A stretch of DNA of 44,245 bases from Gemmatimonas sp. GTDB taxonomy: Bacteria > Gemmatimonadota > Gemmatimonadetes > Longimicrobiales > Longimicrobiaceae. Both the position numbers and the translations under genes were made by a program. The DNA is taken from positions 1 through 44,245 of the forward strand of contig WHSP01000021.1 of the NCBI GenBank assembly GCA_009380025.1, in the 5' to 3' direction. The first letter of the stretch is position 1, and every line of letters begins with the position of its first letter. Positions 1 to 44,245 of the stretch are shown piece by piece. A model generated the notes under the pieces. The model was not told the origin of the DNA and made no database searches. It saw only the letters and a list, made by a program, of their open reading frames with translations.

Positions 1-1185
1 GCTTCCTGGCAGCACTGCTGGTGGGCGAGGTGCGACAGGGCGCGCTCGAGGGCGTGGTGCTCGAGGCGGTCGCGCGGGCGGCCGGCGTTCCGGCGGACCG
101 AGTGCGCCGGGCGGTGATGCTGGCCGGTGACCTTGGCACCGTAACGGCCGCGGTTCTCGGTGACGACCCCGATCGGGCTCTTCAGCGCTTCCAGCTGCAG
201 CTGTTCCGACCGATCCAGCCGATGCTCGCGGACTCCGCGCCAACCGTCGCGGATGCGTTGAGCGGCGGAGTGCCGGCGGCTGTGGAATGGAAGGTCGACG
301 GTGCGCGCATCCAGGTGCACCGTCACGACGACCGGGTGGCCGTGTACACCCGAAACCTGAACGATGTGACCGCCGTGGTACCGGAAGTCGTCGAGGTGGT
401 GCGGGCGCTGCCGGCTCGGGAGATGATCCTGGATGGCGAGGTCATCGCTCTCGGTCCCGGCGGGCGACCGCACTCCTTTCAGATCACCATGCGCCGCTTC
501 GGTCGGCGGCTCGATGTCGATCGGCTACGCGCCGAGCTTCCCGCTCACCCCGTTCTTCTTCGATCTCCTTCTTCACGACGACGAGATCCTCCTGGACGAG
601 CCGCTCGAGACGCGGTCGGCGCGACTCGCCCGGCTCGTCCCGCAAGAGTGGCGGGTGCCACGGATCGCTGCTGCCGGGGTCGACGAGGCATCCCGATTCG
701 AGGCGGATGCCCTCGCCCGTGGCCACGAGGGCGTGATGGTGAAGTCGCTCTCGGCGCCGTACGTCGCCGGCCGCAGGGGCGCGGCATGGCTCAAAGTGAA
801 AGTGGCACGTACGCTGGATCTCGTGGTGCTGGCGGCGGAGTGGGGGTCGGGGCGGCGCCGCGGGTGGCTCAGCAACCTGCACCTCGCTGCGCGCGATCCT
901 GACACCGACGGGTTCGTCATGCTCGGGAAGACCTTCAAGGGGATGACGGACGAGATGCTGGCGTGGCAGACGAAGGAACTGCTGGCGCGTGAGGTCGGCC
1001 GCGAGGGTCAAACTGTGTTCGTGCGTCCCGAGCTCGTCGTCGAGGTTGCGTTCAACCAGGTCCAGCGAAGCACGAACTACCTCGGCGGAGTGGCCCTGAG
1101 GTTCGCCCGGGTGAAGGGATACCGGCCGGACAGGGAGGCCGCGACGGCGGACACGATCGACGCCGTTCGCGCCCTCGTGACCTGA
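1..1185 (+). CDS. ATP-dependent DNA ligase, 5'-truncated by window edge, one frameshift
   Basis: Archaeal/bacterial-type ATP-dependent DNA ligase that seals nicks through an enzyme-AMP intermediate. Reading from base 3, the protein continues in frame from the window edge (FLAALLVGEVRQGALEG is typical of the ligase N-terminal DNA-binding domain), so the true start lies outside. The nucleotidyltransferase motif KVDG has its adenylated lysine at bases 291-293. The frame then breaks near 541-546: the first frame gives RAELP and the downstream frame resumes with LTPFFFDLLLHDDE, which needs one base removed. The second part carries the later nucleotidyltransferase motifs (EGVMVKSL, AAWLKVK) and the OB-fold C-terminus and ends at TGA 1183-1185. 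The downstream part reads cleanly to its natural end, so a sequencing indel and a real mutation are both possible. No operon partner is visible. Confidence 0.88.
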
Positions 1186-1359
1186 CGGGCTCCCATACCC
1201 GTCCAGCCAGTAGCGTCCTGGCTGGATCGGTCGTGTGAGCTGTTGCAATGCGAGGAGGTCCCGCCACGGGAGCCGCCGGCCGTACACCCAGACTGGGCAT
1301 CGCGCCCGTTGGAGAGAACGGAGCGTCAACCCCGGGCCGAAATGTTGCTCCGAACCCGA

Positions 1360-1388
1360 TTGCTGAAAGTACTAAATAAGGACTATAT
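1360..1388 (+). promoter_or_regulatory. Candidate promoter of the toxin-antitoxin pair
   Basis: TTGCTG at 1360-1365 and CTATAT at 1383-1388 are separated by 17 bases and lie 33 bases before the antitoxin ATG, in a locally AT-rich stretch of otherwise GC-rich DNA. The hexamers are only moderate matches to sigma-70 consensus, so this is a prediction from spacing and base composition. Confidence 0.4.
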
Positions 1389-1421
1389 TCAGTCTCCCCT
1401 CTACATCGGTTCGGTGCCAAC

Positions 1422-1700
1422 ATGCGTCTCTCGAAGCAAGTCAAGCCGATCAGTTACCTGAAGAGCCACGCAGCCGAAGTGTTGCGTACGCTCAGAGAGC
1501 GCCGGGAGCCGCTGGTGATCACCCAGAACGGCGAGGCGAAAGCGGTTATCCAGGATCTGGAGTCTTATGAGGAAACGCAGGAGACGCTCGCGCTCCTGAA
1601 GATACTTGCGATGGGCAATCGCGACATCGAAGAAGGAAGGACCTCACCAGTGGAGGATGCGGTCGCCCGGCTCCGGACGAGCCGAAGCTCGGAGGCGTGA
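1422..1700 (+). CDS. Phd/YefM family antitoxin
   Basis: 92-residue antitoxin of the Phd/YefM fold. The N-terminal half (VKPISYLKSHAAEVLRTL, then PLVITQNGEAKAVIQDLESY) is the family's DNA-binding dimerisation domain, which typically represses its own promoter; the C-terminal helix would neutralise the toxin. It starts at an ATG directly after the AT-rich promoter region, and its TGA (1698-1700) overlaps a GTG start for the toxin gene, the usual translational coupling of these pairs. Family known; cognate toxin inferred from overlap. Confidence 0.9.
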   Translation: MRLSKQVKPISYLKSHAAEVLRTLRERREPLVITQNGEAKAVIQDLESYEETQETLALLKILAMGNRDIEEGRTSPVEDAVARLRTSRSSEA

Positions 1701-2030
1701 AGCGACTTCCCGTCCGGCTGACGGCGGGGGCGGAGCGGGACCTCGCGGCGATATACGGGTACATCGAGGACTCTGATGGCGAGGCTGCGGCAGATCGCGT
1801 CCTGCAGCGGCTGCTGGAGACGGGCTGAGCGTCTCTCCCGAATGCCGGAACGCGGATCGTTTCCGCGTGAGCTGGTGAAGATTGGTGTGCGGGAGTACCG
1901 GCAAGTGCTCCTCAAGCCGTATCGGGTGATCTACCGCATTCTGGACGACACCGTTTACATCGTCTTGATCGCGGATGCACGGCGCGACATGCAGACGCTT
2001 CTGACGGAGCGACTCCTCAGAGGATCTTGA
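1697..2030 (+). CDS. RelE/ParE family toxin, one frameshift
   Basis: ParE/RelE-superfamily toxin of about 110 residues. From GTG 1697 the frame gives VKRLPVRLTAGAERDLAAI and the first helices, then stops at a TGA near 1826. Removing one G from the GGG around 1823-1825 joins it to the downstream frame with the strongly typical core MPERGSFPRELVKIG, VREYRQVLLKPYRVIYRI and the terminal IADARRDMQTLLTERLL. ParE members usually poison gyrase and RelE members cut ribosome-bound mRNA; which applies cannot be told here. The frameshift would inactivate the toxin if real, which would leave the antitoxin as a relic; an error in a short G run is equally possible. Confidence 0.82.
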
Positions 2031-2070
2031 CACGATCCCCGACCTGGCGCGAACGATAGGAGTCACGGCG

Positions 2071-2508
2071 ATGCCCGCACCCCGGAGACCCGCCACGCGG
2101 CAGCCCACCGCCAGTATGACAGAGCTTCACCGTCGCAAGGCGCACCTGGCGAAGATCTGCGAAGCCTATCCGGAAACGGTCGCCCACAGCCCCTGGGAAA
2201 ACGAGCACCTCTCGCTCGAGGTCGCCCGGAAGCGCTTCGGCTACTACCTCTATCAGCACTTCGGTGACGATGGCCGTAGCGGCGCCGTGCTGAAGGCCGT
2301 GCCCCTGATGCAGGAGATGCTGGTGGAAACTGACCCGGACCGCTTCTGGGTGCCCGCCTTTGTCGGCCGCCACGGCTGGATCGGCATCCGGTTCGATCTC
2401 GAAGAGCCCAACTGGGACGAGATTGCCGACTTCGTCCGCGACGCCTGGATCCTGACCGCGCCAAAGAAGCTACGTCGCGCCCTCGAGTCCGGCGGGACGA
2501 GGTCCTAG
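2071..2508 (+). CDS. MmcQ/YjbR family DNA-binding protein
   Basis: 145-residue protein of the MmcQ/YjbR (CyaY-like fold) family, whose members are described as DNA-binding but have no firm cellular role. Family features seen are the opening helix with PETVAHSPWENEHLSLEV, the central RKRFGYYLYQHFGD strand region and the terminal WIGIRFD/WDEIADFVRDAWILTAPKKL motif. The ATG at 2071 is preceded by GGAG eight bases upstream; an internal ATG at 2116 would give the more usual family length. It stands alone after the toxin-antitoxin pair. Confidence 0.82.
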   Translation: MPAPRRPATRQPTASMTELHRRKAHLAKICEAYPETVAHSPWENEHLSLEVARKRFGYYLYQHFGDDGRSGAVLKAVPLMQEMLVETDPDRFWVPAFVGRHGWIGIRFDLEEPNWDEIADFVRDAWILTAPKKLRRALESGGTRS

Positions 2509-2551
2509 CGGTCGGAAGTTCGCTCCTAGCGATCGGATCGGCGCACCACGG

Positions 2552-2790
2552 TCCATCGTGAACGAGGCGTGTCCTCGCTACTTCCAGGGGCAGGATCCGC
2601 TGGGGCAGCGGCTAATGAGTGGAAGTGATCCGCTCACGGTTGTAGTCGTCGAGGACGGGAAATACATCTCTTTGGGGAAGATCCGCGGCCATTCGTATGG
2701 CGCACGGAGCATCAGTGGCAATCGGCATTCCTGACGATCGTCGTACGGGCGCCAATGCTGGCGCTGGCGGTCCGTTCTCCTCTTTGCACA
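2552..2790 (+). pseudogene. Relic of a MacB/FtsX-like permease (periplasmic domain)
   Basis: A fragment without start or stop reads SIVNEACPRYFQGQDPLGQ, then LTVVVVEDGKYISLG, which matches the periplasmic MacB_PCD domain of ADOP-type permeases (pattern VNxxxAxxYxxGxDPLGxR ... VVGVVxDxKYxSLGE). One base shift later, near 2673, the reading continues as EDPRPFVWRTEHQWQSAFLTIVVRA, again as in the family. Both ends are missing. It lies just upstream of a PadR/permease pair and is probably left from an earlier or duplicated permease. Confidence 0.65.
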
Positions 2791-2874
2791 CCTGCCTCAG
2801 CCATGACAACGCCCTTGACTTTGAGGCACCCACCCGGGAGCTTACCCATCAACACTTGATGGGAAAGGCTGATC

Positions 2875-3219
2875 ATGTCCGGACCCGCAGTGACCCTGTT
2901 ACAGGGCACTCTCGATGTCCTCGTGCTGAAGGCGCTGCTCTTCGGACCCCAGCACGGCTATGGGATCGCGCGATGGATTCGGGAGACGACCGATGGGGCG
3001 CTCGAAATCGAAGAGGGTGCGCTCTACACAGCCCTGCACCGGATGGAGAAGCGGAAGTGGCTGGCGGCCGAATGGGGAGTCTCGGAGAACAACCGAAGGG
3101 CTAAGTACTACGCGCTGACGGAGCTCGGACGCAGCCAGCTCGCCGCGGGATCGCGCTCGTGGACGGCATACGCGCACGCCGTGTTCAAGGTGCTGGCTGC
3201 GACGGAGGCGAAACGATGA
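2875..3219 (+). CDS. PadR family transcriptional regulator
   Basis: 114-residue winged-helix repressor. LLQGTLDVLVLKALLFGPQHGYGIARWI and EEGALYTALHRMEKRKWL are the diagnostic PadR helix-turn-helix and wing; RAKYYALTELGRSQL completes the wing. PadR genes very commonly precede ADOP-type permeases and are thought to control them. The TGA overlaps the ATG of the permease (ATGA at 3216-3219), so the two are a coupled operon. A purine-rich GGGAAAGG stands 6-14 bases before the start. Confidence 0.93.
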   Translation: MSGPAVTLLQGTLDVLVLKALLFGPQHGYGIARWIRETTDGALEIEEGALYTALHRMEKRKWLAAEWGVSENNRRAKYYALTELGRSQLAAGSRSWTAYAHAVFKVLAATEAKR

Positions 3220-5922
3220 ACGGGGATCGGTTCCGCGGGATCCGGCGTGCCTTTCGGCTCGGTGCTTGGCGTACCGAGCTGGACGAGGAGCTGGCCTTCC
3301 ACTTCGACGAGACAGTCCGGGAGCTGATCGCGGGCGGGATGTCGCGGCCCGACGCAGTCCGAGAGGCGATCCGGCGATTCGGCAACCGTCAGACGTATCG
3401 AAGGGAGCTCGAAACGATCGACCGTAGGGCCGAGACCTTCCGCCGTTTCGGCGAGCTTTTGAAGCTCACTGCCGGCAGCGCTCGCTACGCTGCGCGCCGC
3501 CTCCGTCGGAGCACTGGCTTCGCAGTCGCGATCATTCTGACGTTCGCTCTTGGGATCGGGGCGAACGCGACGATGTTCATGATCCTGGACCGTCTCCTGT
3601 TCAGTCCGCCGGAGCACATCGAGGATCCTGACACGGTCGGACGGTGATGGTCCACGAGTGGAGTCCCCTCGACGGAGATTTCACTACGTTCCCCGCCATT
3701 TCGTTCCCGGATTACCTGGACCTGTCGACCGCCCGCGGCTTCTCCTCGACAGCAGTCATCGCGCGAGAGGTGATGGCGGTGGGTCACGGAATGGGGGCGA
3801 GCCAACGCCAGGTGGAGATGGTGACCGGAAGCTTCTTCTCACTTCTTGGCGTGAGTCCGATTCTCGGCCGCTTCGTTGGCCCCGATGACGACATCTCAGG
3901 TGGGGCGAGGGTCGCGGTGATCAGCCACGGGATGTGGCAGAGTGAGTTTGGCGGAGCCGCTTCGGTCGTCGGCGAGACGCTGGACCTCGGTCATGCCACA
4001 TACACGATCATTGGCGTGGCTCCCCGCGGCTTCACTGGCGTGGACTTGGGGAGCATCGACCTCTGGCTGCCGTTTCAGGTCGCCGCCCCATACTTCGGTC
4101 GGCAAATCGAGAACCGATCACGCTATATCGGGGCAGCGATTGGCCGCCTCCAAACCAACGTAGCCGTGCCTGCCGCCGAAGAAGAGGCCACCGCCCTCCT
4201 GAACAATGCCCGGGAAGGGGAGATCGCCCAGGGACGGTCTGATCCCGACGCTCGTGTGGTCCTCGCACCGTTGATCGCAGCTCGCGGACCCACCGCATCG
4301 GAAGTCGACGAGGTTGACGTGGCATTGTGGCTGGGCGGGATCTCGCTCCTCGTCCTTCTGATTGCCTGCGCCAATATCGCCAATCTTCTGCTCGCACGGG
4401 CGGCGGTGCAACGTCGCGAAGTCGGCGTTCGACTCGCGCTCGGTTGCTCTAGGACACGGATCGTGGGCGAGCTCCTCGTGGAAACGCTCTTGCTCGCGTT
4501 CTTCGCCGCCGGGGCGGCAGCGCTCGTGAGTCGGTGGGGAGCGGCAGCGGTCGGGGGTCTGCTGCTTCCTGCGGTCATGTGGGACATCCCCAGCATTCAA
4601 GCTCGGGTTGCTCTGGTGGCAGGGGGTCTCGCCCTTCTTGCCGCTTTACTCGCGGGTCTGCTGCCCGCCATCCGCTCAACCCGGCTGGACTCACCCAGAT
4701 CATGAAGGCTAGCGACCGGGGTTCCGTGTCGTCTTCGCGGATCCGGAGGGGACTCACCGTTTTTCAGACGGCGCTCTCGGTCCTGCTCCTCATCGGGGCC
4801 GGGCTTTTCGTTCAGAGTTTGATCCGCGTCAGCTCCCTCGACCTTGGAATCGATCCGGACGGCGTGTTGTTCGTAGAACCGGTCTTCCATCCGGGCGTTT
4901 CCGACTTCGATCGGGCGGAGTTCTTCCGGCGCGCGCGGGAACGGTTGGCTGCCCTTCCAATTGTCGAGGGGAGTTCGACCGATTTGTCGATCCCCTATCG
5001 GCAGGCGCATGTAACGCTGATTCGGGGCGGCGCCCTGGATGCCATTCAGCCCGCTGAGATGCGCTTCGCGGACATCCCCTTCACCCACCTGGTCAGCCCT
5101 GGGTACTTCGATCTCCTCGGCCTTCGGATCGAGCAGGGGAGGGGACTGCTGGCGGAAGATCGCGCCGGCACTGGCCCCGTTGTGGTCATCAACCGGACGC
5201 TCGCCCGCAGAGCCTGGGCCGAGCAGGACCCCATCGGACAATGCATGTATATCGGTAATCCGCAGAGCGATCCCAGGTGCCTGACGGTGGTCGGAGTCGT
5301 CGAGAATGCACGTCGGTCGAGGCTGAACGAGGATGAAACGATGGAGTACTACCTCGCTGCGGGGCAGTCCGTCATCGACTTACCTCCGAGAGCCCTTCTC
5401 CTTCGGGTGGGAGGTGATCCCGACGAGGCGCTCGATCCGATCCGGCGGGAGCTGCTCGCGCTCGAGCCACGTCTTCGTTTTGCTGAGATTCGTGACCTGT
5501 CCACCTTGCTCGAGCCGGAAACACGCACCTGGAGTCTCGGCGCGACGATGTTCTCGCTGTTCGGGGCGCTCGCGCTGATCGTCGCCGCTCTGGGCGTCTA
5601 CAGCTTGCTCGCGTTCAGCGTGGCGCAGCGCACGTTCGAGATTGGAGTCCGGTCGGCGCTCGGCGCTACCCGCGTCAAGATTCTTCGGATGGTCGTGGGT
5701 GAGGGGGCGCGCCTCACGATCTTTGGCATAGTGGTGGGAGGCACCGTAGCACTACTCACGGCACCCCTTCTCGAGAGTCTGCTATACGACACCACCGCGC
5801 GAGATGCGCTCTCCTTCTCGGCCGCTGCGGCGATCCTGGCCCTTACCGGAATCCTCGCCAGCGTGGGCCCGGCCGTCCGTGCTACGCGGATCGACCCAGC
5901 GCGGGCGCTCCGCGACGACTGA
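3216..5922 (+). CDS. MacB-like ABC transporter permease (ADOP type), two frameshifts
   Basis: Large inner-membrane permease of the 'acidobacterial duplicated orphan permease' type, about 900 residues when frames are joined. The N-terminus ([20 protein letters not shown], then [12 protein letters not shown]) is the domain found only in PadR-linked members. Next come a transmembrane helix ([20 protein letters not shown]), a MacB_PCD periplasmic domain, FtsX-like membrane segments ([19 protein letters not shown] and a following [10 protein letters not shown]), a second periplasmic domain and a second FtsX segment ([13 protein letters not shown]-like, near 5,630) ending DPARALRDD. Two breaks need one base added: near 3,643 (after VGR) and near 4,690 ([10 protein letters not shown] to [11 protein letters not shown]). 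No ABC ATPase gene is adjacent, as usual for this type; substrate unknown. Both indels are single bases, so assembly error is possible. Confidence 0.85.
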
Positions 5923-6165
5923 TTCGGTGGCAATCCGTTCGCCCATCGATTATCTGAGGCGCTCCTCGTCTGTCGATCAGAGCCCGCTCGAGAACCGAGC
6001 CTCAGACCTCCCGGGGCCGACAAGATGCTTATGCGCCGGCGCCTGGGAGTCGCGGAGGCTATCATGCCCCGGTTCTATGAAAGAGAAGGACGCGGAGATG
6101 GAGAGATGCGCGGATCTCTTCGGCCTTCGCTCAGCGTGTTCTTTCATCAGCATTGTAGACTTCAA

Positions 6166-6516
6166 TCAGCTTCGACGAATATCGAAACGTCTGATCAAAC
6201 CGTCCACGATCTGGAAAACATGGCTGGCCTTCTCGTCGAACAGCGCGTTCCCGTTCAGATCTCGCGCGGTCAGATGAACCTCGACGGAGGCTGTTCCATC
6301 CTCCCCGATTGAAATCTGGGTTGGCTCCGCGCGTGAGTCCATCGTCGCCCATTGTTCGGTCCAGTAATCGCGGACGCCGTTATGTCCGTGGACGTGTCCG
6401 CCTTCCAGCCCGTTCGCCCAAATGACGTCCGGGTGCATGGTTGCCAGCGCCGCTTCCACGTCGCGGGCATTGAAGCCGTCGTACAGGCGCGCGAGAAGTT
6501 CCGTGCTATTGGGCAA
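6166..6516 (-). CDS. NTF2-like/SnoaL-type protein
   Basis: 116-residue protein of the NTF2-like superfamily (SnoaL-like). The opening helix with LLARLYDGFNARDVEAALA, the MHPDVIWANGLEGG strand and VRDYWTEQWATMD are characteristic; the later FDEKASHVFQIVDGLIRRFD forms the final beta strands. Members include small enzymes and binding proteins, so no reaction can be assigned. I chose TTG at 6516 because AAGGAG lies six bases before it; a TTG at 6546 would add ten residues but has no such site. It lies alone on the minus strand. Confidence 0.82.
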   Translation of the reverse strand: MPNSTELLARLYDGFNARDVEAALATMHPDVIWANGLEGGHVHGHNGVRDYWTEQWATMDSRAEPTQISIGEDGTASVEVHLTARDLNGNALFDEKASHVFQIVDGLIRRFDIRRS

Positions 6517-6799
6517 GACGCACTCCTTGGTCTCTCGTCTGGTCAAGGCGAAATTCGGCGATCACGGTCTCGTCGTCCGGATTCAGCACCTCGATCGATT
6601 GCGCGGGCCGCTCCTCGTGCATGAGCGGCACATCACCAACATCGCGGGAACGCCGCTGCCTAAGAAACCAACGAATCTCGCCGCGTAGGTCCGCCAACCA
6701 CTTCGCACCCGTGGGCTCAGAACGGCGAAGGCCGATCCGCTGGAGTCGTTGCGGTTTGATTGATCGCAGGGCTGACTGGGCGCTAGAGGGGTCGGTCTC

Positions 6800-7126
6800 G
6801 TGAAGGGGTTTACTTTGGTTCCCGTCCACGTACCCGACACGGAGGCTGACGGGAAGGCGAGCGGAACGGGGCCCGTCGCCGAGCTCGCCGGGCGGCTCGA
6901 GCGCGGACTCGAACAGCATTTCCAGGCCAAGCCTGTGCGGATCATGTGGGCGATGCGCGACCTGGCGTTCACGCCGGCAATACTCGAGGGGGCATGGCTC
7001 CGGACCTTCCCGGACGCCGACGTCACACGCCTCGCCGACGCTGGTCACTACCTCCAGGAGGACGCCTACGAACGAATTGTACCTGAGTTCGTGCGCTTCG
7101 TTGCGACCCTGCCCGCGCCAACCTGA
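6800..7126 (+). pseudogene. C-terminal fragment of an alpha/beta hydrolase
   Basis: The 108 residues match the last third of alpha/beta-fold hydrolases of the haloalkane-dehalogenase-like group: KPVRIMWAMRDLAFTPAILE places the acid aspartate, and LADAGHYLQEDAYERIVPEF contains the catalytic histidine of the triad. The nucleophile elbow and the lid are absent and no matching N-terminal part is found in any frame upstream (6,520-6,800), so this is a truncated remnant. GTG 6800 is only the first start in the open frame. Its 3' end overlaps the minus-strand gene at 7066-7374. Confidence 0.7.
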
Positions 7127-7374
7127 GGTTTACCTCCTCCTCTGGGATTGGCTATCACGATGGGTCGCGACATCGGGTGACCCGATATTCCAGGCCATAC
7201 GACCGATGCATTCTGGTCTGCGCGATCGGCGGAGCGGTCGGGTGGCTCTCGCCGCTTGGGACCGGTGAGGGTCGGTCCCTCGCCCGCCTCGGCGAGGAGT
7301 CGCATGAACTCATCGTCAGGAAGCTCATCCAGCCGCGTCTCGTCGCGCATCTGTTGTTTCGTCTTCTTGATCAC
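7066..7374 (-). CDS. Small hypothetical protein with strong ribosome binding site
   Basis: 102 residues, not recognised. The GTG start at 7374 is preceded six bases upstream by AAGGAGG, an unusually clear ribosome binding site for this window, which is the main support. The N-terminal 40 residues (MIKKTKQQMRDETRLDELPD, then EFMRLLAEAGEGP) look like a genuine acidic helical protein; the remainder after about residue 45 is low-complexity and overlaps the hydrolase fragment, so the reading frame may originally have ended differently. Confidence 0.5.
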   Translation of the reverse strand: MIKKTKQQMRDETRLDELPDDEFMRLLAEAGEGPTLTGPKRREPPDRSADRADQNASVVWPGISGHPMSRPIVIANPRGGGKPQVGAGRVATKRTNSGTIRS

Positions 7375-7619
7375 AGGCGCCCTCCTTCTTGCAGCGCTTC
7401 AAATGCGGGCACGCCCTCAGCCTGCCTTCTACGCTCTGATCAACCGCAGCACCTCTTTGTTCCCCGCCCTCCGTCAGTTGGTTCAGGAAAATCTCGGAGA
7501 GGGGACCGTTCGCTGTTGGTTGCCGCGAACCGGCTGCGCCAGCAGCTCACAGGTGCGTCAGGCACATCGGGCGTAATGCCAACGCAGTGAGATTAACCGT
7601 GCGCCGGCGTCTTTCCTCT

Positions 7620-8048
7620 TCACGCTGGCGGGCTGGTCTTGCGAGGACGACCGCCCTTCAGGCCATTGAGGCGCGCAGCATGGGCTTTTGCTTCACTCCG
7701 AGTTTGACCCATGAAGCGTGGTGCCCACTCCCGGAGGTTTAGCGCGTCGGCCATGAGACCGGTCAACGAAGCTTGGACATCGAGATCATCCCAGTGGAGA
7801 CCGTCGCCGCTCGGTGAGATCCGAACCACAGAAAGCTGCTTCGCCGACGCGCCTTCGAGACCCGGAACGCGTTCGGGCGGAAACCCGAATGCGAAGCCGC
7901 TTCGAAGTTCGACCCAGACGAGTCCCTTCTGCGGTTCGTAGGTGGCCGTATTGGCGCGCGGTTCAATCCGATCAGCCTCGCGCGCTTCCCGAACTGCGGC
8001 TTCATTCTGCCGCTCGAAGTCGTCGGTTGTACGGGTGGACTTAGCCAT
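7620..8048 (-). CDS. DUF2442 domain protein (partner of DUF4160)
   Basis: 142-residue protein with a DUF2442-type core: YEPQKGLVWVELRSGFAFGFPP, then PSGDGLHWDDLDVQASLTGL is the family signature in which a short strand pair is followed by LHWPxLDxDxSVxGL. A basic C-terminal tail (ARLNGLKGGRPRKTSPPA) resembles a DNA-binding AT-hook-like end. Its ATG overlaps the TAA of the upstream DUF4160 gene by eight bases (8041-8048), so the two are translated as a unit. Such pairs are widely regarded as toxin-antitoxin-like, without established activity. Confidence 0.85.
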   Translation of the reverse strand: MAKSTRTTDDFERQNEAAVREAREADRIEPRANTATYEPQKGLVWVELRSGFAFGFPPERVPGLEGASAKQLSVVRISPSGDGLHWDDLDVQASLTGLMADALNLREWAPRFMGQTRSEAKAHAARLNGLKGGRPRKTSPPA

Positions 8049-8292
8049 GGAGCTTTCTCCATTCCTCGAGGAACCTCAGCTGGTGTTTCTCAACAATTCT
8101 GAGTGCTTCCCGAGCGTCGGGTGCATTCATGTGATGGTTCTGCCACAGCGAAGGCGGAGAGTCCTGGTCACTGAGTCGAATGAGGACCTCGCCACCACGG
8201 GTGCACTCCACGTGAACGTGCGGCGGCTGGTGCTCCCGCGGTGGGGAATAGACGTACACCCGGAACGCGCCTTCGTCTTGGACCTTGACCAT
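8041..8292 (-). CDS. DUF4160 domain protein
   Basis: 83-residue protein of the DUF4160 family: FRVYVYSPPREHQPPHVHVE, then GGEVLIRLSD and the terminal NAPDAREALRIVEKHQLRFLEEW. The HxPPHVHV motif is nearly invariant in the family. First gene of the two-gene minus-strand unit with DUF2442. A 16-base palindrome stands 12 bases upstream of its ATG and could be an autoregulatory operator. Function in the family is not established. Confidence 0.9.
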   Translation of the reverse strand: MVKVQDEGAFRVYVYSPPREHQPPHVHVECTRGGEVLIRLSDQDSPPSLWQNHHMNAPDAREALRIVEKHQLRFLEEWRKLHG

Positions 8293-8304
8293 GTTGGAAT
8301 GTAA

Positions 8305-8320
8305 AACCCATCGCTGGGTT
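8305..8320. promoter_or_regulatory. Palindrome upstream of the DUF4160/DUF2442 pair
   Basis: AACCCA-TCGC-TGGGTT is a perfect 6-base inverted repeat with a four-base centre, located just before the DUF4160 start. Position fits an operator for an autoregulated toxin-antitoxin-like unit; no binding protein is known, so this is inference. Confidence 0.4.
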
Positions 8321-8610
8321 AGTCAAAGCTTGCGAGGGTGGCTCGGGCGCCGCAGCGGCGGAGTGCACGACGGTCGGGTGAAGCTGACAATCGGCGCATC
8401 GCTCGCGACGCCCTGGTGAGAATCTGGCGGGCATCCAGGGGCAAGGCTTTCAGTCGGGAACGGTGGCGTCGGAGCCCGAGCGGGAAGGAGGAGCGCCTGG
8501 GCTCGGCCGACATTTGGCTGCTTTTCCATTCGTCGTTAGAATGGGAGATTAGCCGAATTGGCCGGTAAACTCTGCCGCCCGAGGAACCTCGTCCACAGAA
8601 CGTTCATGAA
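8321..8610. other. Intergenic stretch with no recognised gene
   Basis: Between two divergently oriented genes. Open frames here are short shadows without ribosome binding sites or family resemblance. The stretch GCTTGCGAGGGTGG at 8328-8341 recurs at 12625-12638, in the tail of the orphan antitoxin gene. No clear promoter was found for the lipoprotein gene. Confidence 0.4.
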
Positions 8611-9111
8611 ATGGCGCTGGTGAAGCGGTTACTCCTACTTCTCGTGCTCCTTCCACTCACGTATGCCTGTGCGGGAGGGGAGGATGACTCAGGGCAAGAG
8701 CGATCCGTGACTGATCAGCCACCGGGAATGGTCTCGGATGATGGCTCGGCGCCCGGAATGGCCGGGGTCCCGATCGACGGACCCATGATGGACCTCGGCG
8801 GACCCATGATGGACCGGATGCTCCAGCACATGGACTCCGTGGCGCAGATGTCGGGGGACTCTCTCCGGGCGGCCCCGGATCATCGGCGGATGGTCGGCAG
8901 CATGATCAACAGAATGACCGAAGAAATGGGCAGGCTGACGATGGGCGCCTCTCCAGGTTGGACCCGCTTAATGGAGTCTGTGAGGGACGACTGGGAGCGG
9001 TTGCCCGAACTCGACAAGGAGGAGTTCGAATCGTTCATGTCTGGGCACCTCGAACGTCTGCGGAGGCTGATGGACACGCATCGAGAGCTGATGGCCGAGA
9101 TGCACATGTAG
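8611..9111 (+). CDS. Methionine-rich exported lipoprotein, hypothetical
   Basis: 166-residue lipoprotein. Residues 1-19 form a signal peptide ending in a lipobox (LTYAC, lipidated Cys 20). The mature part is acidic and unusually rich in methionine, with a short repeat GPMMDLGGPMMD near residues 57-68 and further Met-rich helices to the C-terminus (ELMAEMHM). Methionine-rich periplasmic helices often bind copper(I) or act as oxidation-sensitive chaperones; that is only suggestive here. It lies 16 bases before a TlpA-type thioredoxin gene, so the two are probably one operon and may share a role in periplasmic redox or metal handling. No family recognised. Confidence 0.75.
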   Translation: MALVKRLLLLLVLLPLTYACAGGEDDSGQERSVTDQPPGMVSDDGSAPGMAGVPIDGPMMDLGGPMMDRMLQHMDSVAQMSGDSLRAAPDHRRMVGSMINRMTEEMGRLTMGASPGWTRLMESVRDDWERLPELDKEEFESFMSGHLERLRRLMDTHRELMAEMHM

Positions 9112-9127
9112 CCCCTCTCTCAATTGT

Positions 9128-9709
9128 ATGGACATGGACAGGCCCAATCGTCAGGAATGGCTTCCCGACCGATGGACGCTGCTCGGATGCGTCATCATCC
9201 TAGCAGTGTTCCTCGGGGCCGGTTTGTTTGTCCGGACGCGAACCGCGCCGGTCGAGGTCGGCTTCCGTGCTCCCGACTTCACGGCGACCGATTTCGAGGG
9301 ACGCGAAGTCTCGCTGTCGCAGCTCAGAGGTGAGGTGGTCTTCCTCAACGTCTGGGCCACCTGGTGCCCGCCATGCCGCGAGGAGATGCCTTCGATGCAG
9401 CGTCTCTACGAGAAGCTGGGTCCTGAGGGGCTACGGATAGTGGCGGTGAGCATCGACACCCCCGCCGGCTCACAGGATCGCAGTGGCCGTCCTGGTGGGA
9501 ACGTGGGCAGTTTCGTCCAGGAGCACGGATTGATGTTCGACGTCTGGCTCGATCCTGCAGGGGAGATTCAGCGCGTGTACCGGACTCTGGGAGTTCCCGA
9601 ATCCGTGATCATAGGGCGGGACGGCTCGATCGCGAAGAAGGTGATAGGATCCACAAACTGGGACACAGAAGAGAACATCGCGCTGATCCGTCAGTTGCTG
9701 AGGAGCTGA
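9128..9709 (+). CDS. TlpA/ResA-type membrane-anchored thioredoxin
   Basis: 193-residue protein with one N-terminal membrane anchor (about residues 17-35) and an extracytoplasmic thioredoxin fold of the AhpC/TSA-Redoxin (TlpA) type. The active site WCPPC has cysteines at 80 and 83; the preceding VVFLNVWAT and following REEMPSMQRLYEKL are typical. The cis-proline region is GVPESVIIGRDG. Role: reduction of disulfides on exported proteins, for instance in cytochrome c or copper-site assembly; the substrate here is unknown, although the lipoprotein in the same operon is a candidate. Confidence 0.92.
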   Translation: MDMDRPNRQEWLPDRWTLLGCVIILAVFLGAGLFVRTRTAPVEVGFRAPDFTATDFEGREVSLSQLRGEVVFLNVWATWCPPCREEMPSMQRLYEKLGPEGLRIVAVSIDTPAGSQDRSGRPGGNVGSFVQEHGLMFDVWLDPAGEIQRVYRTLGVPESVIIGRDGSIAKKVIGSTNWDTEENIALIRQLLRS

Positions 9710-9784
9710 ATCGTCCTGGTCATCATGGTCTGTCCCAGCGTCCGCGCGTCGGTCCGTCCAGCGCGAGACCTCGAGCCCCCGCCT

Positions 9785-11098
9785 TCAGGACACGCTACCG
9801 CTCGGAACCGAAGCCGTCTGTCCGAAGGGCACGGTTGCCGAGTCACGGCCGGGCAAATACCTCCGCGCAACCAGGGCCGAAACGGCGGTCAGGAGTGCGA
9901 CGAAGCCGATCGCGGCCCGGTATCCCAGCAAGTCGGCCATAATGCCGGCCAGGAGCCCGCCGGCCACGTACCCCAGGTCCCTCCAGAGCCGGTACACGCC
10001 CACCCCGCTCGCGCGGTCCCGCGGTGTGACGAGATCGCTGACTTGGGCGATGAGCGTCGGGTAGACGGCGGCCGTGCCGAGCCCGAGCGCGATCGCCGCG
10101 GCGGACCACCAGGCGAAACCCGTGGCGAGAGCGAACGCGGTCAGCCCCGCGCCCTGCAGCAGCATCCCCGTGACGATCAGCGGTTGTCGACCCGTCCAAT
10201 CCGAAAGCGCCCCGGTACCGATCTGCGCAATGCCCCAGACGGCTGGATACAGGGCTGCTAGCCATCCGATCTCGCGCAGCGACAAGCCCGCCGCGGCGAA
10301 GTAGAGCGGGAAGAGGCCCCAGGCGAGGCCGTCGTTCAGGTTGTTGATGAAGCCGGCCTGGTTGGTCGCGAAAAGAGGACGGTAGGTCCAGCTCGCGTGC
10401 CGGAGACGGGCGCCGAGTGTATCGGGGAGCGCATCCGGCCCCCCTTCGATCGCCTGGTCCGCCATGGCGTGCTCGAGCTCCACGTGATCACCGGTGTCCC
10501 GGACGAACAGGGCGGTGAAGAGCACGCCGAGCAAAGCAGCCGTGCCGCCGATCCAGACAGGCCCGGAGCGAGGCCCGAAGTCCGCCGCCATATACCCCGC
10601 TCCGAGTGCCGCCACGGCCACCGCCAGGTAGCCGGCGAACTCGTTGAGCCCCATCGCGAGGCCCCGCTGCTTCGGACCCACCAGATCGATCTTCATGATC
10701 ACTGTAGCCGACCATGCGAGCCCCTGATTCACCCCGAGCAGCAGGTTGGCGAAGACCACCCAGCTCCAGGATGGGGCGAACCAAAGGAGCAGAGGGACCG
10801 GTAGGCCGAATGCCCAGCCGAGGAGCAGGATCCGCTTCCGTCCGATCCGGTGGGCGAAATCCCCTGCGACGAAGTTCGCGATTGCCTTCGACAGGCCGAA
10901 GGCGATGAGGAACGACAGAGCAGCCGTCGTGGACGCGACGCCGAACTCGTCCTCCGCAAGCAGCGAGAGGACCGATCGCTCGACACCCACCATGGTGCCG
11001 ACGAAGGCGTTGACCAGAACCAGGAGCGCGAACTGGACCCAGTTTTCCCGAAGTCCCAGCCGCACGGGCGCGCTCTGGCCGCGACGAGTCTCCTTCAT
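9785..11098 (-). CDS. MFS transporter of the sulfur-type operon
   Basis: 437-residue major facilitator superfamily permease with about 12 predicted membrane segments. The loop between helices 2 and 3 reads GDFAHRIGRKRIL, the MFS motif A; the loop into the second half is long and acidic. It is the last gene of a minus-strand operon, starting four bases after the stop of the MBL-fold gene. Co-location with a rhodanese-type regulator and a persulfide-dioxygenase-like protein suggests export or import of a sulfur compound or anion. No substrate can be read from the sequence. Confidence 0.9.
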   Translation of the reverse strand: MKETRRGQSAPVRLGLRENWVQFALLVLVNAFVGTMVGVERSVLSLLAEDEFGVASTTAALSFLIAFGLSKAIANFVAGDFAHRIGRKRILLLGWAFGLPVPLLLWFAPSWSWVVFANLLLGVNQGLAWSATVIMKIDLVGPKQRGLAMGLNEFAGYLAVAVAALGAGYMAADFGPRSGPVWIGGTAALLGVLFTALFVRDTGDHVELEHAMADQAIEGGPDALPDTLGARLRHASWTYRPLFATNQAGFINNLNDGLAWGLFPLYFAAAGLSLREIGWLAALYPAVWGIAQIGTGALSDWTGRQPLIVTGMLLQGAGLTAFALATGFAWWSAAAIALGLGTAAVYPTLIAQVSDLVTPRDRASGVGVYRLWRDLGYVAGGLLAGIMADLLGYRAAIGFVALLTAVSALVARRYLPGRDSATVPFGQTASVPSGSVS

Positions 11099-11101
11099 CG
11101 C

Positions 11102-11848
11102 TCAGATCTCCACGACTACCGTATCCCCGAGGTTCTCGGCCCGGATCTCCGCGGCCCGCTCCGGGCGCGGCGGGATCTCCCTGAGCATCAGCGAGACGAA
11201 CTCCTCCTCGTCCGTGAGGGAGAAGGCTCGGTTGAACCGACGCTCGAAGCCGATCGTAGAAGCTGCCTTGCCGCTCAGCCCTCGTCCGCAGACGGAGCCG
11301 GAGAAGGCACCTGGAAGGACCTCGAGATACTCCGGCAGCGCTCGCAGCCGCTCGGCGCTCCGGAACAGGGCTCGCGCCCCATCCTCGGCCGCGGAGGCGA
11401 GCTCGGTCCGACCCATGTCACCGACCATCAGCGTGTGCCCGGTGAGGACGAACCACGGCTCCGGGCCTCGCGTCCGATCCGTCACGATGAGCGAGATGTG
11501 CTCGGGGGTATGGCCGGGGGTGTGGAGCACCTGCGCCAACACATTCCCTAGATCGAGGACCTCGCCGTTCTCGACGCCTCGAAACGGGTACCGGGCCTCC
11601 GCCCCCGCGAAGAGCACATACTCGGCGCCGGCGGCCTCGGCGAGCCGTCGACCCCCCGAGATGTGATCCGCGTGAACGTGTGTATCGACCACGTACCGGA
11701 TCGGGAGGCCGAGTGCTTCGGAATCGCGGAGATACCGGTCAACGTCCTCGGTCGGGTCGACCACGGCGCCCATCGCCTTCCCGCCGCACCCGAAAAGGTA
11801 GGACGCGGCCACCGCGGGGCCGGTATCGAGATACTGTCTCAGGATCAT
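11102..11848 (-). CDS. MBL-fold hydrolase, persulfide dioxygenase-like
   Basis: 248-residue metallo-beta-lactamase-fold protein. The metal site is intact: THVHADH (residues 56-62), H114 within HTPGHTPEH and D145 in GDMGR. The order and spacing resemble glyoxalase II and ETHE1-type persulfide dioxygenases, which oxidise glutathione persulfide to sulfite with a single iron. The C-terminal 50 residues (from about FERRFNRAF) match the tail seen in MBL proteins that are paired with rhodanese domains. Second gene of the operon, 25 bases after the ArsR-rhodanese gene. Persulfide as substrate is inferred from this context. Confidence 0.88.
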   Translation of the reverse strand: MILRQYLDTGPAVAASYLFGCGGKAMGAVVDPTEDVDRYLRDSEALGLPIRYVVDTHVHADHISGGRRLAEAAGAEYVLFAGAEARYPFRGVENGEVLDLGNVLAQVLHTPGHTPEHISLIVTDRTRGPEPWFVLTGHTLMVGDMGRTELASAAEDGARALFRSAERLRALPEYLEVLPGAFSGSVCGRGLSGKAASTIGFERRFNRAFSLTDEEEFVSLMLREIPPRPERAAEIRAENLGDTVVVEI

Positions 11849-11873
11849 GGAATCATCTCCGTTTTGCGTTCCA

Positions 11874-12542
11874 TCAGCGTTCTCCCGTCGCTACCGCTCG
11901 CCCCGCCAAACGCCATTCTGGAACGCCGCTCTTCATCCGCTGCGCGGCGAAGCCGTACTTCTGGAGCGTGTCGACTGCCTCAGAGGCGAATACGCAGAAG
12001 GGGCCCCGGCAGTAGGCCACCACCGGCCGGCCCGGCGGGATCTCCGCCAGACGCCGCTCGAGCTCCTCGATCGGCATCGACACCGCTCCTGGAATGTGCC
12101 CCGCCGTGTACTCGTCGCGTGGTCGAACATCGAGGACCGTGACCGCCCCCTCCTCCAGGCGCTCCAGCAGCTGATGGACATCGATCGGCTCCAGATCCGA
12201 GGGTGCCTCGAAGTAGGTGCGGGTGATCTGCTCCACCTCGGCGAGCCGCTCCCTCGCCAGCGCCTGGAGTTCGCGAACCACCCGCAGCACCGCGTCATCG
12301 GCGACCCGGTACAACACGTATGGCGGATCCTTCCGCGCCTCCACAAGCCGCGCCTCACGCAGCGTGCGGAGATGAGCGCTGGCATTTTTGATCCCCAGCC
12401 GTGCCTGCCCCGCGAGCTGCTCAACCGTCTTCTCCCCCTGCGAGAGCAGATCCAACATCTCCAGCCGCGCCGGGCTGGCCAGCGCCTTACCGACGCGGGA
12501 GAAGTGGTCGTAGAGCTCTGATTTTGGTGAGCGTCCGGTCAT
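11874..12542 (-). CDS. ArsR-family regulator fused to a rhodanese domain
   Basis: 222-residue two-domain regulator. Residues about 10-95 form an ArsR winged helix (LASPARLEMLDLLSQGEKTV, then NASAHLRTLREARLVEAR). Residues about 118-218 form a rhodanese domain (VTVLDVRPRDEYTAGHIPGA) whose active-site loop is CRGPFC with cysteines 178 and 183. Rhodanese cysteines accept sulfane sulfur, so the protein probably senses persulfide and derepresses its own operon with the MBL-fold and MFS genes. It heads the operon and faces an imperfectly spaced palindrome 12 bases upstream. The architecture is known in bacteria; the ligand here is inferred. Confidence 0.93.
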   Translation of the reverse strand: MTGRSPKSELYDHFSRVGKALASPARLEMLDLLSQGEKTVEQLAGQARLGIKNASAHLRTLREARLVEARKDPPYVLYRVADDAVLRVVRELQALARERLAEVEQITRTYFEAPSDLEPIDVHQLLERLEEGAVTVLDVRPRDEYTAGHIPGAVSMPIEELERRLAEIPPGRPVVAYCRGPFCVFASEAVDTLQKYGFAAQRMKSGVPEWRLAGRAVATGER

Positions 12543-12553
12543 CTCTGTATCCT

Positions 12554-12573
12554 ATTCTAAAGAATGATAGAAT
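12554..12573. promoter_or_regulatory. Operator-like palindrome before the ArsR-rhodanese operon
   Basis: ATTCTA at 12554-12559 and TAGAAT at 12568-12573 are perfect inverted arms around eight bases, in an AT-rich segment 12 bases upstream of the regulator's ATG. ArsR proteins typically bind such imperfect AT-rich dyads at their own promoter. Confidence 0.65.
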
Positions 12574-12599
12574 GAGTGTACGCGTTCACGACTGCACAA

Positions 12600-12851
12600 T
12601 CAAGTCGTGCTGCCGACCTGGTTCGCTTGCGAGGGTGGATCAAGCGCCTCATTGAGTGGAGACGCTGCATCGGGATCAGAGCGATGTGCGTCGGAGCGCC
12701 GACGAATCTCCTCGCGCCGCTTCGCACTGAGCGGAAGTGACTCGGGGTGTGACACCGCCTCCAATCCTATGCTATCCCACAGATCCTGGACGAGCTGGAG
12801 GCGCTCCTCAAGACTCAGGTAAAGGAGGTCGGAGACTCTGGTGGCGTCCAT
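12600..12851 (-). CDS. Addiction-module antitoxin (TIGR02574-like), orphan
   Basis: 83-residue protein with the 'putative addiction module component' pattern: LYLSLEERLQLVQDLWDSI is the N-terminal helix pair and LSAKRREEIRRRSDAHRSDP the second motif. These small proteins normally precede a RelE/ParE toxin gene. Downstream on the minus strand comes the ArsR-rhodanese promoter instead, so no toxin is present. The last 14 residues (PPSQANQVGSTT and before) are atypical, which suggests that the 3' end was replaced when the toxin was lost. Confidence 0.75.
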   Translation of the reverse strand: MDATRVSDLLYLSLEERLQLVQDLWDSIGLEAVSHPESLPLSAKRREEIRRRSDAHRSDPDAASPLNEALDPPSQANQVGSTT

Positions 12852-12949
12852 GAGATCCAGGCTAGCATTGCGACCGCGTCGCGATTAAGGTGGCGCGCCA
12901 TGCTCTGCGCCGAACCGGTTGCCCTTGATGTCGAACCTCGGCACCTCTG

Positions 12950-13171
12950 GTCAGGATTATCGAAGACGCACTCGCGCTGGCCGTTGATCCAGGCGCGTCG
13001 GACCCAGCGAGGAAGGCACCGCATGGCGGTGTCTTCGAGCCGGCAAGCCGCTCCAGCGGGGCGAGCTTCGACAGGCGATCAATTGCCCAGCGGCTTGCCG
13101 TCGAGGAACAAGGTTGTCGCGGTCGGTCCCGGGGCCACGGCATTGACGGTGATGTTGCGGCCGCGGACCTG
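12950..13171 (-). pseudogene. Relic of a short-chain dehydrogenase (C-terminal part)
   Basis: On the minus strand the segment RGRNITVNAVAPGPTATTLF is the SDR motif that follows the catalytic Tyr-Lys; after one frame change near 13,080 it continues WAIDRLSKLAPLERL and then a damaged AFLAGSD...AWINGQ region, spread over further frames. The Rossmann N-terminus and active site are absent. Just past it on the plus strand, 13,160-13,273, an open stretch with YCANVLQDGHFQSAVE recalls proteins that end in a HEPN-like helical domain but is too short to name. Confidence 0.7.
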
Positions 13172-13350
13172 GGGGTGTTGGACGTGGTCAAGAGCGAGTG
13201 GGTCTACAAGGGGTTGCGGAACTATTGCGCGAATGTGCTTCAGGACGGACACTTCCAATCCGCAGTCGAGTAGACGCGCAACGCGGACAGGGCGAGCTCG
13301 GCCCCGGCCCCGCCTTCCTCGCCGCGCCCGTCGATCTGCTAGGGAGAGCA

Positions 13351-13878
13351 ATGCCCATGGACGAACGAGAGCAGCTCGAGACCCAGTGGGGCAGCCTGAG
13401 TGTCGCTCAGCGGCAGAACCTGTTCCGGGCCTGGGTCCTCGCGGAAACGATCGGGTTCCAGCCGGCCAGCTTCGCCTTCGGCGGTGGCAGCGAGGTCGAG
13501 TACGCCATCGCCCCGGACGCGAGCTCCTGGCAGGTCGCGGTTCCCGCGAGCCTCTTCAGCCAGGCCACGCCCGCCGCGGCGCTCGGGGCCGGTGAGACCA
13601 TCATCGAGATCGGCCACCTGTTCGCGGAATTGCGAGAGACGATCGATGAGCTGTCCGAGTTCGAATTCGAGGACGAGTCCTTGGAGGGGCAGGCGGCGGC
13701 GATCCTTCCGGGGATTATCGATGCGCTCGAACAGGAGAGGCAAGACCTGGAGAACGCACTCGGCGACGCCGGCCTGGACCCGGAGACGCTAGAGGCCCTC
13801 GAGAACGACCTCGAAGCGATCGAGGAGGCCCTGGAAGAGCTGCTCGAGGAGCTCGAAGAGCTGGGCATCTCGGTCTGA
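13351..13878 (+). CDS. Acidic coiled-coil protein, first gene of the PLD operon
   Basis: 175 residues, no family recognised. The first half is globular (WGSLSVAQRQNLFRAWVLAE, then an aromatic beta-type stretch), the second half is strongly acidic and helical: from about residue 95 it is a chain of Glu/Asp/Leu heptads ending ALEELLEELEELGISV, likely a coiled coil. ATG 13351 was chosen because GGGAG precedes it by a few bases; ATG 13357 is possible. It is followed after 12 bases by a small basic protein and then two PLD-fold genes, so it is probably the structural or regulatory partner in that set. Its acidic surface could bind the basic second product or mimic DNA; this is inference. Confidence 0.72.
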   Translation: MPMDEREQLETQWGSLSVAQRQNLFRAWVLAETIGFQPASFAFGGGSEVEYAIAPDASSWQVAVPASLFSQATPAAALGAGETIIEIGHLFAELRETIDELSEFEFEDESLEGQAAAILPGIIDALEQERQDLENALGDAGLDPETLEALENDLEAIEEALEELLEELEELGISV

Positions 13879-13890
13879 ACCGGAGGGACC

Positions 13891-14217
13891 ATGGAATCGT
13901 TCAAGGAGCTCTCGCCGCTCGAGCAGGTCCGTCGCGAGCGGTTCGTCCGGGCGCGCAGCCGGCACCTGCGGCAGGCCCTGTTCGTCCAGCGTCATCTGAT
14001 CGAAGCGCGGCTAGAAGAGCGGCGTCTCGACCATCTTGCCTCCCTTCCCGGATTCGGCAGGCTGAGCGAGGAGACTCGCGCGAGGGTGTCCTGGTTCTAC
14101 CTGCGACGCAGATCGACCTTCCTGGACCGGGTGGCGCTCGGCGTTGCGCGCAGGGACGACGCCGCGAAGGCAGTGGCCGAGCTGCGCCGGGCCCTCGCGG
14201 CAGGTGAGCCGTCATGA
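13891..14217 (+). CDS. Small basic helical protein, second gene of the PLD operon
   Basis: 108 residues, arginine-rich and predicted all-helical, not recognised. The N-terminal part (PLEQVRRERFVRARSRHLRQ) and a central SWFYLRRRSTFLDRV are strongly basic, suited to nucleic-acid contact or to pairing with the acidic product of the gene before it. A GGAGG site (13,882-13,886) sits four bases before its ATG, and its TGA overlaps the ATG of the first PLD gene (ATGA at 14214-14217). Tight coupling makes it a real member of the operon. Confidence 0.72.
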   Translation: MESFKELSPLEQVRRERFVRARSRHLRQALFVQRHLIEARLEERRLDHLASLPGFGRLSEETRARVSWFYLRRRSTFLDRVALGVARRDDAAKAVAELRRALAAGEPS

Positions 14218-14744
14218 CCATCCTGAGCGCCGCCTACCCCGCCGCCGAGGTGACCCGGGTCTCCGACGGAGACTACTCCGAAGCCGTCCTGCGCCTGATC
14301 CGGAGCAGCGTCGCCCAGTGCCTGTGCGACGTTTTCATCATCGACCACGACCTGCAGCGCGACCTCGACGTTCGGGTCGACCGCGTCCTGCTCGAGCTGG
14401 CCGCCGCCTCGTGGCGCGGCGTCGACACCCGGCTCCTCATCGGCGGGTCCCGCGACGTGCCGGAGATCCGCGGTGCGACCCTGCTCGCCTGGGAGCGGGC
14501 ACGCGAGCTCGGCGTGGAGGCCCGGCTCGCGGCCGCCTCGCGTGGCCGCTCGAGCCACGCCAAGCTGGTGATCGCCGATGGCTCGGTCTTGATCGGCTCC
14601 CACAACTGGTCACGGGGGATGTTCGGCGACGAGACCCAGGACAGCGTGCTGCTGGAGAGCCCGGCCCTGGCGGCCGCCATGCGCACCTACTTCAACGACA
14701 AATGGACGGCGGTGTCGCGCGATGACTACGACGTATCGATTTGA
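14214..14744 (+). CDS. PLD-fold protein (single HKD domain)
   Basis: 176-residue phospholipase-D-superfamily protein with one catalytic motif: HAKLVIAD gives H115, K117 and D122, followed by IGSHNWS. Single-HKD members of this size, such as bacterial Nuc-type endonucleases, act as homodimers with one histidine from each subunit. There is no signal peptide, so it is probably cytoplasmic, and its partner genes favour a nuclease or nucleic-acid role over lipid cleavage. The upstream part VDTRLLIGGSRDVPEIRG is the usual strand before the motif. Its 3' end overlaps the next PLD gene by 23 bases in another frame. Confidence 0.88.
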   Translation: MTILSAAYPAAEVTRVSDGDYSEAVLRLIRSSVAQCLCDVFIIDHDLQRDLDVRVDRVLLELAAASWRGVDTRLLIGGSRDVPEIRGATLLAWERARELGVEARLAAASRGRSSHAKLVIADGSVLIGSHNWSRGMFGDETQDSVLLESPALAAAMRTYFNDKWTAVSRDDYDVSI

Positions 14745-15966
14745 GTGGTCCCAGCTCGTCTCCGATGGCCTGGTGGATCGACTGGCTGCCATCACGGGTG
14801 AGGCCGCGGCGGACCGCGACGAGGTTCGAGGCCTGCTGGCGCGGGTCTTCGAGGGCGTCGGCGGCGCGCCGGTTGCGAACAGCGACTGGGACGCCGATCA
14901 CCGGTCCCGCGTCGGAGACCTACTGTTCGGCGAAGCCGTCCGCGCGGTCCTGAAGCATCGATTCGGTTTCCAGGGCCCGAAGCCCGGGGTCATCACCCAG
15001 GACGTCCAAGGCGCAGTCGAGGCCGTCGGCGTCGACCGGATCGACGTGAACCGGGCGTCCCGAGCCCGGCTCGAGGCGCTACCCGTGATCGGCCCGGTCC
15101 TCGCGAGCCGGATCGAGGAGGAGCGCCGACGCAACGGCTACTTCTACTCGATGTCCGACCTGGTGACGCGGGTGAAGGGCCTGGGAGAGGAGAACGCAGA
15201 GCGGCTGACTGGGGTCTTGGACTTCACGGACCAGGGAGGGACCGCCGCGCGCGCCGTCACCGGATCCCTGGAGGACGACGTCGAGGCGCTGCTCTCGATG
15301 GTCCGGCACGAGAGCGGTCGGGACCGGCTGGCCGCGGGGCTCGAGGAGGTGGTCCTCTACGTGGCCGCCCATCCGCATCCGTACACGCGCCTGGAGCAGA
15401 AGCGCGACGACCTCGAGCCGCACGACGCAAGCGATGGAGGAGCGGCCACCGTCCGCGCGAGCCGGGTCCAGGTACTGACGGACGGCTCCTACTACCGGCA
15501 TCTGATCGGGCTGCTCGAAGGCGTGCGGGAGCGTGTGGACGTCTGCATGTTCTATATCGCCCTGCCGCAGCCCGGGCACCCGACGCACGAGCTACTCGAC
15601 GCGCTGGCACGAAAGGCCGACGCCGGCCGCAAGGTGCGGGTCCTCGTCGACCAGGACGGCAAGGACGATCCCTATCGTTCGCACCTGATCAACGCCGAGG
15701 CGATGGCGTTCCTCTCGTCCAACGGCGTCGAGGTCAAGGGAGACCCGACGGAGAAGCTCCTGCACTCCAAGTTCGTCGTGATCGACGAGTCAGTCGTGGT
15801 CATCGGCTCCCACAATTGGACCGCCGGATCGTTCTTCCACTACGCCGACGTCTCGGTGGCGATCTCCGGTGCCCAGGCCTGCCGCCTCTGGCGAACCCGG
15901 TTCGACAGCTTGTGGTCACAGGCGGAGGCCTTCCGTCTCGCCGAGCCCGACGCGGAGCCGTCGTAG
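14722..15966 (+). CDS. Helix-hairpin-helix plus PLD-fold protein
   Basis: 414-residue two-part protein. Residues about 103-168 form a ComEA-like helix-hairpin-helix: RIDVNRASRARLEALPVIGP then SRIEEERRRNGYFYSMSDLV and KGLGEENAERL, a fold that binds DNA backbone without sequence specificity. Residues about 245-400 form a PLD-like domain with a full motif HSKFVVIDES (H348, K350, D355) and IGSHNWTAGS. Before that is a second PLD half without an HKD. The N-terminal 90 residues are helical and unassigned. The DNA-binding module next to a single HKD supports a DNA nuclease. Last gene of the four-gene unit. Confidence 0.88.
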   Translation: MTTTYRFEWSQLVSDGLVDRLAAITGEAAADRDEVRGLLARVFEGVGGAPVANSDWDADHRSRVGDLLFGEAVRAVLKHRFGFQGPKPGVITQDVQGAVEAVGVDRIDVNRASRARLEALPVIGPVLASRIEEERRRNGYFYSMSDLVTRVKGLGEENAERLTGVLDFTDQGGTAARAVTGSLEDDVEALLSMVRHESGRDRLAAGLEEVVLYVAAHPHPYTRLEQKRDDLEPHDASDGGAATVRASRVQVLTDGSYYRHLIGLLEGVRERVDVCMFYIALPQPGHPTHELLDALARKADAGRKVRVLVDQDGKDDPYRSHLINAEAMAFLSSNGVEVKGDPTEKLLHSKFVVIDESVVVIGSHNWTAGSFFHYADVSVAISGAQACRLWRTRFDSLWSQAEAFRLAEPDAEPS

Positions 15967-16167
15967 GCGGACGTCCCGGGAACGTGAAGCGGGCCGAGAG
16001 GGGGCGCCGGCACGGAATTCGGCGCCGTGTGGCGGGCGTTTCGAAACGAAGCAGGGCAGGCAGCGGCTGGTGGCCGACCTGCGCAAAGTCGAAAAAGCGC
16101 TCAACGGAAAACAACCGCCGCAGGAGGGTTGGCGCCGCGAAACAAGGAGGGTCTGGTCGGATCCGCC
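15967..16167 (+). other. Spacer with a possible short coding remnant
   Basis: Reading from about 16,035 gives FETKQGRQRLVADLRKVEKA and then QPPQEGWRRETRRVWSDPP before a stop, which looks coding in composition but lacks a start and a recognisable family. It may be the tail of a lost gene. Confidence 0.3.
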
Positions 16168-16915
16168 GTGACGAGCACCCGAGAGATCTTCAGGGATACA
16201 CAGCACAGGCCCTGGCCGCTGCCGCCGCGCCCAATGGCTCATGTTCCAGCGGTGGGTGGATCTGCTCTTCGCCCACTGGCCGCTGCGTCCCGAAGCTCTC
16301 TCGCCACTGATCCCCGCACCTCTCGAGCTCGAAACCTTCGCGGGGCGGGCATGGGTGGGCCTGACCTCCTTTCAGCTCGAGGGATTGCGGCCGCGATTTC
16401 TTCCACCGGTACCGTCGCTCTCCAGCTTCTCCGAGACGAATCTGCGAACCTATGTACAATGGAAAGGCAAGCCCGGCGTCTTCTTCTTCACGCTGGAGGC
16501 CGATAGCCGCTTTGCCGTTCTCGCGGCACGCCTTCTCTTCAGGTTGCCCTACCACTTTGCGCGCATGGAGGTTCGACGCACCTACCAGGACAGGATCGAC
16601 TACTCTAGCGTTCGTCCGGATAGTTCAGGAGCGTTCCGTGTTCGCTACCGCGCCACCGGCCCCGTGTACGAAGCGGCCACGGGTTCGCTCCCTCACTTCC
16701 TGACCGAGCGCTACGCGTTGTACGTCGTCCTGAGCAAGGGCCGGGTTTTCAGGGGCGATATACACCATCGACCCTGGAGGCTTCAGACTGCCGACGCCGA
16801 GATCGACGAGAACCAGTTGCCTGCCGCATACGGTATCGACATCGCTGAACACGAGCCGCTCCTGCACTACGCTTCAAGGCAGGATACACTCGTATGGTCG
16901 CCAAGGCCTGCATGA
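16168..16915 (+). CDS. DUF2071 (YqjF-like) protein, one frameshift near the start
   Basis: Protein of the DUF2071/YqjF family, about 248 residues, function unknown in the family. From GTG 16168 the frame reads TREIFRDTQHRPWPLPPRP, the usual N-terminus; dropping one A at about 16,228-16,229 joins it to WLMFQRWVDLLFAHWPLRP and on to the body (ETNLRTYVQWKGKPGVFFFT, LPYHFARMEV, HFLTERYALY, EHEPLLHYASRQD). Starting instead at ATG 16241 would drop 24 family-typical residues. The neat repair by one base in an AA pair suggests a sequence error or a very recent mutation. Confidence 0.85.
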
Positions 16916-17077
16916 CGCCGAATCGTCGGGTAGAGCGACAGGGGGATCAGGAAACGGACGCGGTGAGCCCTCTCTAAGGTTGGACGCCTGGAGACCGACC
17001 GGTCAATCTCTCGAGCTCATCCGGTGCCTCGAAGAGAGTCAACCAGTAAGGCTTATAGTGAACGCGCAACATATGGG

Positions 17078-17106
17078 TTGCAAGATTCACGACGCCACGT
17101 TATGAT
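17078..17106 (+). promoter_or_regulatory. Sigma-70-like promoter of the SRPBCC/ArsR pair
   Basis: TTGCAA at 17078-17083 and TATGAT at 17101-17106 are separated by 17 bases, 66 bases before the ATG at 17172. Both hexamers match consensus in at least four positions, and the segment is AT-rich compared with its surroundings. Confidence 0.6.
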
Positions 17107-17171
17107 ACGCAACGTAAACATTGCATATCCCCTGGATCGGTTGTGAACTTTTAGCGTGGAGGCAGGAACCC

Positions 17172-17651
17172 ATGAGCATCAAAGCCCAGGAGGCGCAGGG
17201 CAGGCCGAACACTGACCGTATCGAGAAGAGGCTCGAGCTCCGCGCCTCGCGTTCGCGGGTGTGGCGCGCGATCACGACGGCGGAAGAGTTTGGAGCGTGG
17301 TTCCGGATGAACATCAATGGCGAATTTGCCGAGGGCGGGACGGTCCGCGGGCGGGTCACCCATCCGGGCTATGAGCACGTGACGGTGGAAATGCTGGTCG
17401 AGCGGATCGAGCCCGAGCGGTATTTCTCCTACCGCTGGCACCCCTACGCGGTCGACACTCAGGTGGATTACTCGGCCGAGCCGACCACGCTTGTCGAGTT
17501 CATTGTCGAGGAAACGGAGGGCGGCACTGCCGTCACGATCATCGAGTCCGGGTTCGATCGAATCCCGCTCGCGCGCCGGGACGAGGCCTTCCGCATGAAC
17601 GACAGTGGGTGGGCCGGCCAGATCAAGAACCTCGAGCGATATGTCTCCTAG
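17172..17651 (+). CDS. SRPBCC/AHSA1-type protein
   Basis: 159-residue protein of the START/SRPBCC superfamily, AHSA1-like. Typical elements are RIEKRLELRASRSRVWRAIT, the EEFGAWFRMNINGEF strand pair and the terminal GWAGQIKNLERYVS helix that closes the ligand cavity. Members bind hydrophobic ligands; no ligand can be inferred. ATG 17172 is preceded by GGAGG at about ten bases. Its TAG overlaps the ATG of an ArsR-family regulator; in many bacteria these two genes form an operon, usually in the opposite order. Confidence 0.88.
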   Translation: MSIKAQEAQGRPNTDRIEKRLELRASRSRVWRAITTAEEFGAWFRMNINGEFAEGGTVRGRVTHPGYEHVTVEMLVERIEPERYFSYRWHPYAVDTQVDYSAEPTTLVEFIVEETEGGTAVTIIESGFDRIPLARRDEAFRMNDSGWAGQIKNLERYVS

Positions 17652-17988
17652 CCGGGGGGCGGCGGCGTGGAAGGAGACCGAAGCCGTGCCGGTGTTCGCC
17701 GCCCTCGGAGACGCAACACGGCTCAGGCTCCTCGGGCGCCTGTCCGTCGACGGTCCGCTCTCCATCACGCGTCTCAGCGAGGGTACCGGGGTGACGCGCC
17801 AGGCGATCACGCGGCACCTCCACGCCCTCGGTGATGCGGGCCTCGTGCGCGATGCCCGCCGTGGGCGCGAGCGGGTCTATGAGCTGGACCTGAAGCGTCT
17901 GGAGAAGGCCAGAGGCTACCTCGATCAGATTGCCACGCAGTGGGACGCCGCCGCCCACCGCTTGAAAACGTTCGTCGAGGATCAATGA
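17641..17988 (+). CDS. ArsR-family transcriptional regulator
   Basis: 115-residue winged-helix repressor: PVFAALGDATRLRLLGRLSV is the ArsR N-terminal helix, SITRLSEGTGVTRQAITRHL the recognition helix-turn-helix and RERVYELDLKRLEKARGYLD the wing and C-terminal helix. It lacks the paired cysteines of metal sensors, so it belongs to the non-metal ArsR group linked to SRPBCC genes. Start at ATG 17641 overlaps the previous gene by 11 bases. Likely controls its own operon. Confidence 0.9.
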   Translation: MSPSRGAAAWKETEAVPVFAALGDATRLRLLGRLSVDGPLSITRLSEGTGVTRQAITRHLHALGDAGLVRDARRGRERVYELDLKRLEKARGYLDQIATQWDAAAHRLKTFVEDQ

Positions 17989-18254
17989 CAAGCGCCTATC
18001 GAGGAAGCATGGCAACTATTCGGGCGTGACAATCGGCCGGCCGGAAAGACGCACTGCTGCTCGGAGATGGCCAGGCGGAGCATAGTCGGCCCACGAGCTG
18101 CCAATGGGGAGGCACCGGCGGGATTGCTCAGTAGCGGTCCCATCTCCTACCTCTCGCCGCACCGGAGCCGGTGCGCCGCCGATCCCGTCGATCGTTCACC
18201 GTTCCCGCCACGCCATGCGCCGCATGCACAAGATGCGGCGGGTGGCGGACCTGC

Positions 18255-19484
18255 TCAGTCCGATGCGTTGGCGCTCCCCGCGCAGATTCCCCACAAGCCG
18301 CCCTTATCCGCGCAGGCGTTTCCCGCCAACGAAGCGGTGACCGCGCTGCGATGCAGCGTCACCACGGTGACCTCCGGCAGCGCCCCGATGCGGAACGGAA
18401 TCCCCCAGAAGTTCGTCCCCGGGTTGATGTAGAGGACGGAGTCGCCGCGGCGGTGCACCCCCATCGCGAGCTCGAGGAACGGGGACGCCATGCTCCATCC
18501 GAGCCGGGGGATGGCCAGCTGCCCGTGGTGCGTGTGTCCGCTCAGCGTGACGGCCACGCCGCGCGCGGCGAGCGCCGGCCAGAGCGAGGGGTTGTGCGCC
18601 AGCGCCAGCGTGAACGCACCCGCCGGGACGGATGCGAGAGTCCGCGCCACGTCGGGGACGACGCTGGGGTCCGCGCCCGTGGGCCCACCGTGGCCCGCCG
18701 GATCGCCCGTGCCCGCGACCCAGAACCGCGCCCCGTTCAGCTCCAGGGGAAGCGCGTCGTTCACGAGCACCGTCCAGCCGAGCTTCTCCATCCCCCGCCG
18801 CACCGCCGACCAGCCCGCGTAGACGTCATGGTTGCCGGCGATCGCGATCACCCCGAGCGGCGCGGAGAGTTCGCCCAGCGCCTTACCGAGCGGCTCCACG
18901 TCGCGAGCGAAGTCGTCCACCTGGTCCCCGGTGATGGCGATTAGGTCGGGCTCGGCGGCGCGCACCGCCGCGGCGATCCGTGCGAGATGGTGCCGGGAGG
19001 TGTGCGGTCCCACGTGCAGGTCGGAGAGCTGCACGATGCGGATGCCGTCGAGGCCCTGCGGCAGGTCGGCGAAGCTCACGTCCAGCGAGCTCACGACCAG
19101 ACGCCGGGTGCCCGCGTAGCCCCAGAGCGCGCCGATGACAAGGACCCCCGCCACCGCGGCGACGGCCCAGCGTCCGGCTTCCATGGCGCTGCCGAAGGGG
19201 AGGCCGCCGATCAATCCCAGGAGGCCGCCGGCGGCGAGCAGCGGGAGAAAGAGCTGGGCGTACCAGAAGGGCCGCAGCAGCCAGACGCGGGTGGCCGCGG
19301 AGGGATAGGCATTTCCGCCGAAGCCGCGGAGCAGCGCCCACAGAGGGAGCAGCACTACGAGCGCCAGCGCCGGGATCGCTCTCCACCCGCCCGGTAGCAT
19401 CGGAGAGAAGAGCCCCCCGAGCACGAGCCAGGGTACGGCGTTCCAGGTCAATAGGATCGCCACGACGTTCCACCACCTTGGCAT
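18255..19484 (-). CDS. Membrane-anchored metallophosphoesterase (YkuE/YaeI-like)
   Basis: 409-residue calcineurin-like phosphoesterase with about four N-terminal membrane helices (residues 1-130) and a catalytic domain outside or facing the membrane. All metal motifs are present: QLSDLHVG, ITGDQVDD, IAGNHDVY and TLSGHTHHGQ. Relatives include YaeI/YkuE and LpxG-type enzymes acting on lipid-linked phosphodiesters; the substrate is not determined. ATG 19484 was chosen because AAAGGAGGAAGG lies just before it; the open frame extends 60 codons further upstream without features. Confidence 0.9.
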   Translation of the reverse strand: MPRWWNVVAILLTWNAVPWLVLGGLFSPMLPGGWRAIPALALVVLLPLWALLRGFGGNAYPSAATRVWLLRPFWYAQLFLPLLAAGGLLGLIGGLPFGSAMEAGRWAVAAVAGVLVIGALWGYAGTRRLVVSSLDVSFADLPQGLDGIRIVQLSDLHVGPHTSRHHLARIAAAVRAAEPDLIAITGDQVDDFARDVEPLGKALGELSAPLGVIAIAGNHDVYAGWSAVRRGMEKLGWTVLVNDALPLELNGARFWVAGTGDPAGHGGPTGADPSVVPDVARTLASVPAGAFTLALAHNPSLWPALAARGVAVTLSGHTHHGQLAIPRLGWSMASPFLELAMGVHRRGDSVLYINPGTNFWGIPFRIGALPEVTVVTLHRSAVTASLAGNACADKGGLWGICAGSANASD

Positions 19485-19551
19485 GCGTCCTTCCTCCTTT
19501 GCGTGAGCCTCTTCGGTGTGATTCGCCGGCTCCCAAGGCCGGGTCGCATCG

Positions 19552-20172
19552 TCAGGCGGTCGCATCATTGCCCTCTTGCGGCGAAGCGGAGCGCAGGCCG
19601 GCGCCGAGTGTGGCGACCACCTGCCGCACGTACGCCTCGAACGGCGTGCCCGAAGCAGCTGCACCCGACAATCCCTCGCCGCCCACGCGAAGGACGCCCG
19701 TGAGGAGCATCGCGTCCAGGCGCGTGCGCAGATCGACGGTATCGGCGCCGAGGCGCTCGGCGAGCGCGCCCGCGATCGCGTGCTCCAGCCGCTCGTACTT
19801 GCCGCGGTCGCGCACTCGCAGGGCGGGGGTGTCGCGCTTGAGCCGCTCGATCAACTGCGCCTCTTCCGCATCGAACTGGTCCAGCGCCGCCAGCACCGCC
19901 CGCTCGGCCACCTCCAGGATCGCCATCGCCGGGGGCGCCGTGCGGATCGCGTCCAGTAGCGCCCGCTCGAGGTCGTCGAACCGCGAGAGTACGACGTCCT
20001 CCTTGGCCTCGAAGTAGTGGAAGAAGGTCCGGCGGGAGAGGCCAGCCGCCGCGGCGATCTCATCCACCGTGGTCCGGTCGAATCCCTGCTCGGCGAACAG
20101 CCGCTGCGCCGCCCGTGTCAGCCGTCGGCGCGTCTCCTCCCGCTTCCTGGATCGGTTCCCTGGTTCCTTCAT
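19552..20172 (-). CDS. TetR-family regulator
   Basis: 206-residue TetR repressor. The N-terminal DNA-binding domain is textbook: RRRLTRAAQRLFAEQGFDRT then VDEIAAAAGLSRRTFFHYFE. The C-terminal ligand domain is generic. ATG 20172 follows a region with two 15-base palindromes, probable operators. The next gene on the same strand is the metallophosphoesterase, 67 bases away, which may be co-regulated; upstream on the same strand lies a permease fragment. Inducer unknown. Confidence 0.93.
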   Translation of the reverse strand: MKEPGNRSRKREETRRRLTRAAQRLFAEQGFDRTTVDEIAAAAGLSRRTFFHYFEAKEDVVLSRFDDLERALLDAIRTAPPAMAILEVAERAVLAALDQFDAEEAQLIERLKRDTPALRVRDRGKYERLEHAIAGALAERLGADTVDLRTRLDAMLLTGVLRVGGEGLSGAAASGTPFEAYVRQVVATLGAGLRSASPQEGNDATA

Positions 20173-20206
20173 CGCCACACACAGTCGTGTCGAGAGGCTC
20201 GCTTCC

Positions 20207-20244
20207 TTGCACTCAGTGCAATACTGTAATTGCACTCGATGCAA
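20207..20244. promoter_or_regulatory. Two 15-base palindromes, probable TetR operators
   Basis: TTGCACTCAGTGCAA (20207-20221) and TTGCACTCGATGCAA (20230-20244) are each perfect or near-perfect inverted repeats and differ from each other at only two central positions. Their starts are 23 bases apart, about two helical turns, and they stand 35-72 bases before the TetR gene. This is the expected layout for cooperative autorepression. Confidence 0.75.
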
Positions 20245-20355
20245 AACACAAGCCCAACCCACTCCAGCATCTTCAACCCCGCGCGGAATCATGCCCTGCT
20301 CCCGTCGATGGGTGGGCGGACTCGGCTTTTTGCACGCCTTTTCGGGTTCGGCGAG

Positions 20356-20757
20356 TTATTCGTGCCGGAGGGCGATCAGCGGATCCACGCGGGCCGCACG
20401 ACGAGCGGGAAGGTACGTCGCCACGAGGGCAACGGCGGCGAGCAGGGCCGTGACGCCGACGAACGTGAGCGGGTCGAGCACTTCGACACCGTAGACGAGC
20501 CCGCCAAGTAGCCGGGTCAGGGCGGTCGCCGCCACCACCCCCACAGCGATCCCGATCCCGGCAAGCAGCGCTCCCTCCCGCACGACGTCACGTAGAATCT
20601 GCCCCGGCAAAGCGCCGAGAGCGATGCGGATGCCGATCTCACGGGTGCGGCGAGCCACGAGGTAGGCGACAACCCCGAAGAGACCGATCGCAGCCAATGC
20701 CGCGGCCAGAATTGCAAAGGCGGAGACCAGCAGGAGCTGGATTTCCAGGGCTGACAA
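20356..20757 (-). pseudogene. C-terminal fragment of an ADOP/MacB-like permease
   Basis: 133 residues that match only the final FtsX domain of an ADOP-type permease: AALAAIGLFGVVAYLVARRT, REIGIRIALGALPGQIL and the terminal ARRAARVDPLIALRHE. About 650-700 residues of N-terminal sequence are missing; upstream (above 20,757) the DNA is unrelated and leads into a DksA-like gene on the other strand. It is the third permease trace in the window. Confidence 0.8.
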
Positions 20758-20884
20758 GATGGCGAAGAGCTGGAACTTTATTGTGCTCGCTAGTGACGAG
20801 TGGACGGTTGAAAGTGTGGTGTCAACCGCATATGTTCCCCGTTCCTACGGCTGTTCCGGCGGAACACCCGATACCGAAGTAATC

Positions 20885-21241
20885 ATGCAGGAGTCCCATC
20901 TCACCTCGGAACAGATGAGCGAGCTCGAACGAGAGCTGCAGCGGGCGGTCGAGCGCGTTGAGCGGAGCATCAAGACGAGTGGCAAGGCGGCTCGGCCCGT
21001 AAAGCTGGATCAAACTTCCGTTGGACGCCTGTCGCGGATCGATGCGCTCCAGAATCAGCACCTTAGCCAAGGCCTCCAGGCGCGCGACAACGCGCGGTAC
21101 GCCGAGCTTAGTGACGCGCTGGAGCGCCTGCAACGGGGCGACTACGGCCTCTGCGTCGGTTGTGGTGGGCCCATTCCGTTCGAGCGACTCATCGTCTTCC
21201 CTGAGACGCCACGCTGCGCCACCTGCGGACCTGCCGAGTAG
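20885..21241 (+). CDS. DksA/TraR-type zinc-finger protein
   Basis: 118-residue protein with the DksA/TraR C4 zinc finger: C90 and C93 in CVGCGGPI, C111 and C114 in CATC, and the intervening ERLIVFPETPRC. The N-terminal half is a helical hairpin (EQMSELERELQRAVERVERS and ARYAELSDALERLQRGDYGL). Such proteins bind the secondary channel of RNA polymerase and modulate initiation. The acidic tip residues of classical DksA are not obvious, so activity may differ. The in-frame extension upstream of ATG 20885 has no family similarity. Confidence 0.88.
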   Translation: MQESHLTSEQMSELERELQRAVERVERSIKTSGKAARPVKLDQTSVGRLSRIDALQNQHLSQGLQARDNARYAELSDALERLQRGDYGLCVGCGGPIPFERLIVFPETPRCATCGPAE

Positions 21242-21404
21242 ACCGCCTCGCCAAGCGTACGTCAAGCCGGTACATCCCGAAAATCCTCCAGGAGAAGCGG
21301 GGTCGCTGACCGCCGGTGGCGGAACCTCGGCCTCTCGGAGTGGTCCAAGGAGCCATCCGCCCTCCGGTCGTTTTCGTTTCCCGCTCCGATTCGCGATCTC
21401 ACAG

Positions 21405-23654
21405 ATGACTCGACCCATTCGGCAGGTGCTCGTTGTGGCGTCTGTTGCCGGCTCCACCCTCGGGTTAGCCACGATGGCGGGTAGCCAGGCACCGGAGCCC
21501 CGCCCGGTGGCTCAGGCGGTTCGACTACCGGAAGAAGCAGCCATTCGAATCGACGGCTTACTCGATGACGAGGGCTGGCGAGCCGCGATACCCATCATGG
21601 AGTTCCGACAACAGGAGCCTATCGAAGGGGCCGTCCCGACCGAGCCTACCGAAATTCGGATCGTCTACGACGAGGAGGCGATCTATATCGGGGCGCGCAT
21701 GCACGATTCCGATCCGAGCGGAATTCTGGCTCACCAGCTCCAGCGTGACGCGGGTCTGGGAACGGACGATCGGTTCATGTGGATCCTGGATACGTTCCGC
21801 GATGGGCGGACCGGCTACTTCTTCGAAACGAATCCGGCGGCGTTGATGGGTGACGGTCTGATCGGCGGCGGCGGTGGAATCAACAAATCGTGGGACGGCG
21901 TTTGGGAGGTGAGGACTCGAATTCTCGAAGATGGCTGGTCCGTCGAAATCAGGATACCGTTCTCGACGCTCAATTTCGACCCGGCTCGAGAGACCTGGGG
22001 GATCAACTTCCAGCGTACAATCCGCCGGCGAAACGAAGAGATCCTGTGGAGCGGTTGGCGGCGGGGCGAGAGCCTATTCCGACCCGCGCATGCCGGGGAG
22101 GTCGTCGGACTACAGGATCTGTCGCAGGGAATCGGGATCGAAGTCAGGCCATTTCTCGCCTCGTCAAGGCATCAGGCGCTGGCCGCGGGAACCGGCTGGG
22201 AGGGCAACGTGAAGACCGGTTTCGACGTGACCTACTCCGTCACGCCTTCCCTCCGTGCGGCAGCGACCGTCAACACGGATTTCGCGGAGGTCGAAGTCGA
22301 TCAGCGAAGGGTCAACCTGACTCGTTTCCCGCTACGCTTCCCCGAACAGCGCGACTTCTTCCTGGAGGGCTCCGGGGTCTTCTCCTTCAACTGGGCGGAC
22401 CCGTTCTTCAGCCGCAGGATCGGACTGGTCGAGGGGCAGGAGGTTCCGATCCGATTTGGTGGCCGCCTCGGGGGGCAGGTCGGTCGGTACGAGCTCGGCC
22501 TCTATCAGGTCCGCACGGGCGAGGCGGCGGTCGATTTCGGCGGGGTCGAGGAACAGGTGCCGTCCGAGGACTTCACGGTTGGTCGCGTGCGGCGTAGCCT
22601 GTTCGAGCAGTCCCATATCGGTGCGATCTATACTCGCCGAGCGAGCGAGTCCGACACGACGGGGTGGGCCGCGCCCGATCGCCACACGGTCGGCATCGAT
22701 GCGGACTTCTACACCTCGCGTGCCTTCGGCCGCTACAACGCCCAGATCGAAGGGTTCGTCGTTTATCATACCGATCCTCAGGCTGGTGGCGATCTATTGG
22801 CGGACACGCGCCGAGCACGAGGGGTGAGGATCAACTTCCCCAACGACCTGGTGAGGTTTCACCACTCGTTCAGGGACTTCGGAACGGACTGGGACCCCGC
22901 CGTCGGATTCGTGGAGCGCAGGGGATTTCGGAGGCACCAGCCGACCATCGGCTTTGCGCCTCGTCCCTCCGGTTGGGACCTCGTCCGCCAGCTGGACTGG
23001 GAGCTCGCTTTCGAATACCTCACCGATCTGGACAACCGGCTGCTCACGCGGAACCTCGATTTCACCGTGCTGGACCTGAACTTCGAGAGTGGAGATCGGC
23101 TGACCTTCAGCGGCGGACGGGGCTTCGAACGACTGGAGTCGCCGTTCACGATTCACGGCGAAGGAGAGCACGCGATCCGGGTTCCCGCCGGCGACTATGA
23201 CGCCTGGACCTGGTCAGGCGGCTTCCAGACGGCGGGTCGCCGGATGCTTTCCGGCGCAGTCGACCTTCGACGGGGTGACTTCTGGTCCGGTGAGATCACC
23301 GAGGTCGTCGTCGAGAGTACGGTCCGGCCGTTGCGTGGCGTGAGCTTCTCGGCGGACTACGAGAGGAACGAAGTGCGTCTGGCCGAAGGGGATTTCAACA
23401 CCAATCTTGCTCGACTGTCCGCCTCCTGGAACCTGAATCCACGCGCCTCGTTCACGGGGAATATCCAGTATGAGGACGTCACAGATGTGGTGGGGCTCTT
23501 CGCGCGGATTCGCTGGATCGTGCGGCCGGGGAGCGACGTTTACGTCGTCTGGACGCACAACTGGAGAAGTGAGGCGGAGCGGCTGCTGAACCGGCGGTTC
23601 GAAACGCTCTCCCGCGGCGGTGCCATGAAGGTGAACTATAGCTACCGGTTCTGA
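21405..23654 (+). CDS. DUF5916 outer-membrane protein with CBM9-like domain
   Basis: 749-residue exported protein. Residues 1-30 are a signal peptide (VLVVASVAGSTLGLATMAGS). Residues about 45-210 resemble the carbohydrate-binding family 9-like domain (AAIRIDGLLDDEGWRAAIPI, YIGARMHDSDPSGI, RFMWILDTFRDGRTGYFFET). The rest is DUF5916, with the typical FPEQRDFFLEGSGVFSF and a long series of amphipathic strands ending in an aromatic residue (KVNYSYRF), which indicates an outer-membrane beta barrel. Family function is unknown. ATG 21405 is chosen for the signal peptide; the frame is open 128 codons further up but overlaps the DksA-like gene. Confidence 0.9.
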   Translation: MTRPIRQVLVVASVAGSTLGLATMAGSQAPEPRPVAQAVRLPEEAAIRIDGLLDDEGWRAAIPIMEFRQQEPIEGAVPTEPTEIRIVYDEEAIYIGARMHDSDPSGILAHQLQRDAGLGTDDRFMWILDTFRDGRTGYFFETNPAALMGDGLIGGGGGINKSWDGVWEVRTRILEDGWSVEIRIPFSTLNFDPARETWGINFQRTIRRRNEEILWSGWRRGESLFRPAHAGEVVGLQDLSQGIGIEVRPFLASSRHQALAAGTGWEGNVKTGFDVTYSVTPSLRAAATVNTDFAEVEVDQRRVNLTRFPLRFPEQRDFFLEGSGVFSFNWADPFFSRRIGLVEGQEVPIRFGGRLGGQVGRYELGLYQVRTGEAAVDFGGVEEQVPSEDFTVGRVRRSLFEQSHIGAIYTRRASESDTTGWAAPDRHTVGIDADFYTSRAFGRYNAQIEGFVVYHTDPQAGGDLLADTRRARGVRINFPNDLVRFHHSFRDFGTDWDPAVGFVERRGFRRHQPTIGFAPRPSGWDLVRQLDWELAFEYLTDLDNRLLTRNLDFTVLDLNFESGDRLTFSGGRGFERLESPFTIHGEGEHAIRVPAGDYDAWTWSGGFQTAGRRMLSGAVDLRRGDFWSGEITEVVVESTVRPLRGVSFSADYERNEVRLAEGDFNTNLARLSASWNLNPRASFTGNIQYEDVTDVVGLFARIRWIVRPGSDVYVVWTHNWRSEAERLLNRRFETLSRGGAMKVNYSYRF

Positions 23655-23708
23655 ACCACGGCGGCGGACCCGTGACATCCGCATAGTGGACGATCGCCAG
23701 CTGCATCC

Positions 23709-24434
23709 TCACGGGGCTTCTCGATTCTCTTTCCTCACGACGCCCTCCGGTCTCCGTCGAAAGATGGCCATCTGAGTTGCCGAACCGGCGAGCGGATCCT
23801 TTCGGCCGATGCCGCGGAACTCCGCTCGATACCCGCACCTCTCCGCAACGCCCTCCGCCCAGCGCTGGAATTTCGCACGGCTCCACTCGAATCGATGGTC
23901 CGGGTGACGCAGGCTGCCTTCCGGCACGCCGAGCAACGGATTGTACTCTCGGTTCGGCGTGGTCATCACGATCACGTCTGGCGCCCAGTATTCGAAGACG
24001 ACCCGCTCGATCTTCGACAGCTGTTCCGGCGGTACATGTTCAATCGTCTCCACCATTGCCGCAGCATGGTACCCGTCGAGCTCGGGGTGGGGCTGCGCGA
24101 ACGACCCGATAAATAGACTCACGCGCTCCCCCGACTCCTGAACGGCCGATCGGAGGCGATCGCGGGCTGTGGCGATCGCCTCCGGGGACGCGTCCATGCC
24201 GGCTAACGAATCGAACTGAGCGTGGCCCGCTAGTCGTTCGAGCAGCAGGCCTGTTCCGCAACCGAGGTCCACCACATTGCGGGCGCCACTCGCAGCGATC
24301 ACCTCGGCGACGGCGTCCAGTCGCTCTTGGTGAAGTTCAGTCGTCCAGGACGGGCGTGGATTGTGGAACCCTGGGCCGTCCGGCCGCGGTCTCCGATGCG
24401 GCCTCTTGGAACCGCCCGCTGTCCGTCTGATCAT
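23709..24434 (-). CDS. hen1: Hen1-type 3'-terminal RNA ribose methyltransferase domain
   Basis: 241-residue SAM methyltransferase that matches the C-terminal catalytic domain of Hen1, which adds a 2'-O-methyl to RNA 3' ends. Evidence: NVVDLGCGTG for SAM binding, metal ligands E129, E132 and H133 in METIEHVPP, the Hen1 block MTTPNREYN and RHPDHRFEWSRAKF with the further histidine ligand. In bacteria with the RNA-repair operon, Hen1 has an extra N-terminal ligase-like activation domain and sits beside Pnkp; both are missing here, so this is a stand-alone enzyme as in eukaryotes and some bacteria. ATG 24434 is a choice; the open frame runs to 24578 and would overlap infA. Confidence 0.85.
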   Translation of the reverse strand: MIRRTAGGSKRPHRRPRPDGPGFHNPRPSWTTELHQERLDAVAEVIAASGARNVVDLGCGTGLLLERLAGHAQFDSLAGMDASPEAIATARDRLRSAVQESGERVSLFIGSFAQPHPELDGYHAAAMVETIEHVPPEQLSKIERVVFEYWAPDVIVMTTPNREYNPLLGVPEGSLRHPDHRFEWSRAKFQRWAEGVAERCGYRAEFRGIGRKDPLAGSATQMAIFRRRPEGVVRKENREAP

Positions 24435-24549
24435 ATGACGAGTGGGTTTGGGCCGGCCCGGCGGTCGAGTCTTCTTCCTTGCAGCCACCCTCAGGCCGCT
24501 TTCCAGACCCGCGCTGGCACTTCGACAATGGAGGCTCGTCGCCTCGCTT

Positions 24550-24768
24550 TTACTTGTGTCGGAACGTGATGCGACCACGGCTCAGATCGTACGGCGACAC
24601 CTCGACGTCGACCCGATCTCCCTCGAGAACGCGGATTCGGTACTTCCTCATTTTGCCTGCGATCGTAGCCAGAACTTCATGCCCGTTGTCGAGCCGCACC
24701 CGGAAACGAAGATCCGGGAGAACCGAAGTCACTGCTCCCTGCACTTCAATCGCGTCCTGCTTCGCCAT
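24550..24768 (-). CDS. infA: Translation initiation factor IF-1
   Basis: 72 residues, full length for IF-1: [20 protein letters not shown], then [20 protein letters not shown] and the ending [18 protein letters not shown], an OB-fold that occupies the ribosomal A site during initiation. GGAGG lies six bases before the ATG. The methyltransferase gene follows on the same strand. Some bacteria carry extra infA copies away from the ribosomal-protein operons; whether this is the only copy cannot be told. Confidence 0.97.
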
Positions 24769-24865
24769 CTAATACCTCCATTCATTGCCGATTCTGGGCC
24801 CTCGAGGCGAAGGCCGTAGCCCCGCATGGATCTGGTTCCCGCCGAGCCGGGCGCGTCCGGAACCG

Positions 24866-24906
24866 CAAACAACAAAGAAAACGCCCGGAGGGCGTCGGCC
24901 TCCCGG
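24866..24906 (-). terminator. Terminator-like hairpin at the end of repeat copy A
   Basis: Read on the minus strand, a GC-rich hairpin (arms at 24885-24893 and 24898-24906 with one mismatch, or alternatively ACGCCC/GGGCGT at 24881-24895) is followed by TTTTCTTTGTTGTTT. It ends an element homologous to the one at 26,750-27,080. Confidence 0.65.
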
Positions 24907-25170
24907 AGCGGTTAGCGAAATGCAAGCGTACTCGGCATTCTACGATCTAGACGACGCGGCAGGCGTAACTCCCTGACGGAAGGCCGTGCCTTTGGGCGAG
25001 TCTTCAGATCAGCGCTGTCCCACCCTGTCGAGGAAGCCGTCGCTGCTCGATGCAGCCGCTGTCGATCACGTTCATAACGCCCCTTTTTGGGGTCTCGGGC
25101 CGTCTGGCGCCACGCAAGCGGCGAAGGTGCAGCGGCGCAGTGGGTCGCAAGATCTGAGGCGCGTGCTAAC
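24866..25170 (-). repeat. Dispersed structured element, copy A
   Basis: On the minus strand this 300-base segment aligns collinearly with the plus strand of 26,790-27,080. Matching blocks: 25125-25102 against 26840-26863 (23 of 24 bases), 24965-24949 against 26990-27006 (16 of 17), 24930-24914 against 27025-27041 (16 of 17) and the terminal hairpin. Spacing between the last blocks is identical (18 bases). Indels between blocks are not multiples of three, so it is not conserved as protein. It holds a short open frame (25075-25004, 23 codons) preceded by a CCCC-AAAAA-GGGG hairpin, of unknown meaning. Confidence 0.6.
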
Positions 25171-25331
25171 ATGAAGCGGCAGCAGCGCTTTGTCGGACTC
25201 GCTTTTACAACTGGGAAAGCTAACCCGAGTCAGCGTCCCACGGCAACCCAGGATCTGGTACGATCGTCTAAGCCGTGACCGGCGCCCGCGGCGACTGACC
25301 ATCGCCAGCTGGTCCAGCGAACTCATCTTGC

Positions 25332-26403
25332 TCAATCCGCCGCGAGGCTGCGGGAGGTCTCGTCGTACGGGGACGAACCCGACGCTTCCGCGGGCGGCGG
25401 AATCATCGTGGCGAGAATCGCCGCTCCCATCGAGACGGTCCCGAAGAGCAGCAGCACGCTCGTGAACGATGAGGTGGATTGTGCCAATAAAGCCGCAACG
25501 GGTGGCCCGACGGCCGTGGCTCCGTTTCTTGCGGCCTGGACGATTCCTTTGATTCGGCCGAGGCTCAGGATTCCGAAATAGTCGGGCCACAGCACGGCGT
25601 TTGAAGGCGGGCAGCCGTAGGGTCTCCTGCAGCGAGTACTCGGGATCGGGCCGCCGATCGTCGAACCGTTGATTTTTTTCGACTACTCCGCTCGCCGCGA
25701 ATCCGTCAACGGTTTCGCCGGGGTGCCGGCCCCGAAGGGCCCACGCAACGAGTGGGGACGCCAGGAGCAGGTAGACCGCGCCGAAGAATGCCAGTGAGCT
25801 CCGCCAGCCGACACTCTCGATCAGAGCGTAGATCGCACTCGGAAACGCCAGCTCTCCGAGCGCGAACCCGAGGCTCGCGATCGCGAGTGCCCGTCCCCGG
25901 TAGCGGCTGAACCACCGGACAACCGTCGTGAGGGTGCCGAGCCCGATTGCCCCCTGTCCGAGGAGTCGCACCGCTACGAAAGCGACCGCAAGGCCGAGCG
26001 TGGTATCGACGCGGGAGAAGCCGATCATCGCCAAGCCCAGTAGAAAGATCGTCCCGCCGAGAAACAGCCGCGCCGAGATCCGATCCGCGAGTGCCCCGAC
26101 CGAAGGCAGAAAGCCTGCGGCGATGAGGGTCGCGATGGCGTAGATGGACGAGATCTCCACCCGCGATATGTCCAGGTCGCCCATCAACTCATCGAGGTAG
26201 AGAGCGATGGCGAACGACTGGCCGGGTGAGGTGAGGGCGGAGCAGAGGAAGGCGACGCCTACGACGACCCATCCATAGTAACCGCTGTTCGGGACGAGTC
26301 GCTTCAGCAAATCTCTGTCGGAGTCTCGTGGGCTCAGAGTGAGCGTTGTGCGCCGGTCTGTCCGGCGCCGCCTCCGTACCCGCAGATCGCGAACACGATC
26401 CAC
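25332..26403 (-). pseudogene. MFS transporter with internal deletion
   Basis: The N-terminal part (from GYYGWVVVGVAFLCSALTSP through six membrane helices with LADRISARLFLGG, MFS motif A, to PEYSLQETLRLPAF) belongs to an OFA-like major facilitator. At about 25,590-25,600 the frame changes and the sequence jumps to LWPDYFGILSLGRIKGIVQA and the last two helices, ending SGSSPYDETSRSLAAD. About 100 residues that should hold helices 7-10 are missing, so this is a deletion derivative and not just a frameshift. The start is not clear; no good ribosome site was seen. It lies between the two copies of the inverted element. Confidence 0.8.
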
Positions 26404-26536
26404 TCGACCGAGTCCTCCTCTGCCGACTGTGAGCCGGCTCGGCGAACGCGGTAATACGCCATCGATGAGGACCTGGACCGTGAGGGCTACAGGCGCCCTT
26501 TCGGCCAGCTCGAATGCCGGCTCGGCGTCGCGTGTC

Positions 26537-26702
26537 CTTGCTGCGCGGATTCGGCCAACAGATCCTGCGCGATTACGATCGCCTCGACGTGCTGGTGAGC
26601 AACGCCGGCATCTGGCTGACGCCCGAGCAGGGACGACGGGTGAGCGCGGACGGGCACGAGATGCACTTCGCCGTCAACTACCTCTCCCATTATCTGACAG
26701 CT
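26537..26702 (+). pseudogene. N-terminal fragment of a short-chain dehydrogenase
   Basis: The reading LRDYDRLDVLVSNAGIWLTP and EMHFAVNYLSHYLT contains the SDR motif (N-A-G) and the conserved NYL helix that follows. The glycine-rich nucleotide-binding start and the catalytic Tyr/Lys are absent. It ends abruptly just before the promoter of repeat copy B, which suggests that the insertion or formation of that element cut the gene. The flanking stretch 26,404-26,536 holds no recognisable gene. Confidence 0.7.
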
Positions 26703-26716
26703 GCAGTCGAGGCGCC

Positions 26717-26745
26717 TTGTGCATGAAAGACATAGGGTATATTAT
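26717..26745 (+). promoter_or_regulatory. Promoter in front of repeat copy B
   Basis: TTGTGC (26717-26722) and TATTAT (26740-26745) are separated by exactly 17 bases, in the most AT-rich short stretch of the neighbourhood. Transcription would begin near 26,752, directly at a GCGCGG/CCGCGC hairpin (26754-26770). Confidence 0.6.
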
Positions 26746-26751
26746 ACAAGG

Positions 26752-27080
26752 TTGCGCGGGCTGACCGCGCGATGTGCTGCCGCGAGGAGTTCGCTGCGGC
26801 ACGCGCCAGGATCTGAAGACAGGCTGCCGCCGCTGCGCTTTCGCCGCTTGCGTGCCGCCAGACTGCCCCAGGGACTCGGGAGCGTGAAGACGATGGAAAA
26901 CGGCAGCTTCGAACGCATCGAATCGATCGCGGCCACTCAGCCCTGACTCAATACGTACGCAATCGGGCACGGCTTCCGTGAGGAGGTTGCGCCTGCCGCG
27001 TCATCTGGCTCGAAATCGCCCGAATACGCTTGCAGTTCGCTCCCGCCCCGGAGGCCGATGCCTCCGGGGCGTTTTGTTGT
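26752..27080 (+). ncRNA. Putative structured RNA, repeat copy B
   Basis: A promoter, about 300 bases rich in perfect short stems (GCGCGG/CCGCGC at 26754-26770, TGCCGC/GCGGCA shortly after) and a strong terminator make a self-contained transcription unit with no substantial gene. Its 3' two thirds are homologous to copy A in inverted orientation. It contains a 17-codon open frame (ATG 26893 to TGA 26946) that is not conserved in copy A. It does not have the marks of tmRNA, RNase P RNA, 6S or SRP RNA. A small RNA or the end of an uncharacterised mobile element would both fit. Confidence 0.45.
27046..27080 (+). terminator. Rho-independent terminator of copy B
   Basis: CCCCGGAGGC-CGAT-GCCTCCGGGG is a perfect ten-base-pair stem with a four-base loop (27046-27069), followed by CGTTTTGTTGT. 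One of the strongest terminators in the window. Confidence 0.85.
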
Positions 27081-27139
27081 GCCTGGAAGCCGGCGGTTCG
27101 ACAGCCGCCGCTGTCAATGACTAGCACGCGCGGGGGAGC

Positions 27140-27412
27140 ATGTTTCTCACGATGCTCGAGCATGGGGGACGAAGCTGGGTGGTAGACCTGAAGGCGATTC
27201 CCGAGACGGAAGGACTCGGGACGCTCGAGTTCTCGTTCTCGAATACGGCTGCGGACGGTTTGCAGCTCCGGCTCACCTGGCGGGTCACGGGGAAAGCGCT
27301 TCAGGTCTTGTCGCAGCAGGGCGCGAACATCAGTGAAGACGTGCTGCGTCGACAGTTGGATCGGGCGCTCGCGGAGGCGAGGTCCGTGGACGCGAACGTG
27401 GCGGGACCTTAG
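27140..27412 (+). CDS. Hypothetical protein (90 residues)
   Basis: Not recognised. It starts at ATG 27140 with GGGGGAG just before it. The first two thirds have the alternation of a small beta structure (LGTLEFSFSNTAADGLQLRL, then TWRVTGKALQVL), the last third is a helix (SEDVLRRQLDRALAEARSVD). No signal peptide or metal motif. Followed by a CBS-domain fragment in the same direction. Confidence 0.6.
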   Translation: MFLTMLEHGGRSWVVDLKAIPETEGLGTLEFSFSNTAADGLQLRLTWRVTGKALQVLSQQGANISEDVLRRQLDRALAEARSVDANVAGP

Positions 27413-27503
27413 TAGATCCCGACCCGAAGAAGGGAGGTTGGCAGATTCCAGTGAGAGCAGAGCACGTAACCGCTCCAGAAGCGACCGACTAGCGAATGTT
27501 CAT

Positions 27504-27719
27504 ATGACGGGAATGACGATGTCCGGATTGACCGCGGCGAAGCTCATGGGTCCGATCCCGGAAGCTGTGACCCTCAAATCCACCGCGGGCGAAGTTCGTC
27601 GGCGCATGCGAGACGAAGATCTCGAGTTCCTTCCCGTAGTAGCCGAGGACACAGGCTCGGTTGGAGCAGCTCTTGTATCGATTCACGCGGTGGGTAGCTG
27701 GCCCGAGGCCAGCGATTGA
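27504..27719 (+). CDS. Truncated CBS-domain protein
   Basis: 71 residues resembling one CBS motif: AAKLMGPIPEAVTLKSTAGE, then VRRRMRDEDLEFLPVVAEDT and GSVGAAL. CBS domains bind adenosyl ligands as pairs; here the second repeat and the closing strand of the first are missing, and the last residues run straight into two hairpins. Probably a truncated gene; a short functional CBS protein is less likely. Confidence 0.6.
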   Translation: MTGMTMSGLTAAKLMGPIPEAVTLKSTAGEVRRRMRDEDLEFLPVVAEDTGSVGAALVSIHAVGSWPEASD

Positions 27720-27755
27720 ACGAGACCCGGCCAGTAGCTGTGGCCGCGGTCTCGT
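27697..27755. other. Two adjacent strong hairpins after the CBS gene
   Basis: GCTGGCC-CGA-GGCCAGC (27697-27713) is a perfect seven-base stem. It is followed by a long stem with ACGAGACC/GGTCTCGT outer arms and CGGCCA/TGGCCG inner arms (27720-27755, one bulged C). There is no T run on either strand's exit side, so they are not standard terminators. Confidence 0.6.
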
Positions 27756-27800
27756 CCACGACTCAAAAAAAGGCCGATCGTTGCTCCTGGTCGATGCCGA

Positions 27801-28253
27801 GTGGACGATGCCCACGGCCATGGACCGCGAAAGGATCTCGTTTTCTTCGACACCGTTCCGCAACGGATGATGAACAGGAAACCCAGCAAACCTCAGGACG
27901 GGAGCCGGAAGGGGGCCCAGAAGCGTTCCTCGACGGGAAGAGACCGCACCGCGCAGGCGACCGGCCGCATACGCGAGCCACGGGCGGCGATCGGTACTTC
28001 GCGACTTCGCGTCACCCTGATCCAGCACGAGTCTGTGATTTGGAACGTGTATCTGCGCAGTGAGCGAGACGCCGACACGACGACCCGCTCGCTCGAGTTC
28101 GAGCGAGCAGACACGAACGGCTCTGACCGAACCTATTGCCGAGCACTTACAGAAAAGCTCGAGCAAGCGTTCCAGACAGGGCAGGGGTTGCAACGCGACG
28201 ATTTGGTTGCGGAGCTCGAGCTTGCGATGGCCGGCGGTGAGAGAGGTCGGTGA
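27801..28253 (+). CDS. Hypothetical protein, C-terminal domain plausible
   Basis: Open frame of 150 codons, family not recognised. The N-terminal 60 residues are low-complexity and may not be translated. From about residue 65 the sequence becomes protein-like: LRVTLIQHESVIWNVYLRSE, then RSLEFERADTNGSDRTYCRA and a helical tail (LTEKLEQAFQTGQGLQRDDL). The real start may be internal. Ends 33 bases from the convergent spermidine-synthase-like gene. Confidence 0.45.
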   Translation: MDDAHGHGPRKDLVFFDTVPQRMMNRKPSKPQDGSRKGAQKRSSTGRDRTAQATGRIREPRAAIGTSRLRVTLIQHESVIWNVYLRSERDADTTTRSLEFERADTNGSDRTYCRALTEKLEQAFQTGQGLQRDDLVAELELAMAGGERGR

Positions 28254-28285
28254 GGGTCGAGACCGGCTGTAGGAACCGCTTCAGG

Positions 28286-29005
28286 TCACACACTCTCAGC
28301 GGAGAGGTGCATCCCACGGGCGAGGAAGATCCAATCGGTAGTGTTCTCGTCAACGAGATCGTTGAAGTACGTGATCGGCTCAACCCGAACCTCTCGAAAC
28401 ACTTGGTCCAGAGCCGTCGAAAAATCTGAGTTCTGCGCATGCGACCAGATCCCCAAGATGCCTTCCGGCGCCAGATGGCGCCCCGCGCGCTCTAGGCCGT
28501 GTTTCGAGTAGAAGCTGTCGTTGGACTTACTGAGCGGCTCGTCCGGAGAGTGGTCCACATCGATCAGCACGAGATCGAAAAGCTCGGCGGGTTCCTCCGA
28601 AAGTCGACGGAAGATGTCACCCTCAATTGCGGTGAACCGTTCGTCTTCCTTCAGCTCACATGAAATCGGAGTCAGGTCCTGCTCCACCCATTCGATGACC
28701 TGTGGCAGGAATTCGATCACCTGTGCTCTTTCGACACGAGGGCTCGATAGCGCCGCATGCGCCGTGTACCCGAGGCCCAATCCTCCGATAAGGACGTTCA
28801 GCCGCGCACCCGAGTGCCAGTCCAGCGGAATCCGGGCGAGCGCCCGCTCGGACTCGGTGTTGTAGCTGCTCATCAAGAACGCGTGGTTGAGCGTTACTTC
28901 CGTGACGATCGTTCCAGGTCTTGAAAGCAGCCGCCGCCGCCGGAGGCAGAGCGGACCGAGAACCGTGTCTTCGTAAGCGAGGATTTCGAGGTTTCTAGCC
29001 GGCAT
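28286..29005 (-). CDS. Spermidine-synthase-like methyltransferase-fold protein
   Basis: 239-residue protein of the spermine/spermidine synthase superfamily. The nucleotide-binding loop is LNVLIGGLGLGYTAHAAL, the acidic residue after strand 2 is in AQVIEFLPQVIEW, and the catalytic-site region is LVLIDVDHSPDEPLSKSND with an aspartate where polyamine synthases have their key Asp. The final domain is GILGIWSHAQNSDFSTALDQ. Many bacterial members of this size have unknown substrates, so polyamine synthesis is not assured. Confidence 0.85.
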   Translation of the reverse strand: MPARNLEILAYEDTVLGPLCLRRRRLLSRPGTIVTEVTLNHAFLMSSYNTESERALARIPLDWHSGARLNVLIGGLGLGYTAHAALSSPRVERAQVIEFLPQVIEWVEQDLTPISCELKEDERFTAIEGDIFRRLSEEPAELFDLVLIDVDHSPDEPLSKSNDSFYSKHGLERAGRHLAPEGILGIWSHAQNSDFSTALDQVFREVRVEPITYFNDLVDENTTDWIFLARGMHLSAESV

Positions 29006-29008
29006 TGT

Positions 29009-29206
29009 CTAGAGCTGAGCAGCGGCGGGTTCCACCGCGCGAACGTAGAAAGGGTTCCACGGGTAGGGGCGTTCGGCGTACACGTGAAAAACCTCGATTT
29101 GGCCCAGCTCCGGCAAAACGCTCAGCTCCGGGTACATGGGCGTAGCAGCCGCAGGACGCGCCGAAAGGTACAGGGCACCGCGGCCAATGCTGGGGCGGCA
29201 GATCAT
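29009..29206 (-). CDS. Short hypothetical, possibly the 3' end of a lost gene
   Basis: 65 residues that look coding (ELGQIEVFHVYAERPYPWNP then FYVRAVEPAA) but match no family I know. The open frame extends 18 codons above the ATG without another start. It ends three bases before the spermidine-synthase-like start on the same strand. Either a small gene or a truncated one. Confidence 0.4.
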   Translation of the reverse strand: MICRPSIGRGALYLSARPAAATPMYPELSVLPELGQIEVFHVYAERPYPWNPFYVRAVEPAAAQL

Positions 29207-29251
29207 CTCGGGCGCGTAGTCGCCGCGTCGTTGGACCGCGACTCCTGGGGC

Positions 29252-29644
29252 CTATTTGCTTGAGGGCCGGCCGTCGTACGTGCTTGTGATCAACTCCAAT
29301 CCGTGGCCGGAAGGATCAATAAAGTAAACGCCTCGGCCCCCGTGGTTCGTGTTGATCTCGCCTGGTCGGCGCCAGTGCGGGTCGGCGGCATACTCGACGC
29401 CGCGAGCGCGGATGCGGTCGAAGCTGGCGTCGAATTCCTCCTCGCTGACCAGGAACGCGTAGTGCTGGCTGGGGAAGTCGATTCCGGGCTCGGCGTACTG
29501 TACTGTCACGTGATTCGCCAGATCGACGGCCAAAAAGATTCCCGCGGTCCGCGGGGGTGAGAGTCCCAAGATCTCAGTCAGAAATCGCGCAGACTCATGC
29601 TTGTCACGGGCGAAAATGATGAGGTGGTTGAGCTCGACCGTCAT
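29252..29644 (-). CDS. VOC/glyoxalase superfamily protein
   Basis: 130 residues with two beta-alpha-beta-beta-beta modules of the vicinal oxygen chelate fold. VELNHLIIFARDKHESARFL is the first module with a candidate metal histidine; HYAFLVSEEEFDASFDRIRA begins the second, which ends in GVYFIDPSGHGLELIT with the usual glutamate. Members include dioxygenases, glyoxalase I and antibiotic-binding proteins; the specific reaction is unknown. ATG 29644 gives the correct family length. Confidence 0.88.
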   Translation of the reverse strand: MTVELNHLIIFARDKHESARFLTEILGLSPPRTAGIFLAVDLANHVTVQYAEPGIDFPSQHYAFLVSEEEFDASFDRIRARGVEYAADPHWRRPGEINTNHGGRGVYFIDPSGHGLELITSTYDGRPSSK

Positions 29645-29782
29645 CGAATCTGTTGGCAGTAAATTGCAGGTGTTGATGGTCCGCCGGACCCGTTTCGGAC
29701 GGGCGATGCTATCCTTCAAGGAGACGAGCGTCAACCGCCGACCCGATCTCCCTCCACAGTTTCGCCGTTCCACCCAGACTGC

Positions 29783-30432
29783 TTAGGTGGAGCTTGCTAC
29801 CAGGCGATACCGGTTGCCTCTCAGTGAGCGAACTCCCGGCGTCTCGGTGCTCACGCGGTATATCTCGTCATACGCTCCCGATTCGGCGTGTGGGTCGTGC
29901 ATCTCTGCGTCGCTCCACTCGGTGTAGTTGACCACCCGTGTTCCATCGAGGCTGAAATGGAAGTGCGCCGAGAGCGCGGCCGGATTTGCCGGTACCTCTT
30001 TCGATAGTTCGGTCAATCTATCCGCAAGGTACTGTTGTCGCTCCGGACCGTCCGTGTCGAAGTAGCCGCAGATCAGACTGGTGGGCGTGGCGGCGGAACT
30101 CCGCCCGAGGTTCCGATAACTCGGTAGACCAGAGAATTTGCGTTCCCGAACGGCTCGATTCCCGAGCCGACTATCTGCGGGTCATCGGGCTGCTTGTATC
30201 TCCGTAGCGACTCGAGGCTCTCCCATTGTAGGTAGAGGAGAACCGACTCGCCTCCGACGCTCGCGAAGCAATACGCGGCAACAAGCCCAGGTGGACGAGC
30301 GTGGAAATTCCAGGTTCTCGCGTAGGCATTCGCGATGGTAATTTGGTTGGCCTCGTCAGCTGTATACACCGGCACAATGGTGACGACAGAGGCTCGAGAA
30401 TCTCGGACACTGGGGAACTGGAGGTTCGGCAT
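29783..30432 (-). CDS. Two-domain ABM-type monooxygenase, one frameshift
   Basis: Protein with two ferredoxin-like antibiotic-biosynthesis-monooxygenase (ABM) domains, about 216 residues. First domain: ASVVTIVPVYTADEANQITI to GESVLLYLQWESLESLRRYK. The frame ends near 30,080, but one G added at about 30,100 joins it to SLICGYFDTDGPERQQYLAD and the second domain (VPANPAALSAHFHFSLDGTR, VVNYTEWSDAEMHD). ABM proteins oxidise aromatic or quinol substrates without cofactors, or are heme-degrading. Starts four bases after the truncated P-type ATPase stop. The break is a single base in a G run. Confidence 0.8.
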
Positions 30433-30436
30433 ATTC

Positions 30437-30951
30437 TCACTGGTGCTCCTCGACCCAATGGATGATGCGGGCGAGGGTCGTGTCGGCGGACGGCTTTGCG
30501 GACCGCACCTCCAGCGCACCCTCCCCGTTCAAGGTCCCAGCGAAGACCTCCGCCCCGGGCTCCTCCACCGGGATCGATCACCAGTTATGGGCGCCTGGTT
30601 GATGCTCGAGGCCCCGGTGACGACCTCCCCGTCCACCGGTACCTTTTCACCCGGTCGGACCACGACGATCTCCCCCACCTCCACCCGGTCCACCGGCACC
30701 CGCATCTCCTGGCTGCCACGGAGCACCGTCGCTTCGGCGGGCGAGAGGTCCATCAGCGCCTTGATCGCGTTGCGGGCCCGGTCCATCGAGCACGACTCCA
30801 GGAGCTGTGCCACGGCGAAGAGGAACATCACCGAGGCCGCCTCCTCCCACTCTCCGATTAAGAGCGCACCAACCGTGGCGAGGGACATGAGAAAATTCAT
30901 GTCCAGCGGCTGAGACAGCGATGTGTGGCTCCGCCACCAGGGGCGTCTCAC
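30437..30951 (-). pseudogene. Heavy-metal P-type ATPase, truncated at both ends
   Basis: The segment PLDMNFLMSLATVGALLIGE, then FLFAVAQLLESCSMDRARNA and PGEKVPVDGEVVTGASSINQ is the membrane helix pair and actuator domain of a P1B-type metal ATPase. The dephosphorylation motif TGES is reached with one missing base near 30,570, after which the frame continues [20 protein letters not shown] to [11 protein letters not shown] and stops. The N-terminal metal-binding part and everything from the CPx helix onwards, including the phosphorylated aspartate, are absent, so it cannot pump. It is divergent from the ArsR/SmtB gene, as expected for a former regulated efflux gene. Confidence 0.88.
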
Positions 30952-31062
30952 GCTTCGCGGTTCTCGAATTCATCGCGCTATCCCTCCGCGCTTCCATTAC
31001 CCTGCGACTCCACGTTGACCGGCTCAAGCCCAGATCGTATCATTACCCACTGATTCTTTATG

Positions 31063-31080
31063 TATCAGCAGGCGCTGATA
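31063..31080. promoter_or_regulatory. Operator palindrome before the ArsR/SmtB metal sensor
   Basis: TATCAGC-AGGC-GCTGATA is a perfect seven-base inverted repeat. It lies between the truncated ATPase and the regulator start at 31102, which is the normal site for an ArsR/SmtB operator. Its presence argues against the upstream ATG at 31060, which would put the operator inside the gene. Confidence 0.7.
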
Positions 31081-31101
31081 TGCAAGACTACGGCTGACCC
31101 G

Positions 31102-31440
31102 ATGCTAACTACCGATTTCGCGCAGTCGCTTGCCCTCAAAGCCAAGCTCTTCCGTGGCTTCTCCGACCCGTCGCGGCTGGCCATACTCGAGGCGGTGCGC
31201 GAGGCATCGAGGAGCGTGACCGAGATTGTGGAGATTTCTGGCCTGACGCAGTCCAACGTGTCGAATCACCTGGCCTGCCTGCTCGACTGTGGTCTAGTCG
31301 AGCGGGAGCAGCGGGGCCGATTCGCCTTTTATCGACTGGCCGACCCGCGTGGTGGGCAGCTCCTTGCCCTGGGGGACGAGATCCTGACCGACGTCGCCTG
31401 CGGCGTATATGTCTGCCCCCGCTACGAGGCGCCCGAATGA
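31102..31440 (+). CDS. ArsR/SmtB-family metal-responsive repressor
   Basis: 112-residue winged-helix repressor. ALKAKLFRGFSDPSRLAILE opens the domain, SGLTQSNVSNHLACLLDCGL is the recognition helix with a cysteine pair neighbourhood (C in ACLLDC) like that of CadC/ArsR-type metal sites, and FAFYRLADPRGGQLLALGDE is the wing. The C-terminal DVACGVYVCPRY has two further cysteines. These cysteines are potential ligands for cadmium, zinc or lead. Placed between a metal ATPase relic and the efflux cluster, it likely controls the metal locus. Start at 31102 chosen because of the operator; 31060 would add 14 residues. Confidence 0.9.
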   Translation: MLTTDFAQSLALKAKLFRGFSDPSRLAILEAVREASRSVTEIVEISGLTQSNVSNHLACLLDCGLVEREQRGRFAFYRLADPRGGQLLALGDEILTDVACGVYVCPRYEAPE

Positions 31441-31805
31441 CTGGAGCGCTGGGAACGAAAGGACCTCTGGGGCGAATTATCCAGGTGGTCCTCCTGCTCG
31501 GCCTCGGCCTCTCCTCTGTCGAAGTCCTCTGGGCGGACGAAGCTGAGCGAACGGCTTTCCTTACGCCTGAGGCGTCGGTCCCAGCTTCCGGTCCTGAGGC
31601 GCCAGCCCCCTCCCTTCCCGATGGGGAGAGCGATGACTGTCCGTGCATGTGCGCCTGCGCGTGCACGAATGCGCAGGCCATAGTTCTCCCCGATCGGATA
31701 ACCGCCGGCGTCGTCCTGCCGGTCGCGGCTTCTTCGCCGGCTGTGCACCTGTCGGGTCCCTGCCGCCTCTTCCCCGAGCCTCTCCTACCTCCTCCACGGT
31801 CGTAG
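31437..31805 (+). CDS. Small exported Cys-rich protein
   Basis: 122 residues overlapping the repressor stop (ATGA at 31437-31440). A hydrophobic N-terminal segment (residues 13-31) can act as a signal or anchor. The middle has the block DDCPCMCACACTN, five cysteines in nine positions, a likely soft-metal ligand; the rest is proline-rich and disordered. No family recognised. Its position between the metal sensor and a TonB receptor points to metal binding or sensing in the periplasm; this is inference. Confidence 0.65.
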   Translation: MTGALGTKGPLGRIIQVVLLLGLGLSSVEVLWADEAERTAFLTPEASVPASGPEAPAPSLPDGESDDCPCMCACACTNAQAIVLPDRITAGVVLPVAASSPAVHLSGPCRLFPEPLLPPPRS

Positions 31806-31891
31806 CCCGTCCATCGGCTATCACTCGACAGCCGACTTCCCGGACGCGCGTTTCGCTCCCGGACAGATTCCACACAACCGAGCTACGAAGA

Positions 31892-34063
31892 ATGATCCCG
31901 AGAAGACTGTGGACGGGTGCCGTCATGGCATTCCTGGCCGGACTAGCGCTGGTCGCTCCAAGTGTCGCCGCTGGCCAGAATCCCGAGGGCACCCTGCGTG
32001 TTCGGGCGATCGCCGGGAACGGACCGGTGGACGCGGCCACCGTGCGTTCCGATGGAGTTGGCTCGCTTACAAACGCAGCCGGCGAAGCGGTGCTCCACCT
32101 CCACGCTGGGCCGCACGAAGTCACGGTAGAGAAGCTCGGCTACGCAGATGCGGTCTTGGAGGTGGAGGTCGCCGCCGGCCGCGAGACCCTCGTCGAGATG
32201 TCGATGACTGAGCAGGCCGAGGAGATCGAGGGGATCGTGGTGACGTCCACCCGAACGGAGCGCCGCATAGAGGACGAGCCGGTGCGGGTGGAGGTACTGG
32301 CACGGGAGGAGGTCGAGGAGAAGCTGCTGATGACGCCTGGCGATATCGCGATGATGCTCAATGAGACGTCGGGCCTGCGGGTGCAGAACACCTCCCCCTC
32401 GCTGGGCGGCGCGAACGTCCGCATCCAGGGGCTAAGCGGCCGCTACACGCAGATCCTCTCGGATGGGCTCCCGCTCTATGGCGGGCAGAGCGGCTCGCTC
32501 AGCATGCTCCAGATCCCGCCGATGGATCTCGGACAGGTAGAGGTGATCAAGGGCGCAGCATCGGCGCTGTACGGCTCGTCCGCTCTCGGAGGCGTTGTCA
32601 ACCTGATCTCACGCCGGCCGGCGGAGGACGAGCGGGAGATCCTGCTCAACCAGACCACGCTTGGCGGTAGCGACGGGGTGCTCTGGCTCGCGGACGAGTT
32701 GGGCGAGCGGTGGGGATACACTCTGTTGGGGGGCCTCCACCGGCAGGGGCAGGCTGACGTGGACGAAGACGGGTGGTCCGATTTGCCTGGGTACCAGCGG
32801 GCTGTGCTGCGGCCGCGCCTGTTCTGGAACGACGGCGCCGGAAGGTCCCTCCTGGTAACCCTGGGCATCACGCTGGAGGACCGCGAAGGCGGGACGCGGG
32901 ACGGGAGACTCACGCCGGCCGGCACCGAGTTCCCCGAGCAGCTCCAGACGCGCAGAGCCGATGTTGGCGTGATCGGCCGCTTTCTCGTGGCTGGGGGAAG
33001 CCTGCTGACGCTGCGCGCCTCCGCGATGGGACAGCGGCACGAACACCTCTTCGGAGAGACGCTCGAGCAGGACCTGCATTCCAACGCCTTCGGCGAGGTC
33101 ACTTATGGAAGCGAAACCGCTGGGCACATCTGGCTGATCGGTGCTGCGCTACAGCGAGAGAGCTACGAGGCCGACGATGTCGATGGCTTCGACTTCGGCT
33201 ACACCATCCCCTCGCTCTTCCTGCAGGACGAGTACTCGCCGGTGAGGTGGCTGACACTCGCCGCGAGCGGCCGTCTGGACCGGCACAGCGAGTATGGCCC
33301 CTTCTTCAACCCTCGCGTCTCCCTCCTCCTTCGTCCTGGCCAGTGGACCACCCGCGCATCCGTGGGCACAGGGTACTTCGCTCCGACGCCCTTCACCGAG
33401 GAAACGGAGGCTGTGGGCTTGGGGCGGTTGGAGCCGCTCGGTGAGTTGCATGAGGAGACCGTGAGAAGCGCCTCCTTGGATGTGGGCCGCGAGTTCGGCG
33501 CGTTGGAGGTGAATGGAACCCTTTTCGGCTCCATCGTGGACGACGCACTCCAGACCCAGCTCGCTGGTGATCGCCTCCGGCTCGTGAACGCCGAGGGACC
33601 CACGCGGACCTGGGGCGGGGAGTTGCTCGCCCGCTGGCACGCGGAACCGTTCCACGTGACCGCGACCTACACACATCTGCGCTCCACTGAGTCGGATCCG
33701 GATGGCGCGGGACGGCGTGAGGTGCCCCTGACTCCGCGCCACGCGGCGGGAATCGTGGGGATGTGGGAGGCAGAGGGACAGGGACGAATCGGACTCGAGC
33801 TCTACTACACGGGGAAGCAGGAGCTTGAAGAGAACCCCTACCGGACGATGAGTCGCCCGTATTTTGTCACTGGGCTGCTCGTCGAGCGCCGCTTCGGGAA
33901 TGCCAGGTTATTCGTCAATGCTGAGAACCTGCTCGACGCGCGTCAGACGGCGTACGATCCCCTGATTCTCCCTGCGCGCTCGCCGGAAGGCCGTTGGACC
34001 ACTGACGCTTGGGCGCCACTCGAGGGGCGGGTGTTCAATGCCGGGATTCGTTACGAGTTCTGA
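31892..34063 (+). CDS. TonB-dependent receptor of the metal locus
   Basis: 723-residue outer-membrane receptor. Signal peptide at residues 1-28 (AFLAGLALVAPSVAAG), then a carboxypeptidase-regulatory-like beta domain (TLRVRAIAGNGPVDAATVRS to VTVEKLGYADAVLEVEV), a plug domain with IEGIVVTSTRTERRIEDEPV and GANVRIQGLSGRYTQILSDG and IKGAASALYGSSALGGVVNL, then a 22-strand barrel ending in VFNAGIRYEF with the aromatic terminus needed for assembly. Likely ligand: a metal complex, from its position among metal efflux genes; uptake beside efflux is seen in some metal loci. ATG 31892 chosen for the signal peptide. Confidence 0.92.
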   Translation: MIPRRLWTGAVMAFLAGLALVAPSVAAGQNPEGTLRVRAIAGNGPVDAATVRSDGVGSLTNAAGEAVLHLHAGPHEVTVEKLGYADAVLEVEVAAGRETLVEMSMTEQAEEIEGIVVTSTRTERRIEDEPVRVEVLAREEVEEKLLMTPGDIAMMLNETSGLRVQNTSPSLGGANVRIQGLSGRYTQILSDGLPLYGGQSGSLSMLQIPPMDLGQVEVIKGAASALYGSSALGGVVNLISRRPAEDEREILLNQTTLGGSDGVLWLADELGERWGYTLLGGLHRQGQADVDEDGWSDLPGYQRAVLRPRLFWNDGAGRSLLVTLGITLEDREGGTRDGRLTPAGTEFPEQLQTRRADVGVIGRFLVAGGSLLTLRASAMGQRHEHLFGETLEQDLHSNAFGEVTYGSETAGHIWLIGAALQRESYEADDVDGFDFGYTIPSLFLQDEYSPVRWLTLAASGRLDRHSEYGPFFNPRVSLLLRPGQWTTRASVGTGYFAPTPFTEETEAVGLGRLEPLGELHEETVRSASLDVGREFGALEVNGTLFGSIVDDALQTQLAGDRLRLVNAEGPTRTWGGELLARWHAEPFHVTATYTHLRSTESDPDGAGRREVPLTPRHAAGIVGMWEAEGQGRIGLELYYTGKQELEENPYRTMSRPYFVTGLLVERRFGNARLFVNAENLLDARQTAYDPLILPARSPEGRWTTDAWAPLEGRVFNAGIRYEF

Positions 34064-34489
34064 TGGTGGCTTATGGTGGCTATCAACACCAATCGCTGGA
34101 ATCGGCTCCGCTACACGGTAAGACCCAGAGAGGGCCATTCGCGAGGCCGCGCGGGTACTCCGCGACCCGGTGGCCGCGTCTCGGTCTTCGACAAGTTCGT
34201 TCCGGAGGGTCGTTTCGCCTTCAGCCCTCCGACGGGGCCTCAATGTTGTGACGAATGCGCTGTTCTCTGACGTCACCCGGAGGCTGGGACCTCTCCTTGC
34301 GGGCACAGGGCTGACAGTCGCGCACCGCGAACCGGCATTTTTTGAGGCGCATTCGAGATCGTGCTGCTCCGAAAGGTGTGACGCCGCGGAGGGCAGCGTG
34401 GCGGATCGCGCGCCTTCTCCGAACCATGCCTGAAGCGCAGGGTAAGATGCCGAATCAGGAATTCCACTCGAACTGCTGACGCCGAGATC
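34064..34489. other. Intergenic stretch without recognised gene
   Basis: A short reading near 34,090 (NRWNRLRYTV) recalls the N-terminus of some methyltransferases, but nothing follows in any frame. Several inexact GC-rich inverted repeats lie at 34,130-34,230. No promoter could be assigned. Confidence 0.3.
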
Positions 34490-34843
34490 GTGCTCCATCG
34501 CCTGGCCGCCGTGCTCATGCTGCTCAGTATCGCCTTCTCCCAGACGGAGACGGTGATGGGCGTGCTGCGCGACGGCACCGTCCACCACGAGAGCGCCGCC
34601 GCCGCGGCGCTGCATGCCCTCAACGGACAGGGTGAGCACGGGCACGAGGACGGTGCGCCGCACGGCCCGAATCACGAGCACGGCACCCCGGCGGACCACT
34701 GCACCCACCAACACGGCGCGCACGTCAACCAACGGGCGCCCGAGCTGGCAATCCTCGAGCACACCTTCTCAACGGGGTTCCTTGAACCCCTCCTCTGGCT
34801 GGACCGCTTCACCGAGCCGTTCTCTCCCCCTCCGCAGGCGTAG
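34490..34843 (+). CDS. His-rich exported protein of the metal locus
   Basis: 117 residues from a GTG start, with a probable signal peptide (LAAVLMLLSIAFSQTETVMG). The central part is strongly His-rich (GEHGHEDGAPHGPNHEHG, then DHCTHQHGAHVN), a likely zinc, cobalt or nickel buffer. The C-terminal FSTGFLEPLLWLDRFTEPFS resembles small proteins found at the start of cation efflux operons. It lies 147 bases before the TolC-like gene. Binding is inferred from composition. Confidence 0.7.
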   Translation: MLHRLAAVLMLLSIAFSQTETVMGVLRDGTVHHESAAAAALHALNGQGEHGHEDGAPHGPNHEHGTPADHCTHQHGAHVNQRAPELAILEHTFSTGFLEPLLWLDRFTEPFSPPPQA

Positions 34844-34990
34844 CCACTTCCGGCGGTAGCGGGCTTCGTCCGCCGCCGCGCTTCCGACGTTCCCAGAACA
34901 TCGAATCCCAGGGCGAAGTGCGCCCGGCCGGTGCGTGAAAGCGCATCCGTCCGTGCGGGCGGCGCACTGGACCACAACGGAAGGGCACCG

Positions 34991-36352
34991 ATGCAACGAA
35001 CCTGGTTGCTACGAGCCTGTACGCTTGGTCTGTGGGCACTCCTAGCTGGAGTGGCCCCGGCCCCGGCGCAGGCCATTCCACCCGGATACGCCGAGGCGAC
35101 CCGGGACACCATGACGATTTCACTGGCGGAGGCACACCGGCGGGCGCTGGCGGAGAATCCTGATTTTCTCGCGGAGCGTCAGGATCTCGCGTCCGCTCGC
35201 GGCGAGCTCAGGCAGGCGCGGGTTTACTCGTTCAATCCCGAACTCGAACTCCATGCGCCCGGGGTGAGTGAGCAGGCTGGAATTGGAGAGTTCGAACTGA
35301 CCCTCAGTCAGGAAATCGAGTGGGCGGGACAGCGACGGCTGCGTGTGCGCGGTGCACAGCGTGGGCTCGAGCGGGCGGAAGCCACCGTTCAGGACGCGGC
35401 CCGGCGGACCCTCGCGGAGGTCAGCACATCCTTCTACGAGGCCCTCGCCGCCGAGCAGCGACTCGCCGTCGCCCGCGAGATGGTTCAGCTCAACCAGCAG
35501 CTGGTTTCGGTCACGCGCATCCAGTCACGCGAGGGCGAGATCAGCATGATGGACGCGAATCTCGCCGAGATCGAGGCCGGTCGCGCTCGCGCGGCGGAGA
35601 TGGCTGCCGAGCGGCAGCTCACGAGCGCCCTACTGGAATTCCGGCGTCGCGTCGGGCTCGATCCGGAACAGCCCGTCCGGCTCGCGGATGAAGTCGTCGA
35701 CGCCCCTTCGCCCCTCGCCATGGGGGTCGATTCGCTGATCCGCCTCGCTCTCACGCGCCGTCCTGACCTCACCGCTCGGACCCGGCAAAGAGAGGAGCAT
35801 GAGGCCCTCGCACTGGCCGCTCGAAGGGAGGCCATCCCGAACCTCCGCGTCGGCCTCTTCCTGGAACGAGAAGAGAGGGTCGTTTTGTCGGGAGAGTCGA
35901 ACGAGCCCGTCGTCGAAGCCGGACTCGAGTCACCTCGGGTCGGGCTTGGCATCAGCATCCCTCTCCCGCTGTTCCAGAGGAATCAGGGAGTCGTGGATGA
36001 GCGCCTCGCGGAGGCCGAGCGGGCGCGACTGAGCCGCCAAGGTGTGGAGCTCACGATCCGTACGGAAGTGATGGACGCCTACCAGGCGTTCCTGGCCACC
36101 AGTGTGGAGCACCATGTCTTCGAAGAGGACGTGCTTCAGCCCGCCCGCGCCAACCAGCGCCTCCTGGAGACCGCCCTGCGGGAGGGGAAGGTAGGCCTCC
36201 CAACCCTTCTGCTCCTGAGAAACCAGCTACTCGACGCGGAGCTCAGCCACTGGGATTCGTGGCTGGAGGAGCGACGGGCGCTCGTCGCTCTCGGCGCTGC
36301 CACTGCTACTCCGAGCACGGACCTTACCTCGAGCGCCGAGGAGGCCCGATGA
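34991..36352 (+). CDS. TolC-family outer-membrane channel (CzcC-like)
   Basis: 453-residue outer-membrane efflux protein. Signal peptide to about residue 27 (LLAGVAPAPAQA), then two OEP repeats made of long coiled-coil helices: SLAEAHRRALAENPDFLAER and RVGLGISIPLPLFQRNQGVV are typical landmarks, the latter marking the barrel strand. It forms the exit duct of the tripartite pump encoded by the next two genes. Its TGA overlaps the adaptor ATG (ATGA at 36349-36352). Confidence 0.92.
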   Translation: MQRTWLLRACTLGLWALLAGVAPAPAQAIPPGYAEATRDTMTISLAEAHRRALAENPDFLAERQDLASARGELRQARVYSFNPELELHAPGVSEQAGIGEFELTLSQEIEWAGQRRLRVRGAQRGLERAEATVQDAARRTLAEVSTSFYEALAAEQRLAVAREMVQLNQQLVSVTRIQSREGEISMMDANLAEIEAGRARAAEMAAERQLTSALLEFRRRVGLDPEQPVRLADEVVDAPSPLAMGVDSLIRLALTRRPDLTARTRQREEHEALALAARREAIPNLRVGLFLEREERVVLSGESNEPVVEAGLESPRVGLGISIPLPLFQRNQGVVDERLAEAERARLSRQGVELTIRTEVMDAYQAFLATSVEHHVFEEDVLQPARANQRLLETALREGKVGLPTLLLLRNQLLDAELSHWDSWLEERRALVALGAATATPSTDLTSSAEEAR

Positions 36353-37533
36353 GCTTACCGATCGAATACCAATCCTGGCACCGTCTGGCCGCCTCGGCAC
36401 TCATCTTTTCTCTGACGCTTCTACAGGGCTGCGGCGACGATAGCCAGCCGGCAGCAGTCCTCGAGGAGGAGCAGGTCGAGGACGAGATCCACGACGTGGT
36501 GGTCCTGGACTCGACGGCTGTCGGGATCGCTAACATCACCCTGGTGCCGGTAGAGACCGTCCAAACAATCGGCCTCCCGGTCACAGGGATTATCACCTAC
36601 GACGCTAACCGGGTGAGCCACATCGGCCCCCGGATCGATGGCCGAATCGTGCGGCTCGCCGCCGATATCGGTGAGCAGGTCGCGGGCGGGCAGGTGCTCG
36701 CAATCCTGGAGAGCCCTGAGGTCGGGCAGATTCGGGCGGACGAGTCCGAGGCGGTAGCGCTCGTGGGCATCGCCCGGGAGAACTACCAGCGGGAGCTCCG
36801 CTTGGAGGAGCAGGGCATCTCCAGCCGGAAAGAGCTGCTGGACGCGGAAGCCGAGCTGCGCAGGATGGAAGCCTCCCTAAACAGCGCGCGCCAGCGGCTG
36901 CAGGTACTCGGTGCGGGGCAGGGAGAGGGCGGGCAGTTCGCGCTCATGGCGCCCTTCCCGGGAGTCGTAGTCGCCCGCCACGCCAGTCTCGGCGAAATGG
37001 CGAGTCCCGCGGACCAGCTCTTCACGGTTGCCAACCTCGACCGCCTCTGGATCGAGCTCGACATCTACGAGCGGGACCTCTCACGGGTGACGCGGGGGCA
37101 GGCGGTGGACGTTGCAACCGCGGCCTATCCTGGCCGGACCTTCCCAGGGCAGATCGTCTACGTCGGCGACATTGTCGATCCCGAGAAGCGGGCGGTCCCT
37201 GCTCGCGTAGAGATCCCCAACCGGGACAATGTCTTGAAGCCCGGGATGTTCGCGAACGCCCTGATCCGGGTGGGGAGTGCCGGGCCTCCTGTCGCGGTCG
37301 TGCCCCAGGAGGCGGTGCAGCAGGTGGAGGGGCGCTCCGTCGTCTTCGTGCCAGGTACCCGACCGGGTGAGTTCCGGGTGCAGCCCGTCGAGGTGGGTGA
37401 CGCCATCGACGAGGGTCGGGTCCTCGTGATTTCCGGCCTTCAGGCAGGGGACCGCGTGGTAACGACCGGGGCATTCGCGCTGCGCTCCGAACTTGCCGAG
37501 GGCGAGATCGGCGAAGCCGGCCACGGGCACTGA
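36349..37533 (+). CDS. RND efflux periplasmic adaptor (CzcB-like), lipoprotein
   Basis: 394-residue membrane-fusion protein. N-terminal lipobox near residue 27 (LLQGC) anchors it to the inner membrane. Then beta-barrel and lipoyl halves (GIITYDANRVSHIGPRIDGR, IGEQVAGGQVLAILESPEVG), a helical hairpin (RENYQRELRLEEQGISSRKE), the second lipoyl half (FALMAPFPGVVVARHASLGE) and the membrane-proximal domain. It couples the CzcA-like pump to the TolC-like channel. No His-rich N-terminal metal domain is present, so metal delivery may rely on the His- and Cys-rich proteins upstream. Confidence 0.93.
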   Translation: MSLPIEYQSWHRLAASALIFSLTLLQGCGDDSQPAAVLEEEQVEDEIHDVVVLDSTAVGIANITLVPVETVQTIGLPVTGIITYDANRVSHIGPRIDGRIVRLAADIGEQVAGGQVLAILESPEVGQIRADESEAVALVGIARENYQRELRLEEQGISSRKELLDAEAELRRMEASLNSARQRLQVLGAGQGEGGQFALMAPFPGVVVARHASLGEMASPADQLFTVANLDRLWIELDIYERDLSRVTRGQAVDVATAAYPGRTFPGQIVYVGDIVDPEKRAVPARVEIPNRDNVLKPGMFANALIRVGSAGPPVAVVPQEAVQQVEGRSVVFVPGTRPGEFRVQPVEVGDAIDEGRVLVISGLQAGDRVVTTGAFALRSELAEGEIGEAGHGH

Positions 37534-37544
37534 AGGAGACATTC

Positions 37545-40500
37545 ATGAGAAAGCTTATCGCCTTCGCGCTCAGGAATCGTCTCCTTGTCCTCGCGCTCAC
37601 GGCCCTGCTGATCGGTCTCGGCGTCTGGTCCATGCTTCGGCTGCCGATCGACGCTATTCCCGACGTGACGAACGTGCAGGTACAGATCAACACCAACGCG
37701 CCGGCGCTATCGCCGCTCGAGGTGGAGCGGCAGATCACGTTGCCCGTGGAGCTGGCAATGTTCGGTCTGCCCAACCTGGAGGAGGTCCGCTCCCTCTCCA
37801 AGTTCGGGCTCTCGCAGGTGACGGTGATCTTCGAGGAGGGGACCGACATCTACTTCTCCCGGCAACAGGTGCAGGAGCGGCTCCAGGAGGCCCGGGAGGA
37901 GATCCCTGAGGGCTTCGGCACGCCCGAGATGGGACCGATCTCCTCCGGCCTTGGCGAGATCTTCCAATACATGATCGAAGCAGAGCCCGGCTCCCGCATC
38001 GACGCTACCGAGCTGCGAACGCTCCAGGACTGGACCATCGCGCCTCAGCTCCGCGGGGTGCAGGGGGTAGCGGAGGTAAACTCCTTCGGTGGCTTCGCGA
38101 AGCAGTACCAGGTGCTGGTGCGGCCCGAGGCGCTGCTCCAGTACGGCGTGACACTGGAGCAGGTGCTGGACGCCGTCGCGGCGAACAACGTCAACGCGGG
38201 CGGCGGCTACATCACGCAGGGAGCGGAGCAGCTCATAGTCCGCGGTGTTGGTCAGGTGCAGGACCTGGATCAGATCCGCGGCATCGTGGTGGCCAGCCGC
38301 GGCGGCACGCCGGTGCGGGTCGCCGATGTGGCGGACGTCGCGATCGGCCACACGATTCGCCAGGGGGCGGTCACCGCCAACGGTGAGGGCGAGACTGTGA
38401 TCGGCATCGTGATGATGCGGATGGGCGAGAACTCGCGAACCCTCGTCGACGCAGTGAAGGAGCGCTTCGCCGCGGTCGCGCAGACTCTGCCGGAGGGGGT
38501 CGAGATGCGGGCCTTCTACGACCGCGCAGAGCTGGTTGAGCGTACCATCGCCACGGTAGAGCGGAACCTGGTGGAAGGGGCGATCCTTGTCGTGGCAGTG
38601 CTCTTCCTCCTGCTCGGAAACCTGCGGGCGGCGCTGATCGTGGCGATGGCTATCCCGCTCTCGATGATGTTTGCCTTCAGCGGGATGCTGCAAGCCGGGA
38701 TTGCCGGGAGCTTGATGAGCCTCGGCGCGATCGATTTCGGGCTGGTGGTGGATGGCTCGGTGGTGATGGTGGAGAACTCGATGCGCCACCTCGCCGAGCG
38801 GGACGAGGAGAAGAAGGGGTTCCTGCGCACCGTGCTGGATTCATGCGCGGAGGTGGCCCGCCCCATCCTCTTCGGCGTCGGCATCATCATCGTGGTCTAC
38901 CTTCCCATCCTGACGCTCGAAGGCGTGGAGGGGAAGATGTTCCGGCCGATGGCGCTGACCGTGGTGTTCGCGCTGGCCGGATCCCTGGTGCTGACCTTCC
39001 TCCTGACGCCGGTGTTGATCTCCCTCTTCCTCCGGGGAAAGGTCGAGGAGAAGGAAGTGTGGCTCATGCGCCACGCGAAGCGGATCTATCAGCCGGCCCT
39101 GACGCGGACCCTGTCCCACGGGAAGAGGGTGCTTGCGGCCGCGGGGGCACTCGTGGTCGCCGCGGTCGTAGCGATCCCCTTCCTCGGCTCCGAGTTCATC
39201 CCGCGCCTGGACGAGGGCGCACTGGCGATCCAGGTACTGCGGCTTCCCAGCGTCTCGCTCGAGGAGTCAGTCCGCCAGTCGACTCTGATGGAGGCGCGGC
39301 TCCGGGCGAGCTTCCCCGACGAGATCCGCGATATCGTCTCCAAGACCGGTCGCCCGGAGATCGCCACCGATCCGATGGGCGTCAACATCAGCGACGTCTT
39401 CGTCATGCTGACCCCCGAGGAGGAGTGGACTCGGGCTGAAGACAAGGCGGAGCTGGAGGCGCTCATGACGGAAGAGCTGGAGCACATCCCTGGGCTGGTG
39501 GCCAGCTTCAGCCAGCCGATCGAGCTCCGAGTCAACGAGCTGGTCGCCGGCGTCCGCAGCGATCTCGCCATTAAGATCTACGGCGACGAGCTGGACGTGC
39601 TCTCGACGGTCGCAAACGAGACCGTGGCCGCAGTCTCCTCCTTGGAGGGAGCGACCGGATTCCGGGCGCAACAGCTCTCGGGGCTCCCCCAGCTCGAGAT
39701 CACAGTTCGGCCGGACCAGCTCGCGCGGTTCGGAATCAACGCCGCCGACGTCATGCGGACCGTGGAGGCGATCGGCGGCGTGGAAGCGACGACGGTTCTG
39801 GAGGGGCAGCGGCGCTTCGCGCTGGCGGTGCGCTTCCCGGAGGACGCTCGTAGGAACCCGCAGTCAGTGGCCGGGCTCCTCGTCAGCGCTCCAACGGGCG
39901 AGCGCGTACCACTCGGGCAGCTCGCCAGCATCGAGGTCGTGCAGGGCCCCTCTGACATCAGCCACGAGGCCGGAAGCCGGCTAGTGATCATCGAGGGGAA
40001 CGTCCGTGGCCGCGACATGGGCTCCTTCGTCCAGGACGTGGAGGAGCTGTTCGAGACGGGCTCGGTGGCCATTCCCACCGGCTATCGCGTGGACTTCGGC
40101 GGTCAGTTCGAGAATCTGGAGCGAGGCACGCGGCGGCTCATGCTGGTGGTGCCACTGTCGCTCCTCCTCATCTTCCTGCTCCTCTTCGCCACCTTCAACT
40201 CGCTTCGGCAGGCGGCGCTCGTTTTCACCGGGATCCCGCTCGCGACGGTGGGGGGCGTGTTCGCGTTGCTGATCAGAGGGATCCCGTTCAGTATCTCGGC
40301 GGGGGTGGGTTTTATCGCCCTCTTCGGGATCGCGGTGCTGAACGGCGTGGTGATGGTCAGCTACATCAATGAGCTGCGCGAGCAGGGGCGGCCGCTCGAG
40401 CAGGCCGTTCGCGAGGGCGGGATGACACGCCTGCGGCCGGTCCTGATGACGGCGCTAGTCGCTAGCCTGGGCTTCCTGCCCATGGCGCTGTCCAGCGGAG

Positions 40501-40673
40501 CGGGAGCGGAGGTCCAGCGGCCGCTGGCTACCGTGGTCATCGGCGGGTTGGTAACGGCGACGCTCCTTACCCTTCTCGTGCTTCCCCTACTCTACCTGCT
40601 GGTCGAGCGGAGTCACGTCGGGACAGGCCCCGGATCCGCTAAGGCAAAAGAGCTGGAGCTAGCGACCAGGTGA
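37545..40673 (+). CDS. czcA: Heavy-metal RND pump (CzcA-like)
   Basis: 1,042-residue HME-RND transporter with 12 membrane helices and two large periplasmic loops. RLPIDAIPDVTNVQVQINTN begins the pore domain as in the family. Membrane helix 4 contains DFGLVVDGSVVMVEN with D397, D403 and E410, the spacing of CzcA's proton-relay residues (D402, D408, E415), and unlike CusA, which lacks the first aspartate. This favours export of zinc, cobalt or cadmium. The start follows the adaptor stop by 11 bases. A GGGGC-AGA-GCCCC hairpin lies just after the stop without a T run. Confidence 0.95.
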   Translation: MRKLIAFALRNRLLVLALTALLIGLGVWSMLRLPIDAIPDVTNVQVQINTNAPALSPLEVERQITLPVELAMFGLPNLEEVRSLSKFGLSQVTVIFEEGTDIYFSRQQVQERLQEAREEIPEGFGTPEMGPISSGLGEIFQYMIEAEPGSRIDATELRTLQDWTIAPQLRGVQGVAEVNSFGGFAKQYQVLVRPEALLQYGVTLEQVLDAVAANNVNAGGGYITQGAEQLIVRGVGQVQDLDQIRGIVVASRGGTPVRVADVADVAIGHTIRQGAVTANGEGETVIGIVMMRMGENSRTLVDAVKERFAAVAQTLPEGVEMRAFYDRAELVERTIATVERNLVEGAILVVAVLFLLLGNLRAALIVAMAIPLSMMFAFSGMLQAGIAGSLMSLGAIDFGLVVDGSVVMVENSMRHLAERDEEKKGFLRTVLDSCAEVARPILFGVGIIIVVYLPILTLEGVEGKMFRPMALTVVFALAGSLVLTFLLTPVLISLFLRGKVEEKEVWLMRHAKRIYQPALTRTLSHGKRVLAAAGALVVAAVVAIPFLGSEFIPRLDEGALAIQVLRLPSVSLEESVRQSTLMEARLRASFPDEIRDIVSKTGRPEIATDPMGVNISDVFVMLTPEEEWTRAEDKAELEALMTEELEHIPGLVASFSQPIELRVNELVAGVRSDLAIKIYGDELDVLSTVANETVAAVSSLEGATGFRAQQLSGLPQLEITVRPDQLARFGINAADVMRTVEAIGGVEATTVLEGQRRFALAVRFPEDARRNPQSVAGLLVSAPTGERVPLGQLASIEVVQGPSDISHEAGSRLVIIEGNVRGRDMGSFVQDVEELFETGSVAIPTGYRVDFGGQFENLERGTRRLMLVVPLSLLLIFLLLFATFNSLRQAALVFTGIPLATVGGVFALLIRGIPFSISAGVGFIALFGIAVLNGVVMVSYINELREQGRPLEQAVREGGMTRLRPVLMTALVASLGFLPMALSSGAGAEVQRPLATVVIGGLVTATLLTLLVLPLLYLLVERSHVGTGPGSAKAKELELATR

Positions 40674-40688
40674 TGCGTTAGGGGCAGA

Positions 40689-40790
40689 GCCCCCATCATA
40701 GTGGTCGTGCTCGCTCGCCCAGTCGGCCGGCATCTCCACCGAACCGGCGGCGCGTTCAAGCAGATCCCATGCCCCACCTTCGGGCAGGGG
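40689..40790 (-). pseudogene. C-terminal remnant of a small antitoxin-like protein
   Basis: On the minus strand the stretch GGAWDLLERAAGSVEMPADW then ASEHDHY resembles the conserved end of short VapB/AbrB-type antitoxins (WDxLxxxxGTVExPxDWxxEHDHYLYG). No N-terminal DNA-binding part or toxin is present. The match is by pattern only. Confidence 0.4.
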
Positions 40791-40881
40791 GTCTCCTCGA
40801 CCGTTACCCCAGACCTTGATCAACGCCCGTTGACGATGCGGATACGCGCAGCGATAATCGGTACGTTTCGGCACATCCGCG

Positions 40882-41538
40882 ATGACTGAAGTAAGAAAGG
40901 TCTACGGTCCGGTGCAATCGATCACTCTCGGCTGGCTTCAGGTTGCCGCCTTGCTTGGCGCCGTCCAGGGCCTGTTCCTGGCCGGCGTGCTCGCGACGCA
41001 CCGAAGTAATCGGACGGCGAATCGTCTTCTAGCGATTGCGTTGATCGCCTTCTGCGTCTTCATGATGACGATCGTCTATCATGCGATGGAGCTGGAGCAG
41101 GTGTTTCCGCATTTCTTCGGTGCGGCGTACCCGCTCCCCTTCGTCTTCGGGCCGTTGATCTTCCTGTACGCGGTTACCGCGAGCGACCGGGACCGCGGAC
41201 TGCGACGATGGGATTCGCTGCATTTCCTGCCGTTCATCGCCGTGGTGATCGCGGCGCTGCCCATCTATCTCATGAGCGACGCGGAGAAGCTCGGGATGTA
41301 TCAGGAGGTGAGGCAGGGTCTGCTTCCTCCGGTGCTCCGGGTGCTCGATCCGCTGAAGTACGCTTCCGGGCCGAGCTGGCATCAACAGGCGACGCGATCC
41401 AGTCGCCTCGATCCGTCTCGACGCGGAGATACAAGCCCTGACGACGAAGCGCCTTCACGCGCACCGGGTGCTCGACCGGCAGCTCGTACCGCTCCTCGAC
41501 GTTTGGCCCTCCGTCGTTTCTGTGCGCTCACGAAGTAA
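40882..41538 (+). pseudogene. N-terminal membrane part of an AraC-type regulator
   Basis: The first 150 residues hold about five membrane helices (LQVAALLGAVQGLFLAGVLA, ANRLLAIALIAFCVFMMTIV, YPLPFVFGPLIFLYAVTA), the sensor part of membrane-bound AraC-family regulators. After VLDPLKYA the family sequence ends and the frame becomes low-complexity; the AraC DNA-binding domain is missing, so the gene was cut by a deletion near 41,370. The next 170 bases contain no clear gene. Confidence 0.72.
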
Positions 41539-41551
41539 AGGGAAAAATACG

Positions 41552-42196
41552 ATGAAGCTTCCCGGCTCCAAAGGTGAGCACCAAGTACAGAAGGAATTCG
41601 GCACTACTCGCCGGGCGCTGACCTTCTACAACAAACAGATGCTGAATTACGTCAATCCGCTGATGCGCGAGTTCATCGCGCGTCAGGAGATGGTCTTTGT
41701 CGCCACAGCGGATGCGCATGGCGCATGCGATTGTTCCTTCCGCGCCGGTCTCCCCGGCTTTGTGCACGTCCTCGACGAAAGGACGCTCGCGTACCCGGAA
41801 TACCGGGGCAACGGGGTCATGGCCAGCGTCGGCAACGTCGTGGAAAACCCGCACATCGGCATGATTTTCATTGACTTCTTCCAGAGCACGCTGGGCCTTC
41901 ACGTCAACGGCAAAGCCCAAGTTGTGGAGAACGAGGCTCTCGTCTCGTGGCCGGACGTGACGCCAGCGATGATCAATGCGACCCAGACGACAGGCGGACG
42001 CTGTCCAGAACGGTGGATTGTCGTCGAGGTGGAGGAGGCGTACATCCACTGCTCGAAGCACGTCCCGCTTCTGCAAAAGCTGGACAAGGACATTCGCTGG
42101 GGCACAAATGACGAGCACCAAAAGGGGGGCGATGCTTTCAGGGCCAAGGCCTGCCAGCGACCTTGGGGCAACGGTCATACGCACAATGAGCAATAG
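41552..42196 (+). CDS. Pyridoxamine-phosphate-oxidase-like flavin protein
   Basis: 214-residue member of the PNPOx-like split-barrel family. The pattern FIARQEMVFVATADAHGACD, RAGLPGFVHVLDERTLAYPE, then GNVVENPHIGMIFIDFFQ and LGLHVNGKAQVVENEALV is typical of predicted FMN-binding enzymes of this size, and the cysteine-bearing VEVEEAYIHCSKHVP near the end is also conserved in the group. Reaction unknown. ATG 41552 was selected over the longer frame since the family N-terminus begins here. Confidence 0.88.
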   Translation: MKLPGSKGEHQVQKEFGTTRRALTFYNKQMLNYVNPLMREFIARQEMVFVATADAHGACDCSFRAGLPGFVHVLDERTLAYPEYRGNGVMASVGNVVENPHIGMIFIDFFQSTLGLHVNGKAQVVENEALVSWPDVTPAMINATQTTGGRCPERWIVVEVEEAYIHCSKHVPLLQKLDKDIRWGTNDEHQKGGDAFRAKACQRPWGNGHTHNEQ

Positions 42197-42471
42197 TCCA
42201 GCTGGAATCCGGACTTCAGACGTTCTGTCTCACCAAGACCGGGCAGCCTCTCGGACTCCGATCAGCGGCACAGATCCGATCTCCTGAACCGATCCTCCAG
42301 TATCTGAAGCCGCTCAAGTGAGGGACTCGACCATGCGTATGCCGTCAGAGCTCGACGCCGCGAAGCATCAGCGACGACGGTTCGCGTGACGATCGAACGA
42401 CAGCCATGTGAGGAGGACGGTCCCTGCGACTCCGGCAAACAAGACGAGACTTTTCGGACACCGGTGCCGAC

Positions 42472-42609
42472 GGTGGAGAGCAGGCCATGGCAGGCGATGA
42501 GGAATCGGGTGTGCTGATCGGCAATCGTAAGCGGATAGCAGTAGAGACCGTCGCTCGTGCGAAAGTGGCCCTTGAAGTCGGCCGTCCATCCCTTCGCTCC
42601 ACCGACCAT
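42472..42609 (-). mobile_element. Remnant of an IS481-like transposase
   Basis: The minus-strand reading WTADFKGHFRTSDGLYCYPL then TIADQHTRFLIACHGLLST is the start of the DDE integrase core of IS481/IS3-like transposases, with the first catalytic aspartate in ADFKG and the second Asp-bearing strand PLTIAD. The helix-turn-helix region and the third catalytic residue are missing on both sides; the flanking sequence is degenerate. Confidence 0.78.
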
Positions 42610-42661
42610 AAGATGTGGTGGCGGAACTCGCTTCTTGCCAGTGATGTAGAATATAAGAAGT

Positions 42662-42706
42662 ATACTTATCTCTCATTTATATGAGGGTCAGCCATACTTA
42701 TCTCTC
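42662..42706 (+). repeat. Tandem 13-base repeats before the AAA ATPase gene
   Basis: ATACTTATCTCTC occurs at 42662-42674 and again at 42694-42706, the second ending three bases before the ATPase ATG. The first copy overlaps a perfect palindrome AAGTATACTT (42658-42667). The segment is the most AT-rich of the area. Similar iterated sites are known before many genes of this ATPase type, possibly as autoregulatory sites, but the function is inferred. Confidence 0.6.
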
Positions 42707-42709
42707 TCC

Positions 42710-43647
42710 ATGAACCCGAACGAAATCGATAGCGAACTAGCGGCCGCCAATCCGTGGTGGAGAAATCCGGGCCGGTGGCAGGAGTCGGACGTGCAACTCC
42801 GAAAGGTGATGCAGTCCGCTCTCGATTACGACCCTCGGCCCCTGGACAATCTAACATCGGGCGGGCTGTACATCCTGCGCGGACCGCGTCGGGTCGGAAA
42901 ATCGACAGCCCTGAAGAAGCTCATTGCCCGACGACTCGACGCCGGGACTCCGGCGAGAAACATCTTGCATGCCTCGGTAGAAGGTCGCACCGCTCAAGAT
43001 GTGGTAGATATTGTTCGTCGAGCTTCCATGACGTGGCTTGGCGGAGCCCCTGGAGAACGTCTCTGGGTGATCGACGAAATAACTGGAGTCGACGGGCCGT
43101 GGCCTGAGAACATCAAGCGTCTACGCGACAGCGATCCGCACTTCTCTGCGGATACGGTGATTCTGACCGGCTCGTCGGCGGCCAAATTTGAAGAGGCACG
43201 TAAGCAACTGGCGGGGCGGAGGAATGCGGATCGGAGTGACCGGTCGCTGTTCCAGATGGGGTTCGTGGACGTTTGCCGCGCGCTGGGCGTTGAGTTGCCC
43301 GAGTCTCCCCGTCTCCATCCTGCTAAGCTGGCAGACCCAGAAATCGTCGCAGAGGTCGTCTCGCAGATGCGGCCGTGGTTGTCAGCACTGGTGGATGCGT
43401 GGGATCGATACCTTCAAATTGGCGGGTACCCTCAGGCAGTAGAATTTGAGTTGCGGGCACCCGGAGGGGCTGGTGAGGTGACACTGCGGGATGCCCTTTG
43501 GGACGTGGTTCACGGGGATGCTTTTGAAGGTTCGGGACTGACTCCTACTCAGACCCAGACAATCCTTCGATCGGTCACCTCATCCCTGAGTTCACTCTAC
43601 TCGGTGCAGGGATTGGCTGAGGTTGTCCCGTTTCAGTGGACAGGGTG
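42710..43647 (+). pseudogene. AAA_14/DUF4143-type ATPase cut by an IS3-family end
   Basis: P-loop ATPase with Walker A GPRRVGKST (residues 58-66), Walker B LWVIDEI (118-124) and a sensor-1-like VILTGSSA. The fold belongs to the AAA_14 family, often linked to a C-terminal DUF4143 nuclease-like domain and found near mobile elements. Family members have about 400-450 residues; here residue ~303 is followed by ten residues (AEVVPFQWTG) encoded by the terminal inverted repeat of an insertion sequence, then a stop. The C-terminal domain is therefore lost and the protein is probably inactive. Confidence 0.85.
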
Positions 43648-43851
43648 AGGCTTGGGCAGTGGCGGTGGGGGGCGCGAGTTTTCCACGCGCTGCGAGGAGA
43701 GCACCCCCAGGTGCAGCTCCCCGCAGCAGCGTGTGGAAAACTCGGCCGGCCCCCCGGCGTTTCACGCTCAAGCCGCGCGGCCATTCATCCTCTCGTAGTT
43801 CTGGGGTGAGGCGTAGTCCAGGGCCGAGTGCCGACGATGGGTATTGTACCA
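43618..43851 (-). mobile_element. Right end of an IS3-family element, itself interrupted
   Basis: The outer end is a terminal inverted repeat of the IS3 type at 43618-43642, starting TGAGGTTG and ending TGGACA. On the minus strand 43851-43768 encodes the last 27 residues of an IS3 OrfB transposase (WYNTHRRHSALDYASPQNYE, then RMNGRAA and a stop). Upstream of the tryptophan codon the coding sequence stops abruptly at another inverted repeat that starts at 43851. The rest of the IS is not in the window, or lies beyond the tyrosine-recombinase element. Confidence 0.82.
43676..43743. repeat. Long inverted repeat in the IS3 end region
   Basis: GAGTTTTCCAC (43676-43686) and GTGGAAAACTC (43733-43743) are perfect arms, extended on the inside by GCGCTGC/GCAGC. 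It can form a large hairpin between the transposase stop and the IS end. It may protect the transposase from outside transcription, or mark a small insertion. Confidence 0.65.
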
Positions 43852-43924
43852 TTATGCCGACACCCGGATTATTCCGACTCGGGGGTGATCTTGCTTGGGG
43901 CAGCAGGGAGTGAGTCGGCATAAT
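43851..43924. repeat. Inverted repeat at the boundary of the tyrosine-recombinase element
   Basis: ATTATGCCGAC (43851-43861) and GTCGGCATAAT (43914-43924) are perfect 11-base arms, the inner one overlapping the stop of the recombinase gene. Between them CACCC/GGGTG forms a second weaker pair. The outer arm coincides exactly with the point where the IS3 transposase coding sequence is cut, so it is probably the left terminus of the recombinase-bearing element. Confidence 0.7.
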
Positions 43925-44245
43925 CAGACGCCTTTGAGAAAGTCGAGCAGCTCGTCGCTGGCGCGGAATCGACGGTACCCGTTCTCGACCGGGGAGATCC
44001 GGGAGAGTGCCTCCTCCCTGCTGGCCAAGTCCGCGTGGAGGTAGATCATTGTCGTTTCGACGGATTCATGGCCGAGCCAGAGAGCAATCACCGAGAGATC
44101 GACGCCGGCCTGGCGCAGCTCCATCGCGGCCGTATGCCGGAGCACATGGGGTGTGACGCGCTTCTCTCGTAGCGAAGGGCAGGCCAGGGCTGCCCTTTCC
44201 GCATGCCTGGTGACGATCTTCTCCAGCGCATCCAAGCTCAGCACT
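43924..44245 (-). CDS. Tyrosine recombinase/integrase, C-terminal part (runs off window)
   Basis: 106 residues of the catalytic domain of a tyrosine recombinase; the N-terminal part lies beyond the window. Visible catalytic residues: HVLRH (His and Arg of the second box), LGHES (His) and the nucleophile Tyr in TTMIYLH. The C-terminus GYRRFRASDELLDFLKGV is common in recombinases of tandem-recombinase mobile elements. The adjacent inverted repeat suggests that the gene is the last in an element that inserted into an IS3 copy. Confidence 0.92.
   Translation of the reverse strand, partial: VLSLDALEKIVTRHAERAALACPSLREKRVTPHVLRHTAAMELRQAGVDLSVIALWLGHESVETTMIYLHADLASREEALSRISPVENGYRRFRASDELLDFLKGV

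Follow-up and report, generated by a model that had tools for sequence, protein, structure and literature searches.

What does a set of four tightly coupled genes do when two of them encode PLD-fold proteins, and which of the four belong together? We addressed this question for an operon within a 44,245-nucleotide stretch of Gemmatimonas sp. DNA (referred to as the window), starting from a reading of the sequence alone and following it with profile, structure and genome searches.

Four coupled genes encode two small helical proteins and two PLD proteins

The coordinates of g1 to g4 (Table 1) reproduced exactly those given by the sequence-only reading, as did their junctions: a 12-base gap between g1 and g2, a 4-base overlap between g2 and g3, and a 23-base overlap between g3 and g4. 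Each gene starts with ATG and is free of internal stops. Across the four genes, GC content is 0.80-0.93 at third codon positions and 0.44-0.50 at second positions, a pattern indicating that all four are genuinely coding. The 19-residue hydropathy maximum of the operon proteins is 1.55 or lower; given the lack of a long hydrophobic stretch, neither a signal peptide nor a membrane helix is apparent in any of them, in agreement with the earlier reading.

Table 1. Positions of the operon genes and of other features discussed in the text
Feature	Sequence	Position	Strand	Description
g1	Window	13351..13878	+	175 aa, strongly acidic, mostly helical, pI 4.1; ORF with SD-like GGGAGAG
g2	Window	13891..14217	+	108-aa basic helical protein; small-helical-protein slot of relatives
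g3	Window	14214..14744	+	176 aa, single-domain PLD protein, one intact HKD (H115, K117, D122)
g4	Window	14722..15966	+	414 aa: helical N-domain, ComEA-type HhH (about 105-165), linker, PLD domain, one intact HKD (H348, K350, D355)
Antitoxin-toxin pair	Window	1422-2030	+	Phd/YefM antitoxin, then ParE-like toxin
Metallo-hydrolase and regulator	Window	11102-12542	-	Persulfide-dioxygenase-like (by eye); ArsR-rhodanese fusion (HTH_5 + Rhodanese)
Solitary antitoxin	Window	12600-12851	-	Putative addiction-module antitoxin (Unstab_antitox)
Gene fragments	Window	about 13079-13191		Short-chain-dehydrogenase-like (by eye)
Archaeal HhH-PLD gene	L005	6489-8195		g4 homologue with extra C-terminal domain
Solitary SNase gene	L026	8597-8947	-	Prolixibacteraceae genome (G403)
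PLD gene	L017	1390-2838		Probably secreted product
PLD gene	L018	649-2100		Probably secreted product
PLD gene region	L016	1314-5624		Thermococcus plasmid pTBMP1

Searches with g1 against Pfam, PADLOC, NCBIfam, PHROGs and PDB sequences returned low-complexity coiled-coil matches only. Its single-sequence AlphaFold model, which is of low confidence (mean pLDDT 63.8), had no significant Foldseek match, and no homologue was found in 98 relatives of the same order. For g2, Pfam and the other profile searches gave no family match.

The two remaining proteins are readily placed. Pfam assigned PLDc_2 to g3 (4.3e-13) and both PLDc_2 (2.2e-22) and HHH_3 (3.2e-12) to g4. The HKD motifs, read as intact from the sequence, are complete in both proteins and followed in each by GSHNW, and their residues are invariant in the alignments of the g3 and g4 families (window copy and relatives). 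With a PLD fold and intact HxKx4D and GSxN motifs, g3 and g4 are putative members of the nuclease branch of the PLD superfamily. Foldseek matched g4, whose AlphaFold model (mean pLDDT 60.8) is reliable only in its HhH and PLD parts, to Nuc, Zucchini, PLD3 and NucT, and these nucleases are among the fold and sequence neighbors of the g3/g4 pair as a whole. The HhH module of g4 matches ComEA (TIGR01259, 38 bits) and EEPD1 (1.7e-25), which bears out its earlier description as DNA-oriented. Given that nucleases prevail among the best small-domain matches and that the HhH is of the ComEA/EEPD1 type, DNA is probably the substrate.

The fold matches also take in phospholipases and PssA, and a cardiolipin synthase model is weakly matched, as would be expected if the pair were a split phospholipase or cardiolipin-type enzyme acting on lipid head groups. 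This reading is highly improbable: g4 carries a DNA-binding module, a membrane segment is absent, nucleases are the best small-domain matches, and two relatives encode an SNase partner (see below).

PLD catalysis relies on a pair of HKD motifs, united either by dimerization or by duplication; Nuc and similar single-HKD proteins work as homodimers. Since g3 and g4 contribute one HKD each and their genes overlap, a g3-g4 complex is the simplest arrangement. Half-by-half alignments give a hint, though only a hint, that the pair may be a split two-HKD enzyme: human PLD3 and the nicking-joining enzyme are matched in their N-terminal half by the g4 profile and in their C-terminal half by the g3 profile, while on 7e0m the halves align in the reverse order. 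In a small tree, which is indicative only because of its long branches, the g3 proteins cluster apart from the g4 proteins with support of 89/91.

The PLD pair and a small helical protein recur in distant lineages

With g4 as the sole query in a scan of 84,980 species genomes, we confirmed three further loci, in a Methanophagales archaeon (L005), a Prolixibacteraceae bacterium (L006) and Symbiobacterium (L007). Because the query contained no neighboring genes, any conservation of neighbors counts as evidence in its own right. Directly upstream of the HhH-PLD gene, all three loci have a single-domain PLD gene, with ends overlapping or touching. Identity to the window copy is 25-35% for g3 and 24-28% for g4. 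When the g4 profile was run against the three genomes, exactly two PLD matches per genome reached 1e-10, always in adjacent genes; G404 gave a third match, which covers an HhH stretch alone. That the two best PLD matches adjoin in each of these distant genomes indicates that the arrangement is more than chance. The archaeal HhH-PLD protein carries an extra C-terminal DUF4332 (1.8e-30), which is missing in the other three copies.

A small helical protein or domain also precedes the PLD pair in each relative. The archaeal (97 aa) and Prolixibacteraceae (91 aa) proteins in this position are recognizable relatives (E 4.5e-9 when the two sequences are compared directly), and in Symbiobacterium the g2-like helical region is found as the C-terminal portion of an M23 protein. 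The window's g2 resembles these counterparts in position, size class and helical character, demonstrable sequence homology being confined to the archaeal and Prolixibacteraceae pair. The conserved unit is thus helical protein, PLD and HhH-PLD (g2-g3-g4), with four members known. The four-gene set proposed from the window alone stands in part: the PLD pair and small helical gene recur in four distant lineages, but g1, absent from all three relatives, is replaced there by YkuD, M23 or SNase proteins. Of the two upstream genes, then, the PLD genes do without the first, while the g2 slot is kept in all three. The suggestion that the acidic protein inhibits or regulates the basic one finds little support and does not extend to the relatives, as g1 is not conserved and the g2 slot is inconsistently basic (pI 11.5, 10.3, 6.4 and 5.2 across the four loci).

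The first slot of the cassette exchanges partner enzymes

The gene g1 is a variable-slot gene outside the conserved set. The archaeal locus has in its place a YkuD-like protein (4.6e-11) with the H...TDGC catalytic signature; Symbiobacterium has an M23 peptidase (5.9e-16) with both zinc motifs, fused to the helical part; and the Prolixibacteraceae bacterium has an SNase. The archaeon also encodes an SNase, at the other end of the cassette downstream of the HhH-PLD gene. These two SNases give scores of 9.8e-14 and 4.7e-15 and share 58% identity, although one is archaeal and the other bacterial. Linkage of the SNase to the cassette is not strict: a further SNase gene, standing alone in the Prolixibacteraceae genome, shares 61% identity with the cassette copy (Table 1), and no SNase was found in the window's genome or in G404. 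By inspection, no signal peptide was seen in the YkuD, M23 or SNase partners.

Such partners raise the possibility of an antibacterial effector cassette, in which the PLD pair, the SNase and the cell-wall enzymes would be delivered together into rivals, by contractile injection, lysis or another non-classical route, to hit both wall and DNA. Both the YkuD and the M23 partner retain their catalytic motifs, and a signal peptide is not evident in either. The YkuD copy lies on an archaeal contig (with CofE and a PurP-type ligase) whose host is expected to lack murein, so that its target would be foreign. There is a precedent in archaeal peptidoglycan hydrolases, which are established as killing bacteria; many have no signal peptide, and those without one tend to be found together with contractile injection genes (PMC12352652). 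Nevertheless, we consider delivery as an effector set unlikely: none of the delivery markers PAAR, VgrG, DUF4157 and WXG was seen in the loci, no immunity gene was recognizable, the window and Prolixibacteraceae copies have no cell-wall enzyme, and YkuD enzymes are transpeptidases rather than typical lysins.

The cassette is rare and probably horizontally distributed

Around the window's host, no second full-length g4 match was found in 98 relatives of the order and 394 other members of the phylum. The same holds for the other hosts, where the known locus was the only full-length match: among 394 genomes of the class and 139 of the family for the Prolixibacteraceae bacterium, 344 of the phylum and 52 of the order for the archaeon, and 298 of the phylum and 120 of the class for Symbiobacterium. 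These searches used g4 or its profile and covered about 1,300 genomes in total around the three other hosts, with some genomes searched more than once and, in several searches, only the best few candidates per genome scored. That so rare a gene set is scattered so widely suggests that it spreads by horizontal transfer and is dispensable to its hosts, and the archaeal neighbor genes of the L005 contig imply that transfer crosses domains.

A viral or phage origin of the operon was considered and set aside, as neither five viral-contig scans nor tblastn against phage records returned a relative. Plasmids yielded only generic PLD nucleases and one PLD gene, on the Thermococcus plasmid pTBMP1, that lacks the companion genes; its vicinity includes genes for NACHT-domain, HD-domain and AbiEi proteins, which may be a defence cluster of its own. 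Two matches at about 1e-28 (L017 and L018), from two genomes in the order of the archaeal host, were rejected as cassette members since they have a signal-like N-terminus and match in the PLD domain alone. They are probably secreted PLD proteins, unrelated to the cassette, that also contain repeated C-terminal domains and, by eye, a region resembling a lamin tail.

The near-total absence of the cassette from relatives also speaks against a housekeeping role such as DNA repair or DNA-uptake processing, in which the HhH-PLD protein would act on branched or incoming DNA. ComEA and EEPD1, the latter a fork-repair nuclease, are the nearest matches of the HhH, and SNases and cell-wall enzymes are known to accompany uptake machineries as well. 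The operon proteins, however, lack the signal peptide of a periplasmic uptake role, and the examined loci contain no repair or competence neighbors. We regard a repair or uptake operon as quite improbable.

The gene set differs from named PLD systems

PLD nucleases recur as effectors in immune systems, and those of the named systems considered have a helicase partner; the Mokosh PLD protein, too, depends on its helicase. The PLD proteins of DISARM and Dpd need a helicase (PMC12458937). No helicase was found among the operon genes or tested neighbors, nor by eye among the ORFs of the three relative loci, and the same is true of the DISARM partners DrmA helicase and DUF1998 DrmB. The operon resembles DISARM and Dpd in having a PLD protein within a multi-gene set, but g3 (29.6 bits) and g4 (28.1 bits) miss the curated DrmC cut-off of 133, and the DpdK cut-off of 100 is missed at 15.6 bits. 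For Mokosh (MkoA/B/C), the operon PLD domain is related to the PLD part of MkoB (339-439 of 610) and MkoC (996-1127 of 1136); only these parts are matched. Nuc and NucT share the single-HKD PLD domain, with HxKx4D followed by GSxN, and a similar fold. Whereas they are lone secreted homodimers, two differing PLD proteins are co-encoded here, one with an HhH, and the NucT equivalog cut-off (211-297) is missed at no more than 27.9 bits. With ComEA and EEPD1, g4 has the HHH_3 DNA-binding module in common, but it lacks a signal peptide and an EEP nuclease domain, joins its HhH to a PLD domain, and falls short of the comEA subfamily cut-off of 152. With scores this far below the curated cut-offs, the earlier statement that the set matches no named system still stands. 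No description of the gene set was found in the literature searched, which did not extend to most subscription papers. The gene arrangement is real, conserved and built from known enzyme families, and it is apparently undescribed.

Since PLD nucleases serve as effectors in DISARM, Dpd and Mokosh, and the operon proteins are weakly similar to DrmC, MkoB, MkoC and DpdK, an anti-phage or anti-plasmid restriction-like system may be envisaged, in which g1 and g2 sense invasion and release the PLD-pair DNase. Defence genes typically show such a sporadic spread and move by horizontal transfer. We give this reading a low probability: a helicase, ATPase, methylase or recognizable sensor is missing, and the cell-wall enzyme partners would have no obvious role. 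The cell-wall enzymes, notably the one whose archaeal host is expected to have no murein, somewhat favor an attack on cells over defence.

A proposed mobile conflict cassette with a shared PLD active site

The reading that we prefer, and to which we give about an even chance, is that g2-g3-g4 is a horizontally moved conflict cassette with an exchangeable first slot. In this scheme, g3 and g4 would pair into a single shared active site and act as one DNase, the ComEA-type HhH of g4 would grip the DNA backbone and steer the enzyme, and g2 would serve as an assembly or control subunit. The exchange of first-slot partners, among them an acidic helical protein, a YkuD-like protein, an M23 peptidase and an SNase, suggests that the operon serves in conflict, against invading DNA or rival cells, and not in housekeeping repair. 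Given that no delivery gene was seen, we retain this general statement as the best explanation. A more specific version is doubtful: a split two-gene PLD DNase with an HhH clamp and a helical adaptor, whose first slot swaps cell-wall enzymes and nucleases, might couple DNA destruction with cell-wall attack or sensing in a mobile cassette of archaea and bacteria. If the proposal is correct, a helicase-free cassette with two different PLD proteins, conserved in one archaeal and three bacterial lineages and accompanied by interchangeable cell-wall enzymes or nucleases, would represent a simple new conflict arrangement. It would also offer a readily testable case of a split PLD active site.

Genomic surroundings

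The window was earlier described as resembling a defence region. Toxin-antitoxin pieces are indeed present, and would suit a restriction-like system: the Phd/YefM antitoxin and ParE-like toxin lie 11 kb from the operon, and a solitary putative antitoxin, with no evident toxin partner, lies closer (Table 1). Otherwise the resemblance to a defence region finds little support, which weighs against restriction-like defence. No defence-system family was convincingly found in the tested immediate flanks of the window operon, and neither the window nor the three relatives showed enrichment near defence genes in the tested flanks, which consist mostly of housekeeping or transport genes. Short-chain-dehydrogenase-like fragments lie between the solitary antitoxin and g1. 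Further upstream, the persulfide-dioxygenase-like gene and the adjacent ArsR-rhodanese fusion regulator, followed by an MFS transporter, look like a sulfide or persulfide response operon.

Follow-up and report, generated by a model that had tools for sequence, protein, structure and literature searches.

Two kinds of described RNA come closest to the sequence units A and B that are the subject of this report, which lie in inverted orientation within 44,245 nucleotides of Gemmatimonas sp. DNA (contig WHSP01000021.1; "the window" is this whole stretch). The first are terminator-controlled leader RNAs (attenuators and transcriptional riboswitches): A and B are like these in lying 5' of genes on the same strand, in carrying an intrinsic terminator and, possibly, in having a mutually exclusive antiterminator; they differ in matching no Rfam family and having no homologues, in a "sensor" domain that is structurally unsupported, and in an antiterminator that is statistically weak. 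The second are paralogous intergenic small RNAs (sRNAs) with Rho-independent terminators; lineage-specific sRNAs without homologues are common. A and B resemble these in size, terminator, conservation at the level of RNA and existence as two copies, and are unlike them in being adjacent, divergent, and placed at the head of gene sets that are related elsewhere. A third system provides context only: Pnkp-Rnl-Hen1 is a bacterial RNA repair system (PMC4411300), and a Hen1 methyltransferase domain is encoded in the gene two positions behind A, here as the C-terminal domain alone and beside infA.

A and B are an orphan pair, at least partly structured at the 3' end and without known relatives, and belong broadly with those bacterial leader RNAs and small RNAs that end in a terminator; that they have a regulatory role is our hypothesis. 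The features referred to below are collected in Table 1.

Table 1. Features of the A/B locus (positions in the window)
Feature	Position	Strand	Remarks
Copy A, conserved unit	24872..25168	-	5' end 25168, terminator near 24880; homologous to B
Copy B, conserved unit	26794..27077	+	homologous to A
5' domain of A	25097..25166	-	highest conservation, ~90% in its best 30-nt windows
5' domain of B	26799..26868	+	from the conservation profile
3' domain of A	24934..24990	-	outer stem GGCA/UGCC, hairpins CUUCC-GUCA-GGGAG and ACGC-CUGCC-GCGU
3' domain of B	26965..27021	+	outer stem GGGC/GCCC, hairpins CUUCC-GUGA-GGAGG and GCGC-CUGCC-GCGU
Possible antiterminator strand of A, CGGCCUUCCG	24977..24986	-	complement of 24905-24896, CGGGAGGCCG; weak
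Possible antiterminator strand of B, CGGCUUCCG	26970..26978	+	complement of 27049-27057, CGGAGGCCG; weak
Terminator-like hairpin and T tail of A	24870..24910	-	scan: 24896-24880, 7 bp; consensus fold: longer bulged stem
Terminator-like hairpin and T tail of B	27044..27080	+	scan: hairpin 27044-27071, 12 bp
Candidate promoter of B, TTGTGC-17-TATTAT	26717..26745	+	read from the letters; fails the scan
infA (IF-1)	24550..24768	-	TIGR00008, E 4.4e-31; first gene after A, ~100 nt past its terminator
Stand-alone Hen1-type 3'-terminal RNA 2'-O-methyltransferase domain	23709..24578	-	TIGR04074, E 1.2e-64; downstream of infA
P1, 90-aa ORF	27140..27412	+	~60 nt past the B terminator
CBS-like short ORF	27504..27719	+	PF00571, E 0.011, under cut-off
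P2, small protein	27801..28253	+	in genome G029 its relative lies immediately before a stand-alone hen1
MFS transporter pseudogene	25335..26313	-	frame change and deletion near 25600
Short-chain dehydrogenase fragment	26484..26722	+	ends at the B promoter region

Two homologous units without a protein-coding signal

The A/B pair is real, and its members are paralogous units, apparently of noncoding RNA. Whole-genome BLAST aligns them at 98.7 bits and 70% identity (E 2.8e-21 and 3.0e-21 in the two directions), and their local alignment scores 167, where none of 300 shuffles exceeds 32; its 280 ungapped columns comprise 185 identities, 42 transitions and 53 transversions. The homology spans the full length of both units: its 3' limit is the T tail of the terminator, and its upstream limit falls near the guessed start site of B. 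The collinear blocks by which an earlier note on this DNA had recognized the pair are present (23/24 identical in TTCGCCGCTTGCGTG[G/C]CGCCAGAC, 16/17 in GTT[A/G]CGCCTGCCGCGTC and 16/17 in TACGCTTGCA[T/G]TTCGCT). BLAST of the host genome, a 97% complete assembly of 5.0 Mb in 478 contigs, finds no third copy.

Conservation is distributed very unevenly: identity is ~90% in the 5' domain, falls to 30-60% in the middle, and recovers to 70-87% in the 3' domain, which continues into the terminator, with a variance exceeding that of all 5000 shuffles (p < 0.001). The pairwise test for protein coding is not significant in either direction (p 0.60 forward, 0.11 reverse). Could either unit nevertheless be a translated leader or a small protein gene? 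Short reading frames do exist: an 86-aa ORF in A (25172-24912), and, in the middle region of both copies, an ORF of 20-23 codons that follows a purine-rich stretch and whose residues differ between A and B mostly conservatively. Against translation stand the negative coding test, the breakage in B of the frame that is open for 86 codons in A, and indels that are out of phase; we regard this explanation as very improbable. These same out-of-phase indels and negative tests, together with block-wise identity and the consensus structure of the 3' domain and terminator, bear out the view of the earlier note that conservation is at the level of RNA or DNA rather than of protein.

Structure at the 3' end and the debris between the copies

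RNA structure of the units is supported at the 3' end only. With just two sequences to compare, the consensus structure of 3' domain plus terminator has a z of -3.8, the terminator alone -4.5, and the 3' domain without the terminator -2.0 (p 0.036); these values must be read in the knowledge that domain borders were set after the conservation profile was known and that several domains were tested, in every case on the same two sequences. The 5' domain yields no structural signal (z +1.1, likewise from two sequences), the consensus for the whole element reaches only z -1.5, and the folding energies of the single sequences are ordinary (z -0.34 and -0.86). Between the copies, the outer stem of the 3' domain is altered on both sides in two of its pairs. 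The reverse strand of 3' domain plus terminator scores z -2.9, making the strand preference of the structure modest; the T tail is found on the stated strand only. An intrinsic terminator of the sort that attenuator and riboswitch leaders possess is seen in both units by sequence pattern as well as by consensus fold. For B the scan counts two base pairs beyond the ten given in the earlier note.

The letters of the B promoter proposed in the earlier note are in place; because they agree with the consensus at only 8 of 12 positions and do not pass the scan, this promoter is a guess. No promoter is recognizable for A, and the scan finds no sigma-70-like site between either terminator and its downstream ORF.

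What lies between A and B is gene debris, as already described in the earlier note: the deleted MFS gene matches Pfam MFS_1 twice, each time in another frame (E 1.3e-22 and 3.1e-7), and the cut dehydrogenase is a short adh_short fragment (E 4.7e-4). In such surroundings A and B might themselves be relics, duplicated and decayed DNA originating as a pseudogene or as the ends of a non-autonomous element. The neighboring debris, the inverted arrangement, and the existence of only two copies without relatives are what one would expect of relics; the strongly uneven conservation, the paired changes in 3' stem and terminator, the coincidence of the similarity boundary with the terminator, and the lack of a third copy (with the genome 97% complete), of a coding signal and of any match in a plasmid search are not. 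On balance a relic origin is unlikely. Its transposon variant, which the earlier note had also offered, lacks support, given the confinement of the sequence to two copies in the host genome where a non-autonomous transposable element should have multiple, a 3' similarity boundary that lies at a terminator, and 30% divergence between the copies: A and B are unlikely to be transposon ends.

Relatives, and the genes behind the terminators

No Rfam family matches A or B at its gathering threshold, and the best sub-threshold matches are mostly to terminator hairpins. BLAST against 40 relatives and 20 family members finds no homologue (two weak family matches, L012 and L013, did not extend). A two-sequence profile finds nothing believable in 154 genomes of the order or in a 395-genome sample of the phylum, yielding only partial matches of 14-20 bits; of nine that were checked, most lie in long reading frames, one of them EF-G-like, and the matches are treated as chance. 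Because filters were stricter in searches across more than 40 genomes, these may have missed remote relatives. GTDB and IMG/VR, scanned for an exact core, likewise show no believable homologue: the pattern GCCGCTTGCGTGNCGCCAGAC occurs in two genome contigs and one viral contig, where similarity ends within ~35-55 nt around the core and the frames are open, and a second pattern has no match in viral contigs. A literature search on noncoding RNA in Gemmatimonadota turned up general works only. Thus the search for further copies in host and related genomes that the earlier note had called for comes up empty, and its "new small RNA family" is possible, though of two members in one genome, with no third copy or outside relative; by that note's own rule for abandoning the claim, the family is not established, because further copies, and covariation in relatives, are lacking.

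What the earlier note overlooked are the genes behind both terminators. Each lies ~60-100 nt before an ORF on the same strand that has a Shine-Dalgarno-like sequence, and it is these same-strand downstream genes that suggest a role for A and B as leaders. Behind A come infA and hen1, whose true start is probably inside the listed ORF. The Hen1-type match covers positions 263-462 of the TIGR04074 profile only and scores 218.5 bits against a cut-off of 340: this is the C-terminal methyltransferase part alone and not a full-length bacterial Hen1. (Stand-alone Hen1 C-terminal methyltransferase domains are also found in a few genomes of the order, at G029 L057 3885-4511 and in G004 L058; other genomes of the order show longer Hen1-like frames.)

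Behind B come P1, the CBS-like ORF and P2. P1 is weakly similar to P2 (E 0.014), and none of the 154 order genomes contains a P1 homologue. For P2, the 395 phylum genomes contain a single convincing relative, in G029, a member of another family of the order, where the ORF overlaps the start of the stand-alone hen1 and a Macro-domain gene lies just upstream. The genes behind A and those behind B thus belong together elsewhere. (A match to P2 in G391 was dropped: its frame lies opposite an ATPase-like ORF.) The predicted structure of P2 (pLDDT 73) is a beta sheet followed by two helices. The model has no significant Foldseek match, and no fold was assigned: resemblances to PUR or PC4-type folds stay under Z 5 and stand among unrelated entries.

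Several side observations may be recorded here. No Pfam or NCBIfam family matches P1 or P2 (27140-28253), which together constitute a family of small proteins. The G029 row (L057 2720-4511: Macro-domain gene, P2-like small protein and stand-alone hen1, the last two overlapping) is a possible, undescribed RNA-related gene cassette. Near P2 lies a gene for a spermidine-synthase-like protein (28286-29005, minus strand; PF01564, E 4e-5); the window also encodes a glyoxalase-fold protein (29255-29665, minus strand) resembling Fos fosfomycin-resistance enzymes, far under curated cut-offs. At the other end, a DNA-ligase-like gene (recognized by eye; 21-1185, plus strand) apparently runs in two frames (ORFs 21-902 and 433-1185), perhaps because of a frameshift.

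Attenuators or small RNAs?

The simplest reading of the map would be two divergent operons with one copy of the unit at the head of each and debris in between. We tentatively favor the proposal that A and B are paired, terminated leader RNAs, that is, attenuators, of these operons. On the minus strand A stands before infA and the stand-alone Hen1-type RNA methyltransferase; on the plus strand B stands before P1, the CBS-like ORF and P2. With a length of ~290-330 nt, each transcript would comprise a conserved 5' domain, a variable middle, and a 3' domain folded into an outer stem and two hairpins, and would usually end at the intrinsic terminator, the unit acting as a 5' leader through premature termination. 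So long as the 3' domain is folded, the terminator would form and a short RNA would be released. The conserved 5' domain would read a signal, upon which the first-hairpin strand CGGCYUUCCG would instead pair with the terminator's 5' arm, and the resulting antitermination would allow RNA polymerase to continue into infA/hen1 or P1/P2. The placement of the units fits: both are 5' of the start codons, of infA and P1 respectively, and on the same strand, and each could share one transcript with its genes.

The candidate antiterminator strands of A and B are placed alike, a short way into the 3' domain, and their pairing with the terminator's 5' arm would be incompatible with the terminator and with the first 3' hairpin alike. 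The predicted pairing energies are -21.0 and -17.9 kcal/mol in the two copies (-19.2 in both for an overlapping window). Joint column shuffles make the conserved, antiterminator-like complement weakly significant: p 0.029 when judged by the weaker copy, 0.063 by summed energy. Taken singly the copies are not unusual for this window, which is rich in G+C: among its unrelated 240-nt stretches, 14% for A and 24% for B contain an equally good complement to the same arm. For the B transcript, as long as the 3' arm of the terminator is still to be made, the best predicted fold is the antiterminator pairing; the predicted intermediate fold of A lacks it. Attenuation is unproven on account of these joint probabilities, the ordinariness of each copy alone, and an intermediate fold seen only in B. 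Against a leader, too, are the absence of structural signal from the 5' domain, the supposed sensor, the failure to find a P1 homologue in the order, and the lack of a recognizable promoter for A. Nor is a leader like A or B found at the hen1/P2 locus of G029, and to be without relatives there or elsewhere is unusual for a riboswitch-like element.

Might A and B instead be two paralogous trans-acting sRNAs, independent units each with its own promoter and Rho-independent terminator, whose downstream genes are unrelated neighbors? The variable middle would then serve target-specific pairing, and the conserved ends would bind a protein or stabilize the RNA. Unit length, terminator and the promoter-like site of B fit such sRNAs, as do the ending of A/B similarity at the terminator and the conservation of the ends around a divergent middle, and the dearth of homologues is commonplace for lineage-specific sRNAs. 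What sRNAs leave unexplained is why both copies should lie upstream of same-strand genes whose counterparts are grouped together in G029; they are also without target support, and A without a recognizable promoter. We consider this a serious possibility and rank it close behind attenuation, which is our leading predicted mechanism.

A bolder version of the attenuator proposal is that A and B represent a previously undescribed class of leader RNA whose signal would be either translational state or damage to RNA, and which would switch on, by antitermination, two divergent operons encoding IF-1, a stand-alone 3'-end RNA methyltransferase and a small-protein family. That much is improbable. If a regulatory role of A and B is real, it would add a new RNA regulator linked to the little-studied stand-alone Hen1 methyltransferase and to the infA gene; as matters stand, the orphan RNA pair points to an uncharacterized small-protein/Hen1 gene set.

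Follow-up and report, generated by a model that had tools for sequence, protein, structure and literature searches.

A possible leader-peptide element behind an apparent orphan non-coding RNA in a Gemmatimonas contig

The window analysed here, a 44,245-nucleotide stretch of Gemmatimonas sp. DNA, contains a short unit with the outline of a small-RNA gene. Is this an independent non-coding RNA gene, as proposed in the first-pass annotation, or the control leader of a neighbouring gene? The unit, called copy B (26748-27079, + strand), is delimited by its alignment to a second, inverted copy, with an inferred 5' end. Sequence comparison with distant relatives suggests a control leader with a proline-stop mini-ORF before stress and transport genes, and not a free-standing non-coding RNA. 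Copy B is judged to be a possibly decaying member of this leader-peptide (attenuator-type) element, an independent non-coding RNA gene being less likely.

The second copy, copy A (about 25211-24875, - strand), was delimited by BLAST and by profile alignment to copy B. The two copies are inverted, lie about 1.5 kb apart and are 70% identical over 280 nt (BLAST, E 3e-21), with blocks of near-90% identity within (44 nt at 89%). A two-sequence profile aligns them along the entire unit, and the similarity sets in near the proposed 5' end and finishes at the intrinsic terminator in both copies. They are the only matches with E <0.1 in their own genome. Copy A is followed by infA, encoding IF-1 (24559-24768, - strand). 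Among 30 infA loci in 19 of the 21 genomes of the family, no infA-adjacent homologue with E <2 was found except the window's own, and copy A therefore does not represent a general infA leader.

Divergent to copy B lies an MFS transporter ORF (25072-26403, - strand), whose 3' end overlaps copy A. Its similarity to MFS proteins ends about half way, and the ORF is probably degraded. A scrap resembling a short-chain dehydrogenase was read by eye at 26570-26700 on the + strand (VSNAGIW...HFAVNYLSHYL); the ORF overlapping it (26339-26764) has no Pfam match. Elsewhere in the window, positions 31643-40673 (+ strand) hold, consecutively, a TonB-dependent receptor, an outer-membrane efflux protein, an HlyD-type adaptor and an AcrB-type pump.

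Copy B can be divided into several parts, all on the + strand. The promoter claimed earlier corresponds to a motif that is present just upstream, TTGTGC-N17-TATTAT (26717-26745); it is weak, is equalled by 15% of shuffles and fails the consensus rule of the promoter tool, which returned no site at copy B. The stem GCGCGG/CCGCGC, placed at the first nucleotides by the same annotation, is complementary at 26754-26759/26765-26770, but the minimum-energy fold gives its bases other partners, and it is not kept in copy A. The other stem described, TGCCGC/GCGGCA, is present at 26778-26783/26796-26801 in the predicted fold, within the 5' hairpin GUGCUGCCGC/GCGGCAC-GCGC (26774-26806); a similar hairpin can be drawn for copy A. 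It is followed by a GC hairpin block (26822-26859) in which pyrimidine mismatches are conserved and the loop varies; this block is the part common to other genomes. Behind the block come an RBS-like CGGGAG (26877-26882) and a 17-codon ATG ORF, MENGSFERIESIAATQP (26893-26946), which occupies the position of the Ser/Thr-Pro-Pro-stop ORFs of the relatives and ends in Gln-Pro-UGA (QP, not PP). Further down are a predicted hairpin, CUUCC-GUGA-GGAGG (26973-26986, within 26970-26986), and the segment CGGCUUCCG (26970-26978), which could pair alternatively with 27049-27057. The unit closes, as had been described, with an intrinsic terminator (27044-27079) made of a 12-bp stem (27044-27071) and a U-rich tail; the terminator stem of copy A has 7 bp (24896-24880, - strand). 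The candidate controlled gene is a 90-codon orphan ORF 3' of copy B (27140-27412), for whose protein no homologue was found in the four other genomes queried.

The absence of tmRNA, 6S, SRP and RNase P hallmarks, noted previously, is borne out by the covariance searches. Rfam returned no match at gathering score in the window, the region in question gave only sub-threshold matches (E of at least 0.44), and ARAGORN returned no match in the window. In the loci of six other members, described below, the only Rfam match was sub-threshold (E 0.2) and lay outside the element; the sole RNA match of the G259 locus is a tRNA, also away from the element. The tmRNA, tRNA and Rfam families were rejected as identities for the element, as neither a covariance model nor ARAGORN matched it. 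The sul1 RNA (RF03058) was likewise unmatched in the window and in the new members.

Six further places in five genomes carry the GC hairpin of copy B: one each in G387, G259, G330 and G240, and two in G271. The one in G387 (41 bits) was the single convincing new place from a covariance search with the 5' core in 394 genomes of the class (own genome included). The other five were found by combining BLAST of the block (325 genomes) with a gapped pattern (394 genomes). The pattern matched 14 places in 13 genomes; the extended block is present in seven of them, in six genomes and with copy B included, and the other seven were dropped as chance, the rest of the block and the ORF being absent. As a reversed control pattern matched more often than the pattern itself (about 33 places, counted from the table), the pattern alone proves nothing, and membership rests on extended similarity in nhmmer, with a profile built from these member sequences themselves. 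In the block BLAST, 35 of 325 genomes matched at E <=0.01; matches other than those in G000, G240, G271 and G259 were judged to be chance, the best-scoring ones by sequence or model score and the remainder by score alone.

Other searches added no members. BLAST of copy B against 61 genomes returned its own genome and one coding-looking match of 29 nt. With a model of the 3' core, three weak matches turned up elsewhere (E 0.003-0.007); at these places the 5' core is missing or scores far lower than in members, and for this reason they were judged to be chance. When the 3' half was compared by BLAST with 394 genomes, 52 of them matched at E <=0.01, nearly all at the terminator hairpin, and the single longer match (G013) falls within an ORF; all were discarded. 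A 19-base block pattern hit 10 places in the genome-contig collection, all judged to be chance, and blastn against phage and plasmid collections gave no match. Patterns applied to viral_contigs retrieved 0 and 83 stretches, none with a member-like score.

RNAfold gives the GC block a near-identical shape in six of the seven sequences submitted, the exception being copy A. Its stability is no higher than that of shuffles, and the idea of an unusually stable stem is not supported. Conserved coding was rejected, since the inner spacer differs between members by non-multiples of three. The fold of the whole unit is not more stable than shuffles either (z -0.65 for copy B, -0.77 for copy A). Against column shuffles, the two-sequence consensus fold reaches z -2.83 with the terminator and -1.65 without it on the forward strand, and -2.07 and -0.96, respectively, on the reverse strand.

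The first-pass annotation had described the 17-codon frame as not conserved. In copy A the frame is in fact out of register; the ORF there reads MNVIDSGCIEQRRLPRQGGTALI, and no Pro-stop ORF of the relatives' kind is found. Other genomes, though, have an ORF at the corresponding position, which makes this description misleading. Seven of the eight members have an RBS, an ATG and an ORF of 16-23 codons behind the block at a similar distance; G387 has no RBS and ORF of this kind. Outside the own genome, the RBS and the 16-23-codon ORF are present at five of the six places, and all five ORFs end in Ser/Thr-Pro-Pro-UGA. The peptides, as read from the sequence, are MHEHHGTSAHGATLSPP in G330, MHEHHGTTAPGTTLSPP in G240, MRTIITPNHRVPLTPP and MRTIITPSYRVRLTPP at the two places of G271, and MCNPLPAASQSVRATRRGFQTPP in G259. 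A PP-stop ending is thus found in five of the eight members, a single proline in copy B, and none in copy A and G387.

Two controls were applied to this ORF. In 5000 shuffles per member, an RBS with an ORF of 12-30 codons arises in at most 1.4% and a PP-stop ending in at most 0.06%, figures that flatter the result because the distance range was chosen after looking. The second control is less favourable to the leader reading: among the ATG ORFs of 12-30 codons found in the collected loci, 35 of 2169 end in PP-stop, and 23 of 387 (5.9%) of those with an RBS, in a sample that includes the elements themselves many times over. Within each of the two sister pairs, the ORFs are identical in their first codons and in their peptide ends (LTPP-stop and LSPP-stop) and differ in the middle without a frameshift. 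The hairpin behind the ORF shows paired changes between the two G271 copies. A U-tract hairpin like that of copy B is absent from the following 400 nt in every relative outside the own genome.

The gene clusters around the element hold genes for a SulP anion transporter, Usp, or TraR/DksA-like, MFS or GroEL-like proteins. SulP and Usp genes lie downstream of the element in G240, G330 and both places of G271; in G240 and G330 an antisense TraR/DksA-like gene is located between the element and SulP. In G387, Usp, SulP and MFS genes are on the divergent side, and the other side has a TOBE-domain protein (weakly IF-1-like) and a TraR/DksA-like ORF. The MFS protein of G387 is 42% identical to that of the window over 224 residues and has the same divergent layout. 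G259 has an MFS gene and a TraR-like gene divergent to the element and a GroEL-like gene downstream. The next gene is on the same strand for copy B (27140), copy A (infA), both G271 places (SulP) and G259 (GroEL-like). Pfam was run on SulP, Usp and TraR of G330, on Usp and TOBE of G387, and on MFS, TraR-like and Cpn60 of G259, where the TraR-like protein is below the cut-off; neighbour genes outside this set were named from the printed sequences. The GroEL-like protein of G259 is under the NCBIfam cut-offs.

Leaders of this SulP were also read outside the member loci. G302, the only one of five further genomes with this SulP at E <=1e-40, has a TPP-stop ORF in its SulP leader, MLVNTSVFEAARTLSRPTPP, and the GC block is absent. 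No clear RBS stands ahead of this ORF, and the hairpin behind it is unexceptional (z -1.38). On plasmids, this SulP has matches at E <=1e-60 in 1800 PLSDB records, and the identity is >=60% in 1598 of these. Seventeen plasmid SulP leaders were read (five of the top ten matches, seven taken for diversity and five gammaproteobacterial); the GC block was not seen in them. Eight contain a TPP-stop ORF, several of these leaders being close relatives: MTLTPP, MFLTPP, MRITPP (three), MRLTPP, LHITPP and a 31-codon ORF ending in SVTPP, each followed by a stop. LHITPP (L281) has a TTG start and was counted by reading, as the ATG/GTG scan does not pick it up. The leaders from Acinetobacter, Citrobacter, Escherichia, Enterobacter, Klebsiella and Providencia all have the TPP-stop ORF (7/7); Thiothrix, the eighth gammaproteobacterium, has none. 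The codons vary (ACG CCA CCC TGA, ACT CCA CCC TAG, ACG CCA CCA TAA, ACG CCG CCT TAG), and such differences in codons and stop codons point to selection on the peptide. For the first 13 loci (12 plasmids and G302), a PP-stop ORF is present in four leaders, compared with 16 of 524 other windows (Fisher p = 8e-4), these controls being overlapping 400-nt windows from elsewhere in the same loci, which are not all independent.

The PP-stop ORF is absent from the other nine of the 17 plasmid leaders: four have a sul1 RNA, four a GTG-TAA, and that of Tistrella neither. The sul1 RNA (RF03058) occurs in four of the five alphaproteobacterial plasmid SulP leaders read (L272 870-925, L273 870-925, L274 847-901 and L276 715-766), none of which has a PP-stop ORF. 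In L266, L267 and L270 (locus position about 2300) and L268 (about 2370), a GGAG was seen by eye, followed after 8-9 nt by a GTG and directly by TAA. This minimal start-stop ORF takes the place of the TPP-stop ORF and lies roughly 120-200 nt before SulP. In two Acinetobacter leaders (L271 from 875, L282 from 326), a 14-bp stem, CTAGTGATGTGGTG/TATCACATCACTAG, excludes a smaller upstream hairpin and looks like an attenuator pair. A terminator scan of two plasmid leaders gave none on the leader strand, and the 14-bp stem of L282 was not called. Among the literature matches listed, titles and abstract openings held nothing on the control of this kind of SulP or on TPP-stop leaders.

The reading we prefer, at a little less than an even chance, places copy B as a divergent member among leader RNAs that work with a leader peptide. 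Transcription would start near 26750, and the conserved GC hairpin (26822-26859) would precede the translated part, the RBS and the 17-codon ORF with its Gln-Pro-UGA ending. Termination at the C-terminal proline would be slow, and the dwell time of the stalled ribosome on the stop codon could determine the fold of the RNA that follows. The two alternatives in copy B would be an antiterminator helix (26970-26978/27049-27057) and the terminator (27044-27071), and the outcome would set whether the putative target gene at 27140 is transcribed.

When the transcript is truncated before the 3' arm of the terminator, the helix 26970-26978/27049-27057 (copy B numbering) is predicted in both copies, with 9 bp in copy B and 10 bp in copy A, which has one extra base on each side. 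In the full transcript, copy B folds the terminator and copy A retains the helix. Shuffles attain this candidate duplex in 15% (copy B) and 2.9% (copy A) of cases, and the consensus fold without the terminator 3' arm selects another hairpin (z -1.73, 5.8% of shuffles), so that the antiterminator/terminator switch is only a proposal.

In attenuators of amino-acid operons of the trp/his type, a leader ORF precedes a set of competing hairpins and an intrinsic terminator. The copy B family differs in having no run of regulatory codons, as only the last few codons are alike. According to PMC7246954, release from a C-terminal proline is inefficient in vitro, and the library of that study had no significant expression change from a C-terminal proline. 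TnaC of the tna operon stalls at Pro24-UGA and controls transcription, as described in PMC8429421. Both the inefficient release and the stalling of TnaC make a leader-peptide attenuator a likely way of working for the element. TnaC resembles copy B in its short leader ORF ending in Pro-UGA, and termination at the proline is its regulatory point, as proposed here. The arrest residues given there for TnaC are Trp12, Asp16, Ile19 and Pro24, whereas the copy B ORF is without Trp12/Asp16-type sequence and has no Trp; TnaC is also described as acting through Rho, whereas copy B has an intrinsic terminator. The sul1 RNA, listed in Rfam (RF03058) as a cis-regulatory riboswitch, also occupies the leader of a homologous SulP gene.

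Copy B could instead be an independent small-RNA gene acting in trans, its short ORF being incidental or part of a dual-function RNA. The earlier proposal holds as far as the discrete, terminator-ended unit is concerned, which was duplicated whole and has a strong terminator in copy B, and the antisense traR-like gene of G240 and G330 separates the element from the next gene on its strand. Independence is disfavoured by the RBS and ORF in seven of eight members, by the position of most members before a same-strand gene, and by the PP-stop ORF retained before SulP where the hairpin is missing. No Rfam family supports such a gene, and we consider it unlikely.

Decay is a serious rival, given the QP ending of copy B, the lost frame of copy A and the degraded MFS ORF: the copies would be what is left of such a leader, decaying and inactive, in a degraded gene island. 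With a degraded MFS gene beside copy B, the locus may be decaying; the dehydrogenase-like scrap seen by eye and the chance-level promoter matches agree with this. The near-90% blocks that persist between copies only 70% identical overall, and the terminators retained in both, speak against complete inactivity, which is rated as somewhat unlikely. It is quite improbable that the GC block is a ligand- or protein-binding, riboswitch-like RNA controlling translation of the ORF or gene, with the peptide ending secondary. Its conservation down to the mismatches, with a variable loop, would suit this function, as would the other structured RNA, sul1 RF03058, before the homologous alphaproteobacterial transporter. 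Its hairpin is no more stable than shuffles, though, and G302 keeps the TPP-stop without the block, which is also unseen in the plasmid leaders.

The leader-peptide reading of copy B can be extended, tentatively and with more doubt, to a widespread device whose shortest form is M-x-(I/L)-T-P-P-stop. It would govern SulP-Usp and related stress genes on proteobacterial plasmids and on chromosomes of the window's class, and the state of translation termination or of ribosome rescue would be sensed through slow release at Thr-Pro-Pro-stop. In this view, copy B would be an offshoot with an added GC hairpin before other genes. As a regulatory peptide, the product of a six-codon ORF in which Thr-Pro-Pro-stop is the conserved part would be very small. 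The locus also illustrates how an apparent orphan non-coding RNA becomes readable once distant relatives with a short ORF are found, and its link to Pro-Pro-stop leader ORFs before SulP and stress genes is the most useful result of this analysis.
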